A stretch of DNA of 64,000 nt from an uncultured bacterium (GTDB lineage: Bacteria > Krumholzibacteriota > Krumholzibacteriia > LZORAL124-64-63): positions 62,001-126,000 of the forward strand of contig CALEMW010000220.1 in the NCBI GenBank assembly GCA_937910695.1. Reading direction: 5' to 3'. The position numbers and the translations under genes are program-made. Positions 1-64,000 of this stretch are shown in pieces. Positions within the stretch are counted from its first letter, which is position 1, and the number at the start of each line of letters is the position of its first letter. The notes beneath the pieces are model-generated. The model was given only the letters and a program-made list of their open reading frames with translations, was not told where the DNA came from and did not search any database.

Positions 1-1191
1 ACGCGATGCGTGCACGGCACCAGCCGCAACGACGCCCGCTGGCGCAAGTCACGTCCGGTTTCGACCCCCATTTTCCAGACATCGACCTTCGCCTTCGAGA
101 ACGCAGACCACGGTGCCGCCATCTTCGCCGGCGAAAACGACGGCTTCCTCTACACGCGCCTCGGCAATCCCACCCAGGAGGCACTCGAGGATCGCATGGC
201 CGCCATCGAAGGCGGCGAAGCCGGACTCGCTCTGGCCAGCGGCATGGCCGCGGCGACAACCGCTGTGCTGACCCTGTGCGAGAGCGGTGATCACATCGTC
301 TCCGGCGATACGCTGTACGGCGGCACCCACCAGCTCTTTACCCACACCTTGCCCCGCCTCGGCATCCGAGTCACCGAAGTGAAGGCCGACGATCCCGCCA
401 ATTTCGCCGCCGCCATCACCGAGAAGACGAAGCTCGTCTATCTCGAGTCCCCGGCCAATCCGACCCTCGTGCTCACCGACATCGCTGCGGTGGCCGCAGT
501 GGCCCACGAACACGGCATCCCGGTACTCGTGGACAACACGTTCTGCACGCCGTACCTGCAACGTCCCCTCGAACTCGGCGCCGACATCGTGCTGCACAGC
601 GCCACCAAGTACATCGGCGGTCACGGCGACGCCATCGCCGGCGTCCTGGTCGGCAGCGAAGAATTCATCACCCGCGCCCGCTTCGAAACCCTGCGGGATG
701 TGGGCGGCTGCATCTCGCCGTTCAACGCCTGGCTGCTGATCCGCGGCCTGAAGACCCTGCCGGTCCGCATGGACCGCCATTGCGCCAACGCTGCCCTCGT
801 CGCCGAGTGGCTCGAAACCCAGCCGATGGTCACGAAGGTCATCTACCCCGGACTGAAAAGCCATCCTCAGCACGAGCTGGCGAAGCGGCAGCAGAGCGGT
901 TTCGGCGGACTGGTGAGTTTCCATGTGGCCGGCAACGACGTGTTGACCCCGCGCGAGGCGGGAAAAGTCGTGATGGACAATGTGGAGCTCTGTACGCTGG
1001 CTGTCAGCTTGGGCGATGTCGACAGCCTGATCGAGCACCCCGGCACCATGACGCACTCCACCTACTCGGAGGAAGAATTGCTGAATGTGGGGATCGATCC
1101 GGCGATGATCCGTCTCTCGGTCGGTCTGGAGGATCCACAGGACATCATCGCCGATCTCGCACAGGCCCTGGGGCGGATCCAGACGACTTGA
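1..1191 (+). CDS. PLP-dependent trans-sulfuration enzyme (methionine gamma-lyase / cystathionine gamma-synthase family), 5' end probably cut by the window
   Basis: Motifs PVSTPIFQTSTFAF, TRLGNPT, SATKYIGGHGD (PLP lysine), VYLESPANPT, LSVGLEDPQDI. The frame stays open upstream (TRCVHGTSRND), so the true start is probably outside the window. Confidence 0.93.
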   Translation, partial: TRCVHGTSRNDARWRKSRPVSTPIFQTSTFAFENADHGAAIFAGENDGFLYTRLGNPTQEALEDRMAAIEGGEAGLALASGMAAATTAVLTLCESGDHIVSGDTLYGGTHQLFTHTLPRLGIRVTEVKADDPANFAAAITEKTKLVYLESPANPTLVLTDIAAVAAVAHEHGIPVLVDNTFCTPYLQRPLELGADIVLHSATKYIGGHGDAIAGVLVGSEEFITRARFETLRDVGGCISPFNAWLLIRGLKTLPVRMDRHCANAALVAEWLETQPMVTKVIYPGLKSHPQHELAKRQQSGFGGLVSFHVAGNDVLTPREAGKVVMDNVELCTLAVSLGDVDSLIEHPGTMTHSTYSEEELLNVGIDPAMIRLSVGLEDPQDIIADLAQALGRIQTT

Positions 1192-1230
1192 CGGTTGTCA
1201 TGTGGCTCCCGATCAGGTTTTAATACCGCT

Positions 1231-1710
1231 ATGGTCGAACGCTCCTCCGACGATGGAATCATCCATTTCTCAACGTTCAACAGACCATCGAAGGACCTCG
1301 ATGCCGAAACCTTCGTCGCCGGGCTGCTCAAGCTGGTGCCGAAGTCCATGTTCTTCCTGCTACCCGTCTTCGCGGCGGTGCTGGCGGTCATCTACTGGCG
1401 CTCCCACCGCAAGTTCATCGAACACCTGGTATTCTCCTTGCACTACCACGCCTTCCTTTTTCTACTGTTCGCCATTGCCCTTATCGTCGACCAGAACGCA
1501 TTCCACATCACGGTCTTCTTCGGCATGCAAGTGTACCTTTTCTTCGCCCTTCGCCGCATCTACACCCAGGGTTGGTGGAAGACAGGCCTCAAGTTCTTCC
1601 TGCTGACCGGCACCTACAACGCCATCCTCTTCACATTGCTTGTCATCGTCGCGGTGTCCACAGCTCAGCTCATGGAATTACGGGAGACCCACCCGATGCT
1701 GGTGCAATAG
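1231..1710 (+). CDS. DUF3667-like membrane protein, short form lacking an N-terminal zinc ribbon
   Basis: Several hydrophobic helices and the FIEHLVFSLHYHAFLFLLFA motif typical of DUF3667. ATG at 1231 chosen within ORF 1195..1710. Confidence 0.6.
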   Translation: MVERSSDDGIIHFSTFNRPSKDLDAETFVAGLLKLVPKSMFFLLPVFAAVLAVIYWRSHRKFIEHLVFSLHYHAFLFLLFAIALIVDQNAFHITVFFGMQVYLFFALRRIYTQGWWKTGLKFFLLTGTYNAILFTLLVIVAVSTAQLMELRETHPMLVQ

Positions 1711-1747
1711 ATCCTCAATTAGATCCGGATCTTGCCGCCATGAAAGA

Positions 1748-1776
1748 AGCCCCTCGAATCGATGATTCGAGGGGCT
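1748..1776. terminator. Perfect hairpin between convergent genes, likely bidirectional terminator
   Basis: agcccctcgaatc-gat-gattcgaggggct: 13-bp perfect stem, 3-nt loop. Confidence 0.75.
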
Positions 1777-1797
1777 ATAGGCTTATTTAGGCAGGAA

Positions 1798-3483
1798 TCA
1801 GTGGACGGTCGCCGTCTCCGCTTCAGACTCCGTATCAGCGGCGACACGTTCAGAAGCCCACTCGTCGGCCAGCTTGATCAGATCTGCCGTGGTGGAAACG
1901 CGACGGAAGAGATCAAGGGCTTCCTGGAGCTGCACGTCGTCCTCGATGGCGACCCGGTAGGCGGCTTCCTGACCGAACTTCAGCCTCATGAGCTCTCGGC
2001 GCAGGCCCTTGGCGATGTAGTCATGCTCTTCGGCCAGCAGTTCGGAAGTGAGTTCGAGCTCATAGACCTCGAGGTACTCCGGAAGTTTTTCGCGAGTTGC
2101 GAGGAAGTCGTGGAACTCGGCGATCAAGGCATCGTCGGGCACCAGGTCCCTGGGCACCTCGTGATGCGCGGCCCACTTCGTGGCGAATTGGAAGAGGCTG
2201 TAGTCGCGCTCGATGGCCACCTCGAAATCACCAAGGAACGGCTGCTCGATTTCGATGTCGGGGGTGATGCCGCCGCCACCGTAGATAATCCGACCGCCGT
2301 CGGTTTGGAACTGTTCCTTCGGCTCACTATCTAGTTCGACCTCGTCCGCCGGATCGGTGGGAGCCGTTTCGGTCAGATCGATGGAATCGTCACGGTGGCG
2401 GTCCTTGTGGATGGAGCGTCCCGACGGAGTGTAGTACTTGGCCGTGGTCAGCTTGAGAGCACGATCCTCGGTGAGCGGAAAGACAGTCTGCACGGAGCCC
2501 TTGCCGAAGCTGGTCTTCCCCACGACCAGACCGCGATCATGGTCCTGTACGGCGGCCGAAACGATCTCGCTGGCCGATGCCGAAGCACCGTTGATCATCA
2601 CGATCAGGGGCAGCGTTTCTGTTCCGGGCGCCCCGTGGTCCTCGGAATAATAGCTGCGGTTTTGATTCCGCAGACGGCCCTTGGTGTAGACGATGAGATC
2701 ACCCTGATCGAGGAACATCTCGCTCACGGCGCAGGCCGCATCGAGTAGCCCACCCGGATTCCAGCGCAGGTCGAGCAAAATGCCGCGGGCGCCGGCGGCC
2801 TTGAGGTCGTCGATGGCGATGCTCAACTCTTCGGCTGTGGTACGTGCGAAATTCTGGATCCGCACATAGCCGATGTCGTCGATCATGAAGGCATAGGGAA
2901 CGCTTTCGACCTTGATGATGTCACGCACGATCGTCAGCGGGATCGGTTTCTCGAAGCCCTCGCGTTCAATGGTGATATTCACAGCCGTACCCGGCTCGCC
3001 CCGAAGCAGCTTGACCGCTTCGTTGCTCGTGAAGTCGCGCGTCGTGTCGCCCTCGATCTCGATGATCTTGTCGCCTCCCTGGACACCCATGAGAAACGCC
3101 GGCGTACCTTCGATCGGCGAAACGACCGTCGGGTAATGATCCCGGATGTTGATCGTGATGCCCAGGCCGCCGAATTCGCCTTCGGTGGACATCATCAGGT
3201 CGTCGTAGTGAACCGGCGGCAAGTACTGGGAGTGCTCGTCCAGATACTCCATCATACCGGTAATACCGGATTCCAGGAGTTCGTAGGGATCCACATCATC
3301 CACGTAGTTGTAGTAGACCCGCTCGTAGACCGCGCCGAGGATCTTGATGCCCTCGAGGAACTGCTGCCGACTCGTTCCACCCTCCTGGGTGGCCAGAGCC
3401 TGACCGGCCAGCAAGGTGAGCAGGGCGACCAGAACAAGCAGAGGAATGGGACGGCGCAGGCTCAAGATGTTACGACACATCAT
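1798..3483 (-). CDS. S41 family C-terminal processing peptidase with PDZ domain
   Basis: Signal peptide, PDZ-like GLGITINIRD...GTPAFLMGVQGGDKIIEIEGD, catalytic region INGASASASEIVSAAVQDHDRGLVVGKTSFGKGSVQT. Confidence 0.95.
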   Translation of the reverse strand: MMCRNILSLRRPIPLLVLVALLTLLAGQALATQEGGTSRQQFLEGIKILGAVYERVYYNYVDDVDPYELLESGITGMMEYLDEHSQYLPPVHYDDLMMSTEGEFGGLGITINIRDHYPTVVSPIEGTPAFLMGVQGGDKIIEIEGDTTRDFTSNEAVKLLRGEPGTAVNITIEREGFEKPIPLTIVRDIIKVESVPYAFMIDDIGYVRIQNFARTTAEELSIAIDDLKAAGARGILLDLRWNPGGLLDAACAVSEMFLDQGDLIVYTKGRLRNQNRSYYSEDHGAPGTETLPLIVMINGASASASEIVSAAVQDHDRGLVVGKTSFGKGSVQTVFPLTEDRALKLTTAKYYTPSGRSIHKDRHRDDSIDLTETAPTDPADEVELDSEPKEQFQTDGGRIIYGGGGITPDIEIEQPFLGDFEVAIERDYSLFQFATKWAAHHEVPRDLVPDDALIAEFHDFLATREKLPEYLEVYELELTSELLAEEHDYIAKGLRRELMRLKFGQEAAYRVAIEDDVQLQEALDLFRRVSTTADLIKLADEWASERVAADTESEAETATVH

Positions 3484-3542
3484 GTTGACTCTTTCCTGGA
3501 CTGAGTGGGGATCACCATGGCCTCCTGCACACGGGTACTCCA

Positions 3543-4205
3543 TTATAGGCCGGTCAGCAAATCATGTTCCACGATACGCAAATTTTCGAGGGTCTGTTCC
3601 AACATGATGTCAGGAGTTGTGGAAGCATCGATGAGTCGAAAGCGACGCACGTTCGATTCGGCCATTCCACGATAAGCGTCGTATACCCTTTCGTGAAAGG
3701 CTGCATCCTCTAGTTCGAGGCGATCACGATCACGATCCCCCATACGCGCCCGGCCAAGAGCCGGCGGCAACAGACAGAGGAAGGTCAGGTCGGGCACCGC
3801 ATCGCCGACTGCGAATTGATTGAGTTCGTCGACAACCTCGGCCCCCAATTCGCGTCCGCCGCCCTGGTAGGCAACCGATGCATCGGCATAGCGGTCGCAG
3901 ATCACGATCCGACCCTCATCGAGAGCGGGCAGAATGATCTGCCGGACCAGCTGGGCGCGGCTCGCCACCATCAACAGCAATTCCGTTTCACGGGTCTGTT
4001 CGGGCAGGTCGGGATCCAACAGAACATCACGGATCCGTTCACCGACACGAGTCCCGCCAGGTTCCCGAGTGACGAGCGGAGCCGGACCGCAGGCCGTGAG
4101 GCGCTCCGCCAGGGAAGATATCAAAGTGGACTTGCCGCTCCCCTCGGGGCCCTCGAAGGTGATCAGCAGGCCGGGCCGGCCGTGGACGGAGCTGAGTTCA
4201 GGCAC
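3543..4205 (-). CDS. tmk: Thymidylate kinase
   Basis: LLITFEGPEGSGKSTLISSLAERL (P-loop), TREPGGTRVGERIRDVLLD, DRYADASVAYQGGGRELG. Start placed at a GTG near 4205. Confidence 0.93.
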   Translation of the reverse strand: MPELSSVHGRPGLLITFEGPEGSGKSTLISSLAERLTACGPAPLVTREPGGTRVGERIRDVLLDPDLPEQTRETELLLMVASRAQLVRQIILPALDEGRIVICDRYADASVAYQGGGRELGAEVVDELNQFAVGDAVPDLTFLCLLPPALGRARMGDRDRDRLELEDAAFHERVYDAYRGMAESNVRRFRLIDASTTPDIMLEQTLENLRIVEHDLLTGL

Positions 4206-4797
4206 CTTCGTTTTCTCCCAGATCGCGACACACGCTCCAAATCCGTTGCACTGTCGTCGCCCAGGTGGCGACCACGAGGACAGCAACGACCAGCGACAGG
4301 ATTCCCCCACCGAGAAGCATGCCCCCGATCACAAGGACCATCCGCTCGGGACGCTGCAACCAACCCCCGTAGCAGGTTGTGCCCAATCCTTCAGCCCGGG
4401 CGCGGGCGTAACTGGTCGTCAGCGAGCCGGCCAGGGCTAGCAAGCAGAACAGTGCCGTCCTGTCGTTGAAGGCCTGCATGTAGTACCAGGCCAGTCCGGC
4501 GAACAGGGCAGATTCAGCCAAACGGTCGAAATTGGAGTCGAGAAAGGCACCCTGCTTGGATTCTCGACCCTGAAGACGGGCCAGATCGCCATCGAGCATG
4601 TCGAAGGCCGATCCGATCAGCAGTACGATCGCACCCAGGAAAAGACGCCCGTCGGAGGCGATCCAGGCGGCGGCGAAGCTGATGAGCAGTCCGATGATCG
4701 ACACCATGTTCGGTGAGAGACCCAGGCGATCGAGGGCCAGGACCAGGGGGCGCACCCAGGCGCGTGCCTGTTTTTTCATTTCGTTGCGATCCATCAC
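4198..4797 (-). CDS. CDP-alcohol phosphatidyltransferase family protein
   Basis: Motif DMLDGDLARLQGRESKQGAFLDSNFDR (DGx2ARx8Gx3Dx3D) plus multiple TM segments. Confidence 0.92.
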   Translation of the reverse strand: MMDRNEMKKQARAWVRPLVLALDRLGLSPNMVSIIGLLISFAAAWIASDGRLFLGAIVLLIGSAFDMLDGDLARLQGRESKQGAFLDSNFDRLAESALFAGLAWYYMQAFNDRTALFCLLALAGSLTTSYARARAEGLGTTCYGGWLQRPERMVLVIGGMLLGGGILSLVVAVLVVATWATTVQRIWSVCRDLGENEGA

Positions 4798-5525
4798 TCG
4801 CTCCTTCCGGCGGGAGTTCCCCGCAGCAACAGGACGAGCTCACCCTTGAGCCGGGGTCCGTCCATCAGTTCGAGTAGTTCGGCGGCTGTGCCGCGCAGGA
4901 CTTCCTCATGCAGTTTCGTCAATTCGCGAGCTATGGCCAACTCCCTATCCGGCGCCAGTTCCTGCAGAGCCACGAGGGTCTTGCGGATACGATGCACCGA
5001 CTCGAGCAAGACGACGGTACCGCGTTCAGCCAATGCTTCCGATAGAAATGTACGCAGCCGCCCCGATTTCCGCGGAGTGTAGCCGCAGAACAGGAACCGG
5101 TCGGTCGGAAGACCCGACAGCACCAACCCGGTCAACACGCTCGAAGGACCCGGCACCACCGTGTAGGCCAGATCTGCTTCCCGCAAAGCCCGAACCAGAA
5201 CGAAGCCGGGGTCCGCCACGGCGGGCATCCCGGCATCGCTGACCAGAGCCACTCGCCCACCAGCCTGCAACCGTTCGATCACCCGGGGCGTCTGGCGCTC
5301 CTTGTTGTGGTCGTGATAGGGTTGGAGATGCGTGGTCAGGCCATAGCGGCTAAACAATCTTCGAGTATGTCGCGTGTCTTCGGCGAGGACAAGATCGACG
5401 CCGTCAAGCACGGCCAGTGCCCTCAGGGAGATATCGGCCAGGTTGCCGATGGGAGTGGCCACCAGCCAGCACAGTCCCGCCGGGAGATCCACAACGGGCA
5501 GTTCGATGGTGGACAATCCGCTCAT
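4794..5525 (-). CDS. rsmI: 16S rRNA (cytidine1402-2'-O)-methyltransferase
   Basis: LCWLVATPIGNLADISLRALAVL, LAEDTRHTRRLFSRYG, ALVSDAGMPAVADPGFVLVRAL, PGPSSVLTGLVLSGLPTDRFLFCGY. Confidence 0.95.
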   Translation of the reverse strand: MSGLSTIELPVVDLPAGLCWLVATPIGNLADISLRALAVLDGVDLVLAEDTRHTRRLFSRYGLTTHLQPYHDHNKERQTPRVIERLQAGGRVALVSDAGMPAVADPGFVLVRALREADLAYTVVPGPSSVLTGLVLSGLPTDRFLFCGYTPRKSGRLRTFLSEALAERGTVVLLESVHRIRKTLVALQELAPDRELAIARELTKLHEEVLRGTAAELLELMDGPRLKGELVLLLRGTPAGRSE

Positions 5526-5526
5526 C

Positions 5527-6360
5527 TCAGACCCGTTTCCGCAGGGCGTCGAGGTTCGGCAGCGGCCTCTCGGCGACCACGGCGTAGGGCACCGGCAACC
5601 ACTTGAAGGCCTGGGCCAGAACACGCCGACGCACCTCGCTCACAAGGTTCTTGTCGTAGCCGAGGCTCACGAGCTGCTGGTCGCCGAGATCATCGTCGAT
5701 CATATGGTGAAGAAGACGGTCGGCTTCGGCGTAGGTGAAGCCCAGCTCTCCTTCGTCGGTCTGATCTTCCCAGAGGTCGGCACTCGGGGCCTTGGTCAGT
5801 ACGATTTCAGGGAGTTCGAGGTGCCGAGCCAGCAGCCTGACTTCAGCCTTGTAAAGGTCGCCCAGCGGGTTGAGGGCGAAAGCCGCGTCGCCGTGCAGGG
5901 TCGCGTAGCCCAGCAGGGTTTCGGTGCGGTTGCCCGTGCCCAGCACCAGTCTGCCGTCGCGGGCGGAGAGATCGTAGAGCATGATCATGCGACAGCGGGC
6001 CATCACGTTGCCGCGGCGCAGCAGGGCGTCTTCCGGAATTCCGGCCAGAAAGGAGTCGGCCATGTCGGTGATCTCGTGATATTCGCTCTCGATCCCGAGG
6101 TGTTCGGCCACGGCCTTGGCATCGGACAACGAGTCGGGATGACTGGTGCGGTAGGGCATGAAGACACCCAGAACACTCTCAGCGCCCAAGGCCCGCACAG
6201 CCAGGGCAGCCGCAACTGCGGAATCGATGCCGCCGCTCAGACCGATCACGACACCTGCAGCGCCGGCGGCGGCCAGGGTTTCACGGATGAATCCACAACA
6301 GATCTCCGTCGTCATCTCGGGCTCGACGATCCAGTCAGGATCGGATGTCTTTGGGACCAT
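5527..6360 (-). CDS. nadE: NAD+ synthetase
   Basis: GVVIGLSGGIDSAVAAALAVRALG (PP-loop), LGTGNRTETLLGYATLHGD, NPLGDLYKAEVR, APSADLWEDQTDEGELG. ATG at 6360; the upstream part of the 529-aa ORF is a shadow of trkH. Confidence 0.95.
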   Translation of the reverse strand: MVPKTSDPDWIVEPEMTTEICCGFIRETLAAAGAAGVVIGLSGGIDSAVAAALAVRALGAESVLGVFMPYRTSHPDSLSDAKAVAEHLGIESEYHEITDMADSFLAGIPEDALLRRGNVMARCRMIMLYDLSARDGRLVLGTGNRTETLLGYATLHGDAAFALNPLGDLYKAEVRLLARHLELPEIVLTKAPSADLWEDQTDEGELGFTYAEADRLLHHMIDDDLGDQQLVSLGYDKNLVSEVRRRVLAQAFKWLPVPYAVVAERPLPNLDALRKRV

Positions 6361-6374
6361 TCCTTGGTTCTCCT

Positions 6375-7835
6375 CTATACTCTGCGCCAGGTGGACGGCA
6401 TCAACAGCACAAGCACGGTATACAGCTCCAGGCGACCGATGAGCATCATCAGCACCAGAAGCCACTTTTCGGCACCGCTCATGAAGGCGAAGTTGCAGGT
6501 CGGTCCTACGTCGCCGAGGCCGGGGCCGATGTTGCCCAGGGTCGCCGCAGTGGCGCCCACCGCCGTTACGATATCCCTTCCGGCCAAGGTGAGCAACAGC
6601 GTGCCGGCGACGAACACGGTCATGAAGAGCAGGAAGAACCCCAGCACGTTCGTGGACAGGGCGGGGGTGACGGCGCGCTCGTTGAACCACAGCGTGATCA
6701 CCGCACGGGGATGGACGAGCTTCTTCATCTCCGCCAAGGCGTGTTTCATGAGCAACAGGATACGCATCATCTTGATGCCGCCGCCGGTCGATCCTGCGCA
6801 ACCCCCGATGGCCATCAGCAGGAGCAACACCGTGTGGGTGAACGGAGGCCACAGGGCATAGTCGGCTGATCCATAGCCGGTGGTTGTGCCTATCGAGACG
6901 ACCTGGAACACGGCGGCCCGGATGTTGGCTTCGTAGCCTTGGATGAGACCGGAACGCAACAGGACGCCGAAGACGAGCAGCGAAGCGCCCAAGGTCACGA
7001 AGGTGTAGAAGCGGAATTCGTCGTCTTTCCAGTAGATCCGGAAACGTCCCGTCAGAGCGACGTAGTGAAGCGAGAAGTTCACGCCCGCCAGGAACATGAA
7101 CACGACGATGATCCATTCCACAGCCGGCGAGGCGAACCCGCCGACGCTGGAGTCGAGGGTCGAAAACCCTCCGGTGGCCATGGTCGTGAAAGCATGGCAG
7201 ACGGCGTTGAAGACCGACATGCCGCCGACGAGCCAGAGCAACAGGACTTCAAGACCCGTGATCAGTACGTAGACGCCCCACAACAGACGCGCCGTAGCGC
7301 TGATCCGGCTCGAAAGGCGATCCGGAGACGGACCGGGCGACTCGGCTCGGAACAGCTGCATGCCGCCCACACCGAGCAGGGGCAGAATCGCCAGGGCCAA
7401 CACGACGATTCCCATGCCCCCGAGCCACTGGATCAACGACCGCCAGAAAAGCACTGCATGGTGCGATGCACCGACACCCTCGATGTCGGTCATGATGGTC
7501 GACCCTGTGGTGGTGAAACCCGAGATCGATTCGAAGATTGCGTCGGTGAAGTTCGGAATGCTCCCGGTCCCCACGAAGGGCACCGCACCGAGAACGCCCA
7601 CGGCGATCCAACCCAGCGAGACGATGGCGAAACCCTCGCGGTGTCGTAGTTCCGGATTGCGACGGCCCAGCCACATGAGGCCGGCGCCTGCGACAGCACC
7701 ACCGAGGGCGGCGAGGACGAAGACGTTCCAGTCACCCTCGCCGTAGTACAGATCGACGGCGGCGGGTAGGAGCAGCGCTCCCGCCGTCACCAGCAGGAGA
7801 AAGCCCAGCACACGTCCGATGCCACGGAGATTCAT
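6375..7835 (-). CDS. trkH: TrkH/KtrB family potassium uptake protein
   Basis: Polytopic membrane protein; FESISGFTTTGSTIM, FHAFTTMATGGFST-type and GGCAGSTGGGIKMMR filter-region motifs. Adjacent to trkA. Confidence 0.94.
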   Translation of the reverse strand: MNLRGIGRVLGFLLLVTAGALLLPAAVDLYYGEGDWNVFVLAALGGAVAGAGLMWLGRRNPELRHREGFAIVSLGWIAVGVLGAVPFVGTGSIPNFTDAIFESISGFTTTGSTIMTDIEGVGASHHAVLFWRSLIQWLGGMGIVVLALAILPLLGVGGMQLFRAESPGPSPDRLSSRISATARLLWGVYVLITGLEVLLLWLVGGMSVFNAVCHAFTTMATGGFSTLDSSVGGFASPAVEWIIVVFMFLAGVNFSLHYVALTGRFRIYWKDDEFRFYTFVTLGASLLVFGVLLRSGLIQGYEANIRAAVFQVVSIGTTTGYGSADYALWPPFTHTVLLLLMAIGGCAGSTGGGIKMMRILLLMKHALAEMKKLVHPRAVITLWFNERAVTPALSTNVLGFFLLFMTVFVAGTLLLTLAGRDIVTAVGATAATLGNIGPGLGDVGPTCNFAFMSGAEKWLLVLMMLIGRLELYTVLVLLMPSTWRRV

Positions 7836-7836
7836 C

Positions 7837-9180
7837 TCATCGTCCCTGGGAGAAAAACGATTCCACGGCGGCAGCGCCTGCCGGCAGGGCGAAGACGACC
7901 ACCTCGTCGCCGACCTGCAGAATCGTATCGCCCCGGGGCGTGACGACCTGGCCGCGCTTGAGCACAGCGCCGATCACCGCATCGCGGGGGAAGTTGATTT
8001 TGGCGAGGGGCTTGTTCAGACACTTGTTCCGCTTGTCGAGACGAAACTGGAGGATCTCCGAGCCGCTGAAGCCCAGGCTGTGGGTGCTCACAACTCCGCC
8101 CCGCTTGACGAAGCGGGCGATGGCGTCGGCGGTGGAGAGGCGCGGAGAGACGGCGGCGTCGACCCCGAGCTGGGACAGCAGGGGCACGTAGTCGGGACGG
8201 TCCACCTGACAGACCGTCTTGCCCACGCCGTGATGGTGGGCCAGCAGACAGGCCATCATGTTGGCTTCCTCGTTGCGGTCCACGGCCACGAAGCCGTCCA
8301 TCGAAGCCACGCCTTCACTCACCAGCAGATCCACGTCGGTGCCGTCGCCGTGGAGTACCAGCACGTGATGAAGCGTTTCGGAGGCTCGGCGGCAGCGCTG
8401 CTCATCATCATCGATGAGTTTCACGTTCACGCCCAGAGCGGTCAGGTCGCGAGCCAGTTCGAGTCCGGTTGTCCCGGCACCGACGATCATCACGTTCTTC
8501 AGTCGGTCGGTCGGCGCGTGGACGTAGGACAACGCCCGATCGACGGCGCCGCGGGCGCCAGCGATATAGACCTGATCTCCTTGCTGGATGACGGTGTCGC
8601 CCCGGGGAATCAGTGTCTCGCCGTTGCGCACGACTGTAATCACCAGGGCCCAGCGGGAGCCGAGGGCCTTTTCCACCTGCTGCAGGGTCTTGCCGACGAC
8701 GAAGGCTGAGTCGTCCACCTTCGCCCCGACGACGCGTACGCGACCGCCGGCGAAATCGTGGACATCGGTGGCAGCGCTTTCCCAGAGGATCTTGCGCATG
8801 GCGCGCACGGCTTCGATGTCGGGGTTGATGGCCAGGTCGATACCGTCGAAGACGAGTTGGTCTCCCCGGTAGTATTCGGGTGAGCGCACACGGGCCACCT
8901 TGACTCTGGCGCCGAGCCGGTGAGCAGTGAGGCTGGAGATGATGTTGGTCTCGTCGGAATCGGTGACTGCGGCGAAGAGGTCGGTGTTGTCCATGCCGAC
9001 ATCTTCGAGAAACCCGGGGTTCACGCCGTTGCCCTCGACGACGCGGCAGTCCAGGTGTTCCTGGGCCTTGACCGCACGATCGTGGTCGAGTTCGATGACC
9101 ACGACGTTGCTCTCGCGGAGACTCACACGACGGGCGAGATCGTCACCCACGGCGCCGGCCCCGACGATCACGATCTTCAT
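7837..9180 (-). CDS. trkA: Trk system potassium uptake regulator (two TrkA-N/TrkA-C units)
   Basis: [32 protein letters not shown] and [28 protein letters not shown] Rossmann motifs. Confidence 0.95.
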
Positions 9181-10199
9181 GCAGGCTCCTCCACATAGGC
9201 GTTCAGGGCCGTCAACGCGGTTTCGACCTGTTCATCGTCGATCATCAGATGCGTCACCAGACGAACCCGACCCTTGCCGAAGGCTACGGCCAACAAACCC
9301 CGAACTGCGAGGAAAGCGAGCAGCCGCTCCTCATGGGCCGTCCTGTAAATCACGATGTTCGTTTCGACCTCATGATCCAAGGATATGAAAGGATTGTCCA
9401 GACCTTCCGCCAGACGGCGGGCGCGGCGGTGATCGTCGGCCAGACGCGGAAGATTGTGGTCGAGGGCGTAGAGGCAGGCCGCCGCGAGGATGCCTGCCTG
9501 ACGCATTCCTCCCCCGTAGAGCTTGCGGACACGTCGTCCTGCACGGATCAACGCAGCCTCACCGGCCAAACACGACCCTACCGGCGCGCCCAGGCCCTTC
9601 GAGAAGCAAACGCTCACCGTATCGACGGGCCTGACCAAGTCGGCCAAAGTGCGTCCGCTCGCCACATGGGCGTTCCAGAGACGTGCACCGTCGAGATGGA
9701 CATTCAGTCCCTGGGAGTGAGCTTCGTATCCCACCTTCTCGACAAGCGTCTGGGGCAGTACACAGCCTCCAGCCCTGTTGTGTGTGTTCTCGAGACAGAT
9801 CAGCGACGGACGCGAAAAATGATCATCGTCGGGATGGATGGCCGGAGCGATCAGCTCCCAGCTCAAAGCCCCGCGATCGCCGGAGAGGCAAGTCAACTGA
9901 AGTCCAGAAAGCGCAGCCGGGCCTCCCTGCTCGTAATTGTAGACATGGCATCCCGACTCGCAGATCACCTGGTCGCCGGGCCTCGTCTGGATCCGCAGGG
10001 CGATCTGGTTGGCCATAGTGCCGCTCGGTACGAACAGCGCAGCCTCCTTGCCGAGCAGCTCCGCCACACGGTCCTGCAGGTGCAGCACCGTGGGATCGTC
10101 TCCGAAGACGTCATCCCCCACGACGGCGTCGGCGATGGCCTGCCTCATGCCGGAATCCGGCTGCGTTACGGTATCGCTGCGAAAATCGATGGGCTTCAT
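9177..10199 (-). CDS. ltaE: Threonine aldolase family protein
   Basis: [70 protein letters not shown]. Confidence 0.94.
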
Positions 10200-10278
10200 T
10201 CAAGACCTCCAGGCGCAGAGCGATCCAGTCTGACGACAGCTCAAGGCACTAGGAATAAGGGATTGGAGGCGAAAGAAG

Positions 10279-10307
10279 GCTTCCCCGGCTTTGAGCCGGG
10301 AAAGCCG
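10279..10307 (-). terminator. Predicted rho-independent terminator of the HU gene
   Basis: ggcttccccggct-ttg-agccgggaaagcc (13 bp with one mismatch), followed in the minus direction by TTCTTT. Confidence 0.6.
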
Positions 10308-10338
10308 TCTGGTCGAGCAGGATGGGGCGGGAGCCCGA

Positions 10339-10626
10339 TCACATGATGTGGTTGGTCGCCACGCGGTCCTTCAACATCTTCGAGACCTTGAAGACGGGGA
10401 CACGACGTGCAGGTACGGGAACCGCATCCCCAGTACGGGGATTCCTGGCCATCCGCTCCTTGCGTTCCTTCACCTTGAACGTGCCGAAACCCCGGATTTC
10501 CAGGTGATGACCGTCGACAAGCAGTTTGCTGATCTCTTCAAGGAAGAGGTCGACAGTCTCGCCCACTTCCTTCTTCGTCAGGCCTGTCTTCTGAGCGATA
10601 TCCTCTACGATATCAGCCTTGGTCAT
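10339..10626 (-). CDS. HU/IHF family DNA-binding protein
   Basis: MTKADIVEDIAQKTGLTKKEVGETVDLFLEEI...IRGFGTFKVKERKERMARNPRTGDAVPVPARRVPVFK. Confidence 0.96.
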   Translation of the reverse strand: MTKADIVEDIAQKTGLTKKEVGETVDLFLEEISKLLVDGHHLEIRGFGTFKVKERKERMARNPRTGDAVPVPARRVPVFKVSKMLKDRVATNHIM

Positions 10627-11029
10627 GACACACCCCTTTCATGAACCGGCTTCGAATCTTGAGCCATGATCCCGAGGGCTTACGGACTCATCGTCCCGTA
10701 TAACTCCTGCTCTGTCAAGGAGATTCTCCATTACTGACCGGCCTGTGCAAAACGCCCGAACCAAGACCTGTCATTTCGCAAGATCAAGTCTTAATCGGGT
10801 GTCGCAGACCCTCATAAGGAGCCAACAGGAACTTGACGAGATCGGGCACAATATCGCAACTGGCTGTATTTATTCTAGTTATAAACTTCCATAGAAGTCT
10901 CGATCGACGCTGGCATCTGCTTTGCAGTCTCCCGTCTCGTGAGCCGCGGACGATGCACTGTTCCACTAAGTCGACCCCATGATGGTCGCTCCGCAGAGGC
11001 TCCGAACTCTTCGTCAAGGAGGAAGACCG

Positions 11030-11449
11030 GTGACTGGCAAGAATTTGAAAATCTTCGGCGCTCTCGCGCTGATCGCCCTGGCCCTGACGGGCTGCGGCAG
11101 CGACAGCGACAATCCGTCCCCCACCGCCGTGGTGGACACCGCGCCCCCCGCCGTTCCCGCCGACGTGAGCGGGCAGGCCTTTTCCAACTCCGTGTGGCTG
11201 AACTGGGACGCGAATACGACCGACGCGGACCTGGCCGGCTACAAGGTGTACCGTGTCTCTGGTGAACGGGTCGCCGCCCTGACCGCCGTGGCACAGGTCG
11301 AGAACTACTATACCGACACGAATCCCTCGACGGGTTCCAACACCTACCGGGTCACCTCGGTGGATGCGAACGGCAATGAGAGCGCCTACCAGGCGGTCGA
11401 AGTTGCGGTGGAAGACGACTTCGGTCCCTATCACCCCGACACGCCGTAG
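11030..11449 (+). CDS. Small lipoprotein with one fibronectin type III-like domain
   Basis: GTG start with AAGGAGG at 11016-11022; lipobox LALTGC; FnIII-like VSGQAFSNSVWLNWDANTTDADLAGYKVYRV...YRVTSVDANGNES. Confidence 0.75.
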   Translation: MTGKNLKIFGALALIALALTGCGSDSDNPSPTAVVDTAPPAVPADVSGQAFSNSVWLNWDANTTDADLAGYKVYRVSGERVAALTAVAQVENYYTDTNPSTGSNTYRVTSVDANGNESAYQAVEVAVEDDFGPYHPDTP

Positions 11450-11500
11450 CAAGGGCTTCTACCCGGAGCCAGCCGGACGGGCTTCCGTCGGCGAAGACGA

Positions 11501-11525
11501 GACCGGACCCTCCCTAGGGTCCGGT
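11501..11525 (+). terminator. Strong hairpin terminator downstream of the lipoprotein
   Basis: gaccggaccct-ccc-agggtccggtc type perfect stem followed by ttcgcttct. Confidence 0.7.
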
Positions 11526-11562
11526 CTTCGCTTCTGTGGTCAGGAAATCAGATGAACGAAGC

Positions 11563-12234
11563 TTAAGAGAAGAGCCCGTACACGAAGAACGTGATGCGAT
11601 CATAGGTTCCGCCCACCATGTCCATAGCCGGCCCGAGAACCACCCTCAGACTACCCGTGAACAGAAGCAGCAGGATGATCATGAATCCGTAGGGACGTAG
11701 CCTGATGTAGAACCTCATGGCTTCGCCACGCAGAAACGTGAGGAGAATCCAGCTGCCATCGAGAGGTGGAACTGGAATCAAGTTGAAGAGCGCCAACAGA
11801 ACGTTCAGCTTGATCCCCAAGCTGAACAGCAGACTCAGGAACATCAGGCCGTTTCCCGTGCCGGTCGCACCGGTTCCGTGGGCGATCGCGGCGACGATGC
11901 CCAACATGATTGCCGAGACGAGGGCGAGCAGCAAATTGCTCGCCGGACCTGCCGCCGCGACGATGGCATGATCGCGCAGCGGATTGTTCAGCCTCATGGT
12001 GTTCACGGGAACTGGCTTGGCCCAGCCGATGACGAACCCTCCCAGCAAGAGTCCCATCACGGGAAATAGGATCGAGCCGACAGGGTCGAGATGAGCCATG
12101 GGATTGAGCGTGAGCCGTCCCATGCGCAGAGCTGTGTCGTCGCCGAGGCGCAACGCCGCGTAGGCGTGAGCGGATTCATGCACGACAAGCGAGAGCAGCA
12201 GAACGAACAGGGCGATTAGGATTTGCAGATCCAA
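11563..12234 (-). CDS. Site-2-protease-type M50 zinc metallopeptidase
   Basis: VVHESAHAYAALRLGD (HEXXH), NPMAHLDPVGSILFP, NLIPVPPLDGSWIL. TTG start inferred at 12234, just after the upstream gene. Confidence 0.88.
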   Translation of the reverse strand: MDLQILIALFVLLLSLVVHESAHAYAALRLGDDTALRMGRLTLNPMAHLDPVGSILFPVMGLLLGGFVIGWAKPVPVNTMRLNNPLRDHAIVAAAGPASNLLLALVSAIMLGIVAAIAHGTGATGTGNGLMFLSLLFSLGIKLNVLLALFNLIPVPPLDGSWILLTFLRGEAMRFYIRLRPYGFMIILLLLFTGSLRVVLGPAMDMVGGTYDRITFFVYGLFS

Positions 12235-12238
12235 GTCA

Positions 12239-13369
12239 TCACACTCCGTTTGGGTCGCGGCCCGGCAGCTCCAGAAAGGCCTGCAGGACCTGGTCGATAT
12301 CGAGGGCTTGGAGTTCGCCCGATTCGTGGCGGAGAGGCCGCAAAGCATGATGACGAGGCGCCCAGCTGGCAGGGTCGGTGGGGCCGAACAAGGCCAGGGT
12401 AGGTGCCCCCACGGCTCCGGCCACATGCATCAAACCCGTATCGTTGCAGAGAAAGCGATCCGCTCGTTCCAGCAAAGCCGCACAAACGCCGACCGTCACC
12501 GGCGGCAGTTCAGTCCAGGCGGAATGCAGGTCGTTGGGAAGCAGTCCACACATCTCCTGCCGAAAAGCCTCCATCACATGTGCGTCGGCCGGTCCCTGCA
12601 ACACCAGCACTCGGCGTCCGGCCCGAACGAAGTGGGCCGCCACAGCTGCGAACCTTTCCGTCGGCCAAAGATTCACGATTTTGCCGGCCCCAGGATGCAT
12701 CAGAATGAGCGGGTCGGCACCAGGAACATCCTTGGCGATATCCTCGGCCACCGCCCGTTCCTTAGCTGCAGGAACCAACACTGTGGAGCGGTCTTGGGTG
12801 TCGATGCCCACCGCGGCCAGAGGCGCCAGATTGTGGTCGACTGCATGCCCTTCCAGCTCTGGATACGAAGGCATGACCAAACTGTAGGCGTGGCGACTGA
12901 CATCGAAGCCGTAAGGCAGGCTGTCACAGCCCACGATGAGCTCGGCTCCTGACACAGCGGCCAAAGCAGCACTGGTGACCGAATAGGACACGGAGTTGAG
13001 TACGAAGGCAAGGTCGGGTTCGAATTGTCTCAGAACACGGATGAATGCCAGCAGTGGGCCAGGCCGGGTGCAGGCCCGCTTGTCGAACAGAAGGATCCGG
13101 TCGAGATGCGGGCTGTATTGCACCACATCAAGGTTGATCGGGGCGCAGACAAGAGCGATTTCGGCTTCGGGGTAGGTTTCCCGAACGGCGCGGAAACAGG
13201 GTGTGGCACAGACCATGTCCCCCATCTGATTGTGGGGGCGAACGATGAGGACTCGACGGGGTCGGGCGGCACGGATTTCATCGGGTGTGCGACCGGGTCG
13301 ATGCCAGAGGCGGGCGATCGCTCCCGATACAACACGCTTGATTCCCTTGCGAAACGAGGACCGGGCCAT
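12239..13369 (-). CDS. Glycosyltransferase family 9 (heptosyltransferase-like)
   Basis: RPHNQMGDMVCATPCFRAVRETYP, ILMHPGAGKIVNLWPTERFAAVA, CNDTGLMHVAGAVGAPTLALFGPTDPASWAP. Confidence 0.92.
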   Translation of the reverse strand: MARSSFRKGIKRVVSGAIARLWHRPGRTPDEIRAARPRRVLIVRPHNQMGDMVCATPCFRAVRETYPEAEIALVCAPINLDVVQYSPHLDRILLFDKRACTRPGPLLAFIRVLRQFEPDLAFVLNSVSYSVTSAALAAVSGAELIVGCDSLPYGFDVSRHAYSLVMPSYPELEGHAVDHNLAPLAAVGIDTQDRSTVLVPAAKERAVAEDIAKDVPGADPLILMHPGAGKIVNLWPTERFAAVAAHFVRAGRRVLVLQGPADAHVMEAFRQEMCGLLPNDLHSAWTELPPVTVGVCAALLERADRFLCNDTGLMHVAGAVGAPTLALFGPTDPASWAPRHHALRPLRHESGELQALDIDQVLQAFLELPGRDPNGV

Positions 13370-13419
13370 AGTCAGCTGGCACTCCTGTTGCAACAGCGCA
13401 GCTCGAGAGGAGCCTCGCC

Positions 13420-13659
13420 ATGAGTGTAGTTCAAAAAATCACACGTTTTCTACTATGGGCCACTGTCGTAGCTCTTGGCCACTACGAGATCGTGGCCAAA
13501 TCTCCCCAGCTGATGACCGATCCCCTACCGGGGTGGTTCGACGCCGTCCGTGCAGAACAGTCGGTATCGTTCCGGCCGTGGACGGGATTGGCGCCTATGG
13601 ATCACATCATCCACGAAAGCCTCGAAGCAAAGGTCTACTACGAACGTCTCCTACGCTGA
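13420..13659 (+). CDS. Small hypothetical protein with one N-terminal TM segment
   Basis: 79 aa, gaggag upstream of ATG, hydrophobic FLLWATVVALGHYEIVA. Fits between divergent/convergent neighbours and overlaps the rsgA 3' end by 22 bp. Confidence 0.45.
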   Translation: MSVVQKITRFLLWATVVALGHYEIVAKSPQLMTDPLPGWFDAVRAEQSVSFRPWTGLAPMDHIIHESLEAKVYYERLLR

Positions 13660-14603
13660 CCACTGTGATCGACGCGCCCCTGATCCAGATCCTTCAACAT
13701 GCCCAGATATGCATCGAGACGCCAGGATGGAATCCTGCCGGCAGTTACAGCCGCCTTGACGCCGCAGTCCGGTTCGTCGCGATGGATGCAGGTGGTGAAC
13801 CGGCACTGGTATCCGGGTTCATGAAAATCCGGGAAAGCATCGCGCAGTTCGGCAATTTCCAGATCCCAGGCATCGAAGCCCCGGATACCCGGTGAATCGG
13901 CGATGAATCCCCCTTCGGACAGTGGGAACAGCTCGGTCAGGGTCGTGGTGTGCCGGCCCAGGCCGGTCTTTTCGGTCACTTCACCCACCCGCAGTTCCAT
14001 ACCTGTGGCCCTTGCCAGCAACGAACTCTTACCCGTTCCCGACGCCCCTAGCAGGAGCGATGTCTTTCCCTTGAGCAGGGCTCCGAACTCGGCAACGCCT
14101 TCACCCGTCTCTGCCGAAGTCCTCAGAACACGACAGCCAAAGGTCTCGTAATAGCTCCAGCGCGCCTCGGCGGCAACATCTGGGGCCAGGTCGACCTTAT
14201 TGAGACAGAGAACGCCGTCCACCTCGAACCTTTCGGCCGCCACCAGCAACCGGTCGACGAACCCCGCCACGGGGTCGGGACGGCTCACCGACTGGACAAC
14301 CACGACTTGGTCGAGGTTGGCCATGAGCACCTGCTCCACACGTCCCCTGTCGCGCTTCGAGGACATGCGCGAGATCTTATTGGTCCGCGGCAGAACGGCT
14401 TCGATCACTCCTGTCGAGCCGTCTGGGGCCATCTCGAGTTCGACGCGATCGCCCGCAACCGCCACAGTACGCGCCTCCTGACGTCCTTGCTTGAGCCGGC
14501 CGCGCAGGCGGCAGTCCACCTCACGGTGCTCGCAAAGAACACGGCAATGCCCGCTGTGAGCCCGCAAGACGACGCCCTGCATCCGTCCGTCTTCGTTGGT
14601 CAA
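13638..14603 (-). CDS. rsgA: Ribosome small subunit-dependent GTPase A
   Basis: Circularly permuted GTPase: LCLNKVDL (G4), LLLGASGTGKSSLLARATG (G1), DSPGIRGF (G3), zinc motif CRFTTCIHRDEPDCGVK. Confidence 0.95.
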   Translation of the reverse strand: MTNEDGRMQGVVLRAHSGHCRVLCEHREVDCRLRGRLKQGRQEARTVAVAGDRVELEMAPDGSTGVIEAVLPRTNKISRMSSKRDRGRVEQVLMANLDQVVVVQSVSRPDPVAGFVDRLLVAAERFEVDGVLCLNKVDLAPDVAAEARWSYYETFGCRVLRTSAETGEGVAEFGALLKGKTSLLLGASGTGKSSLLARATGMELRVGEVTEKTGLGRHTTTLTELFPLSEGGFIADSPGIRGFDAWDLEIAELRDAFPDFHEPGYQCRFTTCIHRDEPDCGVKAAVTAGRIPSWRLDAYLGMLKDLDQGRVDHSGQRRRRS

Positions 14604-14730
14604 TCCGTGCCTCCGCGGTTGCGCGCCTCAATCAGGAGTCAAATGCGCCTTGAGTCGAAGTGATCGATTGCTTAGTTTAGGCTGAAGCTGGAGTGTCGTA
14701 AAACAAAACCGGTTGCTCAAGGTGGTCTCG

Positions 14731-15192
14731 ATGGACATCAAGGACGTTCTCCGACTCACGTCCCCCGCTCTCTTCATCCCCGAGTTGAAAGCCACGGACA
14801 AGAACGGCGTTCTCGAGGAAATGGTCGCTGTCCTACTGGCCGACCGCAAGCTCACCAACAAAGACACTGTCCTGACGATGCTCGCCCACCGTGAAGAGAT
14901 GGGCAGCACGGCTGTCGGCCCGGGCGTGGCGTTCCCCCACGGACGCTCCCTCGCCACTGAAGATCTGATCATCGTGGTCGCACGTTCCGCCGCCGGTGTC
15001 GATTTCGATTCGATCGACGGCGAACCGACCCACCTCTTCTTCATGCTCATCGCTCCTCCGCAGGACTCCGGCAACCAGTACATCCGGTCCCTGGCCGTCC
15101 TGACGGAGAAGCTGCAGAACGAAGGAACCCGCACGGCCCTGCGCGAGGCGGCCGACTACGAAGCCTTCAGCGGCGCGCTGACTGAGGAGTGA
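14731..15192 (+). CDS. PTS EIIA (PtsN/fructose type) domain protein
   Basis: VLRLTSPALFIPELKATDKNGVLEEMVAVL..., active-site region GPGVAFPHGRS, FFMLIAPPQDSGNQYIRSLAVLTEKL. Confidence 0.88.
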   Translation: MDIKDVLRLTSPALFIPELKATDKNGVLEEMVAVLLADRKLTNKDTVLTMLAHREEMGSTAVGPGVAFPHGRSLATEDLIIVVARSAAGVDFDSIDGEPTHLFFMLIAPPQDSGNQYIRSLAVLTEKLQNEGTRTALREAADYEAFSGALTEE

Positions 15193-15194
15193 TC

Positions 15195-15536
15195 ATGAAC
15201 CGTCAACTGAACATCCTGGTCGACGTCCAGAACAAGGAACTCACCCTCCGCGACGCCGAAGACACCGAGCGCGCCAAGGAATTCGAAGCTCTCGGCTTCA
15301 AGATGGATCCGGAGAAGATCCGGGGAGAAATCGCGAAGCTTATCGAAGAGGTCGACCCCAAACACCGCGGCTACTACCTGCGCCTCAAGAAGAAATACTC
15401 GGACCCTGTCGTACCAGTCCGCGACGGCCACTGCACCGGCTGCTACGCCAACGTACCGACGTCGTTCACGTCGGTGATGAACGAGAACAAGGTCCAGAAC
15501 TGCGAAAGCTGCGGACGGATCATTTTCCAGATCTGA
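15195..15536 (+). CDS. Short C4-type zinc ribbon protein
   Basis: CTGCYANVPTSFTSVMNENKVQNCESCGRIIF, with a short helical N-terminal region. Confidence 0.8.
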   Translation: MNRQLNILVDVQNKELTLRDAEDTERAKEFEALGFKMDPEKIRGEIAKLIEEVDPKHRGYYLRLKKKYSDPVVPVRDGHCTGCYANVPTSFTSVMNENKVQNCESCGRIIFQI

Positions 15537-15557
15537 CCCCGAATGTCGAACATGCGA

Positions 15558-15586
15558 AAAGGGGCGACTCGTCGAGTCGCCCCTTT
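15558..15586 (+). terminator. Rho-independent terminator
   Basis: aaaggggcgactc-gtc-gagtcgccccttt perfect stem, 3-nt loop. Confidence 0.75.
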
Positions 15587-15642
15587 CGTCTGCCGCGGTC
15601 CAACGGGGCCAGGCGGGAGGTCCCGTCCCTCAGGACGCGGAC

Positions 15643-16881
15643 TCAGTCGTTCCAGGATCCAGTGAGAGTCTGCGAGACGGCCATGCCGCCGGTCCCGTCC
15701 TCCTCCATCTTCTTCTTCTCACCACCGTCGTCACGCACGCCCAAGTCGGTGCGAGCCCACTTGGTCGTCCCCGCGGGCAGAACGGTGACGTCAGTCTCCC
15801 AGTCGATGCCGGGTTCCTTGCGGAAAACGAACTCTCCCTCGTCGACATCGATCATCACGAGATCGCCTCGTCGGATCTGCTCGCTGCAGATGTAGTGGGA
15901 GATCGGGGTCACGAGGCGCTTCTCAACGACGCGCTTCAGAGGTCGGGCTCCGAACTCAGGGTCCGTGCCCTCGGCCACGAGCTGGGCCTTGGCCCGCTGT
16001 GTGACTTCGAGCAGGAACGGTTCCGCACAGAGCAGGGCGCGGCGGTGGATGCCGGCGATCTGGTTGTCCAGAATCCGGTAGAGGTGATCTTCCTTGAGGG
16101 TCCCGTAGGTGATCAGGTCGTCGAAGCGGTTGAGGAACTCGGCAGGGAAGACCTTCTTGGCCTCACGGTTCACAGCGTCCACAAGGTCCTTATCGACCTG
16201 ATTGGCATCATGGCCCGTACTAAAGCCGATGTTGTTCCGCGCAAGGTGCCGATTCATCACTTTGCTGCCCACATTCGACGTGAGCACGATGATCGAGCGC
16301 GTGAAGTCCACCTCTTCGTTGTTGGCCAGGATCAGATGGCCATCTTCGAGGATACCGAGAAGGGTGTTCCACATCTTGGGGTGGGCCTTTTCGACTTCAT
16401 CGAAGAGCACGATGTTGAGGTAGCGTTCCGCCTCGGGTGGGAACATCTCACCGAGACGACTGTCGGCTTCGCTGATCAGTCCGGAGCGTTTCTCGATCGC
16501 CTTGAGGTGATGGCGGTCGAGGTTCTCCTGGGCCAGCAACGGCCGGATCTCTCCGCCGACATAGCCGGGAGGCGAGCCGAGCAGCTTGGAGATGTTGTAG
16601 TGGGCCGAGAACTCCTGGCAGTTGATGCGGGTGAACGCCCGCCGGTCGCCGAAGATCGTCTCGGCCAGGCAGCGCACCGTCTCGGTCTTGCCCACGCCGG
16701 TGGGCCCGAGGAACATCATCGTCAGCAGGGGCCGTTCGGGATCGTGGATGCCCGCGATCAGACGACTGAAGCTGTCGGTGATGCGGACGCTGGCATCGGG
16801 CTGCCCGATGACCATTTCGTCCATCCGATGCTGAAAGCGCCTGAGTTGTCCACCGACCATTCCGGACTTGAGTTCGATCAC
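15643..16881 (-). CDS. Standalone Clp D2-type AAA+ ATPase (AAA_2 + ClpB D2-small)
   Basis: Walker A FLGPTGVGKTE, LLGSPPGYVGG pore loop, Walker B VLFDEVEKAH, TSNVG sensor, FGARPLKRVVEKRLVTPIS small domain. No N domain, D1 or M domain in the ORF. Confidence 0.93.
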   Translation of the reverse strand: MIELKSGMVGGQLRRFQHRMDEMVIGQPDASVRITDSFSRLIAGIHDPERPLLTMMFLGPTGVGKTETVRCLAETIFGDRRAFTRINCQEFSAHYNISKLLGSPPGYVGGEIRPLLAQENLDRHHLKAIEKRSGLISEADSRLGEMFPPEAERYLNIVLFDEVEKAHPKMWNTLLGILEDGHLILANNEEVDFTRSIIVLTSNVGSKVMNRHLARNNIGFSTGHDANQVDKDLVDAVNREAKKVFPAEFLNRFDDLITYGTLKEDHLYRILDNQIAGIHRRALLCAEPFLLEVTQRAKAQLVAEGTDPEFGARPLKRVVEKRLVTPISHYICSEQIRRGDLVMIDVDEGEFVFRKEPGIDWETDVTVLPAGTTKWARTDLGVRDDGGEKKKMEEDGTGGMAVSQTLTGSWND

Positions 16882-16952
16882 GTCCTACTCCTCGCCATCT
16901 TGCGCTATATGAACCGGTTCGCGACCGGCTGCTGATTCGCGACCATGAGGAA

Positions 16953-16990
16953 ACCCGCCTCCCCCCTGTCTTCGGACGGGGAAAGGCGGG
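16953..16990 (-). terminator. Terminator of the 17-27 kb minus-strand operon
   Basis: cccgcct...ctgtc-ttcg-gacgggg..aggcggg imperfect hairpin with tetraloop directly downstream of the last gene. Confidence 0.6.
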
Positions 16991-17034
16991 CTTGAGTGCA
17001 AACAGGCGAAAATCTTCTGCGTTTAAGGACTTGA

Positions 17035-18759
17035 TCAGTCCAGGTAAGGCTTACTGAGGTACGCCGCCTGTTCGATGTCGGCCTTCTCGACCCAGCGGTC
17101 GTCGACCCGAGGACGGACGGGTGAATACTTGATCACGTAGGCCTCAAGGGATTCGGCCGTGGTGATCTGGGTCAATTCGATGCGCGAAGCCGGGATCGTG
17201 GTCAGGAAGTCCAGGCCGCTGTTGCCCTCCATGAGGAAGGAGGTGCAGACGACGCGGTAGTCCTTTTCTTGATCGAGAGGCTCGCCGCCCACGAGGAATC
17301 CGCAGCAGCGGTCGCCGTCGGGCCGGTTGCCGTCATACGTGATCTGGGCGCCCGAGATACAGATCCCCCCAGAGTCGCCCTGGACCTTGCGTTCGACCAG
17401 ACGGCGCAGCATGGAGCCCTTCATGGTCACGACCACGAGTTCATTGCCGAAGGGCAGTATGCTGAAGACGTCGCGGGCGGTGATGTTGCCCGCCGGTACG
17501 TCGGAGCGCAGGCCGCCGAGGTTCTGGAACGAGAAGTCGGCGTCGAAATACTCTCGCATGGCGTCGGTCACGATGTTGCCGACGAGGTTGCTGCCCGGAC
17601 CTCCCCTGGTGAGGTTGACGGCGGCCGTACCGATCACGCGTCCCATTTCAGCCTCGGTCATTTCGATGTACGGGTGCAGGGCTGCGGCCATGGTTTCTTC
17701 GGGCCAGAGTTCGTCCTCGAACAGAGTGATCAGAGTGCCGCGATCATGGGGTGCGTCGTAGCCCACGATCATGCCGGCCTGCGGATCGATCTTCAGGATG
17801 GCGTGGCCGATGCTGGAACCATTGCCGTAACTCTCGAAGCACAGTGTGTGATTCTCGGGGTCGATCCAGGGTTTTTCATAGCCGCGGTGGGTATGTCCGC
17901 CGACGGCGAAGTCGATGCCGGACACGCTGTTGACCAGTTCCATGAGGTTCATCGAACCTGTCTGGACATAGCCGTAGCCGCCGCCTGCATCGTTCTGGGT
18001 GTCTTCGGCCTCTTCCTGAGAAGTGACGATGCGCTTCCAGCCCTCGTCGGGATCGAAGGGCAGGCCTTCGTGGATCAGCAGACCTACAAGGTCGCAACCG
18101 TCGGCCCGCAACTCATCGCGCCAGCGCTCGATGGTCGGGGCCATGGGGTCGAAGATCAGGCCACGGATGTTGTCCGGGAAAGCCATATGGACGGTGGCCG
18201 GCGTGCAGATACCGATCAGTCCGATCTTCACGCCTCCCTTGTCGAACACGATGGTCGGTTGGCACCAGTCCACGATCTCGCCGGTGGATTCCTCGATGAT
18301 GTTGGCGCAGATCCAGGGCGCATCGGTGGCACGGGCCAGGCGCTCGCAGTTCTCGCGGCCCATGTCGAAGTCGTGGTTGCCCGGAACGATGGCGTCGTAG
18401 CGGATGGTGTTGAAGAACTCCACCACCGCATCGCCCTTGGTTTTGGAACCCACGGGGGTGCCTTGGAAGGTGTCGCCAGCATCGAGCAGGAGCACCGGTT
18501 CGCCGGCCAGGGCCGCCGCGGCGCGCACCTCCTCGACGTAGGTCATCATCGAGGCGCCGCCGCCCAGAGGGGGCGGGAACGCCGGGTTCATGAAGCGCGC
18601 CATCTCGGGGGCGATGTGGCCGTGCAAGTCGTTGGTCCACATCAGGTGCAGGCGCACCAGGCCGTCGTCGTCGTTGCCGGCGCCGGTGGAACCGACGGCG
18701 GCCAACAGCACGAGCGCGGCAAGGACGGCGCAGCGGATCGTTCGTCTTGTCGGATGCAT
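17035..18759 (-). CDS. 5'-nucleotidase / 2',3'-cyclic-nucleotide phosphodiesterase family (UshA-like), secreted
   Basis: Signal peptide, WTNDLHGHI, LLLDAGDTFQGTPV, AIVPGNHDFDMG, VGGHTHRGYE; 5'-nucleotidase C-terminal domain NLVGNIVTDAMREYFDADFSFQNLGGLRSDVPAGNIT. Confidence 0.94.
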   Translation of the reverse strand: MHPTRRTIRCAVLAALVLLAAVGSTGAGNDDDGLVRLHLMWTNDLHGHIAPEMARFMNPAFPPPLGGGASMMTYVEEVRAAAALAGEPVLLLDAGDTFQGTPVGSKTKGDAVVEFFNTIRYDAIVPGNHDFDMGRENCERLARATDAPWICANIIEESTGEIVDWCQPTIVFDKGGVKIGLIGICTPATVHMAFPDNIRGLIFDPMAPTIERWRDELRADGCDLVGLLIHEGLPFDPDEGWKRIVTSQEEAEDTQNDAGGGYGYVQTGSMNLMELVNSVSGIDFAVGGHTHRGYEKPWIDPENHTLCFESYGNGSSIGHAILKIDPQAGMIVGYDAPHDRGTLITLFEDELWPEETMAAALHPYIEMTEAEMGRVIGTAAVNLTRGGPGSNLVGNIVTDAMREYFDADFSFQNLGGLRSDVPAGNITARDVFSILPFGNELVVVTMKGSMLRRLVERKVQGDSGGICISGAQITYDGNRPDGDRCCGFLVGGEPLDQEKDYRVVCTSFLMEGNSGLDFLTTIPASRIELTQITTAESLEAYVIKYSPVRPRVDDRWVEKADIEQAAYLSKPYLD

Positions 18760-18793
18760 GGTCGTCTCCTTCATCGTCCGTCCGCTCCCCGAT

Positions 18794-20071
18794 CTAGAAC
18801 GCATAAGTGAAGCTCGCGCCGAGGCGGAAATGAGTTTCGTCGACCCGCGACGTGGGTTCGGTGTCGAACCCCTCGGGATAGGCGAAGAAGTGCGCCTGCT
18901 GGGACGAGACCTTCCCCATGTCCGCGGAGATGTTGATCATGCCGTCGACGTAGGGAAACGCGACACCGGCGGAGAATACGCTCGTGCTGACTTCCTCGTC
19001 GGCGTAGTAGTCCGCGTGCCGGAATCCGAATCGCACCGGGACACCGTTGTAGAACAGGTGCTCCACCCCGACACGGTAGTCCAAAGTGTTCTCGAGCATG
19101 ACGTCGCCGTCGACGGTGCTGTTCTCGAGCTGGGACCATTCGCTCCAGACCACTTCGGTCGTGAACACGGTGCGGGGGTCGGAACGGGGGTTCAAGGCCA
19201 GGCCGGCGCGGACGCGGCGGGGATAGCGGATGCCCAGGTGTTGGGATGTGGCGGCCGTGCCCGCGGCGGTGCCGGTTGTAACCTCCAACTTGCCCCCGAC
19301 ATCGACGGGAGATTCAAGGGAGGCGCCCAAGGTCACGCGTTCGGTGGCCGCGAGGCTGAAGCCTGCGGTCACGCTCAGGCCGTCGGCATTCCACTCAGAA
19401 ATCCGCGAAGACGAACCTGCATCATTCTGATAGTCGCGACGCAGCACTTCGCCGGTCACAGTCCCGAACAGGTAATGGGCGGCGATGCCGAGACTCAGCT
19501 TGTCGGACACGGACCATCCCGCGCCCAGTCCGAGGTCACGGATGGCCCCATCAAGCCCCAGAGAACGCTCTTCGAGGATCTGATCCCGAGGATCGGAGAA
19601 TGAATCCGGGTCGCGGATCTGCTCGGAGAAATCGTAGGAAAAATCGTAACGGGTGGTCAGCGATACACCGCCCCCGAAACGGGTGCCGAAGCCCTTCGCC
19701 GCGGCGAAGCCCGTGTCGAAGTAGTGGTGGCGATTGCTGGCGATGGCCGTGTCGACGACGAAGCTGCCGAAGCTGTCCCACAGAGGCTGGAAACGGTCTT
19801 CGTGCTGCTGGGTCAGACCCAGGCCGCCGTCCACGCGCCAGCCCGTCGCGGCGCCCAAATGGGCTGGGTTGAGGACCGTGGAAAAACCGCCGCGGTCGAC
19901 GGCGGCGCCGGTGCCGCCCATGGCGTTGATCTCGGCGCTCAGCCAGTTGCCGGTCGAGCCGTAGTCGGCATCGAGCACGGAGCCAGCGAAGACCGAGGTC
20001 GCCGCCAGCACCAGGACCACAGCCAAGGCCGCGCCCCGGATCCTGCTATCGTTGTGCTTGTTCTGCATCAT
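18794..20071 (-). CDS. OmpP1/FadL-like outer membrane beta-barrel protein
   Basis: Signal peptide, NAMGGTGAAVDRGGFSTVLNPAHLGA N-terminal region, repeated amphipathic strands, C-terminal aromatic SFTYAF. Confidence 0.75.
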   Translation of the reverse strand: MMQNKHNDSRIRGAALAVVLVLAATSVFAGSVLDADYGSTGNWLSAEINAMGGTGAAVDRGGFSTVLNPAHLGAATGWRVDGGLGLTQQHEDRFQPLWDSFGSFVVDTAIASNRHHYFDTGFAAAKGFGTRFGGGVSLTTRYDFSYDFSEQIRDPDSFSDPRDQILEERSLGLDGAIRDLGLGAGWSVSDKLSLGIAAHYLFGTVTGEVLRRDYQNDAGSSSRISEWNADGLSVTAGFSLAATERVTLGASLESPVDVGGKLEVTTGTAAGTAATSQHLGIRYPRRVRAGLALNPRSDPRTVFTTEVVWSEWSQLENSTVDGDVMLENTLDYRVGVEHLFYNGVPVRFGFRHADYYADEEVSTSVFSAGVAFPYVDGMINISADMGKVSSQQAHFFAYPEGFDTEPTSRVDETHFRLGASFTYAF

Positions 20072-20087
20072 TGCTTCCGTCTCCCGA

Positions 20088-22574
20088 TCAGAAGGAGTAG
20101 TCCATCTGCAGGCGGAACGATGTCCAATCCCGCGGGATGTAACTGCTTTCGAAAGCGGGGCCGTAGGCCTCGCCGTAACGTCGAATGTCCAGGTTGGTCA
20201 ACGGCAAATTATGGTCGCGGGTCACCTTGAGCTGGAAAAGCAGCTGATCGGAGACACGGCTTTCGACCTTGAACCAGTTGCGGAACCCCTTGCCGTCGAC
20301 GACCACGAACTCGTTGCCCTCGAAGTTCCAGAGGAACCCGTTGTAGATCTCCGAACTCATCTGCAGACGGACGCCCGTACTCAGATGATGCTCGTACATG
20401 ACCTGGAAGGCGTTGGCAGGGATGGCGGCGGTGCCGACACCCGGAATGCCGTCGTAGCTGCCGGCGTCGGCCGGTTCGGCGTGGCCGCTGAGCCGCGGAC
20501 GCGGCGGGAACCACACGTTGCTGGTCATGAACATGAACTTCAGGCTGTTGTACTCGGACAGCAGCGTGATGAGTTCGAAGCGCGATTCCCAGGACTGGAA
20601 CCAGCGCACGTCGTTCGTATTCGTCTCCGCGCGGCTGCTGAAGCGGTGCCGCATGCGCAGACGGAAGTTGAACTTGGGCTGGTACTCCATCTTCAGGGTG
20701 TAGCGCGTCATATCGATGCCGTCGGCCTGCCGCTTCCACTGGTCGAACTCGAGCCCGTTGATGATCAGGCTGCGGCTGATGCGGTAGCGCGTCTGCAGGA
20801 ACATGCCCTGGCCCGGCTTTGGCTGGGGCGTGTTGAGGGACAGCCAGCTGTAGAACGGGTTGTTGAGCCTGTAGTAGGAATCGAGCAGGGTCTGCTCGTA
20901 GCGGTTGTCGTTCTCGAAGGCCCGGTTGTACGGATTGTCGAAGCCGACGTCCTGGTCGCGGTAGATCGCCAGCAGGTGCAGGTTCTCCCACTGGGCGAAG
21001 CCGTTGAGCACCAGGGCGTCCTTGACCTGCCCGTGGAACCAGTCCTTGGTGGGGTCCTGGAGCACGGCGTACTCGCCTTGGAACGAGACGTTGTCGAAAA
21101 CCGTCTGAAATTCGGTGCCGTAGACCCGCCGGAACTTGTGCTCGGTGATCTCGCCGGTCTTCTCGTCCACCTCGATGCTCGTGTAGCCCTGGTAGATCTC
21201 GCTGTCCCGGGCTTCGATCAGATCGCGAGCCTCGACCAGGACGTCCGTGTCGGCGTTGAACGCGCGGTCGTGGGTCGCCTCGTAAGCGGTGAAGCCCACA
21301 TAGGTGGCGTCGTTGAGCATGACTTTGACGTTGCCGCCGATCATGTTCTCCTCGAAGGCGTCGCGACGGATCTCGCCGTTCAGCCCCAGGTCGCTGATCA
21401 CATCGAGTTCCTCGTCGGTGGGACGGGGATTCATCGTCACGTAACGGTTGATGGTCCCGTCCGGATTGAGGATGCCGTCCTTCTTGTCCCACGAGGTGAA
21501 CAGCGTGGTGTGGAAACGACCGATGCGTCCCTCCATGCCGATCCCCGTCAAGGCAGCCTCGCGGGAACGACTCAGGTCGCCGCGGACGCCAGTGGGACGC
21601 TTGTTCCAACCGAAACCGGTGCGCCGGTACTGATAGAAGTCGGTGTTGTCCATCACCAGGCCCTGGCCAAAGGCGACACGGTAGTTGCCGAAGTACAGAT
21701 TCTTGAGATGGAAGGGACCGAGGTCCTTGTCCTTGACGCCGTAGTAGGCCTTCGTGGTGTCGTGCCACGACTCCTCGCCCATGTTGCGGTGCGTGAGCAC
21801 GCCGGCACGGAAGCCGCCCGTCAGGTTCAGGCTCAGCTTATGGGTCATGTGGGGGTCGCCCTCTGCCAGACGGGGAGCCAGAGGTGTGTTGACCTCAACC
21901 TCGGTATCGTCGGACGAATAAGGCGTGTCGTAATACCGCATCTGGTAATTGCCGTGGACCTTGTCGCCCCCGCCCTTCTCCTCTTCCGAGTAGACGACGA
22001 AGTCGCGCAGGCTCCGGAACGAGAAGTAACGCAGGCCATTGGACTGCCTCAGTTGCCGGTCGTTCTCGAAACGGCCCAACCGGCTGCGCGTCGCCAGAAT
22101 GTTGCGGGCATCGACGGGCGAGACGTTCTGGAACGACTGCAGGTCGAACAGGTCGAGCTGGTTGACGTCGACGGGGTCCCGGATCAGATCCAGGTACTCG
22201 TCGGCAAGGCCCTCGCTGGCGCCCTCCTGCCCCATATAACGGCTCACCTGACGGTACGATGCTGTGAGCCGCGCGATGGACGCGTCCCGGGCATCGGGCG
22301 GCATGGTCGAGACCAACGGGCGCAGGGCCGCGAGGTGCTCGGTGGTCATGCCCTCGACCTCCATGAGGTCATAGAGGCTGCTGAAGTAGCGCACGTAGGT
22401 GCGGTAGTCGACGATGCTCCGCGCCAACTCCTCGGGAATCGGCAGGTCCTGCACCTCGGCCAAAGTGGCCCGGTTCAGGTCCAGCTTGTCCGGAGAAGCG
22501 GCCGCGGCCGCTCCGCAGAGGATCACGCCCAGCAGCAGGGCGGCGATCCCGGCGGTTGTTCTCCGCGTCATCAC
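20088..22574 (-). CDS. Helix-hairpin-helix (ComEA-like) domains fused to a predicted outer-membrane beta-barrel
   Basis: Signal peptide; HhH-1 LDLNRATLAEVQDLPIPEELARSIVDYRTYVRYFSSLYDLMEVEGM; HhH-2 VDVNQLDLFDLQSFQNVSPVDARNILATRSRLGRFENDRQL; then ~600 aa of strand-rich barrel-like sequence ending in LQMDYSF. Confidence 0.8.
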   Translation of the reverse strand: MMTRRTTAGIAALLLGVILCGAAAAASPDKLDLNRATLAEVQDLPIPEELARSIVDYRTYVRYFSSLYDLMEVEGMTTEHLAALRPLVSTMPPDARDASIARLTASYRQVSRYMGQEGASEGLADEYLDLIRDPVDVNQLDLFDLQSFQNVSPVDARNILATRSRLGRFENDRQLRQSNGLRYFSFRSLRDFVVYSEEEKGGGDKVHGNYQMRYYDTPYSSDDTEVEVNTPLAPRLAEGDPHMTHKLSLNLTGGFRAGVLTHRNMGEESWHDTTKAYYGVKDKDLGPFHLKNLYFGNYRVAFGQGLVMDNTDFYQYRRTGFGWNKRPTGVRGDLSRSREAALTGIGMEGRIGRFHTTLFTSWDKKDGILNPDGTINRYVTMNPRPTDEELDVISDLGLNGEIRRDAFEENMIGGNVKVMLNDATYVGFTAYEATHDRAFNADTDVLVEARDLIEARDSEIYQGYTSIEVDEKTGEITEHKFRRVYGTEFQTVFDNVSFQGEYAVLQDPTKDWFHGQVKDALVLNGFAQWENLHLLAIYRDQDVGFDNPYNRAFENDNRYEQTLLDSYYRLNNPFYSWLSLNTPQPKPGQGMFLQTRYRISRSLIINGLEFDQWKRQADGIDMTRYTLKMEYQPKFNFRLRMRHRFSSRAETNTNDVRWFQSWESRFELITLLSEYNSLKFMFMTSNVWFPPRPRLSGHAEPADAGSYDGIPGVGTAAIPANAFQVMYEHHLSTGVRLQMSSEIYNGFLWNFEGNEFVVVDGKGFRNWFKVESRVSDQLLFQLKVTRDHNLPLTNLDIRRYGEAYGPAFESSYIPRDWTSFRLQMDYSF

Positions 22575-23458
22575 GGGGCCTCACCGCCCCACGCGAAGGT
22601 CATGCCGAACTGGTGGCTGGGCTTGAGCACCCCGCCGCCGGTGGAGTACGCGTAGTTCACGCCGAAGCCCTCGAAGCTGTAGCCGAAGCCGGCGGACAGT
22701 TTGTTGGGGTTGGTCATGATGCCCGTGCGCAGATAGAGGTTCTCGAGGACCGAGAACTCGACGCCGCCGTGGTACATCGGGTCCAGGCCGAGCCGCGACT
22801 CGATCTCGAAGACCGTCGTCACACCGTCGTACGGCTCGTAGGCGAGGCCGCCGTGCAGGCGCTGGACGAGTTCCTCGTTGTCGAGGCCGATCTGGGGGTT
22901 GTTGATGTTCTTGACCATCACACCTATGCGCGTGCGCCGGTGCAGAGAGACCAGGAAGCCGACATCGGCGCCGGTGGTCATCGCATCGCCGGGATCGATC
23001 CCGGTGACCGTCTCGCCGAATTCGAGGCGGTAGAAGTTCAGCGCCGAACCGAAGTCGATGGTCGTGTGCAGGTCCTCGTACAGGCGGATGCCGTGGGCGA
23101 GGGTGAAGGTCGACTCGGTGTGGAGGTCGACGCCTTCGAACGTGGTGGCGAAGCGCCGCAGGCCGAAGCCCACGCCGCCGTACCGCCCGGCGGGGATGAC
23201 CCCGCCGAAATACAGCTGGTCGGTGAAGTCCAGCTGGTGGGGTTTCACGTAGGAGTTACCCAGGGAATACATCGTCTGGGCGGCCATGCCGGCCGGGTTG
23301 AAGTACGGAGCGAAGGCGTCGTCCGCCGTCGCCACCCCGGCGTCGCCCATGGCGCGGGCGCGGGGGCTGGTATCGAGGTTGTCGAATGCCGCCCAGGCCG
23401 TTCCCGCGGCGAGGCCGAGGGTCAGGACGGCGAGCACCAGAATCGTGATTCGCTTCAT
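22571..23458 (-). CDS. PorV/PorQ-family outer membrane protein
   Basis: Signal peptide, SPRARAMGDAGVATADDAFAPYFNPAGMA motif characteristic of PorV/PorQ proteins, beta-barrel strand pattern. Confidence 0.85.
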   Translation of the reverse strand: MKRITILVLAVLTLGLAAGTAWAAFDNLDTSPRARAMGDAGVATADDAFAPYFNPAGMAAQTMYSLGNSYVKPHQLDFTDQLYFGGVIPAGRYGGVGFGLRRFATTFEGVDLHTESTFTLAHGIRLYEDLHTTIDFGSALNFYRLEFGETVTGIDPGDAMTTGADVGFLVSLHRRTRIGVMVKNINNPQIGLDNEELVQRLHGGLAYEPYDGVTTVFEIESRLGLDPMYHGGVEFSVLENLYLRTGIMTNPNKLSAGFGYSFEGFGVNYAYSTGGGVLKPSHQFGMTFAWGGEAP

Positions 23459-23471
23459 TGCTCCTGTCCTC

Positions 23472-26400
23472 CTAGTCGCTCAGGCGGGTTGCAACAACGG
23501 CCGGGGCGACGCGCTCCTGGCGGTCCCCCGTCGTCTTGTCGACCACCTGCAGATGCACGATGTAGGTGCCGGCCTTGACCAGGCCGTAGAATTCGTCGCG
23601 GCCGTCCCAGAAGAAATCGAGACGGTTGATGGCCGCTCCGTCGTTGGAGAAGCGGTTGTCGTAGAGGGTCAGAACGACGCGACCATCCATGTCCAGGATC
23701 CTCAGCACGGCTTCGGTTCCCTCGGGGAAAGTGACCGTGATGGGGAATTTCTCGTTGAAGGTCGGCAGGAAGGTCATCGCCGGCACGTTCAGGGAGATCC
23801 GTTCGAGGACGGTGAACCCGTTGGGTGCGACTTCACCGGCTGCCGGGAAGAAAGCCTCGGCCGTCGCGTAGGTGATCGTGACCCACCACGCCACCTCCAC
23901 GCCCCCCGGGAAGGCCGGCACGTCGCAGGACCAGGTGCCGGAATCCTCGCTCATAACCACCTCGTGGACCGAGCCCCCGTCGATGGTATAGGAGAAGGTC
24001 AAGAGTGTGGGATCGCCAAGGTCGTCCCGCTCCACCAGGGTGAGGCTGAACATCGACGGGGTATCGGCCGGGGGCTGGGGCGGGTCGAAGGCGTAGGTCG
24101 CCACGTACTCGCTGTAGTCGCCCGGAGTGCCCGTCGAGACGCGCCACGTGGTGTTGTAGTTTTCGCTGGTCTCGTCGTGGTCGGTAGTGCCGTTGCCGCC
24201 GGTAACGGATTCGGTCCCCTCGCCCGCATCGATGCGCTGGAAGGACTCGCCCACCGCGTGGGTCAGGCCGAACTCCTCCTGCGAGGCCAGCGGCGTGTCG
24301 TTGGCGTAGGCCGTGCCGTTGACCGACACGTTCTGGCGATCGACGCGGGCGCTGGCACTCGAGCCCCACTGGAACATATCGATGTCCGTGGTCAGGTCGC
24401 TGACCTGGTCCCAGTGATAGAGCACGACGATCTCGGCGCCGTTGGTCAGGGTCGCAGGTTCGCCTGTGGGGCTGCCAAGGCGGCTGCCGGAGAAGACGTC
24501 GCGCATCTCCGGTACAGAGCCGCCGCCCACCAGCTGGAGATCAGGCTGGGCACCGGCCCATGAGCCGGCAAAGGATTCGGCGCCGGCGATGGAGATCGTC
24601 AGGGTCTGGCCCGGCTGGATCATCATGTCGGCCGGGAAGCGGGCGTTGAAGTCGAAGAAGTCGCCGCCGCCGATGCTGCCCTGGTTCGGGTTTCCTGCGG
24701 GCAGCATGTAGTAGGCCTGCTCGTAGTGGACCGCGTCGGTCAGGTAGTAGTTGTCGAGGGCCACCGCTTCGGTGGTGGGGTTGTAGATCTCGACGAACTC
24801 GTGTGGCGAGGCCGAAACACAGACCTCGGTCAGCAGCAGGTGCGGGGGATCCGGCATGGGCTCGGGCTGCTCCTCCACCGTGAAGGTCTCGACGGTGGAC
24901 GGGGCGTCCTCGGGCCAGGCCGCCGTCACGCCTCCGTCGCCGAGGGCCGTGACGTACCAGGTGACCACGGTGCCGAGGATCTGCTGGGGCACGGCGCCGG
25001 ACCAGTCGCCACCGCCGCCGTCGGTGCAGACGACGTCGGCGAATGCGCCGCCGTTGACTGCGTAGTGCAGAGTTACACTCGTAACCGCCACCAGGCTTGT
25101 CAACGAGGCGGTCACGATGGTGGCCTCGTCCGGGTTGGGACGGCTCGGCGTGGAGAAGGCACCGGTGAAGACCATCGACTCGACGTTGTATTCACCCGGC
25201 GAAGCCGTCGTCGCAGCCTGCCAGGTGCCGTTGAGGTTCTCGCCGGTCTCATCGTGGCCGCCGGGGCCGTTGCCGCCGAAGATAGCCTCGGTGCCCTCGC
25301 TGGGGTCGAGGCGCTGGAAGCTGCCGCCGATGTCGTGGACGGCCATGAACTGGTCCTGGGAAGCGATGGGCGTGTCGTTCATGTAGGTGGATCCACCCAC
25401 GCTCACGCCCGTGCGGTCAACTCTAGCGCTGGTGCTCGCACCCCAGAAGAACATGTCGATGTCGGTGACCAGATCGCTGACGCCGTCCCAGAAGTAGAGA
25501 ACGACGATCTCGGCGCCGTTGGTCAGCGTCGCCGCCGATCCGTCGGTGCCGCCGAGCAGGCTACCGGGGAAGATTTCGCGCATATCTGGGATCGCGTCGG
25601 CCGAGCCGCCGTCTTCCGTCATTTCGATATCGGGCTGCAAGCCCCAGGTGGTGTTGAAGATCTCGCTGCCCGGAAGCGCGAGGGTCAGGGTCTCGCCTGC
25701 ACCAATCTCCAGACCTGCTGGAAAACGGGCATGGAAGTCGGCGAAGTCGCCGCCGCCGACCGTCGCCTGGGACAGGTTGCCTGCGGGTACGAGCCAATAG
25801 CCCTGGGTGTTGTAGACGGCGTCGGTGAGGTAGTAGTTATCGAGAGCCACAGCGTCGTCGGTAGGATTGTGGATCTCGATGAATTCATGAGTCGCACCCT
25901 GAACACAGACTTCGCTCAGCAACAGGTGAGCCGGACCATCGCCCGGCTCCGGCATCTGCTGAACCGTGAAGTCGCGGGTGTAGAACGGCGCATGGGCGGG
26001 CCAGACAGTGGCGGCGCCGCCATTTCCCTCTGCATCGAGGTACCAGGATACGTCGGTGCCCTGGACCTGGCCGGGAATCGCCGCGCTCCAGTCGTCGCCG
26101 GCGGGAGTAGCGACGACGTCTGTCCAGAACAGGCCGCCGTCAGTCGTGTAATGAAGAGTGACCGAGTTCACGGCATCGAACGCCGTCACCGTGGCGGTCA
26201 CCGAGGCTGGCAACGAGGCATAGACCGTCGCCGGAGCCACGACGTTCGCGAAGATCGGAGCGGCGGCCGGGGCAGTGCCCGTGGAGGTCGCCGTCTGGGT
26301 GGTGGTGATCCAGGTGGCCGTCAGAGGCTCGCTGGTCTCATCGTCGCCACCGAAGCCGTTGCCGCCGGTCGCGGTTTCGCCCGTCTCTTCTTCATCGGTG

Positions 26401-27170
26401 CGGGCGAAGGCCTGGCCGTAGCCATGGGCGGTCAGATCGTCCTGGCTCGCTACAGCCGTATCGGGCTGGTAGGCTGAGGCGATGGCGTCGGCGTCGGGGC
26501 CGTCGACGCTCTGGCCCGTCTTGAGCACGCGGTAGGTGTTGGTCCCGCCCCAGAGCACGTAGTCCAGGTCGACGACCAGGTCGCTTGCACCGTCCCACTG
26601 GTACATGACCACGGACTCGCCCGTGTCGCTGAGCCAGCCGTCGGTCAACGGCGCGTTGGTCTCCGAGGAGCCCAGACCGTGGCCGACGCTGCCCGGAAAC
26701 GCCTCGACCATATCGGCCACCGCGTCGGCAGACGTGCCGTCTTCGAAGAGCTCGAAATCAGGCGTCGTGCCGGGATAGGAAAGTGTAAAAGCACTGCTGC
26801 CGGCCAGGGAGACCACGAAGGTCTCTCCCGCGCCGAGGGTCGTTCCCGCGGGAAAGCGAACGTGGAAATCGCCGCTCACACCGCCGCCTCCGGCCAGGCC
26901 GCCCTGGACGAGCTGCCAGTAGCCGACACCCGTGAAGATGGCGTCGGTCAGGTAGACGTCCGACAGATCCAAAGGACCGGCGGTCGGGTTGAGGATCTTG
27001 ACGTATTCGCTGCCGAGGCTGGGGACCCCGGGACGCTCCTTCATCACGACTTCGGTGATCAGGAGGTGGTCAGATGCGGCGGCTGCGGTCATCGGTAGGA
27101 CGATCGCGGCAACGGCAAGGACCAGCAGCGTCGTCGCGACGGCATGCAGGCTCCGAGATGGGTAGGACAT
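23472..27170 (-). CDS. Large secreted protein with three lamin-tail-domain modules and a C-terminal FlgD-Ig-like domain
   Basis: Signal peptide; repeated LLITEV/LLLSEVCVQGATHEFIEIHNPT/LLLTEVCVSASPHEFVEIYNPT modules; C-terminal TFLPTFNEKFPITVTFPEGTEAVLRILDMDGRVVLTLYDN...FFWDGRDEFYGLVKAGTYIVHLQV. Confidence 0.9.
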   Translation of the reverse strand: MSYPSRSLHAVATTLLVLAVAAIVLPMTAAAASDHLLITEVVMKERPGVPSLGSEYVKILNPTAGPLDLSDVYLTDAIFTGVGYWQLVQGGLAGGGGVSGDFHVRFPAGTTLGAGETFVVSLAGSSAFTLSYPGTTPDFELFEDGTSADAVADMVEAFPGSVGHGLGSSETNAPLTDGWLSDTGESVVMYQWDGASDLVVDLDYVLWGGTNTYRVLKTGQSVDGPDADAIASAYQPDTAVASQDDLTAHGYGQAFARTDEEETGETATGGNGFGGDDETSEPLTATWITTTQTATSTGTAPAAAPIFANVVAPATVYASLPASVTATVTAFDAVNSVTLHYTTDGGLFWTDVVATPAGDDWSAAIPGQVQGTDVSWYLDAEGNGGAATVWPAHAPFYTRDFTVQQMPEPGDGPAHLLLSEVCVQGATHEFIEIHNPTDDAVALDNYYLTDAVYNTQGYWLVPAGNLSQATVGGGDFADFHARFPAGLEIGAGETLTLALPGSEIFNTTWGLQPDIEMTEDGGSADAIPDMREIFPGSLLGGTDGSAATLTNGAEIVVLYFWDGVSDLVTDIDMFFWGASTSARVDRTGVSVGGSTYMNDTPIASQDQFMAVHDIGGSFQRLDPSEGTEAIFGGNGPGGHDETGENLNGTWQAATTASPGEYNVESMVFTGAFSTPSRPNPDEATIVTASLTSLVAVTSVTLHYAVNGGAFADVVCTDGGGGDWSGAVPQQILGTVVTWYVTALGDGGVTAAWPEDAPSTVETFTVEEQPEPMPDPPHLLLTEVCVSASPHEFVEIYNPTTEAVALDNYYLTDAVHYEQAYYMLPAGNPNQGSIGGGDFFDFNARFPADMMIQPGQTLTISIAGAESFAGSWAGAQPDLQLVGGGSVPEMRDVFSGSRLGSPTGEPATLTNGAEIVVLYHWDQVSDLTTDIDMFQWGSSASARVDRQNVSVNGTAYANDTPLASQEEFGLTHAVGESFQRIDAGEGTESVTGGNGTTDHDETSENYNTTWRVSTGTPGDYSEYVATYAFDPPQPPADTPSMFSLTLVERDDLGDPTLLTFSYTIDGGSVHEVVMSEDSGTWSCDVPAFPGGVEVAWWVTITYATAEAFFPAAGEVAPNGFTVLERISLNVPAMTFLPTFNEKFPITVTFPEGTEAVLRILDMDGRVVLTLYDNRFSNDGAAINRLDFFWDGRDEFYGLVKAGTYIVHLQVVDKTTGDRQERVAPAVVATRLSD
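24424..25526. repeat. Internal DNA repeat within the LTD gene, in-frame offset of 1077 bp (359 codons)
   Basis: acgacgatctcggcgccgttggtcag occurs at 24424 and again at 25501; flanking sequence is also similar. Confidence 0.85.
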
Positions 27171-27285
27171 CGTTTCCCGCTCCCTTTCTGAAGGGGGGTT
27201 GATGCGCAGAGGCTCGATCATTTTCTTCGAGTCGGGCCGCCGACCATAGAGCAACGGCGTCCCGGATGCAACTGCTCAGATTGTG

Positions 27286-27747
27286 TCAATCTTGTGGGTC
27301 GGAATCAGCGAAACAGGCCAACAGCTCCTCGGCCGTAGTAGCAGCACGGAGACAGGATAAAAAACCTGTCTCCCGTACATAACGCACCACGCGCGCCAAG
27401 AGCCGCAGCATGGTTCTGGGATCGCCATCTGGGCCGACGATCAGGAATAGGACGTCCACTTCGAGCCCGTCGGTTCCACGGTGCGGAACCGGCGTCACGA
27501 GGGTGCCGACCGCCAGTCGAGGGACCTTGACATGGGCAGAACGCACGTGAGGAATGGCGACGCCGTGGCCGACCGCGGTGTCGCCGACCGATTCCCTGGT
27601 GAGGATGTCCTTCAGCAGCGCCTGCTCGTCACCGACGACCCCGTCGGCGGCAAGGACTTGGACTAGGCGCTCAATGGCCTTATCCTTGGAGTTGCAGTCG
27701 AGACGGGGCAGCATGCAGCCGCCCGCGGTGAATTCGTGGAATGTCAT
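27286..27747 (-). CDS. PTS EIIA-type domain protein
   Basis: MLPRLDCNSKDKAIERLVQVL...TRESVGDTAVGHGVAIPHVRSAHV...DVLFLIVGPDGDPRTMLRLLARVVRYVRE. Confidence 0.85.
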   Translation of the reverse strand: MTFHEFTAGGCMLPRLDCNSKDKAIERLVQVLAADGVVGDEQALLKDILTRESVGDTAVGHGVAIPHVRSAHVKVPRLAVGTLVTPVPHRGTDGLEVDVLFLIVGPDGDPRTMLRLLARVVRYVRETGFLSCLRAATTAEELLACFADSDPQD

Positions 27748-29302
27748 GGTCACCAAGAGTAACGACGTCGACGGGACCTGTCCAGGGACACACGGAGGTT
27801 TCATCATCCGACGCGATCCGTTCACACCCCTGACCCGCCACCGACGCCTGGGCGCCTTGCGCGACAGCATCGCTCGCAACCTCCTACGCCCGTTCCGGGC
27901 CACCCGTGTGGTCCGCCGCAGCGAAGGACCCCCCAGCCTGTTGATCATGGCCGTGGACACTTTGAGAGCCGACCACGTGGGACGCAACGCACCGGGCGGA
28001 TCCTTGACTCCCGCCCTGGACCGTCTGCGTGCCGAGGGCACGTCCTTCGCCAACGTATCCTCTCCCGCCCCCTGGACCCTGCCGGCCTTCACCAGCGCCC
28101 TGACCGGTGTGATGCCTGGCGTCCACGGCGCAGGCATGACCGGCACCACGCGGAACATGGCTTTCGAAGTCCCCCGTGCCCTACCGGCCGACACGGTCAC
28201 CCTGGCCCGCCATCTGGGAGCCCAGGGCTACCGCACCGCGGCCTTCCATTCCAACCCCTTCGTGACCTTCGGTCTTGCCGAGAGCTTCCAGGAACATCAC
28301 TACCGCAATCACGCCAGTGCGGATGTCGCTGCCGGAGCCCTCGATTGGATCCGACGCCACGGCGACCGTCCCTTCTTCTGCTTCGTGCTCTTCAACGATC
28401 CCCACGAGCCGACCCTGCCCCGCCCGCACCATTTCTGCCCGCTGATGAGCGCAGCGGGCCATGATCCCGCAGCCTGGGCCGACAACGATCTCCGCAGCCT
28501 GGCCCGCTGGGGCGGAACCGAGCGGGCGCCCCATCTCGGCAGAGTCGCTGTGCCCCTGGACGCCGCCGCTCGCGCCGCCCTGGACGTGAAACTGGCCCTC
28601 TACGCCGGGGCGATCGCTTCTGTCGACACCACCATCGACGCCGTATTGCGCCAGCTCGAAGCCTGGAACCTGGACAGTACGACCCTGGTCTCGGTGATCT
28701 CGGATCACGGCGAAGAATTCCTCGAGCACGCCGCCGCCGCCGACCTCTGGAATCACGACCCCCGCGACCTGCGGGCCATCGGACACGGCCATTCCCTGTT
28801 CCAAGAGCTCCTCCAGGTGCCCTGGATCGTCCGCGGAGCGGGTATCCCATCAGGCGATGTGAGAAGGAACCACGTATCTCTGTGCGATGTCGGCCCCACT
28901 CTGAGCGACTGGCTCGGCACACCCGCCCTACCCCTTCCAGACGTAGGCATGCAGGAACTCAAAGGCATTGTCCAATCCCGCGACGGGGGTTCAGCCCCCG
29001 AATCACGCACGCTTCTGGCCGAGGACATCGCCTATGGGCCCGACCTGGTCGCGGTACGAAAGGGTCAGTGGAAACTGATCGCCCATCGCGACGGTCGTCC
29101 CTTGTCCCTGTTCGACCTGGATGCCGACCCGTTAGAAATGATCGATGTTCAGGAAGCGAACCCAGGCCCTTTGAAAGAATTGGGCGACGTACTCACACGC
29201 TGGCGTGCGGCGACAACTCGCAACGATGGCGACGGCGGCGGTTGGGAGACGACGGACGAAAAGATCCTGCGCCAGCTGAGGGAGCTGGGCTACGCCGAGT
29301 GA
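27746..29302 (+). CDS. Sulfatase / alkaline-phosphatase-superfamily hydrolase (N-terminal start uncertain)
   Basis: SLLIMAVDTLRADHVGRN, SPAPWTLPAFTSALTGVMPGVHG, VSVISDHGEEFLEH, GHGHSLFQELLQVPWIVRG. Confidence 0.88.
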   Translation: MVTKSNDVDGTCPGTHGGFIIRRDPFTPLTRHRRLGALRDSIARNLLRPFRATRVVRRSEGPPSLLIMAVDTLRADHVGRNAPGGSLTPALDRLRAEGTSFANVSSPAPWTLPAFTSALTGVMPGVHGAGMTGTTRNMAFEVPRALPADTVTLARHLGAQGYRTAAFHSNPFVTFGLAESFQEHHYRNHASADVAAGALDWIRRHGDRPFFCFVLFNDPHEPTLPRPHHFCPLMSAAGHDPAAWADNDLRSLARWGGTERAPHLGRVAVPLDAAARAALDVKLALYAGAIASVDTTIDAVLRQLEAWNLDSTTLVSVISDHGEEFLEHAAAADLWNHDPRDLRAIGHGHSLFQELLQVPWIVRGAGIPSGDVRRNHVSLCDVGPTLSDWLGTPALPLPDVGMQELKGIVQSRDGGSAPESRTLLAEDIAYGPDLVAVRKGQWKLIAHRDGRPLSLFDLDADPLEMIDVQEANPGPLKELGDVLTRWRAATTRNDGDGGGWETTDEKILRQLRELGYAE

Positions 29303-30477
29303 GGACCGGCGTCGCGGCCGATGGCCGCACCGGTGAAGAAGAAGAACGCCAGGCTGACTTCGGCATCGCCGAAGGTCCAATCCACCAGACCGGCGACGTT
29401 GATCACGGTCCAAGCCCCAAATGCACCGGCCAACCAAACAAGCCGCCAGCTGGGCCAGCGGCCCCGTTCCCGGACCAGAGTCCGGTAACGGAGCAAGAGC
29501 CTCCGGAGCAGGGCGATCAGCAACCAGGTTCCGAGTATCAGACCCGGGAACCCCCAGAGAACGGCCATCATCAACTGATTCTGATGGAGATGGGGCAGCT
29601 TCCGCAGGCTGCCGCCATCCTTACCGGTGACGGACACTTCGGCGTATCGAGACAGATTCTGATCACCGACACCCGTCCAGGGATGGTCCCGCACGAGATC
29701 GACGCCGATCTCCCACAGTGAAACCCTCTGGGCATTGGTGCGGAACTCGGGATCGACCATCGTCCCGAGGCGCGCCCTCATGTTCGCCGGGCCCGCCGCC
29801 ACGACGATGATCAGCAGGACGATCAATGCCGGAACCCAGCGGGGGCGCAGCATCAACAAGACAACGGCGAACCCGACGGCTACGCCCAGCCAACCGCTCC
29901 GCGTCCAAGTGAAGAACAGGGCCGCGGTCAAAGCCGGCAAGGCGGCCCAACCTGTCAGGCGCGCCCGCCACGACGGTGCCGCGAGGGCGACGGCAAACGC
30001 GAAGACCGCGGCCAGAGCCATGAGCCAGGCCCCGGTGATCGTGCTGTGCTGCACCAGCCCGATGCGTCTTGAGTAGTTGTCGGAGCCGAGCACTTCGGTG
30101 GCAAGGGAGTAGATCGCATTGGCCGCTCCTCCGGTCAGCAACCCCCCGAGCAGCCAGGCCCGCGCCCGTTCATCGCGGGCCAGCAGAACTCCGACCCAGA
30201 TTGCGGTCATCAAGTAATAGCGTTTGGTGGACACCAAACTCGCGGCGGGATCGGTACTGAAGGGAATCGTCACCAGGCCCCAGGCGACAAAGGCCAGAAT
30301 GGGCCATTCCAGGCCGGTTCTGGGCAATGACCACCAACGACGCCAGACGCCGACACCTCCGCACAGCAGCAACAGAGCCAGGGTGATCTGACTGACGGCC
30401 ACCGACGTCATGGTCGCGGCGCTGAACAACACGCCGAGGCCGAGGAGCACGCCCTCGGCCCGGTTGTTGTGCTGCAT
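29290..30477 (-). CDS. O-antigen ligase family membrane protein
   Basis: Polytopic; FTWTRSGWLGVAVGFAVVLL and HPWTGVGDQNLSRY...HLHQNQLMMAVLWGFPGL motifs. Confidence 0.88.
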   Translation of the reverse strand: MQHNNRAEGVLLGLGVLFSAATMTSVAVSQITLALLLLCGGVGVWRRWWSLPRTGLEWPILAFVAWGLVTIPFSTDPAASLVSTKRYYLMTAIWVGVLLARDERARAWLLGGLLTGGAANAIYSLATEVLGSDNYSRRIGLVQHSTITGAWLMALAAVFAFAVALAAPSWRARLTGWAALPALTAALFFTWTRSGWLGVAVGFAVVLLMLRPRWVPALIVLLIIVVAAGPANMRARLGTMVDPEFRTNAQRVSLWEIGVDLVRDHPWTGVGDQNLSRYAEVSVTGKDGGSLRKLPHLHQNQLMMAVLWGFPGLILGTWLLIALLRRLLLRYRTLVRERGRWPSWRLVWLAGAFGAWTVINVAGLVDWTFGDAEVSLAFFFFTGAAIGRDAGPHSA

Positions 30478-30505
30478 CACCGTTGCGTCGGTCACAAGAC
30501 CCCCG

Positions 30506-31579
30506 TTAGAGGCGAACCCGTTGACGGACCTGCTCGGCCAGGGCCAGGAAGGCGTCCTTGGTCGGACCGTCGCCCTGCTCCACGACCGGTCTGCCCGAGT
30601 CTCCCCCCTCGCGGGTGGCCGGGTCGAGGGGAATCTCACCCAGCAGGGGCACGCCGAATTCCTTCGCCACGCTGGCGCCGCCGCCCTCGCCGAAGATAGC
30701 GAAACTCTTGCCCGTATCCGGACACACGAAGCGGCTCATGTTCTCGATCACGCCCACGATGGGCACATCGACCTTGGCGAACATCTGGATGCCGCGCCGC
30801 ACATCGGCCAGAGCCAGTTCCTGGGGCGTGGTCACCATGACGACACCGTCCACGGGCACCTGCTGCACCAGGGTCAATTGGGCGTCGCCGGTGCCGGGGG
30901 GCATGTCCACCACGAGATAGTCGAGGTTGTCCCACTGCACGTCTTTGAGGAACTGCCGCACCGCCGCCATGACCATCGGCCCGCGCCAGACGACCGCCTG
31001 GCCCGGGGGCACGAGCATGCCCATGGAGATGCACTGCAGACCGTGGCTCTCCACAGGGCGGATGGAATTCTCTCCCACAGCCAGCGGACTTTCATCGGTA
31101 CCCAACATGGTAGGCAGGGACGGACCGTAGATATCGGCATCCAGCAGGCCCACACGGTGGCCCGCCGCCTTCAGGGCCAGAGCCAGGTTCACCGCCACGG
31201 TGGATTTGCCCACGCCGCCCTTGCCGCTGGCCACCGCCACGATCTTCTTCACGCCGGGCAGGCCGGCACGGTCGGCCCAGGGGTCGGGATTGGTCGGACT
31301 GTGCTGATGAGCCGGCTTGGTCTCGGGCTGGATGACATCGACGGTCAGGGCCTGGAGCCCGGGCAGGGACTTGAGGCGCTCGCCTATGGCGTCGACCACC
31401 CCATCGATGGTCTCCTGCTTTTCGGTGGTGTGCCGAACGATGACGCTGACACGGCCTTCTTCGACCACGACGTCGGCGATCAGGTCGATCTTCGTTACGC
31501 TCACCTTGGTGCCGGGAACGAGGACCTCGGCAAGGGCATCGCGGACGGTGTCTTGAGTCGGATGCTGGTTATCGGACAA
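30506..31579 (-). CDS. mrp: Mrp/NBP35 family P-loop ATPase (Fe-S carrier)
   Basis: VASGKGGVGKSTVAVNLALAL, LLDADIYGPSLPTMLG, VDMPPGTGDAQLTL, VIENMSRFVCPDTGK, N-terminal DUF59-like region. Confidence 0.95.
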   Translation of the reverse strand: MSDNQHPTQDTVRDALAEVLVPGTKVSVTKIDLIADVVVEEGRVSVIVRHTTEKQETIDGVVDAIGERLKSLPGLQALTVDVIQPETKPAHQHSPTNPDPWADRAGLPGVKKIVAVASGKGGVGKSTVAVNLALALKAAGHRVGLLDADIYGPSLPTMLGTDESPLAVGENSIRPVESHGLQCISMGMLVPPGQAVVWRGPMVMAAVRQFLKDVQWDNLDYLVVDMPPGTGDAQLTLVQQVPVDGVVMVTTPQELALADVRRGIQMFAKVDVPIVGVIENMSRFVCPDTGKSFAIFGEGGGASVAKEFGVPLLGEIPLDPATREGGDSGRPVVEQGDGPTKDAFLALAEQVRQRVRL

Positions 31580-31820
31580 AGCGGATCTCCTCGATCACGG
31601 GAACAGTCATCTACACGGGCTCGGTGGGTGGCCCACAATCGACTAGGGTATGGCAAAGCTAGCGGGAATGTAGACCGGTCGCAACGTGGAGATCGGAGAC
31701 TTCCTGCCTCATGGCACATAATACCGACATCATGTGCAACTTAGTGAAGGCCCTGCAGGTGTTATCCCTGTTGTAAACTGGGAGATCCTCCCTCCGACTC
31801 AAGACCAGGAGAACACGCCC

Positions 31821-32258
31821 ATGACCGGTCACAAAACTGCTTTCTTGATCAGTCTGTTGCTCATCACCGGGACCGCCGCCGCCCAGAGCGAGACAGAACC
31901 TGTGTCCACACCCGAGATCGTGGCCACGGAGATCCAGACGACCGGAACCGAAGATCCCCGCATGGTGGAGATCCGGGGCGTCCTGGACAAGGAACGCAGA
32001 GACGTTGCCGACTTGGTCGCCGTCTTGAACCGCACTGTCGACCACGCCGAACGCCTGGCCCTGCAGATGAACATCGCCGAGGTGAAGAAAAACGCAGAAG
32101 TCGATATGCTGAAGGTTCAACTGAAATACGCCCTCAGCGAAAACAAGGACGACGCCGTCGCCCGGCTGGAAGCCAGCATAGAGTCCATCCTGAACCCCGT
32201 CGTCCGCCTCGCTCCTGAGCAGCGCCCCGCCACCGACGAAGCGGGGGCACGCCGATGA
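31821..32258 (+). CDS. Hypothetical small secreted protein
   Basis: Signal peptide MTGHKTAFLISLLLITGTAAAQ and a helical charged body; its stop overlaps the next start (ATGA). Confidence 0.6.
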   Translation: MTGHKTAFLISLLLITGTAAAQSETEPVSTPEIVATEIQTTGTEDPRMVEIRGVLDKERRDVADLVAVLNRTVDHAERLALQMNIAEVKKNAEVDMLKVQLKYALSENKDDAVARLEASIESILNPVVRLAPEQRPATDEAGARR

Positions 32259-35200
32259 ACGCCAAATCCCTGGGACTGATCGGCCTCGTGCTGATCTTGT
32301 TCGCTTCACACGCGACGGCCACCGTGAGAACGGAGCCCGTCAAGCTGAGCCTGGCCGAAGCACCGACCCTCGTCAAAGCCGGCGAACTCTTCAACGGGAC
32401 CTTGGTGATCACCGCTACCCGTACCGTCGACCTGCTTTCGGTCGACATCGACGGCGGCCGCTGGGCCGACTTCTCCGCGGACCGCGCGGCGAACCCGTAT
32501 CTCGAGAAGGACGGCGTCGCACGCGTGTCCTTCCGAGGCGTTCCCCGATCGCTGAACGATACCGTCGTGATCAGGGTCGAAACCGATCTGGGTCCGTTCG
32601 AGGCGGTGCTCGATCTGCGCTCCTGGTCGGCAGACCGATCGATCCGTTCGGGCCGCGCCGTGCCGATCGACCCCTCGGCAGCCGAGCCACGCCCCGCCTA
32701 CCTTGGCGACCCCACGGCACCGGGGGAAGCTCGCAACACACCGCCCCACTTCCTCCCGCCCGCCGGCGTCGAGATCGGTCCCGATGCGACCGATCTGGAC
32801 GACCCGCCCGTGGCCGACAAAAGCACGCGCCGCTCGATCCGTGTCGTCGGGCGCCTCCAGTACATGCGTGACGACGGCTGGACCATCGCCGCTGAAGGCG
32901 TGACCGCCCGCGTCTACGACGAAGACAGCACCTGGGATGAACTGCTGGCCACGACGCACCTCGACGCCAACGGGGTGTTCGACGTCAGCTTCACCTGGGA
33001 CCCGTGCGGCCTTTGCGACGGACAGCCGGACCTGTACGTGGAATTCGAGACGGACGACGGCAACATCCAGGTCCAGGACTCGACGATCCTGGAGACCGAC
33101 TACTCCTGGTCGACCAACGTCCACGACGACTACAGGGAGAACTACCTCGACTTCGGCGACATGCGCCCGGAATCCGACAGCCCGGCCCTGCATATCTGGA
33201 ATACGGCCTACCGCACACGCAAATGGCTGATGGCGGAACGGGGCCTGCCCGATCTGTTCGACTTCGACGTCCAGTGGCCCGAAACGGATTTCGAGAACGC
33301 CTATTACAACGCCTACTTCGGGGAAATCCACATCTCCGCGACGAAGCAATGGAAGGAAGACACGATGGCCCACGAAATGGGCCACCATCTCGACCACATG
33401 TTCAACTACGTGCCTGATCCCGACTACTGCAACAGCTGGTGCGACGAGAACCACGACTGGCCGTTCCCGGACTGCGGCCATTGCATGTGGTGCGAGGAGA
33501 ACCCCAACGACGCCTGGAGCGAAGGGGTCTGCAACTTCATCGCCGACATCGTCACCGCCCGCGTGCCGATGGACGGCGACGGTTCATTGGCCCACTATCG
33601 CCGGAACGTCGAGAACGTCAGCACCTGCGACGGCACCAACTACCATCCGTCCCTCAAGACAGAAGGCTTCGTTTCCGCCCTGCTCCACGACATCGCGGAC
33701 GGCCAGCAGGACGACCACACGATGTTTCCCGGACGCGATCAGCTCGGCGACGGCAGCTTCTCCGGCACCGACGAGATCCTCGAGATCTTCACCCACGACT
33801 ACCATGTCCCCGTGTGGCCGGAAACCGATCCGGCCGACCTGCTCACCGTGCAGCACTTCATGGATGAATACCTCGCCCGCCATCCCGAGAAGGGAGCCGA
33901 TCTCTGGGCCACCGCCAGCAACTGCGGCTACGAGCTCGACGACACGCCGCCGCTGCCGCCGTCGAACCTGTCGTGTTCGACCCACACGCTCGGTTCGATT
34001 TCGACCAGGGCCTACTTCACATTCTGGTGGGATCCTCCCGTCGACGATCTTTCCGGTATCGCCGGCTACTCCTATGCCCTCTTCCCGAACACTCCACAGA
34101 TGCCAGAGGCTATCATCAACCGTCACGCGACGGTGTCGGTGGCGATCGGACCGGTGCCTGTGGCCACCTACTACTTCTGCATCCGGGCGGTCGACGAAGC
34201 CGGCAACTGGAGCAACAGCTACGCATGGACGGGGCCGTACACCGTGCGGGATCCGTTGCCCATCGATCTTTCTCCCTTCCAGCCGGGTGGGTGGGACTTC
34301 AACATGGTGCCGCACACCGGCGCCGTAGGAACCCCGACTTCGACCCACGTCACGCCGACGCTGACCGGCAACCTGGGCAACACCTACTTCAGCTTCGCCG
34401 GCATCAACCTCAGCGACCAGGCGACCCTGGCCACGACCCTCGACTTTACCTTCTTCCTCGACGGCACCTGGAAGCATTCGGCCCAGTACGGCCGGCTCTA
34501 CCCCTGGGAATCGTTCAAGGTGAACAACATGGGACCCCGTAATTTCTACGGCGGCCGCCACACCTTCGAAGTCCGGCACGATTTCCCCGGCCAGGAGCCC
34601 GAGGAGAATGAGAGCAACAACAACTGGGCCCGGCAGTTCGTGTGGACGCCCCTGGAGCTCTCGACAACCGGCGTACAGCTGCGCAACATCCACCTACCCT
34701 GGCGCGAAGGCAGCTGGGACGCCCTGCTGGCCGGCTACCCCATGTATTTCAACAGCGACGGTTTGAGGATGCTCTCGACGTCGGCCTTCACGGCGGTGGC
34801 AGTGCGCCCGCACAACAACGCCCTGGACTACGACGTGCGCCTGCACCAGCCCTCGACCGGATCCCAGGACGGTTTCGCCGAGTATGTGGCGAGATCGGTG
34901 CGTCCTGAGGGCATGCTCGACGCCGTGATCGTCAACCGCAACACCGTGGGCCTACAGACCTGGGACATCGGCGTCCTGAACCGTGATGACGAAGTGGGCT
35001 ATCCGTACGACATCACCTACGAGAAGAGCACGCCGTTCTCGATGGGCTTCACGGAAATCATATCGTTCGCTCAGGACGAAATGATCGACCTGAAGGAGAT
35101 CTACGTCAGTGCGAACGATGTCGCCTGGGGTCCGGTGACCGTCACCCTGGAGAACCTGGGAACGCAGAACGACGTCATCGTCGGCTGGCTGACCCGCGAT

Positions 35201-36793
35201 TTCACGCTGGGCGGACTGCTCGATGCACCGATCTCCATGTCCGTCCCCCACGGCGAAACGCAGATGCTCGATGTGACAGCCGCGGGCGCCGGATCTTGCT
35301 GCCTGGTGATCTACCGCGATCAGTTCCAGGGCACCGCGCCGATGGACGTGAGGCTGAAAGTCGAAAAACAGAGACCGAATCTCACGGCCATCAACCCCAT
35401 AGGCTGGCTCTTCCCCTTGATCCCGCGCAACACAGGCGGAGCCTCGGGCTCGTCGGTGCCCCTGACCCTGACATTGCCCGGCAATACACTCGGCGGCACG
35501 TACATCAATGCCTCGTTGCGCAACACCATGGCGGGCACCACCGACACGGAGTTCGAATACCAGATCATGACCGATGGCAACGTTTTGGCGACGCGAACGG
35601 TGCCCACCCTGGCCGGCGCCACGACCTACAGCGATTATAACCTCGGCCCTTACTACCACCGGGGGGGGCGGCACACCCTTGGTCTGCGCATCGACGAACC
35701 GGACGATGTCGGCGAACGAGACGAGACCGACAACGGCTACTCCATGCAGTGGATCTGGACCCCAGCGGCATATGCCCTCGGCACGTTCTCGGGGCGCAGC
35801 ATGCCCACCGACCCGATCGGGGGCTGGGAAGATCTCACCAGCGATGTTTACTATTACAACTGCGACGGGCTGCGCCTGACGGCGCCGTCTCCCAGCGCTC
35901 ACATGTACGGCGCCCTGGCCGTCATGCCCGGCGACACCAGCGACGTGGACGTGCGTCTGCACACGGCGAGTCCGAGTTGCCTGGCCGGCTTCGGCACGTA
36001 TCTCGCCTCGTCGTCGTGGGGACCGGGCCAGTCCGACTTCGTGATGGTCAACTACGCCGCCGCTTCCTGGCAGGATTTCGACGTGGGCGTGGTGAAAGCC
36101 TCGGGCGCACAGACCTACAACCTGCAGGCGGCGGGCTCCACTTATCTGGGCGCCAATCCCTACGGATCCCATGGCCCGTTCACCCTGGCACCCATGCAGA
36201 TCGTCGACCTGCACCACGTCTACTTCGACCCCTACCAAACGACGTTTATCGTCCGGACATACCATCCCGAGGCTCGCGTCGGAATGGCCCTCTTCAACAC
36301 GGACTACGCCTACTTCGGCAAAGGAGACTTCATCGTTCCGACAACGGAAGTCGAAATGGGCACAACCACTCAGTTCACCATGAACATTCCGGTCGACGGC
36401 GACCACTGCCTGGTGGTGTGGCGCAAGGATCGGGCGGCGTTCTACGAACCGGTCGAATACAGCTTCGACATCCTCGGCGGCACGGTGACCGATCTGCCGC
36501 CGCCGTCCGTAGTGACCAAGACGGAGATCACCGGCGCGGCACCTAATCCGTTCAATCCCATGACCACCGTCTCGTTCACGATCGCTACCGCGGGCCAGTC
36601 GGAAGTCGATGTCTACGACACCCGCGGCCGGTTGGTGCGCACTCTGACCCGAGGACTTCTCGAGTCCGGACGACATGAGGTTTCCTGGGATGGTCGCGAC
36701 GACAGCGGCGCCGTCGTTTCCGGTGGCGCGTATCTCATCCGGTTGCGAAGCGGCCCAATTGTCGACATACGTAAGGTCATTCTCGTGAAGTGA
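32255..36793 (+). CDS. Very large secreted HEXXH (gluzincin-like) metallopeptidase with duplicated CARDB-like modules and C-terminal FlgD-Ig domain
   Basis: Signal peptide; TMAHEMGHHLDHMF and downstream NDAWSEGVCNF; C-terminal NPFNPMTTVSFTIATAGQSEVDVYDTRGRLVRTL...WDGRDDSGAVVSGGAYLIRLRSG. Confidence 0.85.
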   Translation: MNAKSLGLIGLVLILFASHATATVRTEPVKLSLAEAPTLVKAGELFNGTLVITATRTVDLLSVDIDGGRWADFSADRAANPYLEKDGVARVSFRGVPRSLNDTVVIRVETDLGPFEAVLDLRSWSADRSIRSGRAVPIDPSAAEPRPAYLGDPTAPGEARNTPPHFLPPAGVEIGPDATDLDDPPVADKSTRRSIRVVGRLQYMRDDGWTIAAEGVTARVYDEDSTWDELLATTHLDANGVFDVSFTWDPCGLCDGQPDLYVEFETDDGNIQVQDSTILETDYSWSTNVHDDYRENYLDFGDMRPESDSPALHIWNTAYRTRKWLMAERGLPDLFDFDVQWPETDFENAYYNAYFGEIHISATKQWKEDTMAHEMGHHLDHMFNYVPDPDYCNSWCDENHDWPFPDCGHCMWCEENPNDAWSEGVCNFIADIVTARVPMDGDGSLAHYRRNVENVSTCDGTNYHPSLKTEGFVSALLHDIADGQQDDHTMFPGRDQLGDGSFSGTDEILEIFTHDYHVPVWPETDPADLLTVQHFMDEYLARHPEKGADLWATASNCGYELDDTPPLPPSNLSCSTHTLGSISTRAYFTFWWDPPVDDLSGIAGYSYALFPNTPQMPEAIINRHATVSVAIGPVPVATYYFCIRAVDEAGNWSNSYAWTGPYTVRDPLPIDLSPFQPGGWDFNMVPHTGAVGTPTSTHVTPTLTGNLGNTYFSFAGINLSDQATLATTLDFTFFLDGTWKHSAQYGRLYPWESFKVNNMGPRNFYGGRHTFEVRHDFPGQEPEENESNNNWARQFVWTPLELSTTGVQLRNIHLPWREGSWDALLAGYPMYFNSDGLRMLSTSAFTAVAVRPHNNALDYDVRLHQPSTGSQDGFAEYVARSVRPEGMLDAVIVNRNTVGLQTWDIGVLNRDDEVGYPYDITYEKSTPFSMGFTEIISFAQDEMIDLKEIYVSANDVAWGPVTVTLENLGTQNDVIVGWLTRDFTLGGLLDAPISMSVPHGETQMLDVTAAGAGSCCLVIYRDQFQGTAPMDVRLKVEKQRPNLTAINPIGWLFPLIPRNTGGASGSSVPLTLTLPGNTLGGTYINASLRNTMAGTTDTEFEYQIMTDGNVLATRTVPTLAGATTYSDYNLGPYYHRGGRHTLGLRIDEPDDVGERDETDNGYSMQWIWTPAAYALGTFSGRSMPTDPIGGWEDLTSDVYYYNCDGLRLTAPSPSAHMYGALAVMPGDTSDVDVRLHTASPSCLAGFGTYLASSSWGPGQSDFVMVNYAAASWQDFDVGVVKASGAQTYNLQAAGSTYLGANPYGSHGPFTLAPMQIVDLHHVYFDPYQTTFIVRTYHPEARVGMALFNTDYAYFGKGDFIVPTTEVEMGTTTQFTMNIPVDGDHCLVVWRKDRAAFYEPVEYSFDILGGTVTDLPPPSVVTKTEITGAAPNPFNPMTTVSFTIATAGQSEVDVYDTRGRLVRTLTRGLLESGRHEVSWDGRDDSGAVVSGGAYLIRLRSGPIVDIRKVILVK

Positions 36794-36800
36794 TCGAAGC

Positions 36801-36828
36801 ACGGGGGCCGTCTCTGGACGGCCCCCGT
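36801..36828 (+). terminator. Rho-independent terminator
   Basis: acgggggccgtc-tctg-gacggcccccgt perfect 12-bp stem. Confidence 0.75.
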
Positions 36829-36923
36829 TCCGAACTCCCCGCGCCTCGTTTCTCATGCTATCCTGCCCTCGACACGCCCGCCGCACCCGCGGCGGGCGCC
36901 GACGTCCGGAGTCGAGGGAAACC

Positions 36924-37685
36924 ATGGACCGCATCACCGCTCTGCTCATCGTCCGCAACGAAGAGGCTGCCCTGCCGGCCTGTCTGGACAGCCTCGCCGG
37001 CATCGTCTCACACCTCGCGGTGGTCGACACCGGCAGCGCCGACGGAACCCGCCTCGTGATCGAAAACGAAACCCGTGACGACCGGTTCGACCACGTGAGC
37101 CTCGAATTCCGACCTTTCGACAACTTCGCCGCCTGCCGCAACCACGCCCTTGCCCTCGTGGCGACACCCTGGACCCTGTCGATCGACGCCGACGAGCGTC
37201 TGTCGCCGACCCTACGAGAAGAGCTGCTCGTCGCCCTCGCCGAAGATGCCCTCGACCGCGCCGACGCCTGGACGCTCCCCTTCCACAACTTCGTTCTCGG
37301 TCGCCTCATGACCTGCCGCGAACTGACGGACCAACGTCACCTGCGACTGTTCCGCACGGCAGGAGCTCAGTTCGACGGCGAAGTGCACGAAGCCGTCATC
37401 CTGCCGGATGGAGCGGACATTCTGGAACTGCAGGGATATGTGGAACACCAAACGATGAGGTCGTGGCGGGATTATCTGCGCAAAATCGATCTCTACACGC
37501 GGCTGGAGGCCGGCGACGGCTCTCGCTTCTATGCGGTCTGCCATCTGCCGATCGCCCTGCCGGCGACGTTCTGGCGGATCTGGGTGCGGCGGGGCTGCTG
37601 TCGCGACGGTTGGCCCGGCTTCGCCTGGGCGCTGACTTCGGGACTTGGGTCCGTACTGCGCGACTGGCGGCGGCTCACCCGCTGA
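36924..37685 (+). CDS. Family 2 glycosyltransferase (WaaE/KdtX-like)
   Basis: ITALLIVRNEEAALPACLDSLAGIVSHLAVVDTGSADGT, SIDADERLSP, TDQRHLRLFRTAGAQFDGEVHE. Confidence 0.9.
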   Translation: MDRITALLIVRNEEAALPACLDSLAGIVSHLAVVDTGSADGTRLVIENETRDDRFDHVSLEFRPFDNFAACRNHALALVATPWTLSIDADERLSPTLREELLVALAEDALDRADAWTLPFHNFVLGRLMTCRELTDQRHLRLFRTAGAQFDGEVHEAVILPDGADILELQGYVEHQTMRSWRDYLRKIDLYTRLEAGDGSRFYAVCHLPIALPATFWRIWVRRGCCRDGWPGFAWALTSGLGSVLRDWRRLTR

Positions 37686-37692
37686 ATCGGAT

Positions 37693-39516
37693 TCAGCCCT
37701 GCGTTGCGTCCGCCAGTTCAGCGTCGACGATCAGTTGCTCCAACTCGCTCTGAAGCTCGGTAAGCGCTTGGCCGAAGGATTCGCGCCGTTCGTCGAGCAA
37801 CCTCGTCGCCAGTTCGTGATAGTGCGTCACGCCGGCGCGGAGATTCTCGCGAACATCACAGGCCCCACAGCTCTTGACCAGGCCTCGACGTCGTTTGTCG
37901 AGTTCCTTGCGCAGGCTGTCGAGGTGAAGAGAAAGCTCCTTGAGGAACATGTGCGGACGTGTGGTTTCTACGGGCAGGCTGATCCGTCCGTAGATGTGGT
38001 CGATCATCTCGCGCAGGCTCGACTCCCGAGAGAAGTAGACTGTGTTGGGACCGCAACAGACCGCCGTATGGGCCGAGGGGTCGAGACCGCTGGGCTTGGT
38101 GGCCCCGCCGGCGAGATCGTGACAGATACAGGCCTTGGCCATCACCATGTTCTGTTCAGCCTCGCGCTGGACAACAGTCATTTCGGAGCCTTCCAGGGCG
38201 GTCAGCTTGCGCCGTTGGTAGGCCCGACTCGCGGTGCAGATGGGAGCCTTGGTGAATTCGGTGTCCGAGACGAGGAATCCCTTGGGGCAGGCGCTCCCCG
38301 GCTTGCCGTCGGCGATCCTCTCCAGGCGTTCGTGTTCGCTGTCGGAAGATCGGAGGCTCCAGAAGGGCACGCCGAGAGGCGAGGCGTCGCTCAAAAAGAC
38401 GTCGTCTTCGCCGGCTTCGCAGAGTCGGGCGAGATGCATCTCGTCGATGTTCACTACTTCGGGGACGAAGAGGAACGGACTCCCCCAGCCGGTTCCGTCC
38501 ACTCCATAACGAGTATTGAGCAGCGCGACCTCTTCCGCGGTGCCGATGCCGCCCTGGACCGTCACACGAATTTCAGGAGATGTGGCGGGCGTCTGCCGGC
38601 CGAGCTCGACTAAGGCCGCGCTCCACATGCTTGAAAGATCTTCGCGCAGTTCGTCGCGGCGGGTGCGGAAATCTTCGAGCACAGGCCCGAGCAGGACTCC
38701 CTTGCCTCCGAAGGCATGTCCGCCGCAGTTCAAACCCGATTCGATGCGGTATTCCGACACCCACAGACCCTGGCGCGCCAGAAGCTTGCCCTGGATCAGA
38801 GCCGAGCGGAAGTCGCTGACCTTCAGGATGATGCGTTTGCGCATCTCGCCGGTCGCATCGGGGAAGAAATCAGGAAACTCGCGCAGGTAGCCGTAGAGTT
38901 TGCGGTTCATGCCAGCCGAAAGAACGACCGACGACTCCAGCTTGCTCCTGGCAAAACCGCGCAACGCGGTCATGGCGTCGGAGAACAGAGGACCTGCCGG
39001 CATGCCTTTGACCACTCGGGCCCGGTCGAGCTTGGTCATGATGTTCACATCGATGGCGCCCGGACGCACGTGGCGTCGCAGATCTTCCTGCAGCGCGGCG
39101 CGGCGGGCAGGGTCGGCCGTGGCCTGCATGCTGCTGTAGAGTGACTTCAAAGGCGACTCGGGCAGCATCTCGAAGTACGCCGTCAGTTCATTGCCCTTCT
39201 CGAAGGCGGACTGGCGCAGTCTCTCGACCTGGCGATGAACCAGATCGTCGAGCAGATCGAGGTACGCGGTGATACGGTTGGCGCGGGAGTCGTCGGCGTC
39301 GGCGGCGATGGCTTCGTAGGGATGACCAGTCTTACGGCTGAGCCAGCCGCGCATCTGTTCGATGAGCACGTCATCGACCAGCGAGACGACCGAGGAGATG
39401 CCGTAGCGGGCCACCTTCAAAGGCGTATCGATGGTGAACCCCGTTCCCATGACGGGAATGTGGAAGCGGTGAACGGGATTGATCAGAGGGTGGCTCATGA
39501 CTCCGGTCCTCTTCAA
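37693..39516 (-). CDS. Uncharacterised protein with NPD-like (nitronate monooxygenase-type) TIM-barrel motifs and Cys-rich C-terminal half
   Basis: HRFHIPVMGTGFTIDTPLKVARYGISSVVSL; SGLNCGGHAFGGKG; IRVTVQGGIGTAEEVALLNTRYGVDGTGWGSPFLFVPE; C-terminal Cys clusters. Confidence 0.7.
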   Translation of the reverse strand: MKRTGVMSHPLINPVHRFHIPVMGTGFTIDTPLKVARYGISSVVSLVDDVLIEQMRGWLSRKTGHPYEAIAADADDSRANRITAYLDLLDDLVHRQVERLRQSAFEKGNELTAYFEMLPESPLKSLYSSMQATADPARRAALQEDLRRHVRPGAIDVNIMTKLDRARVVKGMPAGPLFSDAMTALRGFARSKLESSVVLSAGMNRKLYGYLREFPDFFPDATGEMRKRIILKVSDFRSALIQGKLLARQGLWVSEYRIESGLNCGGHAFGGKGVLLGPVLEDFRTRRDELREDLSSMWSAALVELGRQTPATSPEIRVTVQGGIGTAEEVALLNTRYGVDGTGWGSPFLFVPEVVNIDEMHLARLCEAGEDDVFLSDASPLGVPFWSLRSSDSEHERLERIADGKPGSACPKGFLVSDTEFTKAPICTASRAYQRRKLTALEGSEMTVVQREAEQNMVMAKACICHDLAGGATKPSGLDPSAHTAVCCGPNTVYFSRESSLREMIDHIYGRISLPVETTRPHMFLKELSLHLDSLRKELDKRRRGLVKSCGACDVRENLRAGVTHYHELATRLLDERRESFGQALTELQSELEQLIVDAELADATQG

Positions 39517-39548
39517 TGACGGACGCTGGGCACCGAGACAGGATGGTT

Positions 39549-40037
39549 TCAGAGGGACAACCGTCGGGTCTCCATGATCTGCTCGAGTATTTCCGCGTGG
39601 TCGAATGCCAGTTCGGGTAGAGCGTCGAGGGAGAACCAGCTCGCCTCGGCCGCGTCATCGCCCCCCCGCACTTCGGGCGGGCAACCCTCGACTTCTGCCA
39701 CGTAAACCAGCGACACCGTATGGCCGCGTGGATCGCGCCGCGGATCGCCGAAGGCGCTGAACAGTTGAAAATGAACGCCGCTCAGCCCGGTCTCTTCCTC
39801 CACCTCGCGGTGGACAGCCGCACCGATGTCTTCACCGACATCCACGAAACCGCCGGGGAAGGCCCACTGACCCAGGAACGGCGGCTTGAGGCGCTTGATC
39901 AACAGAACGTGCCAGTGAGATCTCCAGCGGGTGGCTTCGTGCTGACACAACACAACTCCGTCGACCGCCACGAGAGGCGTCACCGGACAGGTGCTGGTGC
40001 GCGTTTCCATGATGTCCTCGCGGTCGACGGCAATCAC
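39549..40037 (-). CDS. NUDIX hydrolase
   Basis: WAFPGGFVDVGEDIGAAVHREVEEETGL (Nudix box). Confidence 0.92.
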   Translation of the reverse strand: MIAVDREDIMETRTSTCPVTPLVAVDGVVLCQHEATRWRSHWHVLLIKRLKPPFLGQWAFPGGFVDVGEDIGAAVHREVEEETGLSGVHFQLFSAFGDPRRDPRGHTVSLVYVAEVEGCPPEVRGGDDAAEASWFSLDALPELAFDHAEILEQIMETRRLSL

Positions 40038-40381
40038 TCGGTGATGTCGAGGGAAGCCAGAGCTTCCTTCTCGGTATCGTAGGTCTCGAACACGAGCTTG
40101 AGCTGGGTCACGTTCAGGATGTTGTCGATCCTGTCGCTCACCGCACAGATCTTCATGTGACCACCGTTCTTCTTGACGGTGTGATAACCCGAGACGAGGA
40201 CGCCGAGACCCGTTGAGTTGATCCAGTTGATCTTGGCCATGTTCAAGACTACGTCCGCATAACCCTCGTTGATCAGGGTCTTGATCTGGGAATGGAACAG
40301 GTCGTGATCGGGACCGCCCATGATCTTGCCGGTGAGCTGCAAAACCATGACGTCGCCGTGGGCCTTCTCGCTGATCTTCAT
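40034..40381 (-). CDS. STAS-domain anti-sigma factor antagonist
   Basis: VMVLQLTGKIMGGPDHDLFHSQIKTLINEGYADVVLNMAKINWINSTGLGVLVSGYHTVKKNGG, including the conserved NSTGLG Ser. Confidence 0.92.
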   Translation of the reverse strand: MKISEKAHGDVMVLQLTGKIMGGPDHDLFHSQIKTLINEGYADVVLNMAKINWINSTGLGVLVSGYHTVKKNGGHMKICAVSDRIDNILNVTQLKLVFETYDTEKEALASLDITE

Positions 40382-40562
40382 CCCTGTCCTCCGTACGTAG
40401 GGAAGCTCGTTGACACGTCGCGGCCTAGCCGGTCGTTCTCTATCAGAATGGACCCTCTTTCATTCTTTCGCAAGTGTCGAGTCCTGCGGGCCGGTGCTGG
40501 ACCGCAGTCGACTGAATCTGCTAGGGTTCAGAGCATCACCCAACGTGCTCCTAGGAGGCACC

Positions 40563-41435
40563 ATGCCGACGGACATCCGACCATCAGCCCTTGCTGGGAG
40601 CTGGTATCCAGCTGGCCCGCAGGATCTGCGCGACTCTGTCGCAGGGCACCTGAGGAACGCCGACGACTCGGCGGTTCCCCGCGGACGCCCCGTCGTCGCG
40701 GTCGCCCCCCACGCCGGATACATCTGGAGCGGCGATGTGGCCGGTGGCTCTTTGGGCCATTTGGCGACCTGGAACTACGAACGCATCGTCCTGCTGGCTC
40801 CGAATCACCGTCGACCCCTGAGATCGGCATCCTGCCCCATCGCCGACGCCTATGCGACGCCCCTGGGCGACGTCGTCCTCGACACGGCCGGCCGCGACGC
40901 CTTGCTCCGAAGCGGTGTGATCATTTCGGCTCCCGACGCCCATATCCAGGAACACGCCGAAGAAATTCAGCTGCCCTTCCTGCAGTTGCTTTGGGACGAC
41001 GTGCCGCCGGTCCTCCCCCTGCTCATCCCCCGTCTCAGCGAAAAGGAAAGAAACAGCCTCGCCGACGCTCTTGGTCGGTGGTGTGACGGACGAACCCTGT
41101 TCCTTGTCTCCACCGACTTCACTCACTACGGAGCGGATTTCGGCTACATCCCTTTCGTGGACGACATCCCCCACCGTCTCGAGGTACTCGACATGGGCGC
41201 TGTGAGCCAGATCACAAGCTGGGACGCCGTCGGACTTCGCCGCTATGCCGCCGAAACTGGCATCACGATGTGCGGCCTCGAAGCCATGGCCCTGGTCATG
41301 ATGCTGCCTTGGCCCACGGCGCCGACCATGATCCTGACCGGTTATCGACGCAGCGGCGACCGCGAAGGCGACCACTCGCATTCGGTAAGTTATGTGGGCA
41401 TGATCGGCACCCTGGCCAACGAGGTCGCCTCATGA
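40563..41435 (+). CDS. MEMO1 family protein (AmmeMemoRadiSam system protein B)
   Basis: RPSALAGSWYPAGPQDLRDSV, VVAVAPHAGYIWSGDVAG, HIQEHAEEIQLPFLQ, STDFTHYGADFGY. Confidence 0.93.
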   Translation: MPTDIRPSALAGSWYPAGPQDLRDSVAGHLRNADDSAVPRGRPVVAVAPHAGYIWSGDVAGGSLGHLATWNYERIVLLAPNHRRPLRSASCPIADAYATPLGDVVLDTAGRDALLRSGVIISAPDAHIQEHAEEIQLPFLQLLWDDVPPVLPLLIPRLSEKERNSLADALGRWCDGRTLFLVSTDFTHYGADFGYIPFVDDIPHRLEVLDMGAVSQITSWDAVGLRRYAAETGITMCGLEAMALVMMLPWPTAPTMILTGYRRSGDREGDHSHSVSYVGMIGTLANEVAS

Positions 41436-42010
41436 CTCCGGACCACCTGACAGAAGAAGCTCTCGCGTTCCTGCCGAAACTGGCCCGCGCCACCCTCGAC
41501 GCGGCCGTCCGCGGCCTGCCTCGACCTGAGCCCGAAGAGATCGCCGCCGTACTTGGGTTCTCTCTGCCGAACAGCTTGCAGGAACCTCGTGGAGTCTTCG
41601 TGACCCTGACACGCAACGGTCGCTTGCGTGGATGCATCGGCGTCATCGAAGCGGGAGCGCCCCTTTCCATCGCAGTTCGGGACAACGCCCTGGCGGCGGC
41701 CTTCCGCGATCCGCGCTTCGATCCCTTGACCGCAGACGAACTGGCGGATACCCGCATTGAAATCTCGGTACTGACTCCCATGCGGCCTGTCCGAAACACG
41801 GACGACATCGTGATTCCCCGTCACGGCGTGTTGTTGAGCAAAGCAGGCCGTCGGGCGGTCTTTCTCCCCCAGGTCGCCGAGGAACAGGGTTGGGACCTTG
41901 ACACGACTCTGACCCACCTGGCCCTCAAGGCCGGCCTCGCTGCGGATGACTGGCGCGAGGGAGCTGCATTTTCGGTGTTCGAGGCCGAAGTCGTCCAGGA
42001 GTCGCCTTGA
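41432..42010 (+). CDS. AMMECR1 domain protein (AmmeMemoRadiSam system protein A)
   Basis: LQEPRGVFVTLTRNGRLRGCIG, NALAAAFRDPRFDPLTADELADTRIEISVLTP. Starts on the preceding stop (ATGA). Confidence 0.94.
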   Translation: MTPDHLTEEALAFLPKLARATLDAAVRGLPRPEPEEIAAVLGFSLPNSLQEPRGVFVTLTRNGRLRGCIGVIEAGAPLSIAVRDNALAAAFRDPRFDPLTADELADTRIEISVLTPMRPVRNTDDIVIPRHGVLLSKAGRRAVFLPQVAEEQGWDLDTTLTHLALKAGLAADDWREGAAFSVFEAEVVQESP

Positions 42011-42032
42011 CCCCCATCCGCAGAGGTATCCC

Positions 42033-43682
42033 ATGAACACACTGGTCGTCGGCATCATCTTCGCCGCCTGGCTGATCCTGGCCACACGCTGGTACGGTCG
42101 CAGAATCGCGGGACGCCTCTTCGCCCCCGACGACGACCGCCCCGTACCGAGCATCACCAAGGCCGACGGTCACGACTACCTCGCAGCTAAGACACCGGTC
42201 TTGTTCGGCCACCACTTCTCCTCCATCGCCGGCGCCGGCCCCATTGTGGGACCGTTGATCGGCGTGTGGTATTTCGGTTGGCTGCCGGCCTTGCTGTGGA
42301 TCGCCCTGGGTGCCGTGTTCATGGGGGCGGTGCACGACTACACGGCCCTGATGGCGTCGGTGCGCAGCGGCGGTTGTTCGGTGGGCGAACTCGCCGAACA
42401 CAGCCTGGGTCGACGCGCCCGCTTGGTCCTGTCCCTGTTCCTGTGGGCCGCCCTGGTGCTGGTGATCGCCGTCTTCGGAGTGATCACAGCCAAGACCTTC
42501 GTGGCCAACCCGGCCATCGTCATCCCGACCTTCGGGCTGATCGGCGTCGCGATGATCTTCGGCACGCTGGTCCTGCGACGGGGCGGATCGTTGCTTCCAG
42601 GCACCTTGGCTGCCCTGGCGACTCTGGCTGGATTGATCTGGTTGGGCAACCGCTTCCCCATCGACCTGGGAACCACGGTTCTGGGTCTGCCCGTGCTCAC
42701 ATTCTGGTTCTGGTCACTGATGATCTACTGCGTCCTCGCCTCGGTGCTCCCGGTTTGGCTCCTGCTCCAACCCCGCGACTATCTGAGCACCTGGATCCTC
42801 TACCTGGGACTAGGGGGCGGCCTTCTCGGCCTGCTGGCCTGCCGACCCGACATCGCCGCCCCAGCGTTCGTCGGCTTCCATTCCTCCGCCCAGGGGCCCA
42901 TGTGGCCCATGCTGTTCGTGATGATCGCCTGCGGCGCCATCAGCGGTTTTCATTCCCTGGTGGCCAGCGGTACGACCAGCAAACAGCTGTCCCGTGAAAC
43001 CGATGGATTCCGTGTGGGATATGGGGCCATGATCCTCGAAGCAGGTCTCGCCGGACTCGTCGTACTGATCGCCGCCGGGGCCCTCCGCTGGGACTCGGGC
43101 GTCACCCCCGCCCTCGACAGCCTCCAGTACCTGATGACCGACGGCGGTGGCCCCATCGTCGCCTTCGCCACCGGTCTGAGCCGTCTGGTCGACGCCCTAC
43201 CTCTGCTCACCGCCCCAATGGGTCTGTTCTTCGGCGTCCTGATGATCAACGCCTTTGTCATCACGACCCTCGACACCTCCACGCGCCTCGCCCGTTTCGT
43301 TCTGCAGGAACTTTGCGGACCGATCCCCGTACTGAGCGGCCGCTGGGGTGCCACCCTGGCCACCGTCGTCGCAGCGGGCTGGCTCGGCGCCAGCGGCAGC
43401 TACGACAAGATCTGGCCGGTGTTCGGTGCGACCAACCAACTCGTGGCGGCCCTCGCCCTGCTGGTGATCTCAAGCTGGCTGGTAGGCTTGCACAAGCCGC
43501 GTCTCTACACCCTGGTGCCGGCGGTGTTCATGCTGATCACGACCGTTGCTGCCCTGGGTTGGCAAGCTCGGGGATTCTTGCAAGAAGGTGACAATTTTCT
43601 CGCCATGTCGGCGTTCCTGCTGATCGCCCTGGCGGTGTACATCGCCTGGGAGGCTCGCGGACTGATGCGAATACGCTCCTAA
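42033..43682 (+). CDS. cstA: CstA-type carbon starvation/peptide transporter
   Basis: FGHHFSSIAGAGPIVGP, GAVFMGAVHDYTALMASVRSGG, GAISGFHSLVASGTTSKQL; polytopic. Confidence 0.95.
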   Translation: MNTLVVGIIFAAWLILATRWYGRRIAGRLFAPDDDRPVPSITKADGHDYLAAKTPVLFGHHFSSIAGAGPIVGPLIGVWYFGWLPALLWIALGAVFMGAVHDYTALMASVRSGGCSVGELAEHSLGRRARLVLSLFLWAALVLVIAVFGVITAKTFVANPAIVIPTFGLIGVAMIFGTLVLRRGGSLLPGTLAALATLAGLIWLGNRFPIDLGTTVLGLPVLTFWFWSLMIYCVLASVLPVWLLLQPRDYLSTWILYLGLGGGLLGLLACRPDIAAPAFVGFHSSAQGPMWPMLFVMIACGAISGFHSLVASGTTSKQLSRETDGFRVGYGAMILEAGLAGLVVLIAAGALRWDSGVTPALDSLQYLMTDGGGPIVAFATGLSRLVDALPLLTAPMGLFFGVLMINAFVITTLDTSTRLARFVLQELCGPIPVLSGRWGATLATVVAAGWLGASGSYDKIWPVFGATNQLVAALALLVISSWLVGLHKPRLYTLVPAVFMLITTVAALGWQARGFLQEGDNFLAMSAFLLIALAVYIAWEARGLMRIRS

Positions 43683-43854
43683 CTCCTGTATTTCTTATGG
43701 GATGGGCGCGGTATTTCCGAGTGGCCCATTTGGAAAAAGCTTGGTAGAGTACCTGGTCAGCGTATATTTTCGCTGCCTTGACTTATTCGTGAGGTTTTCA
43801 CGGACCCTGATGGCGGGCAACCCGTGTGAATGGCTTCAAGAAACGCGAGGAACG

Positions 43855-45048
43855 ATGGGTCTGCTCGACAAGGTCGGACAGTTCACGACGGCCAAGGAAC
43901 TCCAGGCGGCCGGTCTGTACCATTACTTCCGCGTCATCGAGTCCGCACAGGAGAACACCGTGCGGATCGACGGCAGGGAAGTCATCATGCTCGGGAGCAA
44001 CAACTACCTGGGCCTGACCAACCATCCCCGCGTCAAGGAGGCGGCTAAGGCCGCTTTGGACAAGTACGGTTCCGGCTGCGCCGGCTCGCGTCTGCTGAAC
44101 GGCACCCTCGACATCCACATCGAGCTCGAAAACAAGCTCGCCAAGCTGGTGGGCAAGGAAGCCGCCCTGGTCTTCTCCACGGGCTTCATGGTGAACCAGG
44201 GCGTCCTGTTCGCCATGGTCGGGCGCAACGACACGACCATCGTCGATCGCACCAACCACGCCTCGATCATCGACGGCACACGCTTGAGTTTCGGTCACGT
44301 GAAAAAATACCGTCATAACGACATGGCGTCCCTCGAACAGACCCTGACCCATTGCGAGACCGACGGCAAGCTGATCGTCGTGGACGGCGTGTTCTCGATG
44401 CACGGTGACATCGCGAAGATCCCCGAAATCCTCGACCTCGCTGAAAAATACGGCGCGGAGCTGATGATCGACGACGCTCACGGCGTGGGCGTGCTCGGGG
44501 CTCAGGGCCGCGGCACCGCCGATCATTTCGGTGTGACCGACAGAACGCACCTGATCATGGGCACCTTCAGCAAGTCCCTGGCCTCGGTGGGAGGCTTCAT
44601 CGCCTCGGACGCCGATACCATCCACTACATCAAGCACGTCGCCCGTTCGCTGATCTTCTCGGCGAGCATGCCGCCGGCTTCCTGCGCATCGGTTTCCGCC
44701 GCCGTCGACGTGATGGTCGAGGAGGACTGGCGGCTGACCCAGCTCTGGCGAAACACAGACGTGATGATGGAGCGCCTCCAGGACGCCGGGTTCGACACCG
44801 GGCCGTCCCAGACCCCCATCATCCCCGTGGTTATCGGCGAGGACATGATGGCGTTTCAGATGTGCCGCCGCCTCTTCGAGGAAGGCGTCTTTGTCAACTC
44901 GGTGGTTTCGCCCGCCGTGGAAAAGGGCGACGCCCTGATCCGCCTGAGCCTCATGGCGACGCACACCGAGGACGAAGTGCACCGGGCCATGGACATCATG
45001 ACCGATGTTGGACGCGAGCTCGGCGTCATCAAAGCCGCCGCATCCTGA
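43855..45048 (+). CDS. Alpha-oxoamine synthase, serine palmitoyltransferase-like
   Basis: MLGSNNYLGLTNHPRVKEAAKAALDKYGSGCAGSRLLNGTLDIHIELE, NHASIIDGTRLSF, DDAHGVGVLG, MGTFSKSLASVGGF (PLP Lys). Confidence 0.9.
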   Translation: MGLLDKVGQFTTAKELQAAGLYHYFRVIESAQENTVRIDGREVIMLGSNNYLGLTNHPRVKEAAKAALDKYGSGCAGSRLLNGTLDIHIELENKLAKLVGKEAALVFSTGFMVNQGVLFAMVGRNDTTIVDRTNHASIIDGTRLSFGHVKKYRHNDMASLEQTLTHCETDGKLIVVDGVFSMHGDIAKIPEILDLAEKYGAELMIDDAHGVGVLGAQGRGTADHFGVTDRTHLIMGTFSKSLASVGGFIASDADTIHYIKHVARSLIFSASMPPASCASVSAAVDVMVEEDWRLTQLWRNTDVMMERLQDAGFDTGPSQTPIIPVVIGEDMMAFQMCRRLFEEGVFVNSVVSPAVEKGDALIRLSLMATHTEDEVHRAMDIMTDVGRELGVIKAAAS

Positions 45049-45106
45049 TCTCCGCCACGGCCTTCACGCCGTCTTCCGACTACGCTCACCGTTCCGAGGA
45101 GGGGCA

Positions 45107-46234
45107 ATGGAGCTCGATATCCGGCCCGTTGCAGGCAAGAAGGATCTCCAGGCTTTTCTCAATCTGACCTATACGATCTACAAGGACGATCCCCATTACG
45201 TGCAGCCTCTCCAGGCCCAGCTGAAGGAATTCCTCGATAAGGTGAAGAACCCCTTCTTCAACCACGCCGACACCCAGCTGTGGCTCGCACGGAGCGACGG
45301 CCGGGTCGTGGGGCGTATCGGCGCCTGTGTGGACAGTTATCACAACGACCACTGGAACGAGACGACCGGCTTCTTCGGCTTCTTCGAATGCATCGACGAT
45401 CGAGCCGTAGCCCACGCCTTGCTCGACACCGCCCGCGAATGGATTCACGCCCGCGGCCAGACGATCATGCGCGGCCCCCTGAGCTTCACGACCAACCACG
45501 ACAGTCCCGGCCTGTTGATCGACGGCGAGCCCGGTTCGCCCGTGCAGGGCATGGCCTACAATCCCTCCTATTACCCTGGCCTGCTCGAATCCTACGACGG
45601 ACTGGCCGGTGCCAAGGATCTATGGGCCTGGCAGATCACCACCGAGGACGTGAAGCTGCCCAAACGCGTCGAGGACAACGCGGCGCGGGTGCTCAAAGGC
45701 GAGACCGACCTCATCGTGCGGCCCATCAACAAGAAAGACTTCAAAAACGAAGTCGAACTGATCCGCAGCCTGTACAACCGCTGCTGGCACGAAAACTGGG
45801 GCTTCATTCCCATGGATCCCGAGGAGTTCTACTTTTCGGCCAAGGAAATGAAGATGCTGGTGAACGAAAACCTGCTGCTGATCGCCGAGTGGAAAGGCGA
45901 ACCTGTGGGCTTTTCGATGACCGTGCCCGACTTCAACCGCGCCATGAAGCGCGTGAACGGCAAACTCTTCCCCTTCGGCATCTTCAAGTTCCTCGCCGAC
46001 AAGAGGAAGATCGACTACGCACGCACCCTGCTGCTGGGCGTGCTGCCGGAACACCGTCACAAAGGCGTGGATGTGATGATGGTCCTGCGCAGCTACAAGG
46101 CCGCCGTCCGCGGCGGCATCACCGCCGGCGAGTGCAGTTGGATCCTCGACAGCAACCGAGCCATGAACCGCATCCTCGAAAAGCTGGGCGCACGGGTCTA
46201 CCGCACGTACCGGATCTACGATAAGACGCTGTGA
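45107..46234 (+). CDS. Large GNAT-fold N-acyltransferase, candidate bacterial ceramide synthase
   Basis: 375 aa; LLLGVLPEHRHKGVDVMMVLRSYKAAVRGG acyl-CoA loop, C-terminal SWILDSNRAMNRILEKLGARVYRTYRIYDK; operon position. Confidence 0.75.
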   Translation: MELDIRPVAGKKDLQAFLNLTYTIYKDDPHYVQPLQAQLKEFLDKVKNPFFNHADTQLWLARSDGRVVGRIGACVDSYHNDHWNETTGFFGFFECIDDRAVAHALLDTAREWIHARGQTIMRGPLSFTTNHDSPGLLIDGEPGSPVQGMAYNPSYYPGLLESYDGLAGAKDLWAWQITTEDVKLPKRVEDNAARVLKGETDLIVRPINKKDFKNEVELIRSLYNRCWHENWGFIPMDPEEFYFSAKEMKMLVNENLLLIAEWKGEPVGFSMTVPDFNRAMKRVNGKLFPFGIFKFLADKRKIDYARTLLLGVLPEHRHKGVDVMMVLRSYKAAVRGGITAGECSWILDSNRAMNRILEKLGARVYRTYRIYDKTL

Positions 46235-47256
46235 TGACCGAACCTCAACCATTCCGCGCGCCCCTCGCGGCCCTGACAGGAGCCACCGGTTTTCTCGGCA
46301 GCCACATCGCCGACGTCCTGATCGCACAGGGCTGGCGCGTGCGGGCCGCGGTGCGGCCAACCAGTGACAGGTCGTGGCTGCCCAACGGAGTCACAGTCGT
46401 CGAAGTCCCTATCGCCCCTGAAGGCGACATCGACGCCTGGACCTCCCCCGAGGAACGGCGCACCCTGACCGACTTCGTCCGCGGCGCTTCTGCGGTGATC
46501 CACTGCGCCGGAGCTGTCCGTGCCGAGAGCCTCGGCGAGTATCGTCGCGCCAACACGGCTTCGACCTGGCGTCTGCTCAACGCCGCCCGCGATGCCCGTC
46601 TGCGCGGCTCCTTCGTTCTGATCTCGAGCTTGGCGGCGGCCGGGCCGTCGGCCATCGACCGCCCACGCCTAGAAACAGGCCCGCGCCGCCCCGTCACCGA
46701 TTACGGCCGCTCCAAAGCCGAAGCCGAAGCCTTGGTCGAACAGGGCTGGCCATTCCGAACGGCCATCCTGCGACCGCCGGCACTCTACGGCCCCCGTGAT
46801 GAGGCTTTCCTGCCTCTGTTCAAGGCTGCGCGGCGCGGCCTGACCATACGCATCGGCAATCTGCGAGAGGTTTCCCTGGTGGATGGCCGCGACGCCGCCG
46901 AGGCCGCCGTTCTGCTGGCCGCCGACGATCGCGCCCGCGGCATTTACTTCGTGGACGACGGTGCCGATTACGATTTTGCAGATCTGGCCGAGGCTGTTGG
47001 CGAAGCCTGGAACCGCAAGGTCCGCACCCTTTCCCTGCCGCAGCCCTTGCTCGAGATCGCCGCCAAACTGGTCGGTCGCCGCCGCGCTTCGCGCCTGCCC
47101 CTGCTGGCCGCCGACCGTCTGCGGGATACGGCCCAGGAAGCCTGGACTTGTGACGGCTCTCGCCTCCGCGATCAACTCGGCTTCGAAGCCGAACACGACC
47201 TCTTCAGCGGCTTCATCGATACCTTGGCCTGGTACCGACGCGAGGGATGGCTGTGA
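46234..47256 (+). CDS. NAD-dependent epimerase/dehydratase-type SDR, candidate ceramide reductase
   Basis: ALTGATGFLGSHIADVL (Rossmann), VIHCAGAVRA, YGRSK (YxxxK), ILRPPALYGPRD. Overlaps the preceding stop (TGATG). Confidence 0.85.
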   Translation: MTEPQPFRAPLAALTGATGFLGSHIADVLIAQGWRVRAAVRPTSDRSWLPNGVTVVEVPIAPEGDIDAWTSPEERRTLTDFVRGASAVIHCAGAVRAESLGEYRRANTASTWRLLNAARDARLRGSFVLISSLAAAGPSAIDRPRLETGPRRPVTDYGRSKAEAEALVEQGWPFRTAILRPPALYGPRDEAFLPLFKAARRGLTIRIGNLREVSLVDGRDAAEAAVLLAADDRARGIYFVDDGADYDFADLAEAVGEAWNRKVRTLSLPQPLLEIAAKLVGRRRASRLPLLAADRLRDTAQEAWTCDGSRLRDQLGFEAEHDLFSGFIDTLAWYRREGWL

Positions 47257-48188
47257 GGCGTTGGATCAAGCGTCTCTCGCTGTTCCGACTCGACCTCGAC
47301 CGTTGGGCTGTCATCTACCTCGTCGGCAGCGGACTCTACCCCCTGCTCAATCCGAATGTCGTCGCTCATCCCCTCTGGCGCCTGACCCTTCATCTCGGAC
47401 TCGCCCTGGCCGTCTGGTTTCTGCCGCCGATGCTGCGCCGATCCCGCCATACGGTTCTGCGCCTCGCGGGTGAGATCTACCTTCCCTTCGCCTTTCCGTT
47501 CTTCTATGCGGAAATGGAGTTCCTCGGCATCGTCTTCCACGGCTTTCACGAATCCTTCGATCCCTGGCTAATCAACCTCGAAAGCAGCATATTCGGCTGT
47601 CAACCGAGCTTCGCCTGGTCGGCGGCCTGGCCTTGGGCATGGTTCCATGAGATCATGGAGTTCGCCTACTTCACATACTATTTCTACGCGCCGGCCACAC
47701 TGATGATGATCTTTCTGACCGGCGTCGTACCGATGCAGGAACGCTGGCCTGCCGCACGGGCCTTCATCCGCGACCTGAGCGCCGTCATGCTACTCTGCTA
47801 TTCCGCGTACACCTTCTTTCCCGCCTGGGGCCCCAAGTTCATCCAGGTCGAACCGATCCCCGTGGGCGGCTGGGTCTTCACCCACCTCATGCACGTGATC
47901 CACGCCAACGGGGCCCTGCTCGGCGCCGCCTTCCCGAGCAGCCATGTAGCCGGCTCGATGATGGGGTGGTGGCATCTGTGGAAGTGGTTCCCTCGCTGGA
48001 GAGGTGCGGTCACGACGCTCTGGGTGCTGCTGTGCATATCGACCGTCTATTGCCGCTACCACTACGTCGTCGATGTGGCAGGAGGGTTGGCCCTCGGAGG
48101 TCTTGTCCTGGTGCTCGGGCATTGGTTCGGCGAAACACAGACACCGCGCTCACGGCTGCTGAGAATTCCACGATTTCGTCGCCGTTAA
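47247..48188 (+). CDS. PAP2/AUR1-like membrane phosphatase-transferase
   Basis: AFPSSHVAGSMMGWWH and YCRYHYVVDVAGG (PAP2 C2/C3 motifs in AUR1-like arrangement), multiple TM segments. Start overlaps the preceding gene. Confidence 0.85.
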   Translation: MAVRRWIKRLSLFRLDLDRWAVIYLVGSGLYPLLNPNVVAHPLWRLTLHLGLALAVWFLPPMLRRSRHTVLRLAGEIYLPFAFPFFYAEMEFLGIVFHGFHESFDPWLINLESSIFGCQPSFAWSAAWPWAWFHEIMEFAYFTYYFYAPATLMMIFLTGVVPMQERWPAARAFIRDLSAVMLLCYSAYTFFPAWGPKFIQVEPIPVGGWVFTHLMHVIHANGALLGAAFPSSHVAGSMMGWWHLWKWFPRWRGAVTTLWVLLCISTVYCRYHYVVDVAGGLALGGLVLVLGHWFGETQTPRSRLLRIPRFRRR

Positions 48189-48247
48189 CCCCACCCGTCT
48201 TATCTCGGATTCTTCCACACCGGTATATACCTACGACAAAATCGTCA

Positions 48248-48277
48248 TTTGATTTCGAAACTGATGGTGTGATACAC
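48248..48277 (+). promoter_or_regulatory. Possible sigma70-like promoter upstream of the Omp28-like gene
   Basis: TTGATT, 18-nt spacer, TACACT. Eye match only. Confidence 0.35.
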
Positions 48278-48312
48278 TGTAACCTCCGCCAGAAGTGATA
48301 TTTCGATACCAT

Positions 48313-48335
48313 GATCACCGGCGCTGCCGGTGATC
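48313..48335 (+). other. Perfect 10-bp hairpin in the leader of the Omp28-like gene
   Basis: gatcaccggc-gct-gccggtgatc, no downstream T-tract. Confidence 0.6.
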
Positions 48336-48369
48336 TCACCGTGTCCGTCCGACCCGGAGAGTGCCCCTG

Positions 48370-50436
48370 ATGAACACCTTCCGCACGATGACCGTCCTAT
48401 GTCTTTTGTTGCTCATCGCCACGATGTCGCCGGCCCTCGCGTCACAACGTGTCGTGCTGCTCGAGTCCTTCACAAACGTCAGCTGCGGACCATGCGCCAC
48501 GGCCAATCCGGTCACCCATTCGGTCGTTGATGAATACGGCACCCTGAAAGTGCTCAACGTTCAGTACCACATGAGCTGGCCTTCGAGCACCGATCCCTTC
48601 TACACGACCGACACCGCCGACAACAACGGCCGCCGCACCTATTACAGCGTCAACGCCGTGCCCGACCTGGCCACCGACGGCGTCAACACACCCGAGCCCG
48701 GCAGCGCCCCCTCCCTGCGGACCCTCTTGGACAACCGTCTGGCTACAGACTCCCCCCTCGACATCGTGATCTCGACGGAACTCGTCGGCAATCAGCTGAC
48801 CGTGACCGCCGACATCACCGCCGTGGGCGATGTCCCTGCGAGCGGCCTGGTCACGCGCATCGCCTTGGTCGAGCCCTTCGTCAATACAGGTTCTCCTCCA
48901 GGCAACAACGGCGAGAGTCTGTTCTACTGCACCATGCGCGACATGCTGCCGAGCCATTCCGGCACGTCCCTGACCATCGTCAACGGCCAGACCGTGCAGG
49001 TCGTCCAGACCGGCACCGTCAACCCCGCCTGGAACGGCGTGTACGCCGTAGTCTGGGTGCAGAACGACACGGATAAATCGGTGCTGCAGGCCGCTTCTTC
49101 GCTGGCCAACACCACCGACTACGCCTACTTCTTCGGCGGCGCCCACCGCGACGAGATCTCCGGCGAAAGCACCGTGGTGGCACTCGAAGCCGTCATGACC
49201 AACCTCGGCCTGCAGACCGATTCCTACAACGTGCAGATCGTGAAGGACCTTCCCGTGGGCTGGGAAGCCTCGGTTTGCGAAGGCACTCTCTGCTACCCGC
49301 CCTGGACCACGGACATCGTCGTCGGCCTGAACGCCTCCGAGCAGACGAACCTCAGCGTCGACATCACCGTGGGCGCCGAGGTCGGCGTCGGCACGGTCAC
49401 CCTCAACGCCGTGAGCACCAACGATCCCTCGCTGATGGTGTCACGAGACTTCCGCGTGATCCACGACGGCACCAAGGTCCTCTGCGTGGACGACGACGGC
49501 GGCTACGCCTATGAGAGGTACTTCGAGAACGCCCTGATCTCCACCGGCCACAGCTGGGCCAGCTGGGACCTGGCTGCGGACGGCAAGCTGAGCACGCCTC
49601 AGCTCGACAACTTCTTCGCCGTGGTCTGGAACGTGGGCCTGGGTTACCCGACCGTCGAGGCCGACGACCGTGCGGCCATCGCCGCCTACCTGGACAACGG
49701 CGGCCGCCTGTTCTTGAGCGGTCAGGACATCGGCTGGGACATCTTCGATCCCAGCGGCTACGAGTACGGGGCGGCGGCCCAGGCCTGGTACCGCACCTAC
49801 CTGGGAGCTTCCTACGTCAGTGACGACACCAACGACCTGACTCTGCTCGGAATCGCCGGTGACCCGATCAGCGACGGCATGGCCTTCAACATCGGCGGCG
49901 GCGACGGCGCCAACAACCAGAGCTACCCCAGCGAGATCGAGCCCTACGGCAACGGCGTCGGGTGTCTGCTCTACAGCGCCGGTCGCGAGGCCGCCACTCG
50001 CACCGACACCGGTACCTACCGCACGGTGTACTGCGCCTTCGGATTCGAGGGCATCGCCACCGCCGCGGCCCGCAACGAGTTCATGGCCAACGTCCTGGAC
50101 TGGTTCGGCATCAACCTGGGCACCGGCGTCGGCGACAATGTCGTCGGTCCCCTCGCCCTGACCGACCTGCGCAACCACCCCAACCCGTTCAACCCGACCA
50201 CCGACATCGCCTTCGAAATCGTCGGCGGCCGGGCGGCGACCACGATCGTCGACGTCTACGACGTGACCGGCGCCAAGGTGCGCTCCCTCTATCTGGGTGA
50301 ACTCGATCCCGGCGCCCACGCCCTGCATTGGGACGGCCGCGACGACAGCGGGCGCACCGTCTCGAGCGGTGTATACCTGGCGCGGGTGCAGATGAACGAA
50401 CGTCAGCAGACACTGAAGATGACGATGACGAAGTAG
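48370..50436 (+). CDS. Secreted Omp28-like (thioredoxin-fold, CGPC) protein with C-terminal FlgD-Ig domain
   Basis: Signal peptide, RVVLLESFTNVSCGPCATANPVTHSVVDEYG, C-terminal NHPNPFNPTTDIAFEIVGG...VYDVTGAKVRSLYLGELDPGAHALHWDGRDDSGRTVSSGVYLARVQ. Confidence 0.85.
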   Translation: MNTFRTMTVLCLLLLIATMSPALASQRVVLLESFTNVSCGPCATANPVTHSVVDEYGTLKVLNVQYHMSWPSSTDPFYTTDTADNNGRRTYYSVNAVPDLATDGVNTPEPGSAPSLRTLLDNRLATDSPLDIVISTELVGNQLTVTADITAVGDVPASGLVTRIALVEPFVNTGSPPGNNGESLFYCTMRDMLPSHSGTSLTIVNGQTVQVVQTGTVNPAWNGVYAVVWVQNDTDKSVLQAASSLANTTDYAYFFGGAHRDEISGESTVVALEAVMTNLGLQTDSYNVQIVKDLPVGWEASVCEGTLCYPPWTTDIVVGLNASEQTNLSVDITVGAEVGVGTVTLNAVSTNDPSLMVSRDFRVIHDGTKVLCVDDDGGYAYERYFENALISTGHSWASWDLAADGKLSTPQLDNFFAVVWNVGLGYPTVEADDRAAIAAYLDNGGRLFLSGQDIGWDIFDPSGYEYGAAAQAWYRTYLGASYVSDDTNDLTLLGIAGDPISDGMAFNIGGGDGANNQSYPSEIEPYGNGVGCLLYSAGREAATRTDTGTYRTVYCAFGFEGIATAAARNEFMANVLDWFGINLGTGVGDNVVGPLALTDLRNHPNPFNPTTDIAFEIVGGRAATTIVDVYDVTGAKVRSLYLGELDPGAHALHWDGRDDSGRTVSSGVYLARVQMNERQQTLKMTMTK

Positions 50437-50451
50437 TCGAACCTACGACGA

Positions 50452-50472
50452 AGGGCGCCCACCGGGCGCCCT
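50452..50472 (+). terminator. Hairpin terminator
   Basis: agggcgccc-acc-gggcgccct perfect stem. Confidence 0.6.
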
Positions 50473-50501
50473 CGCGAACTCTCATCGCTGTTCTAGACGG
50501 C

Positions 50502-50702
50502 TCAGCCGAACCCGGCCGAACCGCAGCCCCGATCGCTTCCACCGGCACCACCGCCGGTGGAGGCAAACGTCGACAGACGTTTCACTGCCTTCTTCGCCCC
50601 GCACTCGGGGCACTCCACCTTGCCGGCTTCGGCCTCGACGGACGTGCAGAGTTCTTCGAACTCTGTCCCGCACGTCTTGCAGGTGAATTCATACATCGGC
50701 AT
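50502..50702 (-). CDS. FmdB-family zinc ribbon protein
   Basis: MPMYEFTCKTCGTEFEELCTSVEAEAGKVECPECGAKKAVKRLSTF with Gly-rich tail. Confidence 0.93.
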   Translation of the reverse strand: MPMYEFTCKTCGTEFEELCTSVEAEAGKVECPECGAKKAVKRLSTFASTGGGAGGSDRGCGSAGFG

Positions 50703-50759
50703 GATGCACCCTCACTTCTTCTTCGTGTCGCCTCGATCACCGATCGAGCAGGAGCTGCC

Positions 50760-50840
50760 TCAGGTAGGCACGCCCAGCTTCGGGAACACGAACTGAACTA
50801 AAATGAAATAGACCGCCACGACGGCGATGATGTCCCACAT
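50760..50840 (-). CDS. Candidate 26-aa single-TM microprotein
   Basis: MWDIIAVVAVYFILVQFVFPKLGVPT preceded by GGAGG about 6 nt upstream of ATG on the minus strand. Confidence 0.55.
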   Translation of the reverse strand: MWDIIAVVAVYFILVQFVFPKLGVPT

Positions 50841-50920
50841 GTCGTCCTCCAGAATCTCGCATTTGTTGCGAAGATTATTGACAGTACTCAATCTACGCAA
50901 TTCCCCGAGGCCGTCAAGGT

Positions 50921-51715
50921 CTAGAAGGTGCCCTGCACCCAACCCCCATCCGCCGCAATGATCTGGCCGGTCACATAGCCCGCTCTCTCGCTCATCAAGA
51001 AGACGATCAAGGCCGCCAGTTCCTCCGGCCGTCCGAGTCTGCCGGCAGGTATTTCTGCTTCCCAACCCGCCAGGACCTCGGCCCGGTCGACCGCCTGCCC
51101 TTTGGCGATGCGATCGGTCACGATCCGATCGATGGCGCTGGTGACATGGAAACCCGGCGCCACGCTGTTGAGGGTCACCCCGAAGGCCGCGGATTCACGA
51201 GCCAGCTGTTTGATGAGTGAGTGAGCGGCGGGTCTCATGACATTCGAAAGCATCAGATTGTTCAAATGCTGCTTCACCGTTACCGACGTGACCTGGACGA
51301 CGCGGCCGAACCCGCGGTCCTTCATGCCGGGCACGATCCGTTTGCACAGTCGCACCGCCGATTCGAGAGTCAGTCTATAGGCGGTCTCCCACTGATCGAG
51401 ATCGACCTCGTCGAACGTTCCGGCGGGAGGGCCGCCGGCATTGATCAGCAACAGATCCACGGGGCCGAGCCCTTGCTCCACCTCGGTGACGAAACGATCC
51501 ACCGCTTGGGCGTCGGTCACATCCACCCGTCCGGGCAGCACGCGGCCGGGGCCGGCGGCCTCCACCGCTGCCGCCGCGTCTCTGAGGTCGTCTTCTCCGC
51601 GGGCACACAAAGCCACATGGACTCCTTCAGCCGCCAATTCCAGGGCCGTCGCCAAACCGAAGCCCCTCGACCCCGCCGTTACCAGAGCTGTTTTGCCCCG
51701 CAGTCCCAGATCCAT
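50921..51715 (-). CDS. SDR-family oxidoreductase with non-canonical active site
   Basis: LRGKTALVTAGSRGFGLATALELAAEG, LLINAGGPPAG, GYVTGQIIAADGGWVQG; SNVMR where YxxxK is expected. Confidence 0.88.
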   Translation of the reverse strand: MDLGLRGKTALVTAGSRGFGLATALELAAEGVHVALCARGEDDLRDAAAAVEAAGPGRVLPGRVDVTDAQAVDRFVTEVEQGLGPVDLLLINAGGPPAGTFDEVDLDQWETAYRLTLESAVRLCKRIVPGMKDRGFGRVVQVTSVTVKQHLNNLMLSNVMRPAAHSLIKQLARESAAFGVTLNSVAPGFHVTSAIDRIVTDRIAKGQAVDRAEVLAGWEAEIPAGRLGRPEELAALIVFLMSERAGYVTGQIIAADGGWVQGTF

Positions 51716-51799
51716 GCGTTCCTCCTTGCCCGCCGAGCCGACGTTCGCCTACATTGGAGACCGATCATACGAGTTCATCGCTCGAACTGGGAGACATTC

Positions 51800-53488
51800 G
51801 TGGCCGACTTCAAACGCACCCTGATCACCGCCGCCCTGCCCTACGCCAACGGCGAGATCCACCTCGGTCACCTTGCCGGCGCCTACCTGCCGGCCGACGT
51901 CTACGCCCGCTTCCTGCGCCTGCGGGGCGAAGACGTGCTGTTCATCTGCGGCACCGACGAATACGGCGTGCCCATCACCTTGACGGCCGAGCGCAAGGGC
52001 ATCACGCCCAAGGAACTCGTCGACCGCAACTACGCTTCGATCCGCAGTTCGTTCGAGGCCTTCGGCATGACCTTCGACAACTTCTCCCAGACGTCGCGGG
52101 CCATCCACACCGAAACGAGCCAAGCCTTCTTCCTCGACCTGCACGGCCGGGGCCTGTTGAAACAGAAGACCAGCGAGCAGTTCTACAGTCCTGCACAGGA
52201 CCGCTTCCTCGCGGACCGCTATATCGAGGGCACCTGCCCCAAGTGCCGCAAGGTGGGCGCCCGCGGCGACCAGTGCGAGGCCTGCGGTTCGAGCCTCAAC
52301 CCCACTTCGCTGATCGATCCCCACAGCGTCATCGACAACTCACCGTTGGAGAAACGTGAGACGGTGCACTGGTATCTGCCTCTGGACGAGTGGCAACCCG
52401 CACTGCAGGAATGGTTGGGCAAGCACCCCGATTGGAAAGAAAACGTCCTGAACTACTGCAACGGCTGGTTCAAGGACGGACTGCAGCCCCGCGCCGCCAC
52501 CCGCGATCTGCACTGGGGCGTGCCCGTCCCCCTGCCCGACCACGATGGCAAAGTGTTCTACGTATGGTTCGACGCACCTATCGGCTATATCTCCGCCACC
52601 CGCGAATGGGCGATCGCACAAGGCGACCCCGAAGCCTGGCGCGGTTGGTGGCAGAGCGAGGACACACGCCTGATCCACTTCATCGGCAAGGACAACATCG
52701 TCTTCCATGCGATCATGTTCCCGGGCATGCTCATGCACCACAGCGAGGACTGGGTGCTGCCCGACAACGTGCCGGCCAACGAATTCCTGAATCTCGAGGG
52801 CGAGAAGCTATCGACCAGCCGCGGCTACGCCGTATGGCTGCCCGAATACCTCGATACATTCTCCGCCGACACACTGCGTTACACCCTTGCCCGCACCCTG
52901 CCTGAGACCCGCGACACGGACTTCTCTTGGAAGGGACTGCAGGCCCGCAACGACAACGAATTAGGCAACAACTTCGGCAACCTCATCAACCGCGTGCTCA
53001 CCTTCGCCCACAAGTATTTCGACGGCAAGGTGCCGGCGTGGACCGACGACGATCTGACCGACCTCGACTGCGCCGCTCTCGACGAGGTGGCAGCGTGCAT
53101 GGACCGCTGGGAAGGCCACCTCGCGACCTTTGAGATCCGCGCCGCGGTGGAGGACGCCTTCGCCGCCGGCCAGACCGGCAACCGCTACTTCGACGAGTCG
53201 GCCCCCTTCAGGACCCGCAAGGACGACCTCGAACGCTGCGGAGTGTCGATCGCCGTGGCTCTGCAGATCCTCCGCCAGATCTGCGTGATGATGACGCCCA
53301 TCGTGCCCTTCGCCATGGAAAAGGTCTGGGGCTGGCTGGGCATGGAAACGGATCTGCACTTCGGCGGCCTGGAAGAAGGCCGCAGGCCGCTGCCCGCGGG
53401 GCGCAGTCTCGGCAAACAGGAGATCCTGTTCCCGCGTCTCGAAGACGAAGTGATCGAAGCTCAGATCGAGAGGCTGAAGAGCCTTTAG
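51800..53488 (+). CDS. metG: Methionyl-tRNA synthetase
   Basis: ITAALPYANGEIHLGHLAGAYLPADVYARFLRL (HIGH), CPKC...CEAC zinc knuckle, NLEGEKLSTSRGYAVW (KMSKS variant). GTG start at 51800. Confidence 0.96.
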   Translation: MADFKRTLITAALPYANGEIHLGHLAGAYLPADVYARFLRLRGEDVLFICGTDEYGVPITLTAERKGITPKELVDRNYASIRSSFEAFGMTFDNFSQTSRAIHTETSQAFFLDLHGRGLLKQKTSEQFYSPAQDRFLADRYIEGTCPKCRKVGARGDQCEACGSSLNPTSLIDPHSVIDNSPLEKRETVHWYLPLDEWQPALQEWLGKHPDWKENVLNYCNGWFKDGLQPRAATRDLHWGVPVPLPDHDGKVFYVWFDAPIGYISATREWAIAQGDPEAWRGWWQSEDTRLIHFIGKDNIVFHAIMFPGMLMHHSEDWVLPDNVPANEFLNLEGEKLSTSRGYAVWLPEYLDTFSADTLRYTLARTLPETRDTDFSWKGLQARNDNELGNNFGNLINRVLTFAHKYFDGKVPAWTDDDLTDLDCAALDEVAACMDRWEGHLATFEIRAAVEDAFAAGQTGNRYFDESAPFRTRKDDLERCGVSIAVALQILRQICVMMTPIVPFAMEKVWGWLGMETDLHFGGLEEGRRPLPAGRSLGKQEILFPRLEDEVIEAQIERLKSL

Positions 53489-53498
53489 TCGTCGATGA

Positions 53499-54500
53499 TC
53501 AAGAAGGATCGGCGTCCGCAGTCAAGCGGGCGCCGATCTCTTTTTTTAGGGAGTCCGGGGCGAAGGAAGCGTCGAGAGCAGCGTGGATCATGCAGTCGGC
53601 CTCGGTTGCGGTCAGGCCCAGTTCGGCGGCGGCCGCATTGTATTCGCTGCTCAGACTCGTACCGAAGAGCGAGGGGTCGTCGGTGTGGAGGCTGCAAGGC
53701 ACCCCGGCGTCGAGGAAGGCCCTGAGCGGGTGGGCGGCGCGGTCGGCGATCACGCCTGTGGCCGCGTTGCTGCCTGGGCAGAGCTCCGCATGGACGGAGC
53801 GGGCGGCCATCAGAGCCAGGACGTCCGGGGACCGGGCTGCGGCGAGGGCGTGGCCGACCCGGCTGACGCCGCCGATCAGCACGGCGTCGCGGACGGACTC
53901 TGGACCGCCGGTCTCCCCGGCGTGGCAGGTCGTGCCCAGACCTTCACGGCGGGCTTCGCGGAAATGGTCGGCGAATCCGGTCAGGGGCAGGGCGAGTTCG
54001 TCACCTCCGAGACCGAAGGCGACAACACCCAAGCCCGGGCCGGCTGAGACGGCGGCCTCCAGGGCTCGCCAGGCGTCATCGGGGCCCCACTGGCGGACGG
54101 CGTCGGGCTGCCAGTACAGGTGCAGCCCGTGGAGGACGCGGGCCTCGTCGGCAGCCTCTGCCAGGGCCCGCTGGATCGCCAGGGGATCGCGACCGCGCTT
54201 AAGTAGAACGCCATAGGCCACGGTCACTTCTGCGTATTGCACGTTTTGGGCGGCCAGAGAGGCCGCCAGGGCCATCGCGACAGCATGGTGATCGGCCGGA
54301 GTCACGACGACGGCGCTGACGGCCTTGAACAACAGTAAAAACGAAGCAAAATCGCCGCACGGTCGATATGAAGAGCCGTCTTCGGTCAAACAGGCCCCGA
54401 GAACGTCCTGACGGCCCTGGCGCTCTGCCAAAACCCTCAGCATCTCCGGTGAAACGGAACCTTCAAGGTGCACATGCAGTTCGATGAGCGGTCTGGCCAC
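53499..54500 (-). CDS. add: Adenosine deaminase
   Basis: IELHVHLEGSVSPEML, CHAGETGGPESVRDAVLIGGVSRVGHAL, ELCPGSNAATGV, CSLHTDDPSLFGTSLSSEY. Confidence 0.95.
   Translation of the reverse strand: MARPLIELHVHLEGSVSPEMLRVLAERQGRQDVLGACLTEDGSSYRPCGDFASFLLLFKAVSAVVVTPADHHAVAMALAASLAAQNVQYAEVTVAYGVLLKRGRDPLAIQRALAEAADEARVLHGLHLYWQPDAVRQWGPDDAWRALEAAVSAGPGLGVVAFGLGGDELALPLTGFADHFREARREGLGTTCHAGETGGPESVRDAVLIGGVSRVGHALAAARSPDVLALMAARSVHAELCPGSNAATGVIADRAAHPLRAFLDAGVPCSLHTDDPSLFGTSLSSEYNAAAAELGLTATEADCMIHAALDASFAPDSLKKEIGARLTADADPS
53507..53547 (+). terminator. Rho-independent terminator of metG, embedded in the 3' coding end of add
   Basis: gatcggcgtccgc-agtcaa-gcgggcgccgatc followed by tcttttttt. 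Confidence 0.85.
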
Positions 54501-54702
54501 GGGGCTCCTTCAGGCACGAGTGTTGCTTGATTTCCTCAAACGGGCGCCGACCATGCAACCTGCGGCGTCGCCGAGCGTTGAGAATAGTTCCGGTTTCCCC
54601 ATAGCGCACGGAAAAACACCTTGATCGCGGCCCCTCCCGAAGGGCATCTTTTGCGGACGGTCCCGACGACCGAATCCCGTCTCCGGAGGCAAGACCCTGC
54701 TC

Positions 54703-56136
54703 GTGTCCCAGATGAACCGCCGCAATCTGCTCGTGGCCGCGATCGTCCTGATCGGTGTCACCGTCGCAGTCATGCGCGGAGGCGCCGTCGGCACTTCGCT
54801 CGAGATGACCGACACCATCGGCGTCGTCGAGGATCACGACGTCGACCTGTCCGCCTCGACCGCCGCAGACAGTGCAGCCAACACAGTCGTCGCCGTTGTT
54901 CACGACGACCTTCCCGACGGCGTCACCGAATCTGAACTGGTCATCGGCCGCCACGAGACGTTCTACGACGCCATGCGCCGCCTCGACGCCGGACACCGCG
55001 ACATCATGGCCCTCGTGGCCGCCTGCCGACCCTACCGCAACCTCGAGAAGATCAGAGGCGGCCAGACATATCGGGTCGCCGTGGGCGACGAAGGCCGCGT
55101 TCGCCGCATGCGCTTCGACCTGGACGACGACGAGTCGTACCTGGTCTTCGACAGCGAAGCCGAGGGCGGCTACCACGTTCACATGATGACCTACCCCGTC
55201 GACCGCCAGATCCGAGTCGTGTCGGGACGTGTCGATCTTTCACTCTTCCAGAGTCTGCAGGACGTCGGAGCCCCGACCGCCCTGGCATCCAAGATGAACG
55301 ACATCATGGGTTGGGAAGTGGACTTCCGCCGCGACGTCCGCGCCGGCGACTCGTTCCGCATCCTCTACGAAGAGATCCACCGCGACGGCCACTTCGTGCG
55401 CACCGGCCCGATCATGGCCATGGAGTACGTGAATCGCGACGTGACCCACCGCGGCTACCGCTTTGTCGACAACGAAGGCAGCCCAGGGTACTACGACGAC
55501 AGCGGCCGCAACCTTGAGAAGCAGCTCATGCGTTCTCCGGTGGAGTACTCGCGAATCTCCAGTGGCTTCAGCCCCCGACGCCTCCACCCCATCCACAAGC
55601 GCTGGATGAGCCACTACGGTGTGGACTACGCCGCCCCGGTGGGCACGCCCGTGCGTGCGGCCGGCTCCGGCGTTGTCCTCGATGCGCGCTTCAAGCAGCA
55701 CAACGGACGCTTCGTGCGCATCAAGCACACGAACCAGTCCTACGAGACGTACTACCTGCACCTCTCGCGCTTCGCCGAAGGTATCAAGAAAGGCACGAAA
55801 GTGCGGCAGGGACAGGTTATCGGCTATGTAGGCGCCACGGGCGACGCCACGGGACCCTGCCTCGACTTCCGCGTGAAGGTGGACGGATACTGGAAAGATC
55901 CCCGGAAACTGAAGCTGCCTCCGGCCGCGCCGATCAGCGGCGAGGCGCTGGCCTCGTTCCGAGCCCAGAAGGCCTTGGCGGTCTACAGCATGGCTTCGGC
56001 CCCCGACATCTGCACACCGATGACCGTCCGCCACGGCATGCCCCTCACGCCGCCCTGGCTCGAGACTTCGCTCCTCGCACCGGCTCGAACACCGTCTGTG
56101 ACCGTCGCCTCCGCATCGGCTAACGCAGCCCGCTGA
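54703..56136 (+). CDS. M23 family metallopeptidase (MepM-like murein endopeptidase)
   Basis: N-terminal TM; SSGFSPRRLHPIHKRWMSHYGVDYAAPVGTPVRAAGSGVV...YLHLSRFAEGIKKGTKVRQGQVIGYVGATGDATGPCLDFRV. Confidence 0.94.
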   Translation: MSQMNRRNLLVAAIVLIGVTVAVMRGGAVGTSLEMTDTIGVVEDHDVDLSASTAADSAANTVVAVVHDDLPDGVTESELVIGRHETFYDAMRRLDAGHRDIMALVAACRPYRNLEKIRGGQTYRVAVGDEGRVRRMRFDLDDDESYLVFDSEAEGGYHVHMMTYPVDRQIRVVSGRVDLSLFQSLQDVGAPTALASKMNDIMGWEVDFRRDVRAGDSFRILYEEIHRDGHFVRTGPIMAMEYVNRDVTHRGYRFVDNEGSPGYYDDSGRNLEKQLMRSPVEYSRISSGFSPRRLHPIHKRWMSHYGVDYAAPVGTPVRAAGSGVVLDARFKQHNGRFVRIKHTNQSYETYYLHLSRFAEGIKKGTKVRQGQVIGYVGATGDATGPCLDFRVKVDGYWKDPRKLKLPPAAPISGEALASFRAQKALAVYSMASAPDICTPMTVRHGMPLTPPWLETSLLAPARTPSVTVASASANAAR

Positions 56137-57535
56137 CCAGAGCCCGAGCCGAGGTGATCACCTCGCGGGGTACTTCGCAAACGAACCCGTCCGACGCCCG
56201 CCAACCCAACAGTCGATCCCTCTGCTTCGATATACCGAACACCATGGTCTGCTCCACCGGGAGATTCGAGATACTGTGCCACGTCGTAAGCGTGAGCCGA
56301 TAGTCCTCGCCGAACAGGTGTTCCGCAGCGGGTTCAGGGGCCAGCAGGCGGATCATGGTCAGACGGTCGATCAGGACAGCCATGTCGCGAATCTGGTTGC
56401 GGTAATCACGATCGGCGCCGGGCATGCGCATCGGCTCCCAGTTCCCTGCGGTCTTTGCGACGGTAAGCACGGGCCAACCGGTGAGTTCGAGAACGAAGGA
56501 ATCGGCGAAGGCCAGGCCGTGGGTCAACACTTCATCGCGCAGGGGCGAGGCTAACAGGTCGGTGGCTGCTTGATCGACGTCGAGGTTCATGACCAGGCCG
56601 CTGTCGCAGCCGTCGCGCCAGGCGTCGATGTAGAGGTCGTTCACATCGCCGAGGACCAGAACATGGGCCTCCGCTCCCCTCTTCGCTGCTCGGAGACGAC
56701 GGCCGGCGGCCGGCGCAGGCTGGGCGTGCCGACCGGCGCGGTGGAACACGTTGACGATGGCGTCGGCGAGAGCGCTGTCGAGGTTGCGCAGGGCCCGGTC
56801 ATCGGCGCGGAGCCAGCGGGCGTCGCTCACCATGAGGGTGCGGTCATCGAAGCGCTGCACGTAATCGACGGCGACCCCGGAGGCCGGCAATCCGTCGTCC
56901 CGCAGCCACCAGCGCTTCAGGTCGTCTCTGGCGAATATCAGCGTTCTGCCCGCGTCGCTGAGCTCGATGGTGTCAGCATCGGCCTTTTCGAACCCAGGCC
57001 ATACATCGTCGTCGCGGACGGCGTTGGGGAGCGCATTCAACCAGCCGCGGACATCGCCCGCGGTGAGATACACATCATCATCTCCGGCTGAAAGCACGTA
57101 GGCGGTTCCGGTCACCTCGTTCACGCCGCCGATGGTGACTTCGTGGCGTTCACCTTGCACGCTCTCCATCGTCAACGTGAGTGCACGGACATCGGTCAAC
57201 CCATACTGACTTCCGGATGATAATTCAAACACCGCCACGGGTTCGGCCGAACGCGGGACTGACACCAGATCTGAAATGAGGGAATTGACGTCGGTGTCGT
57301 CGATGTGGTCGCGACAGTCACCGTCGAGGGTCCAGCCGTCGGCGGCAAGAGTCATGTCGTAGGTGGACTCGGCGTTGCGTACTGTGATGCGGACGACGTC
57401 GGAGGCGGTCATCGGCACGAGGGTCGCAAGCTCGTCAACTTGGCCGCCGCCCAAGACCAGCCACCCCCCCGCCAACACCGCTGCGGCCAGCAAATACCAG
57501 AAGCTTCTGGGGATCAGACCGGATCTCGACATCAT
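56120..57535 (-). CDS. DUF4340 domain-containing protein
   Basis: N-terminal TM, VVRITVRNAESTYDMTLAADGWTLDG...DVNSLISDLVSVPRSAEP; located after the GldFG fusion. Confidence 0.85.
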   Translation of the reverse strand: MMSRSGLIPRSFWYLLAAAVLAGGWLVLGGGQVDELATLVPMTASDVVRITVRNAESTYDMTLAADGWTLDGDCRDHIDDTDVNSLISDLVSVPRSAEPVAVFELSSGSQYGLTDVRALTLTMESVQGERHEVTIGGVNEVTGTAYVLSAGDDDVYLTAGDVRGWLNALPNAVRDDDVWPGFEKADADTIELSDAGRTLIFARDDLKRWWLRDDGLPASGVAVDYVQRFDDRTLMVSDARWLRADDRALRNLDSALADAIVNVFHRAGRHAQPAPAAGRRLRAAKRGAEAHVLVLGDVNDLYIDAWRDGCDSGLVMNLDVDQAATDLLASPLRDEVLTHGLAFADSFVLELTGWPVLTVAKTAGNWEPMRMPGADRDYRNQIRDMAVLIDRLTMIRLLAPEPAAEHLFGEDYRLTLTTWHSISNLPVEQTMVFGISKQRDRLLGWRASDGFVCEVPREVITSARALVSGLR

Positions 57536-57545
57536 GAGCCTCCGA

Positions 57546-59792
57546 TCACCGACGCCGGCGCAAGACAACGAAGAACGTCGCGCCGAACCCCACGAGCAGG
57601 GGCCACGCCACGGCAGCCGTGCCGATGCGTCGAATCACTGCGTCCTCCAGCAATAAAGGCTGCGAGAGGTTCGAGCGGGCCCGGGCCTGCACCAGCACCT
57701 GCTCCCTCGCCAGCCATCCCACCATGTTCAGCAGGAGGTCCTTGTTGCCGTAGAGTTGGAGCTGGGCGTTGGCCGCGAAGTCGGAATCGCCCACCACGAC
57801 CACCCTTGAGGTGGCGCTGCGAGTGAATACGTTGTCCGCTATGGCGCCTTGTCGCCGCGACTCCTGCACGCGACGTAGAGCTTCGGTGATCACGGATCCC
57901 GCCGCCTGGTCGACCTGGGCGCCGGCCAGGGCGGAAAGACGCTCTTCATTGAAGAACATGTCCCGTTCGAGTTCGAGGGCCACGGCGATGGCCAAAGGTC
58001 CGCGGACATCGACGCCCTCATCGAACCTCAGGTCGTTGTCGCGGACCTGCAAGGGATCGTGTTCGCTCCAGGCGTCCTCGCCCAAAGCCAGGATCGTCCT
58101 GGCCTCGAGTCCGACGATCCCTTCCCGCAGCGGACTCAGCGACTGGGCGAAGGGAAAGAAGGAGGCCATGCCCGTCAGCCCGCGGGTGATGTCGTGCCGT
58201 GGGTAATCGATCAAGGCCGCCACGCGACGGTCGCCGGTCAGGCGCCGGGTCGTCTCATCGGCACTCACCACGAAATCGTTGCCCAGATCGATGTTGTAGA
58301 CCTCGCACCAGGCCTCCAGCGAAGCCGGCGTTCCCGGATCAAGCAGGGCCAGCACGCCGCCGCCGCGAGCCGCGAAACCGTGCAGGGCCGCGACCTCGCT
58401 CACCGACAGCTCGTCCTTGGGGCTGGCCAGAATCACGACCGAAGCGTCGGCCGGAATCAATGGCTGACGACCGAGGGGCAAGGGTCTGAGCTGATATCCC
58501 TGATCTCTTAGGGCCTGAGCGGCGGCCCGGAACCCACCGCGTTCGTCGTCATCCAGGGCGGGCTCCCCGTGTCCCAGCACGTAGTAGACGATCGGCGCCG
58601 AACCCTCTGCGGCCCGGAACACAGCGTTGATCAGCGCCGCTTCATCGGGATCGAGGATCGAACGGCGGCGCCCTGCCGACTGGACGACGACCGTGCGGGC
58701 CGTCGTCACGCCCAGTTCGTTGACGCGGGCGAGATCACGGTCGGGATTGAGAACTTCGTAGGTGAACCCTTCCGCTTGATCCGCAAAAGCGCGGAGAAGA
58801 CGTTCCGTTGCGGTGCGGTTCGGGTCAAGGCGCTGATAGAAGGCGGTGACATGAACCTCGTCGCGGAGATTCTCGAGCACCTGTTGCGTTTGCGGGGCCA
58901 GACTGCGCCGGCCGTCGACTGTAAGATCAACACGCAGCGGAGCCTTCTCCGCCACGATCTGGACCAATGACGTCAACACGAGCAGGGCGACGACCGGCAG
59001 CCAGCGACCCGCACGCCCCGCGCCGGCCAGACGTCGGCCCGTGATCAGAGCCGTCGCCGTGGTCAGTGCCAGCGCCACGCCGCCGACGAAATAGGCCACA
59101 TCGCGCACATCGATCACGCCCTGTGTAAAGCGGGCCAGGTGGGCAGCCAAAGACAGACGCTGGGCCCAGGCCCCCAGCAGGCCGGGCAGATGCGGTTCGA
59201 GCTGGCCGACGGTCTGCAGGAACATTGCGAATCCGAAACCCAGCAACCAGGCAACGAGCTGGTGTGAAGCCGCGGCGGAGAACACAAGTCCCCAGGCCAC
59301 AGCAAGGGCGGCCGTGAGCAGCAGTCCCAACAACGAAGCCAGCAAGGGGCCGATTTCTGGACGCCCGAGCAGACCCGTCACGAAGAGAAACGGCACAGCA
59401 GCCACGATGACGAGCAGGGCAGTGAACAGGGCCGCGGTCCATTTTCCCAGCACCCAGAGCCCGTCGTCGACTGGCCAGGTGAAGATCAGATCGGAGCGGC
59501 GAGAGCGGTATTCGTCGGCGAACAACCGCATGGTCACCGCAGGCATGATCAGCATCAGGATCATGGCCATCGACGCCACGGTGGGCTGGAACACGCCGTC
59601 ATGGAGATTCAGCACCGCACTGACCGACTGCCCCGACGACAGGGCCGAGCGCGATATCTGTCCGTAATCGAGTAGCGATGTCGCCCAGCTCAGGCCGGTG
59701 AGCAACAGAAACGCCGTCAAGACGACGGGTGACATGGCGCTCCCGAAGAACGACGCCGTCTCCCGTACCGCTACCGCACGCCAGGCCCTCAT
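57546..59792 (-). CDS. GldF-GldG fusion: ABC-2 permease plus Gldg-family auxiliary domain
   Basis: N-terminal ABC-2 permease (FADEYRSRRSDLIFTWPVDDGLWVLGKW), then DLTVDGRRSLAPQTQQVLENLRDEVHVTAFYQR...YYVLGHGEP...ILASPKDELSVSE, C-terminal TM. Confidence 0.9.
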   Translation of the reverse strand: MRAWRAVAVRETASFFGSAMSPVVLTAFLLLTGLSWATSLLDYGQISRSALSSGQSVSAVLNLHDGVFQPTVASMAMILMLIMPAVTMRLFADEYRSRRSDLIFTWPVDDGLWVLGKWTAALFTALLVIVAAVPFLFVTGLLGRPEIGPLLASLLGLLLTAALAVAWGLVFSAAASHQLVAWLLGFGFAMFLQTVGQLEPHLPGLLGAWAQRLSLAAHLARFTQGVIDVRDVAYFVGGVALALTTATALITGRRLAGAGRAGRWLPVVALLVLTSLVQIVAEKAPLRVDLTVDGRRSLAPQTQQVLENLRDEVHVTAFYQRLDPNRTATERLLRAFADQAEGFTYEVLNPDRDLARVNELGVTTARTVVVQSAGRRRSILDPDEAALINAVFRAAEGSAPIVYYVLGHGEPALDDDERGGFRAAAQALRDQGYQLRPLPLGRQPLIPADASVVILASPKDELSVSEVAALHGFAARGGGVLALLDPGTPASLEAWCEVYNIDLGNDFVVSADETTRRLTGDRRVAALIDYPRHDITRGLTGMASFFPFAQSLSPLREGIVGLEARTILALGEDAWSEHDPLQVRDNDLRFDEGVDVRGPLAIAVALELERDMFFNEERLSALAGAQVDQAAGSVITEALRRVQESRRQGAIADNVFTRSATSRVVVVGDSDFAANAQLQLYGNKDLLLNMVGWLAREQVLVQARARSNLSQPLLLEDAVIRRIGTAAVAWPLLVGFGATFFVVLRRRR

Positions 59793-60520
59793 GCCTCGGC
59801 CTCCGGTGTCGTCGGCAGACCGCCGGTCAGTGTCAGGAAGGCCGCTTCGAGGCCGCCATGCTCGCGCAAACGCTTCAGCTCCTCGGCGGACACGAGACGG
59901 CCGCGGTCGAGAATCAGCACCCGGTCGCAAACCTTCTCCACCTCGCCCAGGATGTGGCTGCTGAGCAGCACGGTGCGCTTGCCGCGGAAGCCACGGATAA
60001 GTTCGCGGATCTCCACGTTCTGATGGGGGTCGAGGCCTGCTGCGGGTTCATCGAGAATCAACACAGCGGGATCACCGACGAGGGCCTGCGCCAAGCCCAC
60101 CCGTTGGCGGTAGCCCTTGGACAGATGTCCTACTCTGCGTTCCCGCATGTCCGAGAGGCCGGTGTTGGCCATGACTTCTTCGAGGTGGTCGTCGAGGCCG
60201 GGGCGGGGAACGTCCTTCAACTCCGCCACATAACGCAGCAGGGTCAGGACGGAAAGGTCGGTGTACAGGGACACGTGCTCGGGCATGAATCCGATGTGGC
60301 GGCGCACAGCCAGGGATTCGGTCGCCACGTCGAACCCCGCCACCTTCGCCGTACCGGAACTGGGGGGCATGGTGCAGGTCAGCATACGCATGGTTGTGGT
60401 CTTGCCGGCGCCGTTCGGGCCGAGGAAGCCCACGATCTCACCTGCTTCGATGCGCAGGTCGAGACCATCGACGGCGACGATATCGCCGAAGGTGCGGGTG
60501 AGTCCGACGGTCTCGATCAT
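59789..60520 (-). CDS. ABC transporter ATP-binding protein (GldA-like)
   Basis: FLGPNGAGKTTTMRMLTC, LSKGYRQRVGLAQALVGDPAVLILDEPAAGLDP, LLSSHILGEVEKVCDRVLIL. Confidence 0.95.
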   Translation of the reverse strand: MIETVGLTRTFGDIVAVDGLDLRIEAGEIVGFLGPNGAGKTTTMRMLTCTMPPSSGTAKVAGFDVATESLAVRRHIGFMPEHVSLYTDLSVLTLLRYVAELKDVPRPGLDDHLEEVMANTGLSDMRERRVGHLSKGYRQRVGLAQALVGDPAVLILDEPAAGLDPHQNVEIRELIRGFRGKRTVLLSSHILGEVEKVCDRVLILDRGRLVSAEELKRLREHGGLEAAFLTLTGGLPTTPEAEA

Positions 60521-60545
60521 TCGGGCTCCTTGGCTCCGTGAAAGG

Positions 60546-61553
60546 CTAGTCTCTACACCAGCGCAGAAGGTTGGCGCCCCAGGTAAAACCGGCGCCGAAA
60601 CTAACCAAGACGATCAGGTCGCCCTTCTTAAGGCGTCCCTCGTCGCGCGCCACCTGCAGGGCCGAGGGGATGCTGGCGCTGGTGGTGTTGCCGAAGCGGT
60701 CGATGGTGATGACCACTTGCTCGTCGGCCAGTCCGAGTCGGCTCTGCGCCGCTTCAATGATACGGATATTCGCCTGGTGGGGCACCATCAAGGAAACATC
60801 GGATTTATCGAATCCGTTCTTCTCGACCACCTCGAGGGCCACGTTGGCCATGCCGCGTACGGCGTACTTGTAGACGTCGCGACCCTCCTGGTAGATGTAG
60901 TGCATGCCCTGTCGAATCGTGTCCTCGCTTGCGGGATGAAGACTGCCACCGGCCTTCTGGTGCAGATGCTTGCCGCCGATGCCGTCGATTCGGCAGATCG
61001 AATCGATGATGCCCCCGTCAGCAGGATCGACGGCCTCGACGACCACGGCTCCGGCGCCATCGCCGAACAGGATGCAGGTGTTGCGGTCGGTGTAGTCGAC
61101 GATCGAGTTCATGATCTCGGTGCCGATGACCAGCACGCGATTGGCCTGACCGCTCATCACGTGGGTGCGGGCGACCTCGAGGGCGAAGACGAAACCGCTG
61201 CAGGCCGCGCTGATGTCGAAGCCCCAGGCGTTCTTGGCGCCGATCTTCTCCTGGATGATACACGCGGTCGACGGGAACATCATATCCGGCGTGACCGTCG
61301 GCACGATGATCATATCGATGTCGTCGGGCGTCAGTCCGGCATCGGCGATGGCGGCCAGGGCTGCCTCTGCGCCGTGGTGCGAGGCCGGCACGCCCTTCTC
61401 GGCGATGCGCCTTTCCTTGATGCCGGTGCGCTCGACGATCCATTCGTCGTTGGTCTCGACCATGACCTCGAGATCAGCATTGGTCAGCCGGCGTTCCGGA
61501 AAGCTCATGCCAAGACCGGTGATGCCGGCCGTGCGCAGGGTCACTTCGGACAT
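60546..61553 (-). CDS. fabH: Beta-ketoacyl-ACP synthase III
   Basis: NDEWIVERTGIKERRIAEKG, ISAACSGFVFALEVA (catalytic Cys), VPHQANIRIIEAAQSRLGL, RFGNTTSASIPSAL. Confidence 0.96.
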   Translation of the reverse strand: MSEVTLRTAGITGLGMSFPERRLTNADLEVMVETNDEWIVERTGIKERRIAEKGVPASHHGAEAALAAIADAGLTPDDIDMIIVPTVTPDMMFPSTACIIQEKIGAKNAWGFDISAACSGFVFALEVARTHVMSGQANRVLVIGTEIMNSIVDYTDRNTCILFGDGAGAVVVEAVDPADGGIIDSICRIDGIGGKHLHQKAGGSLHPASEDTIRQGMHYIYQEGRDVYKYAVRGMANVALEVVEKNGFDKSDVSLMVPHQANIRIIEAAQSRLGLADEQVVITIDRFGNTTSASIPSALQVARDEGRLKKGDLIVLVSFGAGFTWGANLLRWCRD

Positions 61554-61721
61554 CTGTCGCATCCTTGGTTTCGGGGGCGGAGAAACGCGGCCATCGCTCC
61601 ACGGCCGCGCGATACGGAGGACGGCCCTGTTGGGGCCGCCGACATCTCAATGCAAGCGTTTCGGGCCCGACATGTCAACCCCATGTTCGCCCCACAGCGG
61701 TACGGCCCCTATGAAAACGAC

Positions 61722-61754
61722 AAAGCCCCCGGACGCGGGGCGTCCAAGGGCTTT
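61722..61754 (-). terminator. Terminator downstream of rplQ
   Basis: aaagccc..ggacgc...gcgtcc..gggcttt hairpin; U-rich in the minus direction. Confidence 0.65.
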
Positions 61755-61774
61755 GACCGGCTGGACGAATGTCG

Positions 61775-62305
61775 TCAGTCGTCCTTGTTCTCTGCTTCGA
61801 TCTCCTCGGCGGGAGCTTCGTCAACTATGGAAGTCGTCTCCTCGACGACATCCACATCGACTGTCTCTTCGGCCACGGTTTCTTCCGCGACGGGCGCCGG
61901 TGCAGCCTTGGCCGCAGGTTTGTCCTTCTTGGCCTTCGGCTTGAAATCGCCCTCGACGAGCTCCAGAATCGACATCTCGGCGTTGTCGCCGTGACGCTGA
62001 CCCTCGAGCTTCAGAACGCGCGTGTAGCCGCCGGGACGGTCCGCGAAACGCGGGCCGAGTTCCGAGAAGAGCTTCTGCAGGACCTTGGGGTCGCGCAGGA
62101 TTTTCGCCGCCATACGACGCGAGTTGAGGTCGCCCGCCTTGGCGTAGGTGATCATCCGGTCGGCGAGGGAACGGCATTCCTTCGCCTTGGCCGACGTGGT
62201 GGTGATCCGCTCGTGGCGAAGCAGATCGGTCACCATGTTGCGGAACATGGCCTTGCGGTGGCTGGTGGAGCGGTTCAGCTTCCGCCCGCGGACTTGGTGT
62301 CGCAT
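61775..62305 (-). CDS. rplQ: 50S ribosomal protein L17 with acidic/Ala-rich C-terminal extension
   Basis: [43 protein letters not shown]; extension [33 protein letters not shown]... Confidence 0.96.
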
Positions 62306-62379
62306 GATGGACCTTCCTCCTGCATCCCGGCCTCAACCGGGACGACGACCTCCTCGGCCGTCTATGGTTCTCTCGCGCG

Positions 62380-63381
62380 TCAGTCGGACGCGCTGTTGTT
62401 GGTGACCCGCTCGGAGATCTCGCCGTCGAAGCTCATGCCGAAGGCCAGGTCCATGCCGTCCAGGATTTCGGTGATCTCGTTCAGGCTCTTGCGGCCGAAG
62501 TTGCGGAACTTCAGCATTTCCTGCTCGGTCTTCGTAACCAGGTCGAACAGGCTCAGGATCTTGCCGGCCTTCAGGCAGTTCGCCGACCGGACCGACAATT
62601 CCAGTTCCTCGACATTGCGGCCCAGCAGCTCGACCAGACGCTCCTGTTCCTCGTCGATGTCGTCGTCCTGGGCGTCGATGGGCGCCTCGTCGAAGTTGAT
62701 GAACATCTGGAAGTGATCCTTGAGGATCTTTGCCGCGAAAGCCACAGCGTCTTCGGCCGCGACGCTGCCGTCGCTCGTGATGCCCATCACCAGCTTGTCG
62801 TAATCGGTGCGCTGTCCGACACGGGTGTCCTCGACACGGTAACTCACCATCTTGAGGGGCGAGTAGTTCGCGTCCATGCGGATCACGCCGATCACCTCGT
62901 CTGGAACCTCGTGAGCCTCACGCTCCACGTAACCGCGTCCCATGTCGATGTAGATGCGGATCTTCACGTTTCCGGGCTCGGTCAATGTGCAGATCACGTG
63001 ATCGGGGTTGAAGACCTCGAGATCGGGGTGGCCCTGGAGCATTCCCGCGGTGATCTCTCCGACTTCAGCGGCCTCGAGGCTGGCCCAGTGGGGCGGCACG
63101 TCGGACAGCTTGAAGACGATCTGCTTGAGGTTCAACACGACGTCGGTGACGTCTTCGAGCACGTTAGGCATGGTGCTCAGCTCGTGCTTAACTCCGTCCA
63201 TCTGCACGGCCGTGATGGCGTGCCCGTGGATGGAGGATAGCAACGTACGTCGCAGAGCGGTGCCGAGCGTGTGGCCGAATCCCTTTTCAAGAGGCGCGAC
63301 GATCAGCTCAGCAAACGTCTCGGTCTGCGTGTCCTTATTCATCTGGACGCCTTCCGGCATCATCATATTGATCCACTTCAT
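62380..63381 (-). CDS. rpoA: DNA-directed RNA polymerase alpha subunit
   Basis: FELIVAPLEKGFGHTLGTALRRTLLSSIHGHAIT region and C-terminal ELSVRSANCLKAGKILSLFDLVTKTEQEMLKFRNFGRKSLNEI. Confidence 0.97.
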   Translation of the reverse strand: MKWINMMMPEGVQMNKDTQTETFAELIVAPLEKGFGHTLGTALRRTLLSSIHGHAITAVQMDGVKHELSTMPNVLEDVTDVVLNLKQIVFKLSDVPPHWASLEAAEVGEITAGMLQGHPDLEVFNPDHVICTLTEPGNVKIRIYIDMGRGYVEREAHEVPDEVIGVIRMDANYSPLKMVSYRVEDTRVGQRTDYDKLVMGITSDGSVAAEDAVAFAAKILKDHFQMFINFDEAPIDAQDDDIDEEQERLVELLGRNVEELELSVRSANCLKAGKILSLFDLVTKTEQEMLKFRNFGRKSLNEITEILDGMDLAFGMSFDGEISERVTNNSASD

Positions 63382-63444
63382 GACCTGGACATCCCCCCTG
63401 CCAACTTGGTACGCGGTGACGGTCTTACCCTCAGCGGCGTCGGA

Positions 63445-63843
63445 TTACATCCGGCGACGCTTGGAAGGACGGCAACCGTTGTGCGGAATCCGCGTGACGT
63501 CCTTGACGCGCGTCACTTCGAGGCCTTCGGCCTTCAGGGTACGGATGGCGGCCTCGCGGCCGGAGCCGGGCCCACGGACCCAGATCTCCACCTTGCGCAT
63601 ACCGCCGTTGAGCACCTCTTGGGCACAGAAACGGGCGGCGAGCTGCGCGGCGAAGGCCGTCGACTTCCTGCTCCCCTTATAGCGGCCCTGATGGCCACCG
63701 CTCGACCACGTAATGACGTTGCCACCGGCATCCGTCATCGTGATGATCGTGTTGTTGAAGCTGGACTTGACGTGCGCGACGCCGTTGATTTCCAGCTTCT
63801 TCTTGACCTTACGGGTCTTTTTACGATCCCTGGGACCTGCCAC
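63445..63843 (-). CDS. rpsK: 30S ribosomal protein S11
   Basis: [51 protein letters not shown]...[15 protein letters not shown]...[18 protein letters not shown]. Confidence 0.97.
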
Positions 63844-63861
63844 TAGCTATCCTCCTGCTGA

Positions 63862-64000
63862 CTACTTCTTCTTGCTGCCGGGACGACCCTTCGGGCCTTT
63901 ACGCGTACGTGCGTTATTCTTGGTGTTCTGGCCCCGGCAAGGGAGCTTACGACGGTGACGAAGACCGCGGTAACATCCGATATCCATCAGACGCTGCACG
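63862..64000 (-). CDS. rpsM: 30S ribosomal protein S13 (partial, runs off the window)
   Basis: Minus-strand translation ...[45 protein letters not shown]. Confidence 0.95.

Follow-up and report, generated by a model that had tools for sequence, protein, structure and literature searches.

What do five tightly packed genes do together when they encode a lamin-tail domain (LTD) protein, three predicted outer-membrane barrels and a secreted phosphoesterase? The genes lie in a 64,000-nt stretch, here called the window, of a metagenome-assembled genome from the phylum Krumholzibacteriota, class Krumholzibacteriia, and a preliminary description had read them as an operon for capture of extracellular DNA and nucleotides. 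The question has some reach, as little is known of how nucleic acid, or fragments of it, crosses diderm outer membranes by means other than the type IV pilus. All five genes are on the minus strand, and the features discussed below are:

23472..27170, minus strand: LTD protein, 1232 aa, with a signal peptide and three lamin-tail domains; ATG at 27170
23475..23801, minus strand: last ~109 aa (C-terminal block) of the LTD protein, similar to FlgD and the PorU CTD, retained in nearly every relative
22571..23458, minus strand: PorV/PorQ-family-like outer-membrane barrel, 295 aa
20088..22574, minus strand: HhH-barrel, 828 aa, start codon GTG
21975..22493, minus strand: N-terminal helical region of the HhH-barrel, two HhH_3 repeats without Gly-h-Gly hairpins, acidic
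18794..20071, minus strand: FadL/BamG-fold outer-membrane barrel, 425 aa
17035..18804, minus strand: UshA-like secreted metallophosphoesterase (the "enzyme slot"), 589 aa
16951..16993, minus strand: terminator-like hairpin at the operon end, by folding energy

The layout is as first described: five same-strand genes, with a 13-nt gap between the LTD and PorV-like genes, a 4-nt overlap between the PorV-like and HhH-barrel genes and a 16-nt gap between the HhH-barrel and FadL-like genes. The last junction, put earlier at a few tens of nucleotides, depends on the start codon chosen for the UshA-like gene, being ~34 nt from the ATG that precedes the signal peptide (MHPTRR) and an 11-nt overlap from the first ATG. 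The hairpin, originally placed at 16953-16990, is a strong one: the 95-nt stretch folds at -38.3 kcal/mol (z = -3.2), a value equalled in none of 200 shuffles. As for the domain calls, Pfam and NCBIfam bear out LTD, HHH_3 and the UshA type, while the PorV-like and FadL-like assignments fall below curated cut-offs.

Within the window's own family the HhH-barrel was found in all 38 genomes, in some as contig-end fragments, and wherever the contigs reach far enough the genes stand in the order LTD-PorV-HhH-FadL-UshA; the flanks are syntenic there too, and because the whole region is syntenic we did not take this as evidence. A second family of the class carries the HhH-barrel in three of four genomes, and no full-length copy was found in the other 38 genomes of class Krumholzibacteriia. 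A scan of named genomes recovered the HhH-barrel in Calditrichota, Neomarinimicrobiota, Cloacimonadota, WOR-3, Eisenbacteria and further lineages. The same gene order, at 26-37% identity, recurs in Calditrichota, Neomarinimicrobiota and WOR-3, and partly in Cloacimonadota and Eisenbacteria, and in those distant phyla the window's flanking genes are gone. At least five bacterial phyla share this order of the cassette genes.

We compared 49 HhH-barrel loci drawn from other families and phyla: the FadL-like gene is among the neighbours in 43, PorV in 39, and LTD and phosphoesterase genes in 37 each, the next commonest neighbour being present in 10. Junction medians in cassette loci are 3-12 nt, and PorV, HhH-barrel, FadL and phosphoesterase diverge in step with one another (correlation of pairwise identities, r = 0.87-0.97), as co-inheritance would lead one to expect. 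Departures from the pattern are seen in Cloacimonadota, where LTD and PorV are not adjacent in three of four loci, and in several Calditrichota loci that lack the phosphoesterase. Calditrichota are otherwise rich in the cassette: 22 of the 24 genomes searched have a full-length HhH-barrel, and on a 4.98-Mb contig (L175) the whole cassette stands with a second LTD gene. Short paralogues of the HhH-barrel served as a control. At five such loci (L180-L184), where they adjoin ABC/MCE-type genes, none of the four partners was found, apart from one weak LTD-type match at an edge. Co-occurrence in related genomes, which the first reading had predicted, therefore extends over several phyla, and there is good evidence that the genes form a conserved functional unit.

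The LTD protein matches Pfam LTD in three stretches (4.1e-26) and also CBM_56 (1.1e-10); Pfam gave no EEP catalytic domain in the window copy. Its best-kept block, by tblastn within the family and at distant loci, is the C-terminal ~109 aa, which match the PorU C-terminus weakly (15.2 bits). In the window protein there is no Pfam C-terminal sorting domain and no curated type IX secretion (T9SS) signal above cut-off, and FlgD_ig or Por_Secre_tail matches occur in the relatives' LTD-slot and neighbouring LTD proteins; we presume from these sequences that the block is a T9SS sorting or anchoring domain. OB folds are present in LTD-slot proteins of other phyla, and that of L118 matches the non-catalytic part of ExeM/NucH (3.5e-11). 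DUF5689 is found in one LTD-slot protein and, together with Por_Secre_tail, in LTD genes adjoining the cassette; the same domain occurs in a surface protein required for transformation in Riemerella (PMC8459023).

The PorV-like protein matches the PorV/PorQ family NF033709 at 1.9e-17, with 63.9 of 90 bits and hence below cut-off, and curated PorV at 22.9 of 250 bits, again below. The genome encodes at least ten PorV-family proteins, of which the operon copy is a divergent one. It also encodes SprA, the type IX secretion translocon, at 472 bits over a cut-off of 200, so that surface export by this route is possible. Individual T9SS substrates can have dedicated shuttle barrels, as is known in Flavobacterium (PMC12618676), and the PorV-like barrel is presumably such a dedicated shuttle or anchor for the LTD protein.

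The HhH-barrel is a single-copy protein in the window genome and ends in F. Its AlphaFold2 model (44 relatives; pLDDT 82.9, pTM 0.79) has a helical N-terminus (about residues 30-200) and a predicted outer-membrane barrel of ~24 strands. A fold search of the PDB gave no good match; what it returned were large barrels of a generic kind (FimD usher, TMt 0.46; MtrB, 0.39), and so it did not identify a function. PDB sequences searched with the profile of the barrel yielded HhH domains only. The HhH repeats are genuine by homology (Pfam HHH_3, 1.9e-17). However, the Gly-h-Gly motif is absent from all 44 first hairpins and occurs in a single one of the 44 second hairpins. Together the two repeats are acidic, with a mean charge of -4.2 across relatives and -5 in the window copy; the true ComEA of the same genome has the hairpins PGIGP and KGIGP and a charge of +3. 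The earlier claim that this domain binds DNA is not supported by these data, which are largely those that the preliminary description had named as speaking against its reading. Direct DNA binding appears unlikely from the sequence, and we dropped it as the working mechanism; because the glycines are missing and the charge is acidic, we read the domain as a candidate gate or docking element and not a DNA clamp.

No Pfam family matched the FadL-like protein above cut-off. Its nearest NCBIfam model is BamG (NF053685; 8.8e-18, 64.5 of 250 bits, sub-cut-off), and with the AlphaFold2 model (pLDDT 91.9) the best Foldseek matches in the PDB are FadL and BamG (TM 0.65-0.76; 0.70/0.76 for Flavobacterium johnsoniae BamG). 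Orthology to BamG was rejected, as another protein of the genome, C233, scores higher (101 vs 62 bits).

The window UshA-like protein matches Pfam 5_nucleotid_C (1.7e-34) and Metallophos (3e-9) and reaches 156 bits against the curated UshA equivalog, whose cut-off is 600. The metal ligands (TNDLHGH, AGD, GNHDFD, IHEG and GGHTH) and the C-terminal domain are kept and, with the ligands intact, the enzyme is probably active. In characterised 5'-nucleotidases two aromatic positions stack on the base; here the motifs that hold them, FLQV and GGDGF, are replaced by GGICISG and EGNSGLDF, and in some operon copies the second of the two positions is Y. The substrate may accordingly be something other than plain nucleotides, and a second 5'-nucleotidase is encoded in the genome. 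Judged by motif, about 28 of 50 phosphoesterase copies have the complete metal-ligand set and about 21 are degenerate, the copy of L027 being left unjudged among the 50 as the stretch taken was partial. Since about 21 copies have lost metal ligands, nucleotidase activity is not selected for in every lineage.

Other enzymes appear in or beside this slot. In 11 Neomarinimicrobiota loci a degenerate phosphoesterase is fused to an EEP/DNase I-type domain, which holds for 11 of 11 degenerate copies in that clade, and a second EEP gene usually follows (fused in L121); the catalytic motifs of these EEP domains are largely intact, and they match the ExeM/NucH and MnuA nucleases. At L140 an intact phosphoesterase is followed by an EEP gene matching ExeM/NucH (5.5e-11). 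Three WOR-3-type loci have two PLD genes upstream of a truncated, degenerate phosphoesterase (three of three degenerate copies there); their HKD motifs are intact and they match NucT among others, and also cardiolipin synthase models. In Krumholzibacteriota of another family (L104 and L105), a secreted lipoprotein-like MBL gene lies between FadL and the phosphoesterase, matching the MBL part of ComEC/Rec2 at 7.8e-15 and 1.6e-13, with best or comparable NCBIfam matches that include beta-lactamase families. About seven Calditrichota copies are degenerate with no replacement enzyme in the cassette, and at L113, L114, L118 and L130 of this phylum the locus has no phosphoesterase.

That four unrelated enzyme families in or beside one slot share nucleic-acid or nucleotide chemistry favours nucleic-acid processing. 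EEP and PLD families include phospholipid enzymes as well, and two of the four could act on phospholipids too. The EEP and PLD genes of the relatives, with their largely intact motifs, may provide secreted nuclease activity. The absence of a nuclease from the cluster, seen initially as the main gap, holds for the window operon and is largely filled elsewhere by EEP, PLD/NucT and ComEC-MBL genes; the window genome itself has, on a different contig, the gene for a secreted lipoprotein-like EEP protein that is 42% identical over 275 aa to that of L140.

Our working hypothesis, to which we give about an even chance, is that this is an ancient outer-membrane cassette that captures and processes extracellular nucleic acid or nucleotide products. 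What we observe is a conserved unit with its order of genes, the folds predicted for its proteins, an exchange of enzymes and a SprA in the genome; surface display, substrate, passage and the order of every step we infer as follows. The LTD protein would leave the cell through a type IX secretion system, and its C-terminal domain would keep it on the surface by attachment to a PorV-family barrel of its own. Cutting would fall to the secreted phosphoesterase or its exchangeable counterparts (UshA-like, EEP/DNase I-like, PLD/NucT-like or ComEC-MBL-like). The large HhH-barrel would give passage through the outer membrane, with its helical domain as a periplasmic gate or dock, and the FadL/BamG-like barrel would act as a second channel or scaffold. 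Of the first reading, nucleic-acid handling thus stays plausible and the HhH DNA-binding step is lost. Against scavenging stand the degenerate acidic hairpins, the missing base-stacking aromatics of the window UshA-like copy, the Calditrichota loci whose phosphoesterase is dead and unreplaced, or absent, the phospholipid enzymes among the EEP and PLD families and the beta-lactamase matches of the MBL genes.

The pseudoenzymes would also suit an outer-membrane biogenesis or secretion accessory module, in which the barrels and the surface protein form a complex like the Bacteroidota BAM or T9SS shuttles and the phosphoesterase fold serves as a subunit for binding that can lose its activity. BamG is a FadL-fold BAM subunit that tethers a surface protein (PMC12611786), and the FadL-like protein is nearest to BamG in sequence by NCBIfam and among its nearest in fold; the PorV-family member in the cassette and an HhH-barrel that is single-copy and near-universal in Calditrichota point the same way. 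We nevertheless consider such a module unlikely: C233, as the better BamG match, rules out the cassette protein as BamG orthologue, a module of this kind would not be expected to swap between unrelated nucleases, and most other families of the class do without the cassette, which is therefore not essential to them.

In DNA uptake for transformation, the HhH-barrel would be an outer-membrane DNA pore. A ComEA-type domain fused to a large barrel suggests as much, as do the secreted ComEC-type MBL at two loci and the DUF5689 and OB domains of LTD-type proteins in or beside the cassette; in Riemerella anatipestifer transformation depends on each of three proteins, namely a surface protein with DUF5689, a barrel predicted for the outer membrane and an HhH protein (PMC8459023). 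We find this improbable, since the HhH hairpins are acidic and without the DNA-binding glycines, the window genome has a separate canonical ComEA, and nucleases with 5'-nucleotidases fit consumption better than import of intact DNA.

Scavenging of phospholipid or of organic phosphate in general would make the slot enzymes lipases or phosphatases and the FadL-like barrel the importer of a lipid product. The FadL fold, the phospholipases of the EEP and PLD superfamilies, the cardiolipin synthase matches of the PLD genes and the ABC/MCE-type genes beside the short paralogues are consistent with it. It is a poor candidate all the same, because the UshA, ComEC-MBL, ExeM/NucH and LTD/OB matches all indicate nucleic acids or nucleotides and no sphingomyelinase or lipase family was matched. 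Finally, that unrelated genes are neighbours by chance, as the syntenic flanks in the own family might suggest, is scarcely credible and was rejected on cross-phylum synteny outside the class with changed flanks and on the absence of partners beside the paralogous barrels at L180-L184.

A bolder and doubtful reading is an outer-membrane import machine for nucleic acid that is new to description and was inherited in several phyla: a ~24-strand barrel with a ComEA-derived gate, working with interchangeable surface or periplasmic nucleases, would let nucleic-acid fragments (or DNA) pass without the secretins of the type IV pilus. The presence of the cassette in several mostly uncultured phyla, in nearly all Calditrichota genomes searched and in one closed genome that seems to belong to a cultivated species makes the question testable. 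If true, part of the turnover of extracellular DNA and phosphorus in these lineages would be explained, and large barrels that annotation knows only from their HhH repeats would become a named family.

We found no description of the cassette in the open-access literature searched, and known systems resemble it in parts. The extracellular nucleases ExeM/NucH combine LTD, OB and EEP in one protein; the cassette has LTD, its relatives have OB, and in Neomarinimicrobiota EEP is in the same operon, whereas the EEP of the cassette either stands as its own protein or shares a chain with a dead phosphoesterase, and the window operon has none. As in T9SS PorV/PorQ with their CTD substrates, a PorV-family barrel adjoins a surface protein with a conserved C-terminal domain and SprA is in the genome, but the window PorV-like protein is below all curated cut-offs and its partner's C-terminal domain has no curated T9SS signal above cut-off. 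With Bacteroidota BamG the FadL-like protein shares the FadL fold and a sub-cut-off sequence match, yet its gene sits in the cassette operon and is not the genome's best BamG match. The HhH-barrel has HHH_3 homology to ComEA and differs in that the domain is fused to an outer-membrane barrel, has lost its hairpin glycines and is acidic. The transformation genes of Riemerella anatipestifer likewise include one for a surface protein with DUF5689, one for a barrel predicted for the outer membrane and one for an HhH protein, but these are at separate loci, the HhH protein is predicted to be periplasmic with no barrel reported, and no cassette of this order is reported (PMC8459023). The DNA-degradation loci of Candidatus Izemoplasmatales belong to wall-less hosts without an outer membrane, have no PorV-like, HhH-barrel or FadL-like gene and consist of a different gene set; one of their proteins combines lamin-tail, nucleic-acid-binding and nuclease domains and is encoded beside other nucleic-acid catabolism genes (PMC8289736), and in our analysis this Izemoplasma locus is the nearest functional precedent for the cassette, with a different architecture.

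The window genome encodes a DNase I-type (EEP) protein on another contig, sharing 42% identity over 275 aa with the EEP gene within the L140 Neomarinimicrobiota cassette. EEP and ComEC-type (MBL) domains were found in the following proteins:

L172 (window genome, contig 170), 1135-2295: secreted, lipoprotein-like EEP/DNase I-type protein
L126, 11855-13813, and L121, 5279-8104 (Neomarinimicrobiota group): degenerate metallophosphoesterase and EEP nuclease-like domain in one protein
L104, 11871-13292, and L105, 11782-13233: secreted, lipoprotein-like MBL proteins matching the MBL part of ComEC/Rec2

The L121 fusion carries an additional, second EEP domain, and the L104 and L105 MBL genes, from a different Krumholzibacteriota family, occupy the interval between the FadL-like and phosphoesterase genes.

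One further gene flanks the cassette in the window, and another does so in L117 and L153:

Window, 15643-16881: 412-aa ClpB-like protein of the single-AAA type, adjoining the cassette
L117, 8488-9165, and L153, 9327-10007: conserved secreted protein, 226 aa

The former is a cassette neighbour in Krumholzibacteriota families, a neighbourhood not kept in other phyla; the latter lies immediately downstream of the phosphoesterase in part of Neomarinimicrobiota (L117, L153).

The window genome also encodes two other proteins:

L169 (contig 219), 3792-4298: canonical ComEA-type protein, hairpins PGIGP and KGIGP, distinct from the HhH-barrel
L168 (contig 226), 3947-5971: secreted protein with OB-fold-type repeats and a FlgD-type C-terminus

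In Calditrichota (L180, L181), shorter HhH-barrel paralogues (~650 aa) adjoin ABC-transporter genes for a permease, an ATPase and an MCE-like protein, which resemble an Mla/MCE set. This setting differs from the cassette's and is possibly lipid-related. The L168 protein lacks an EEP domain, and its OB-fold-type repeats match the non-catalytic part of ExeM/NucH.
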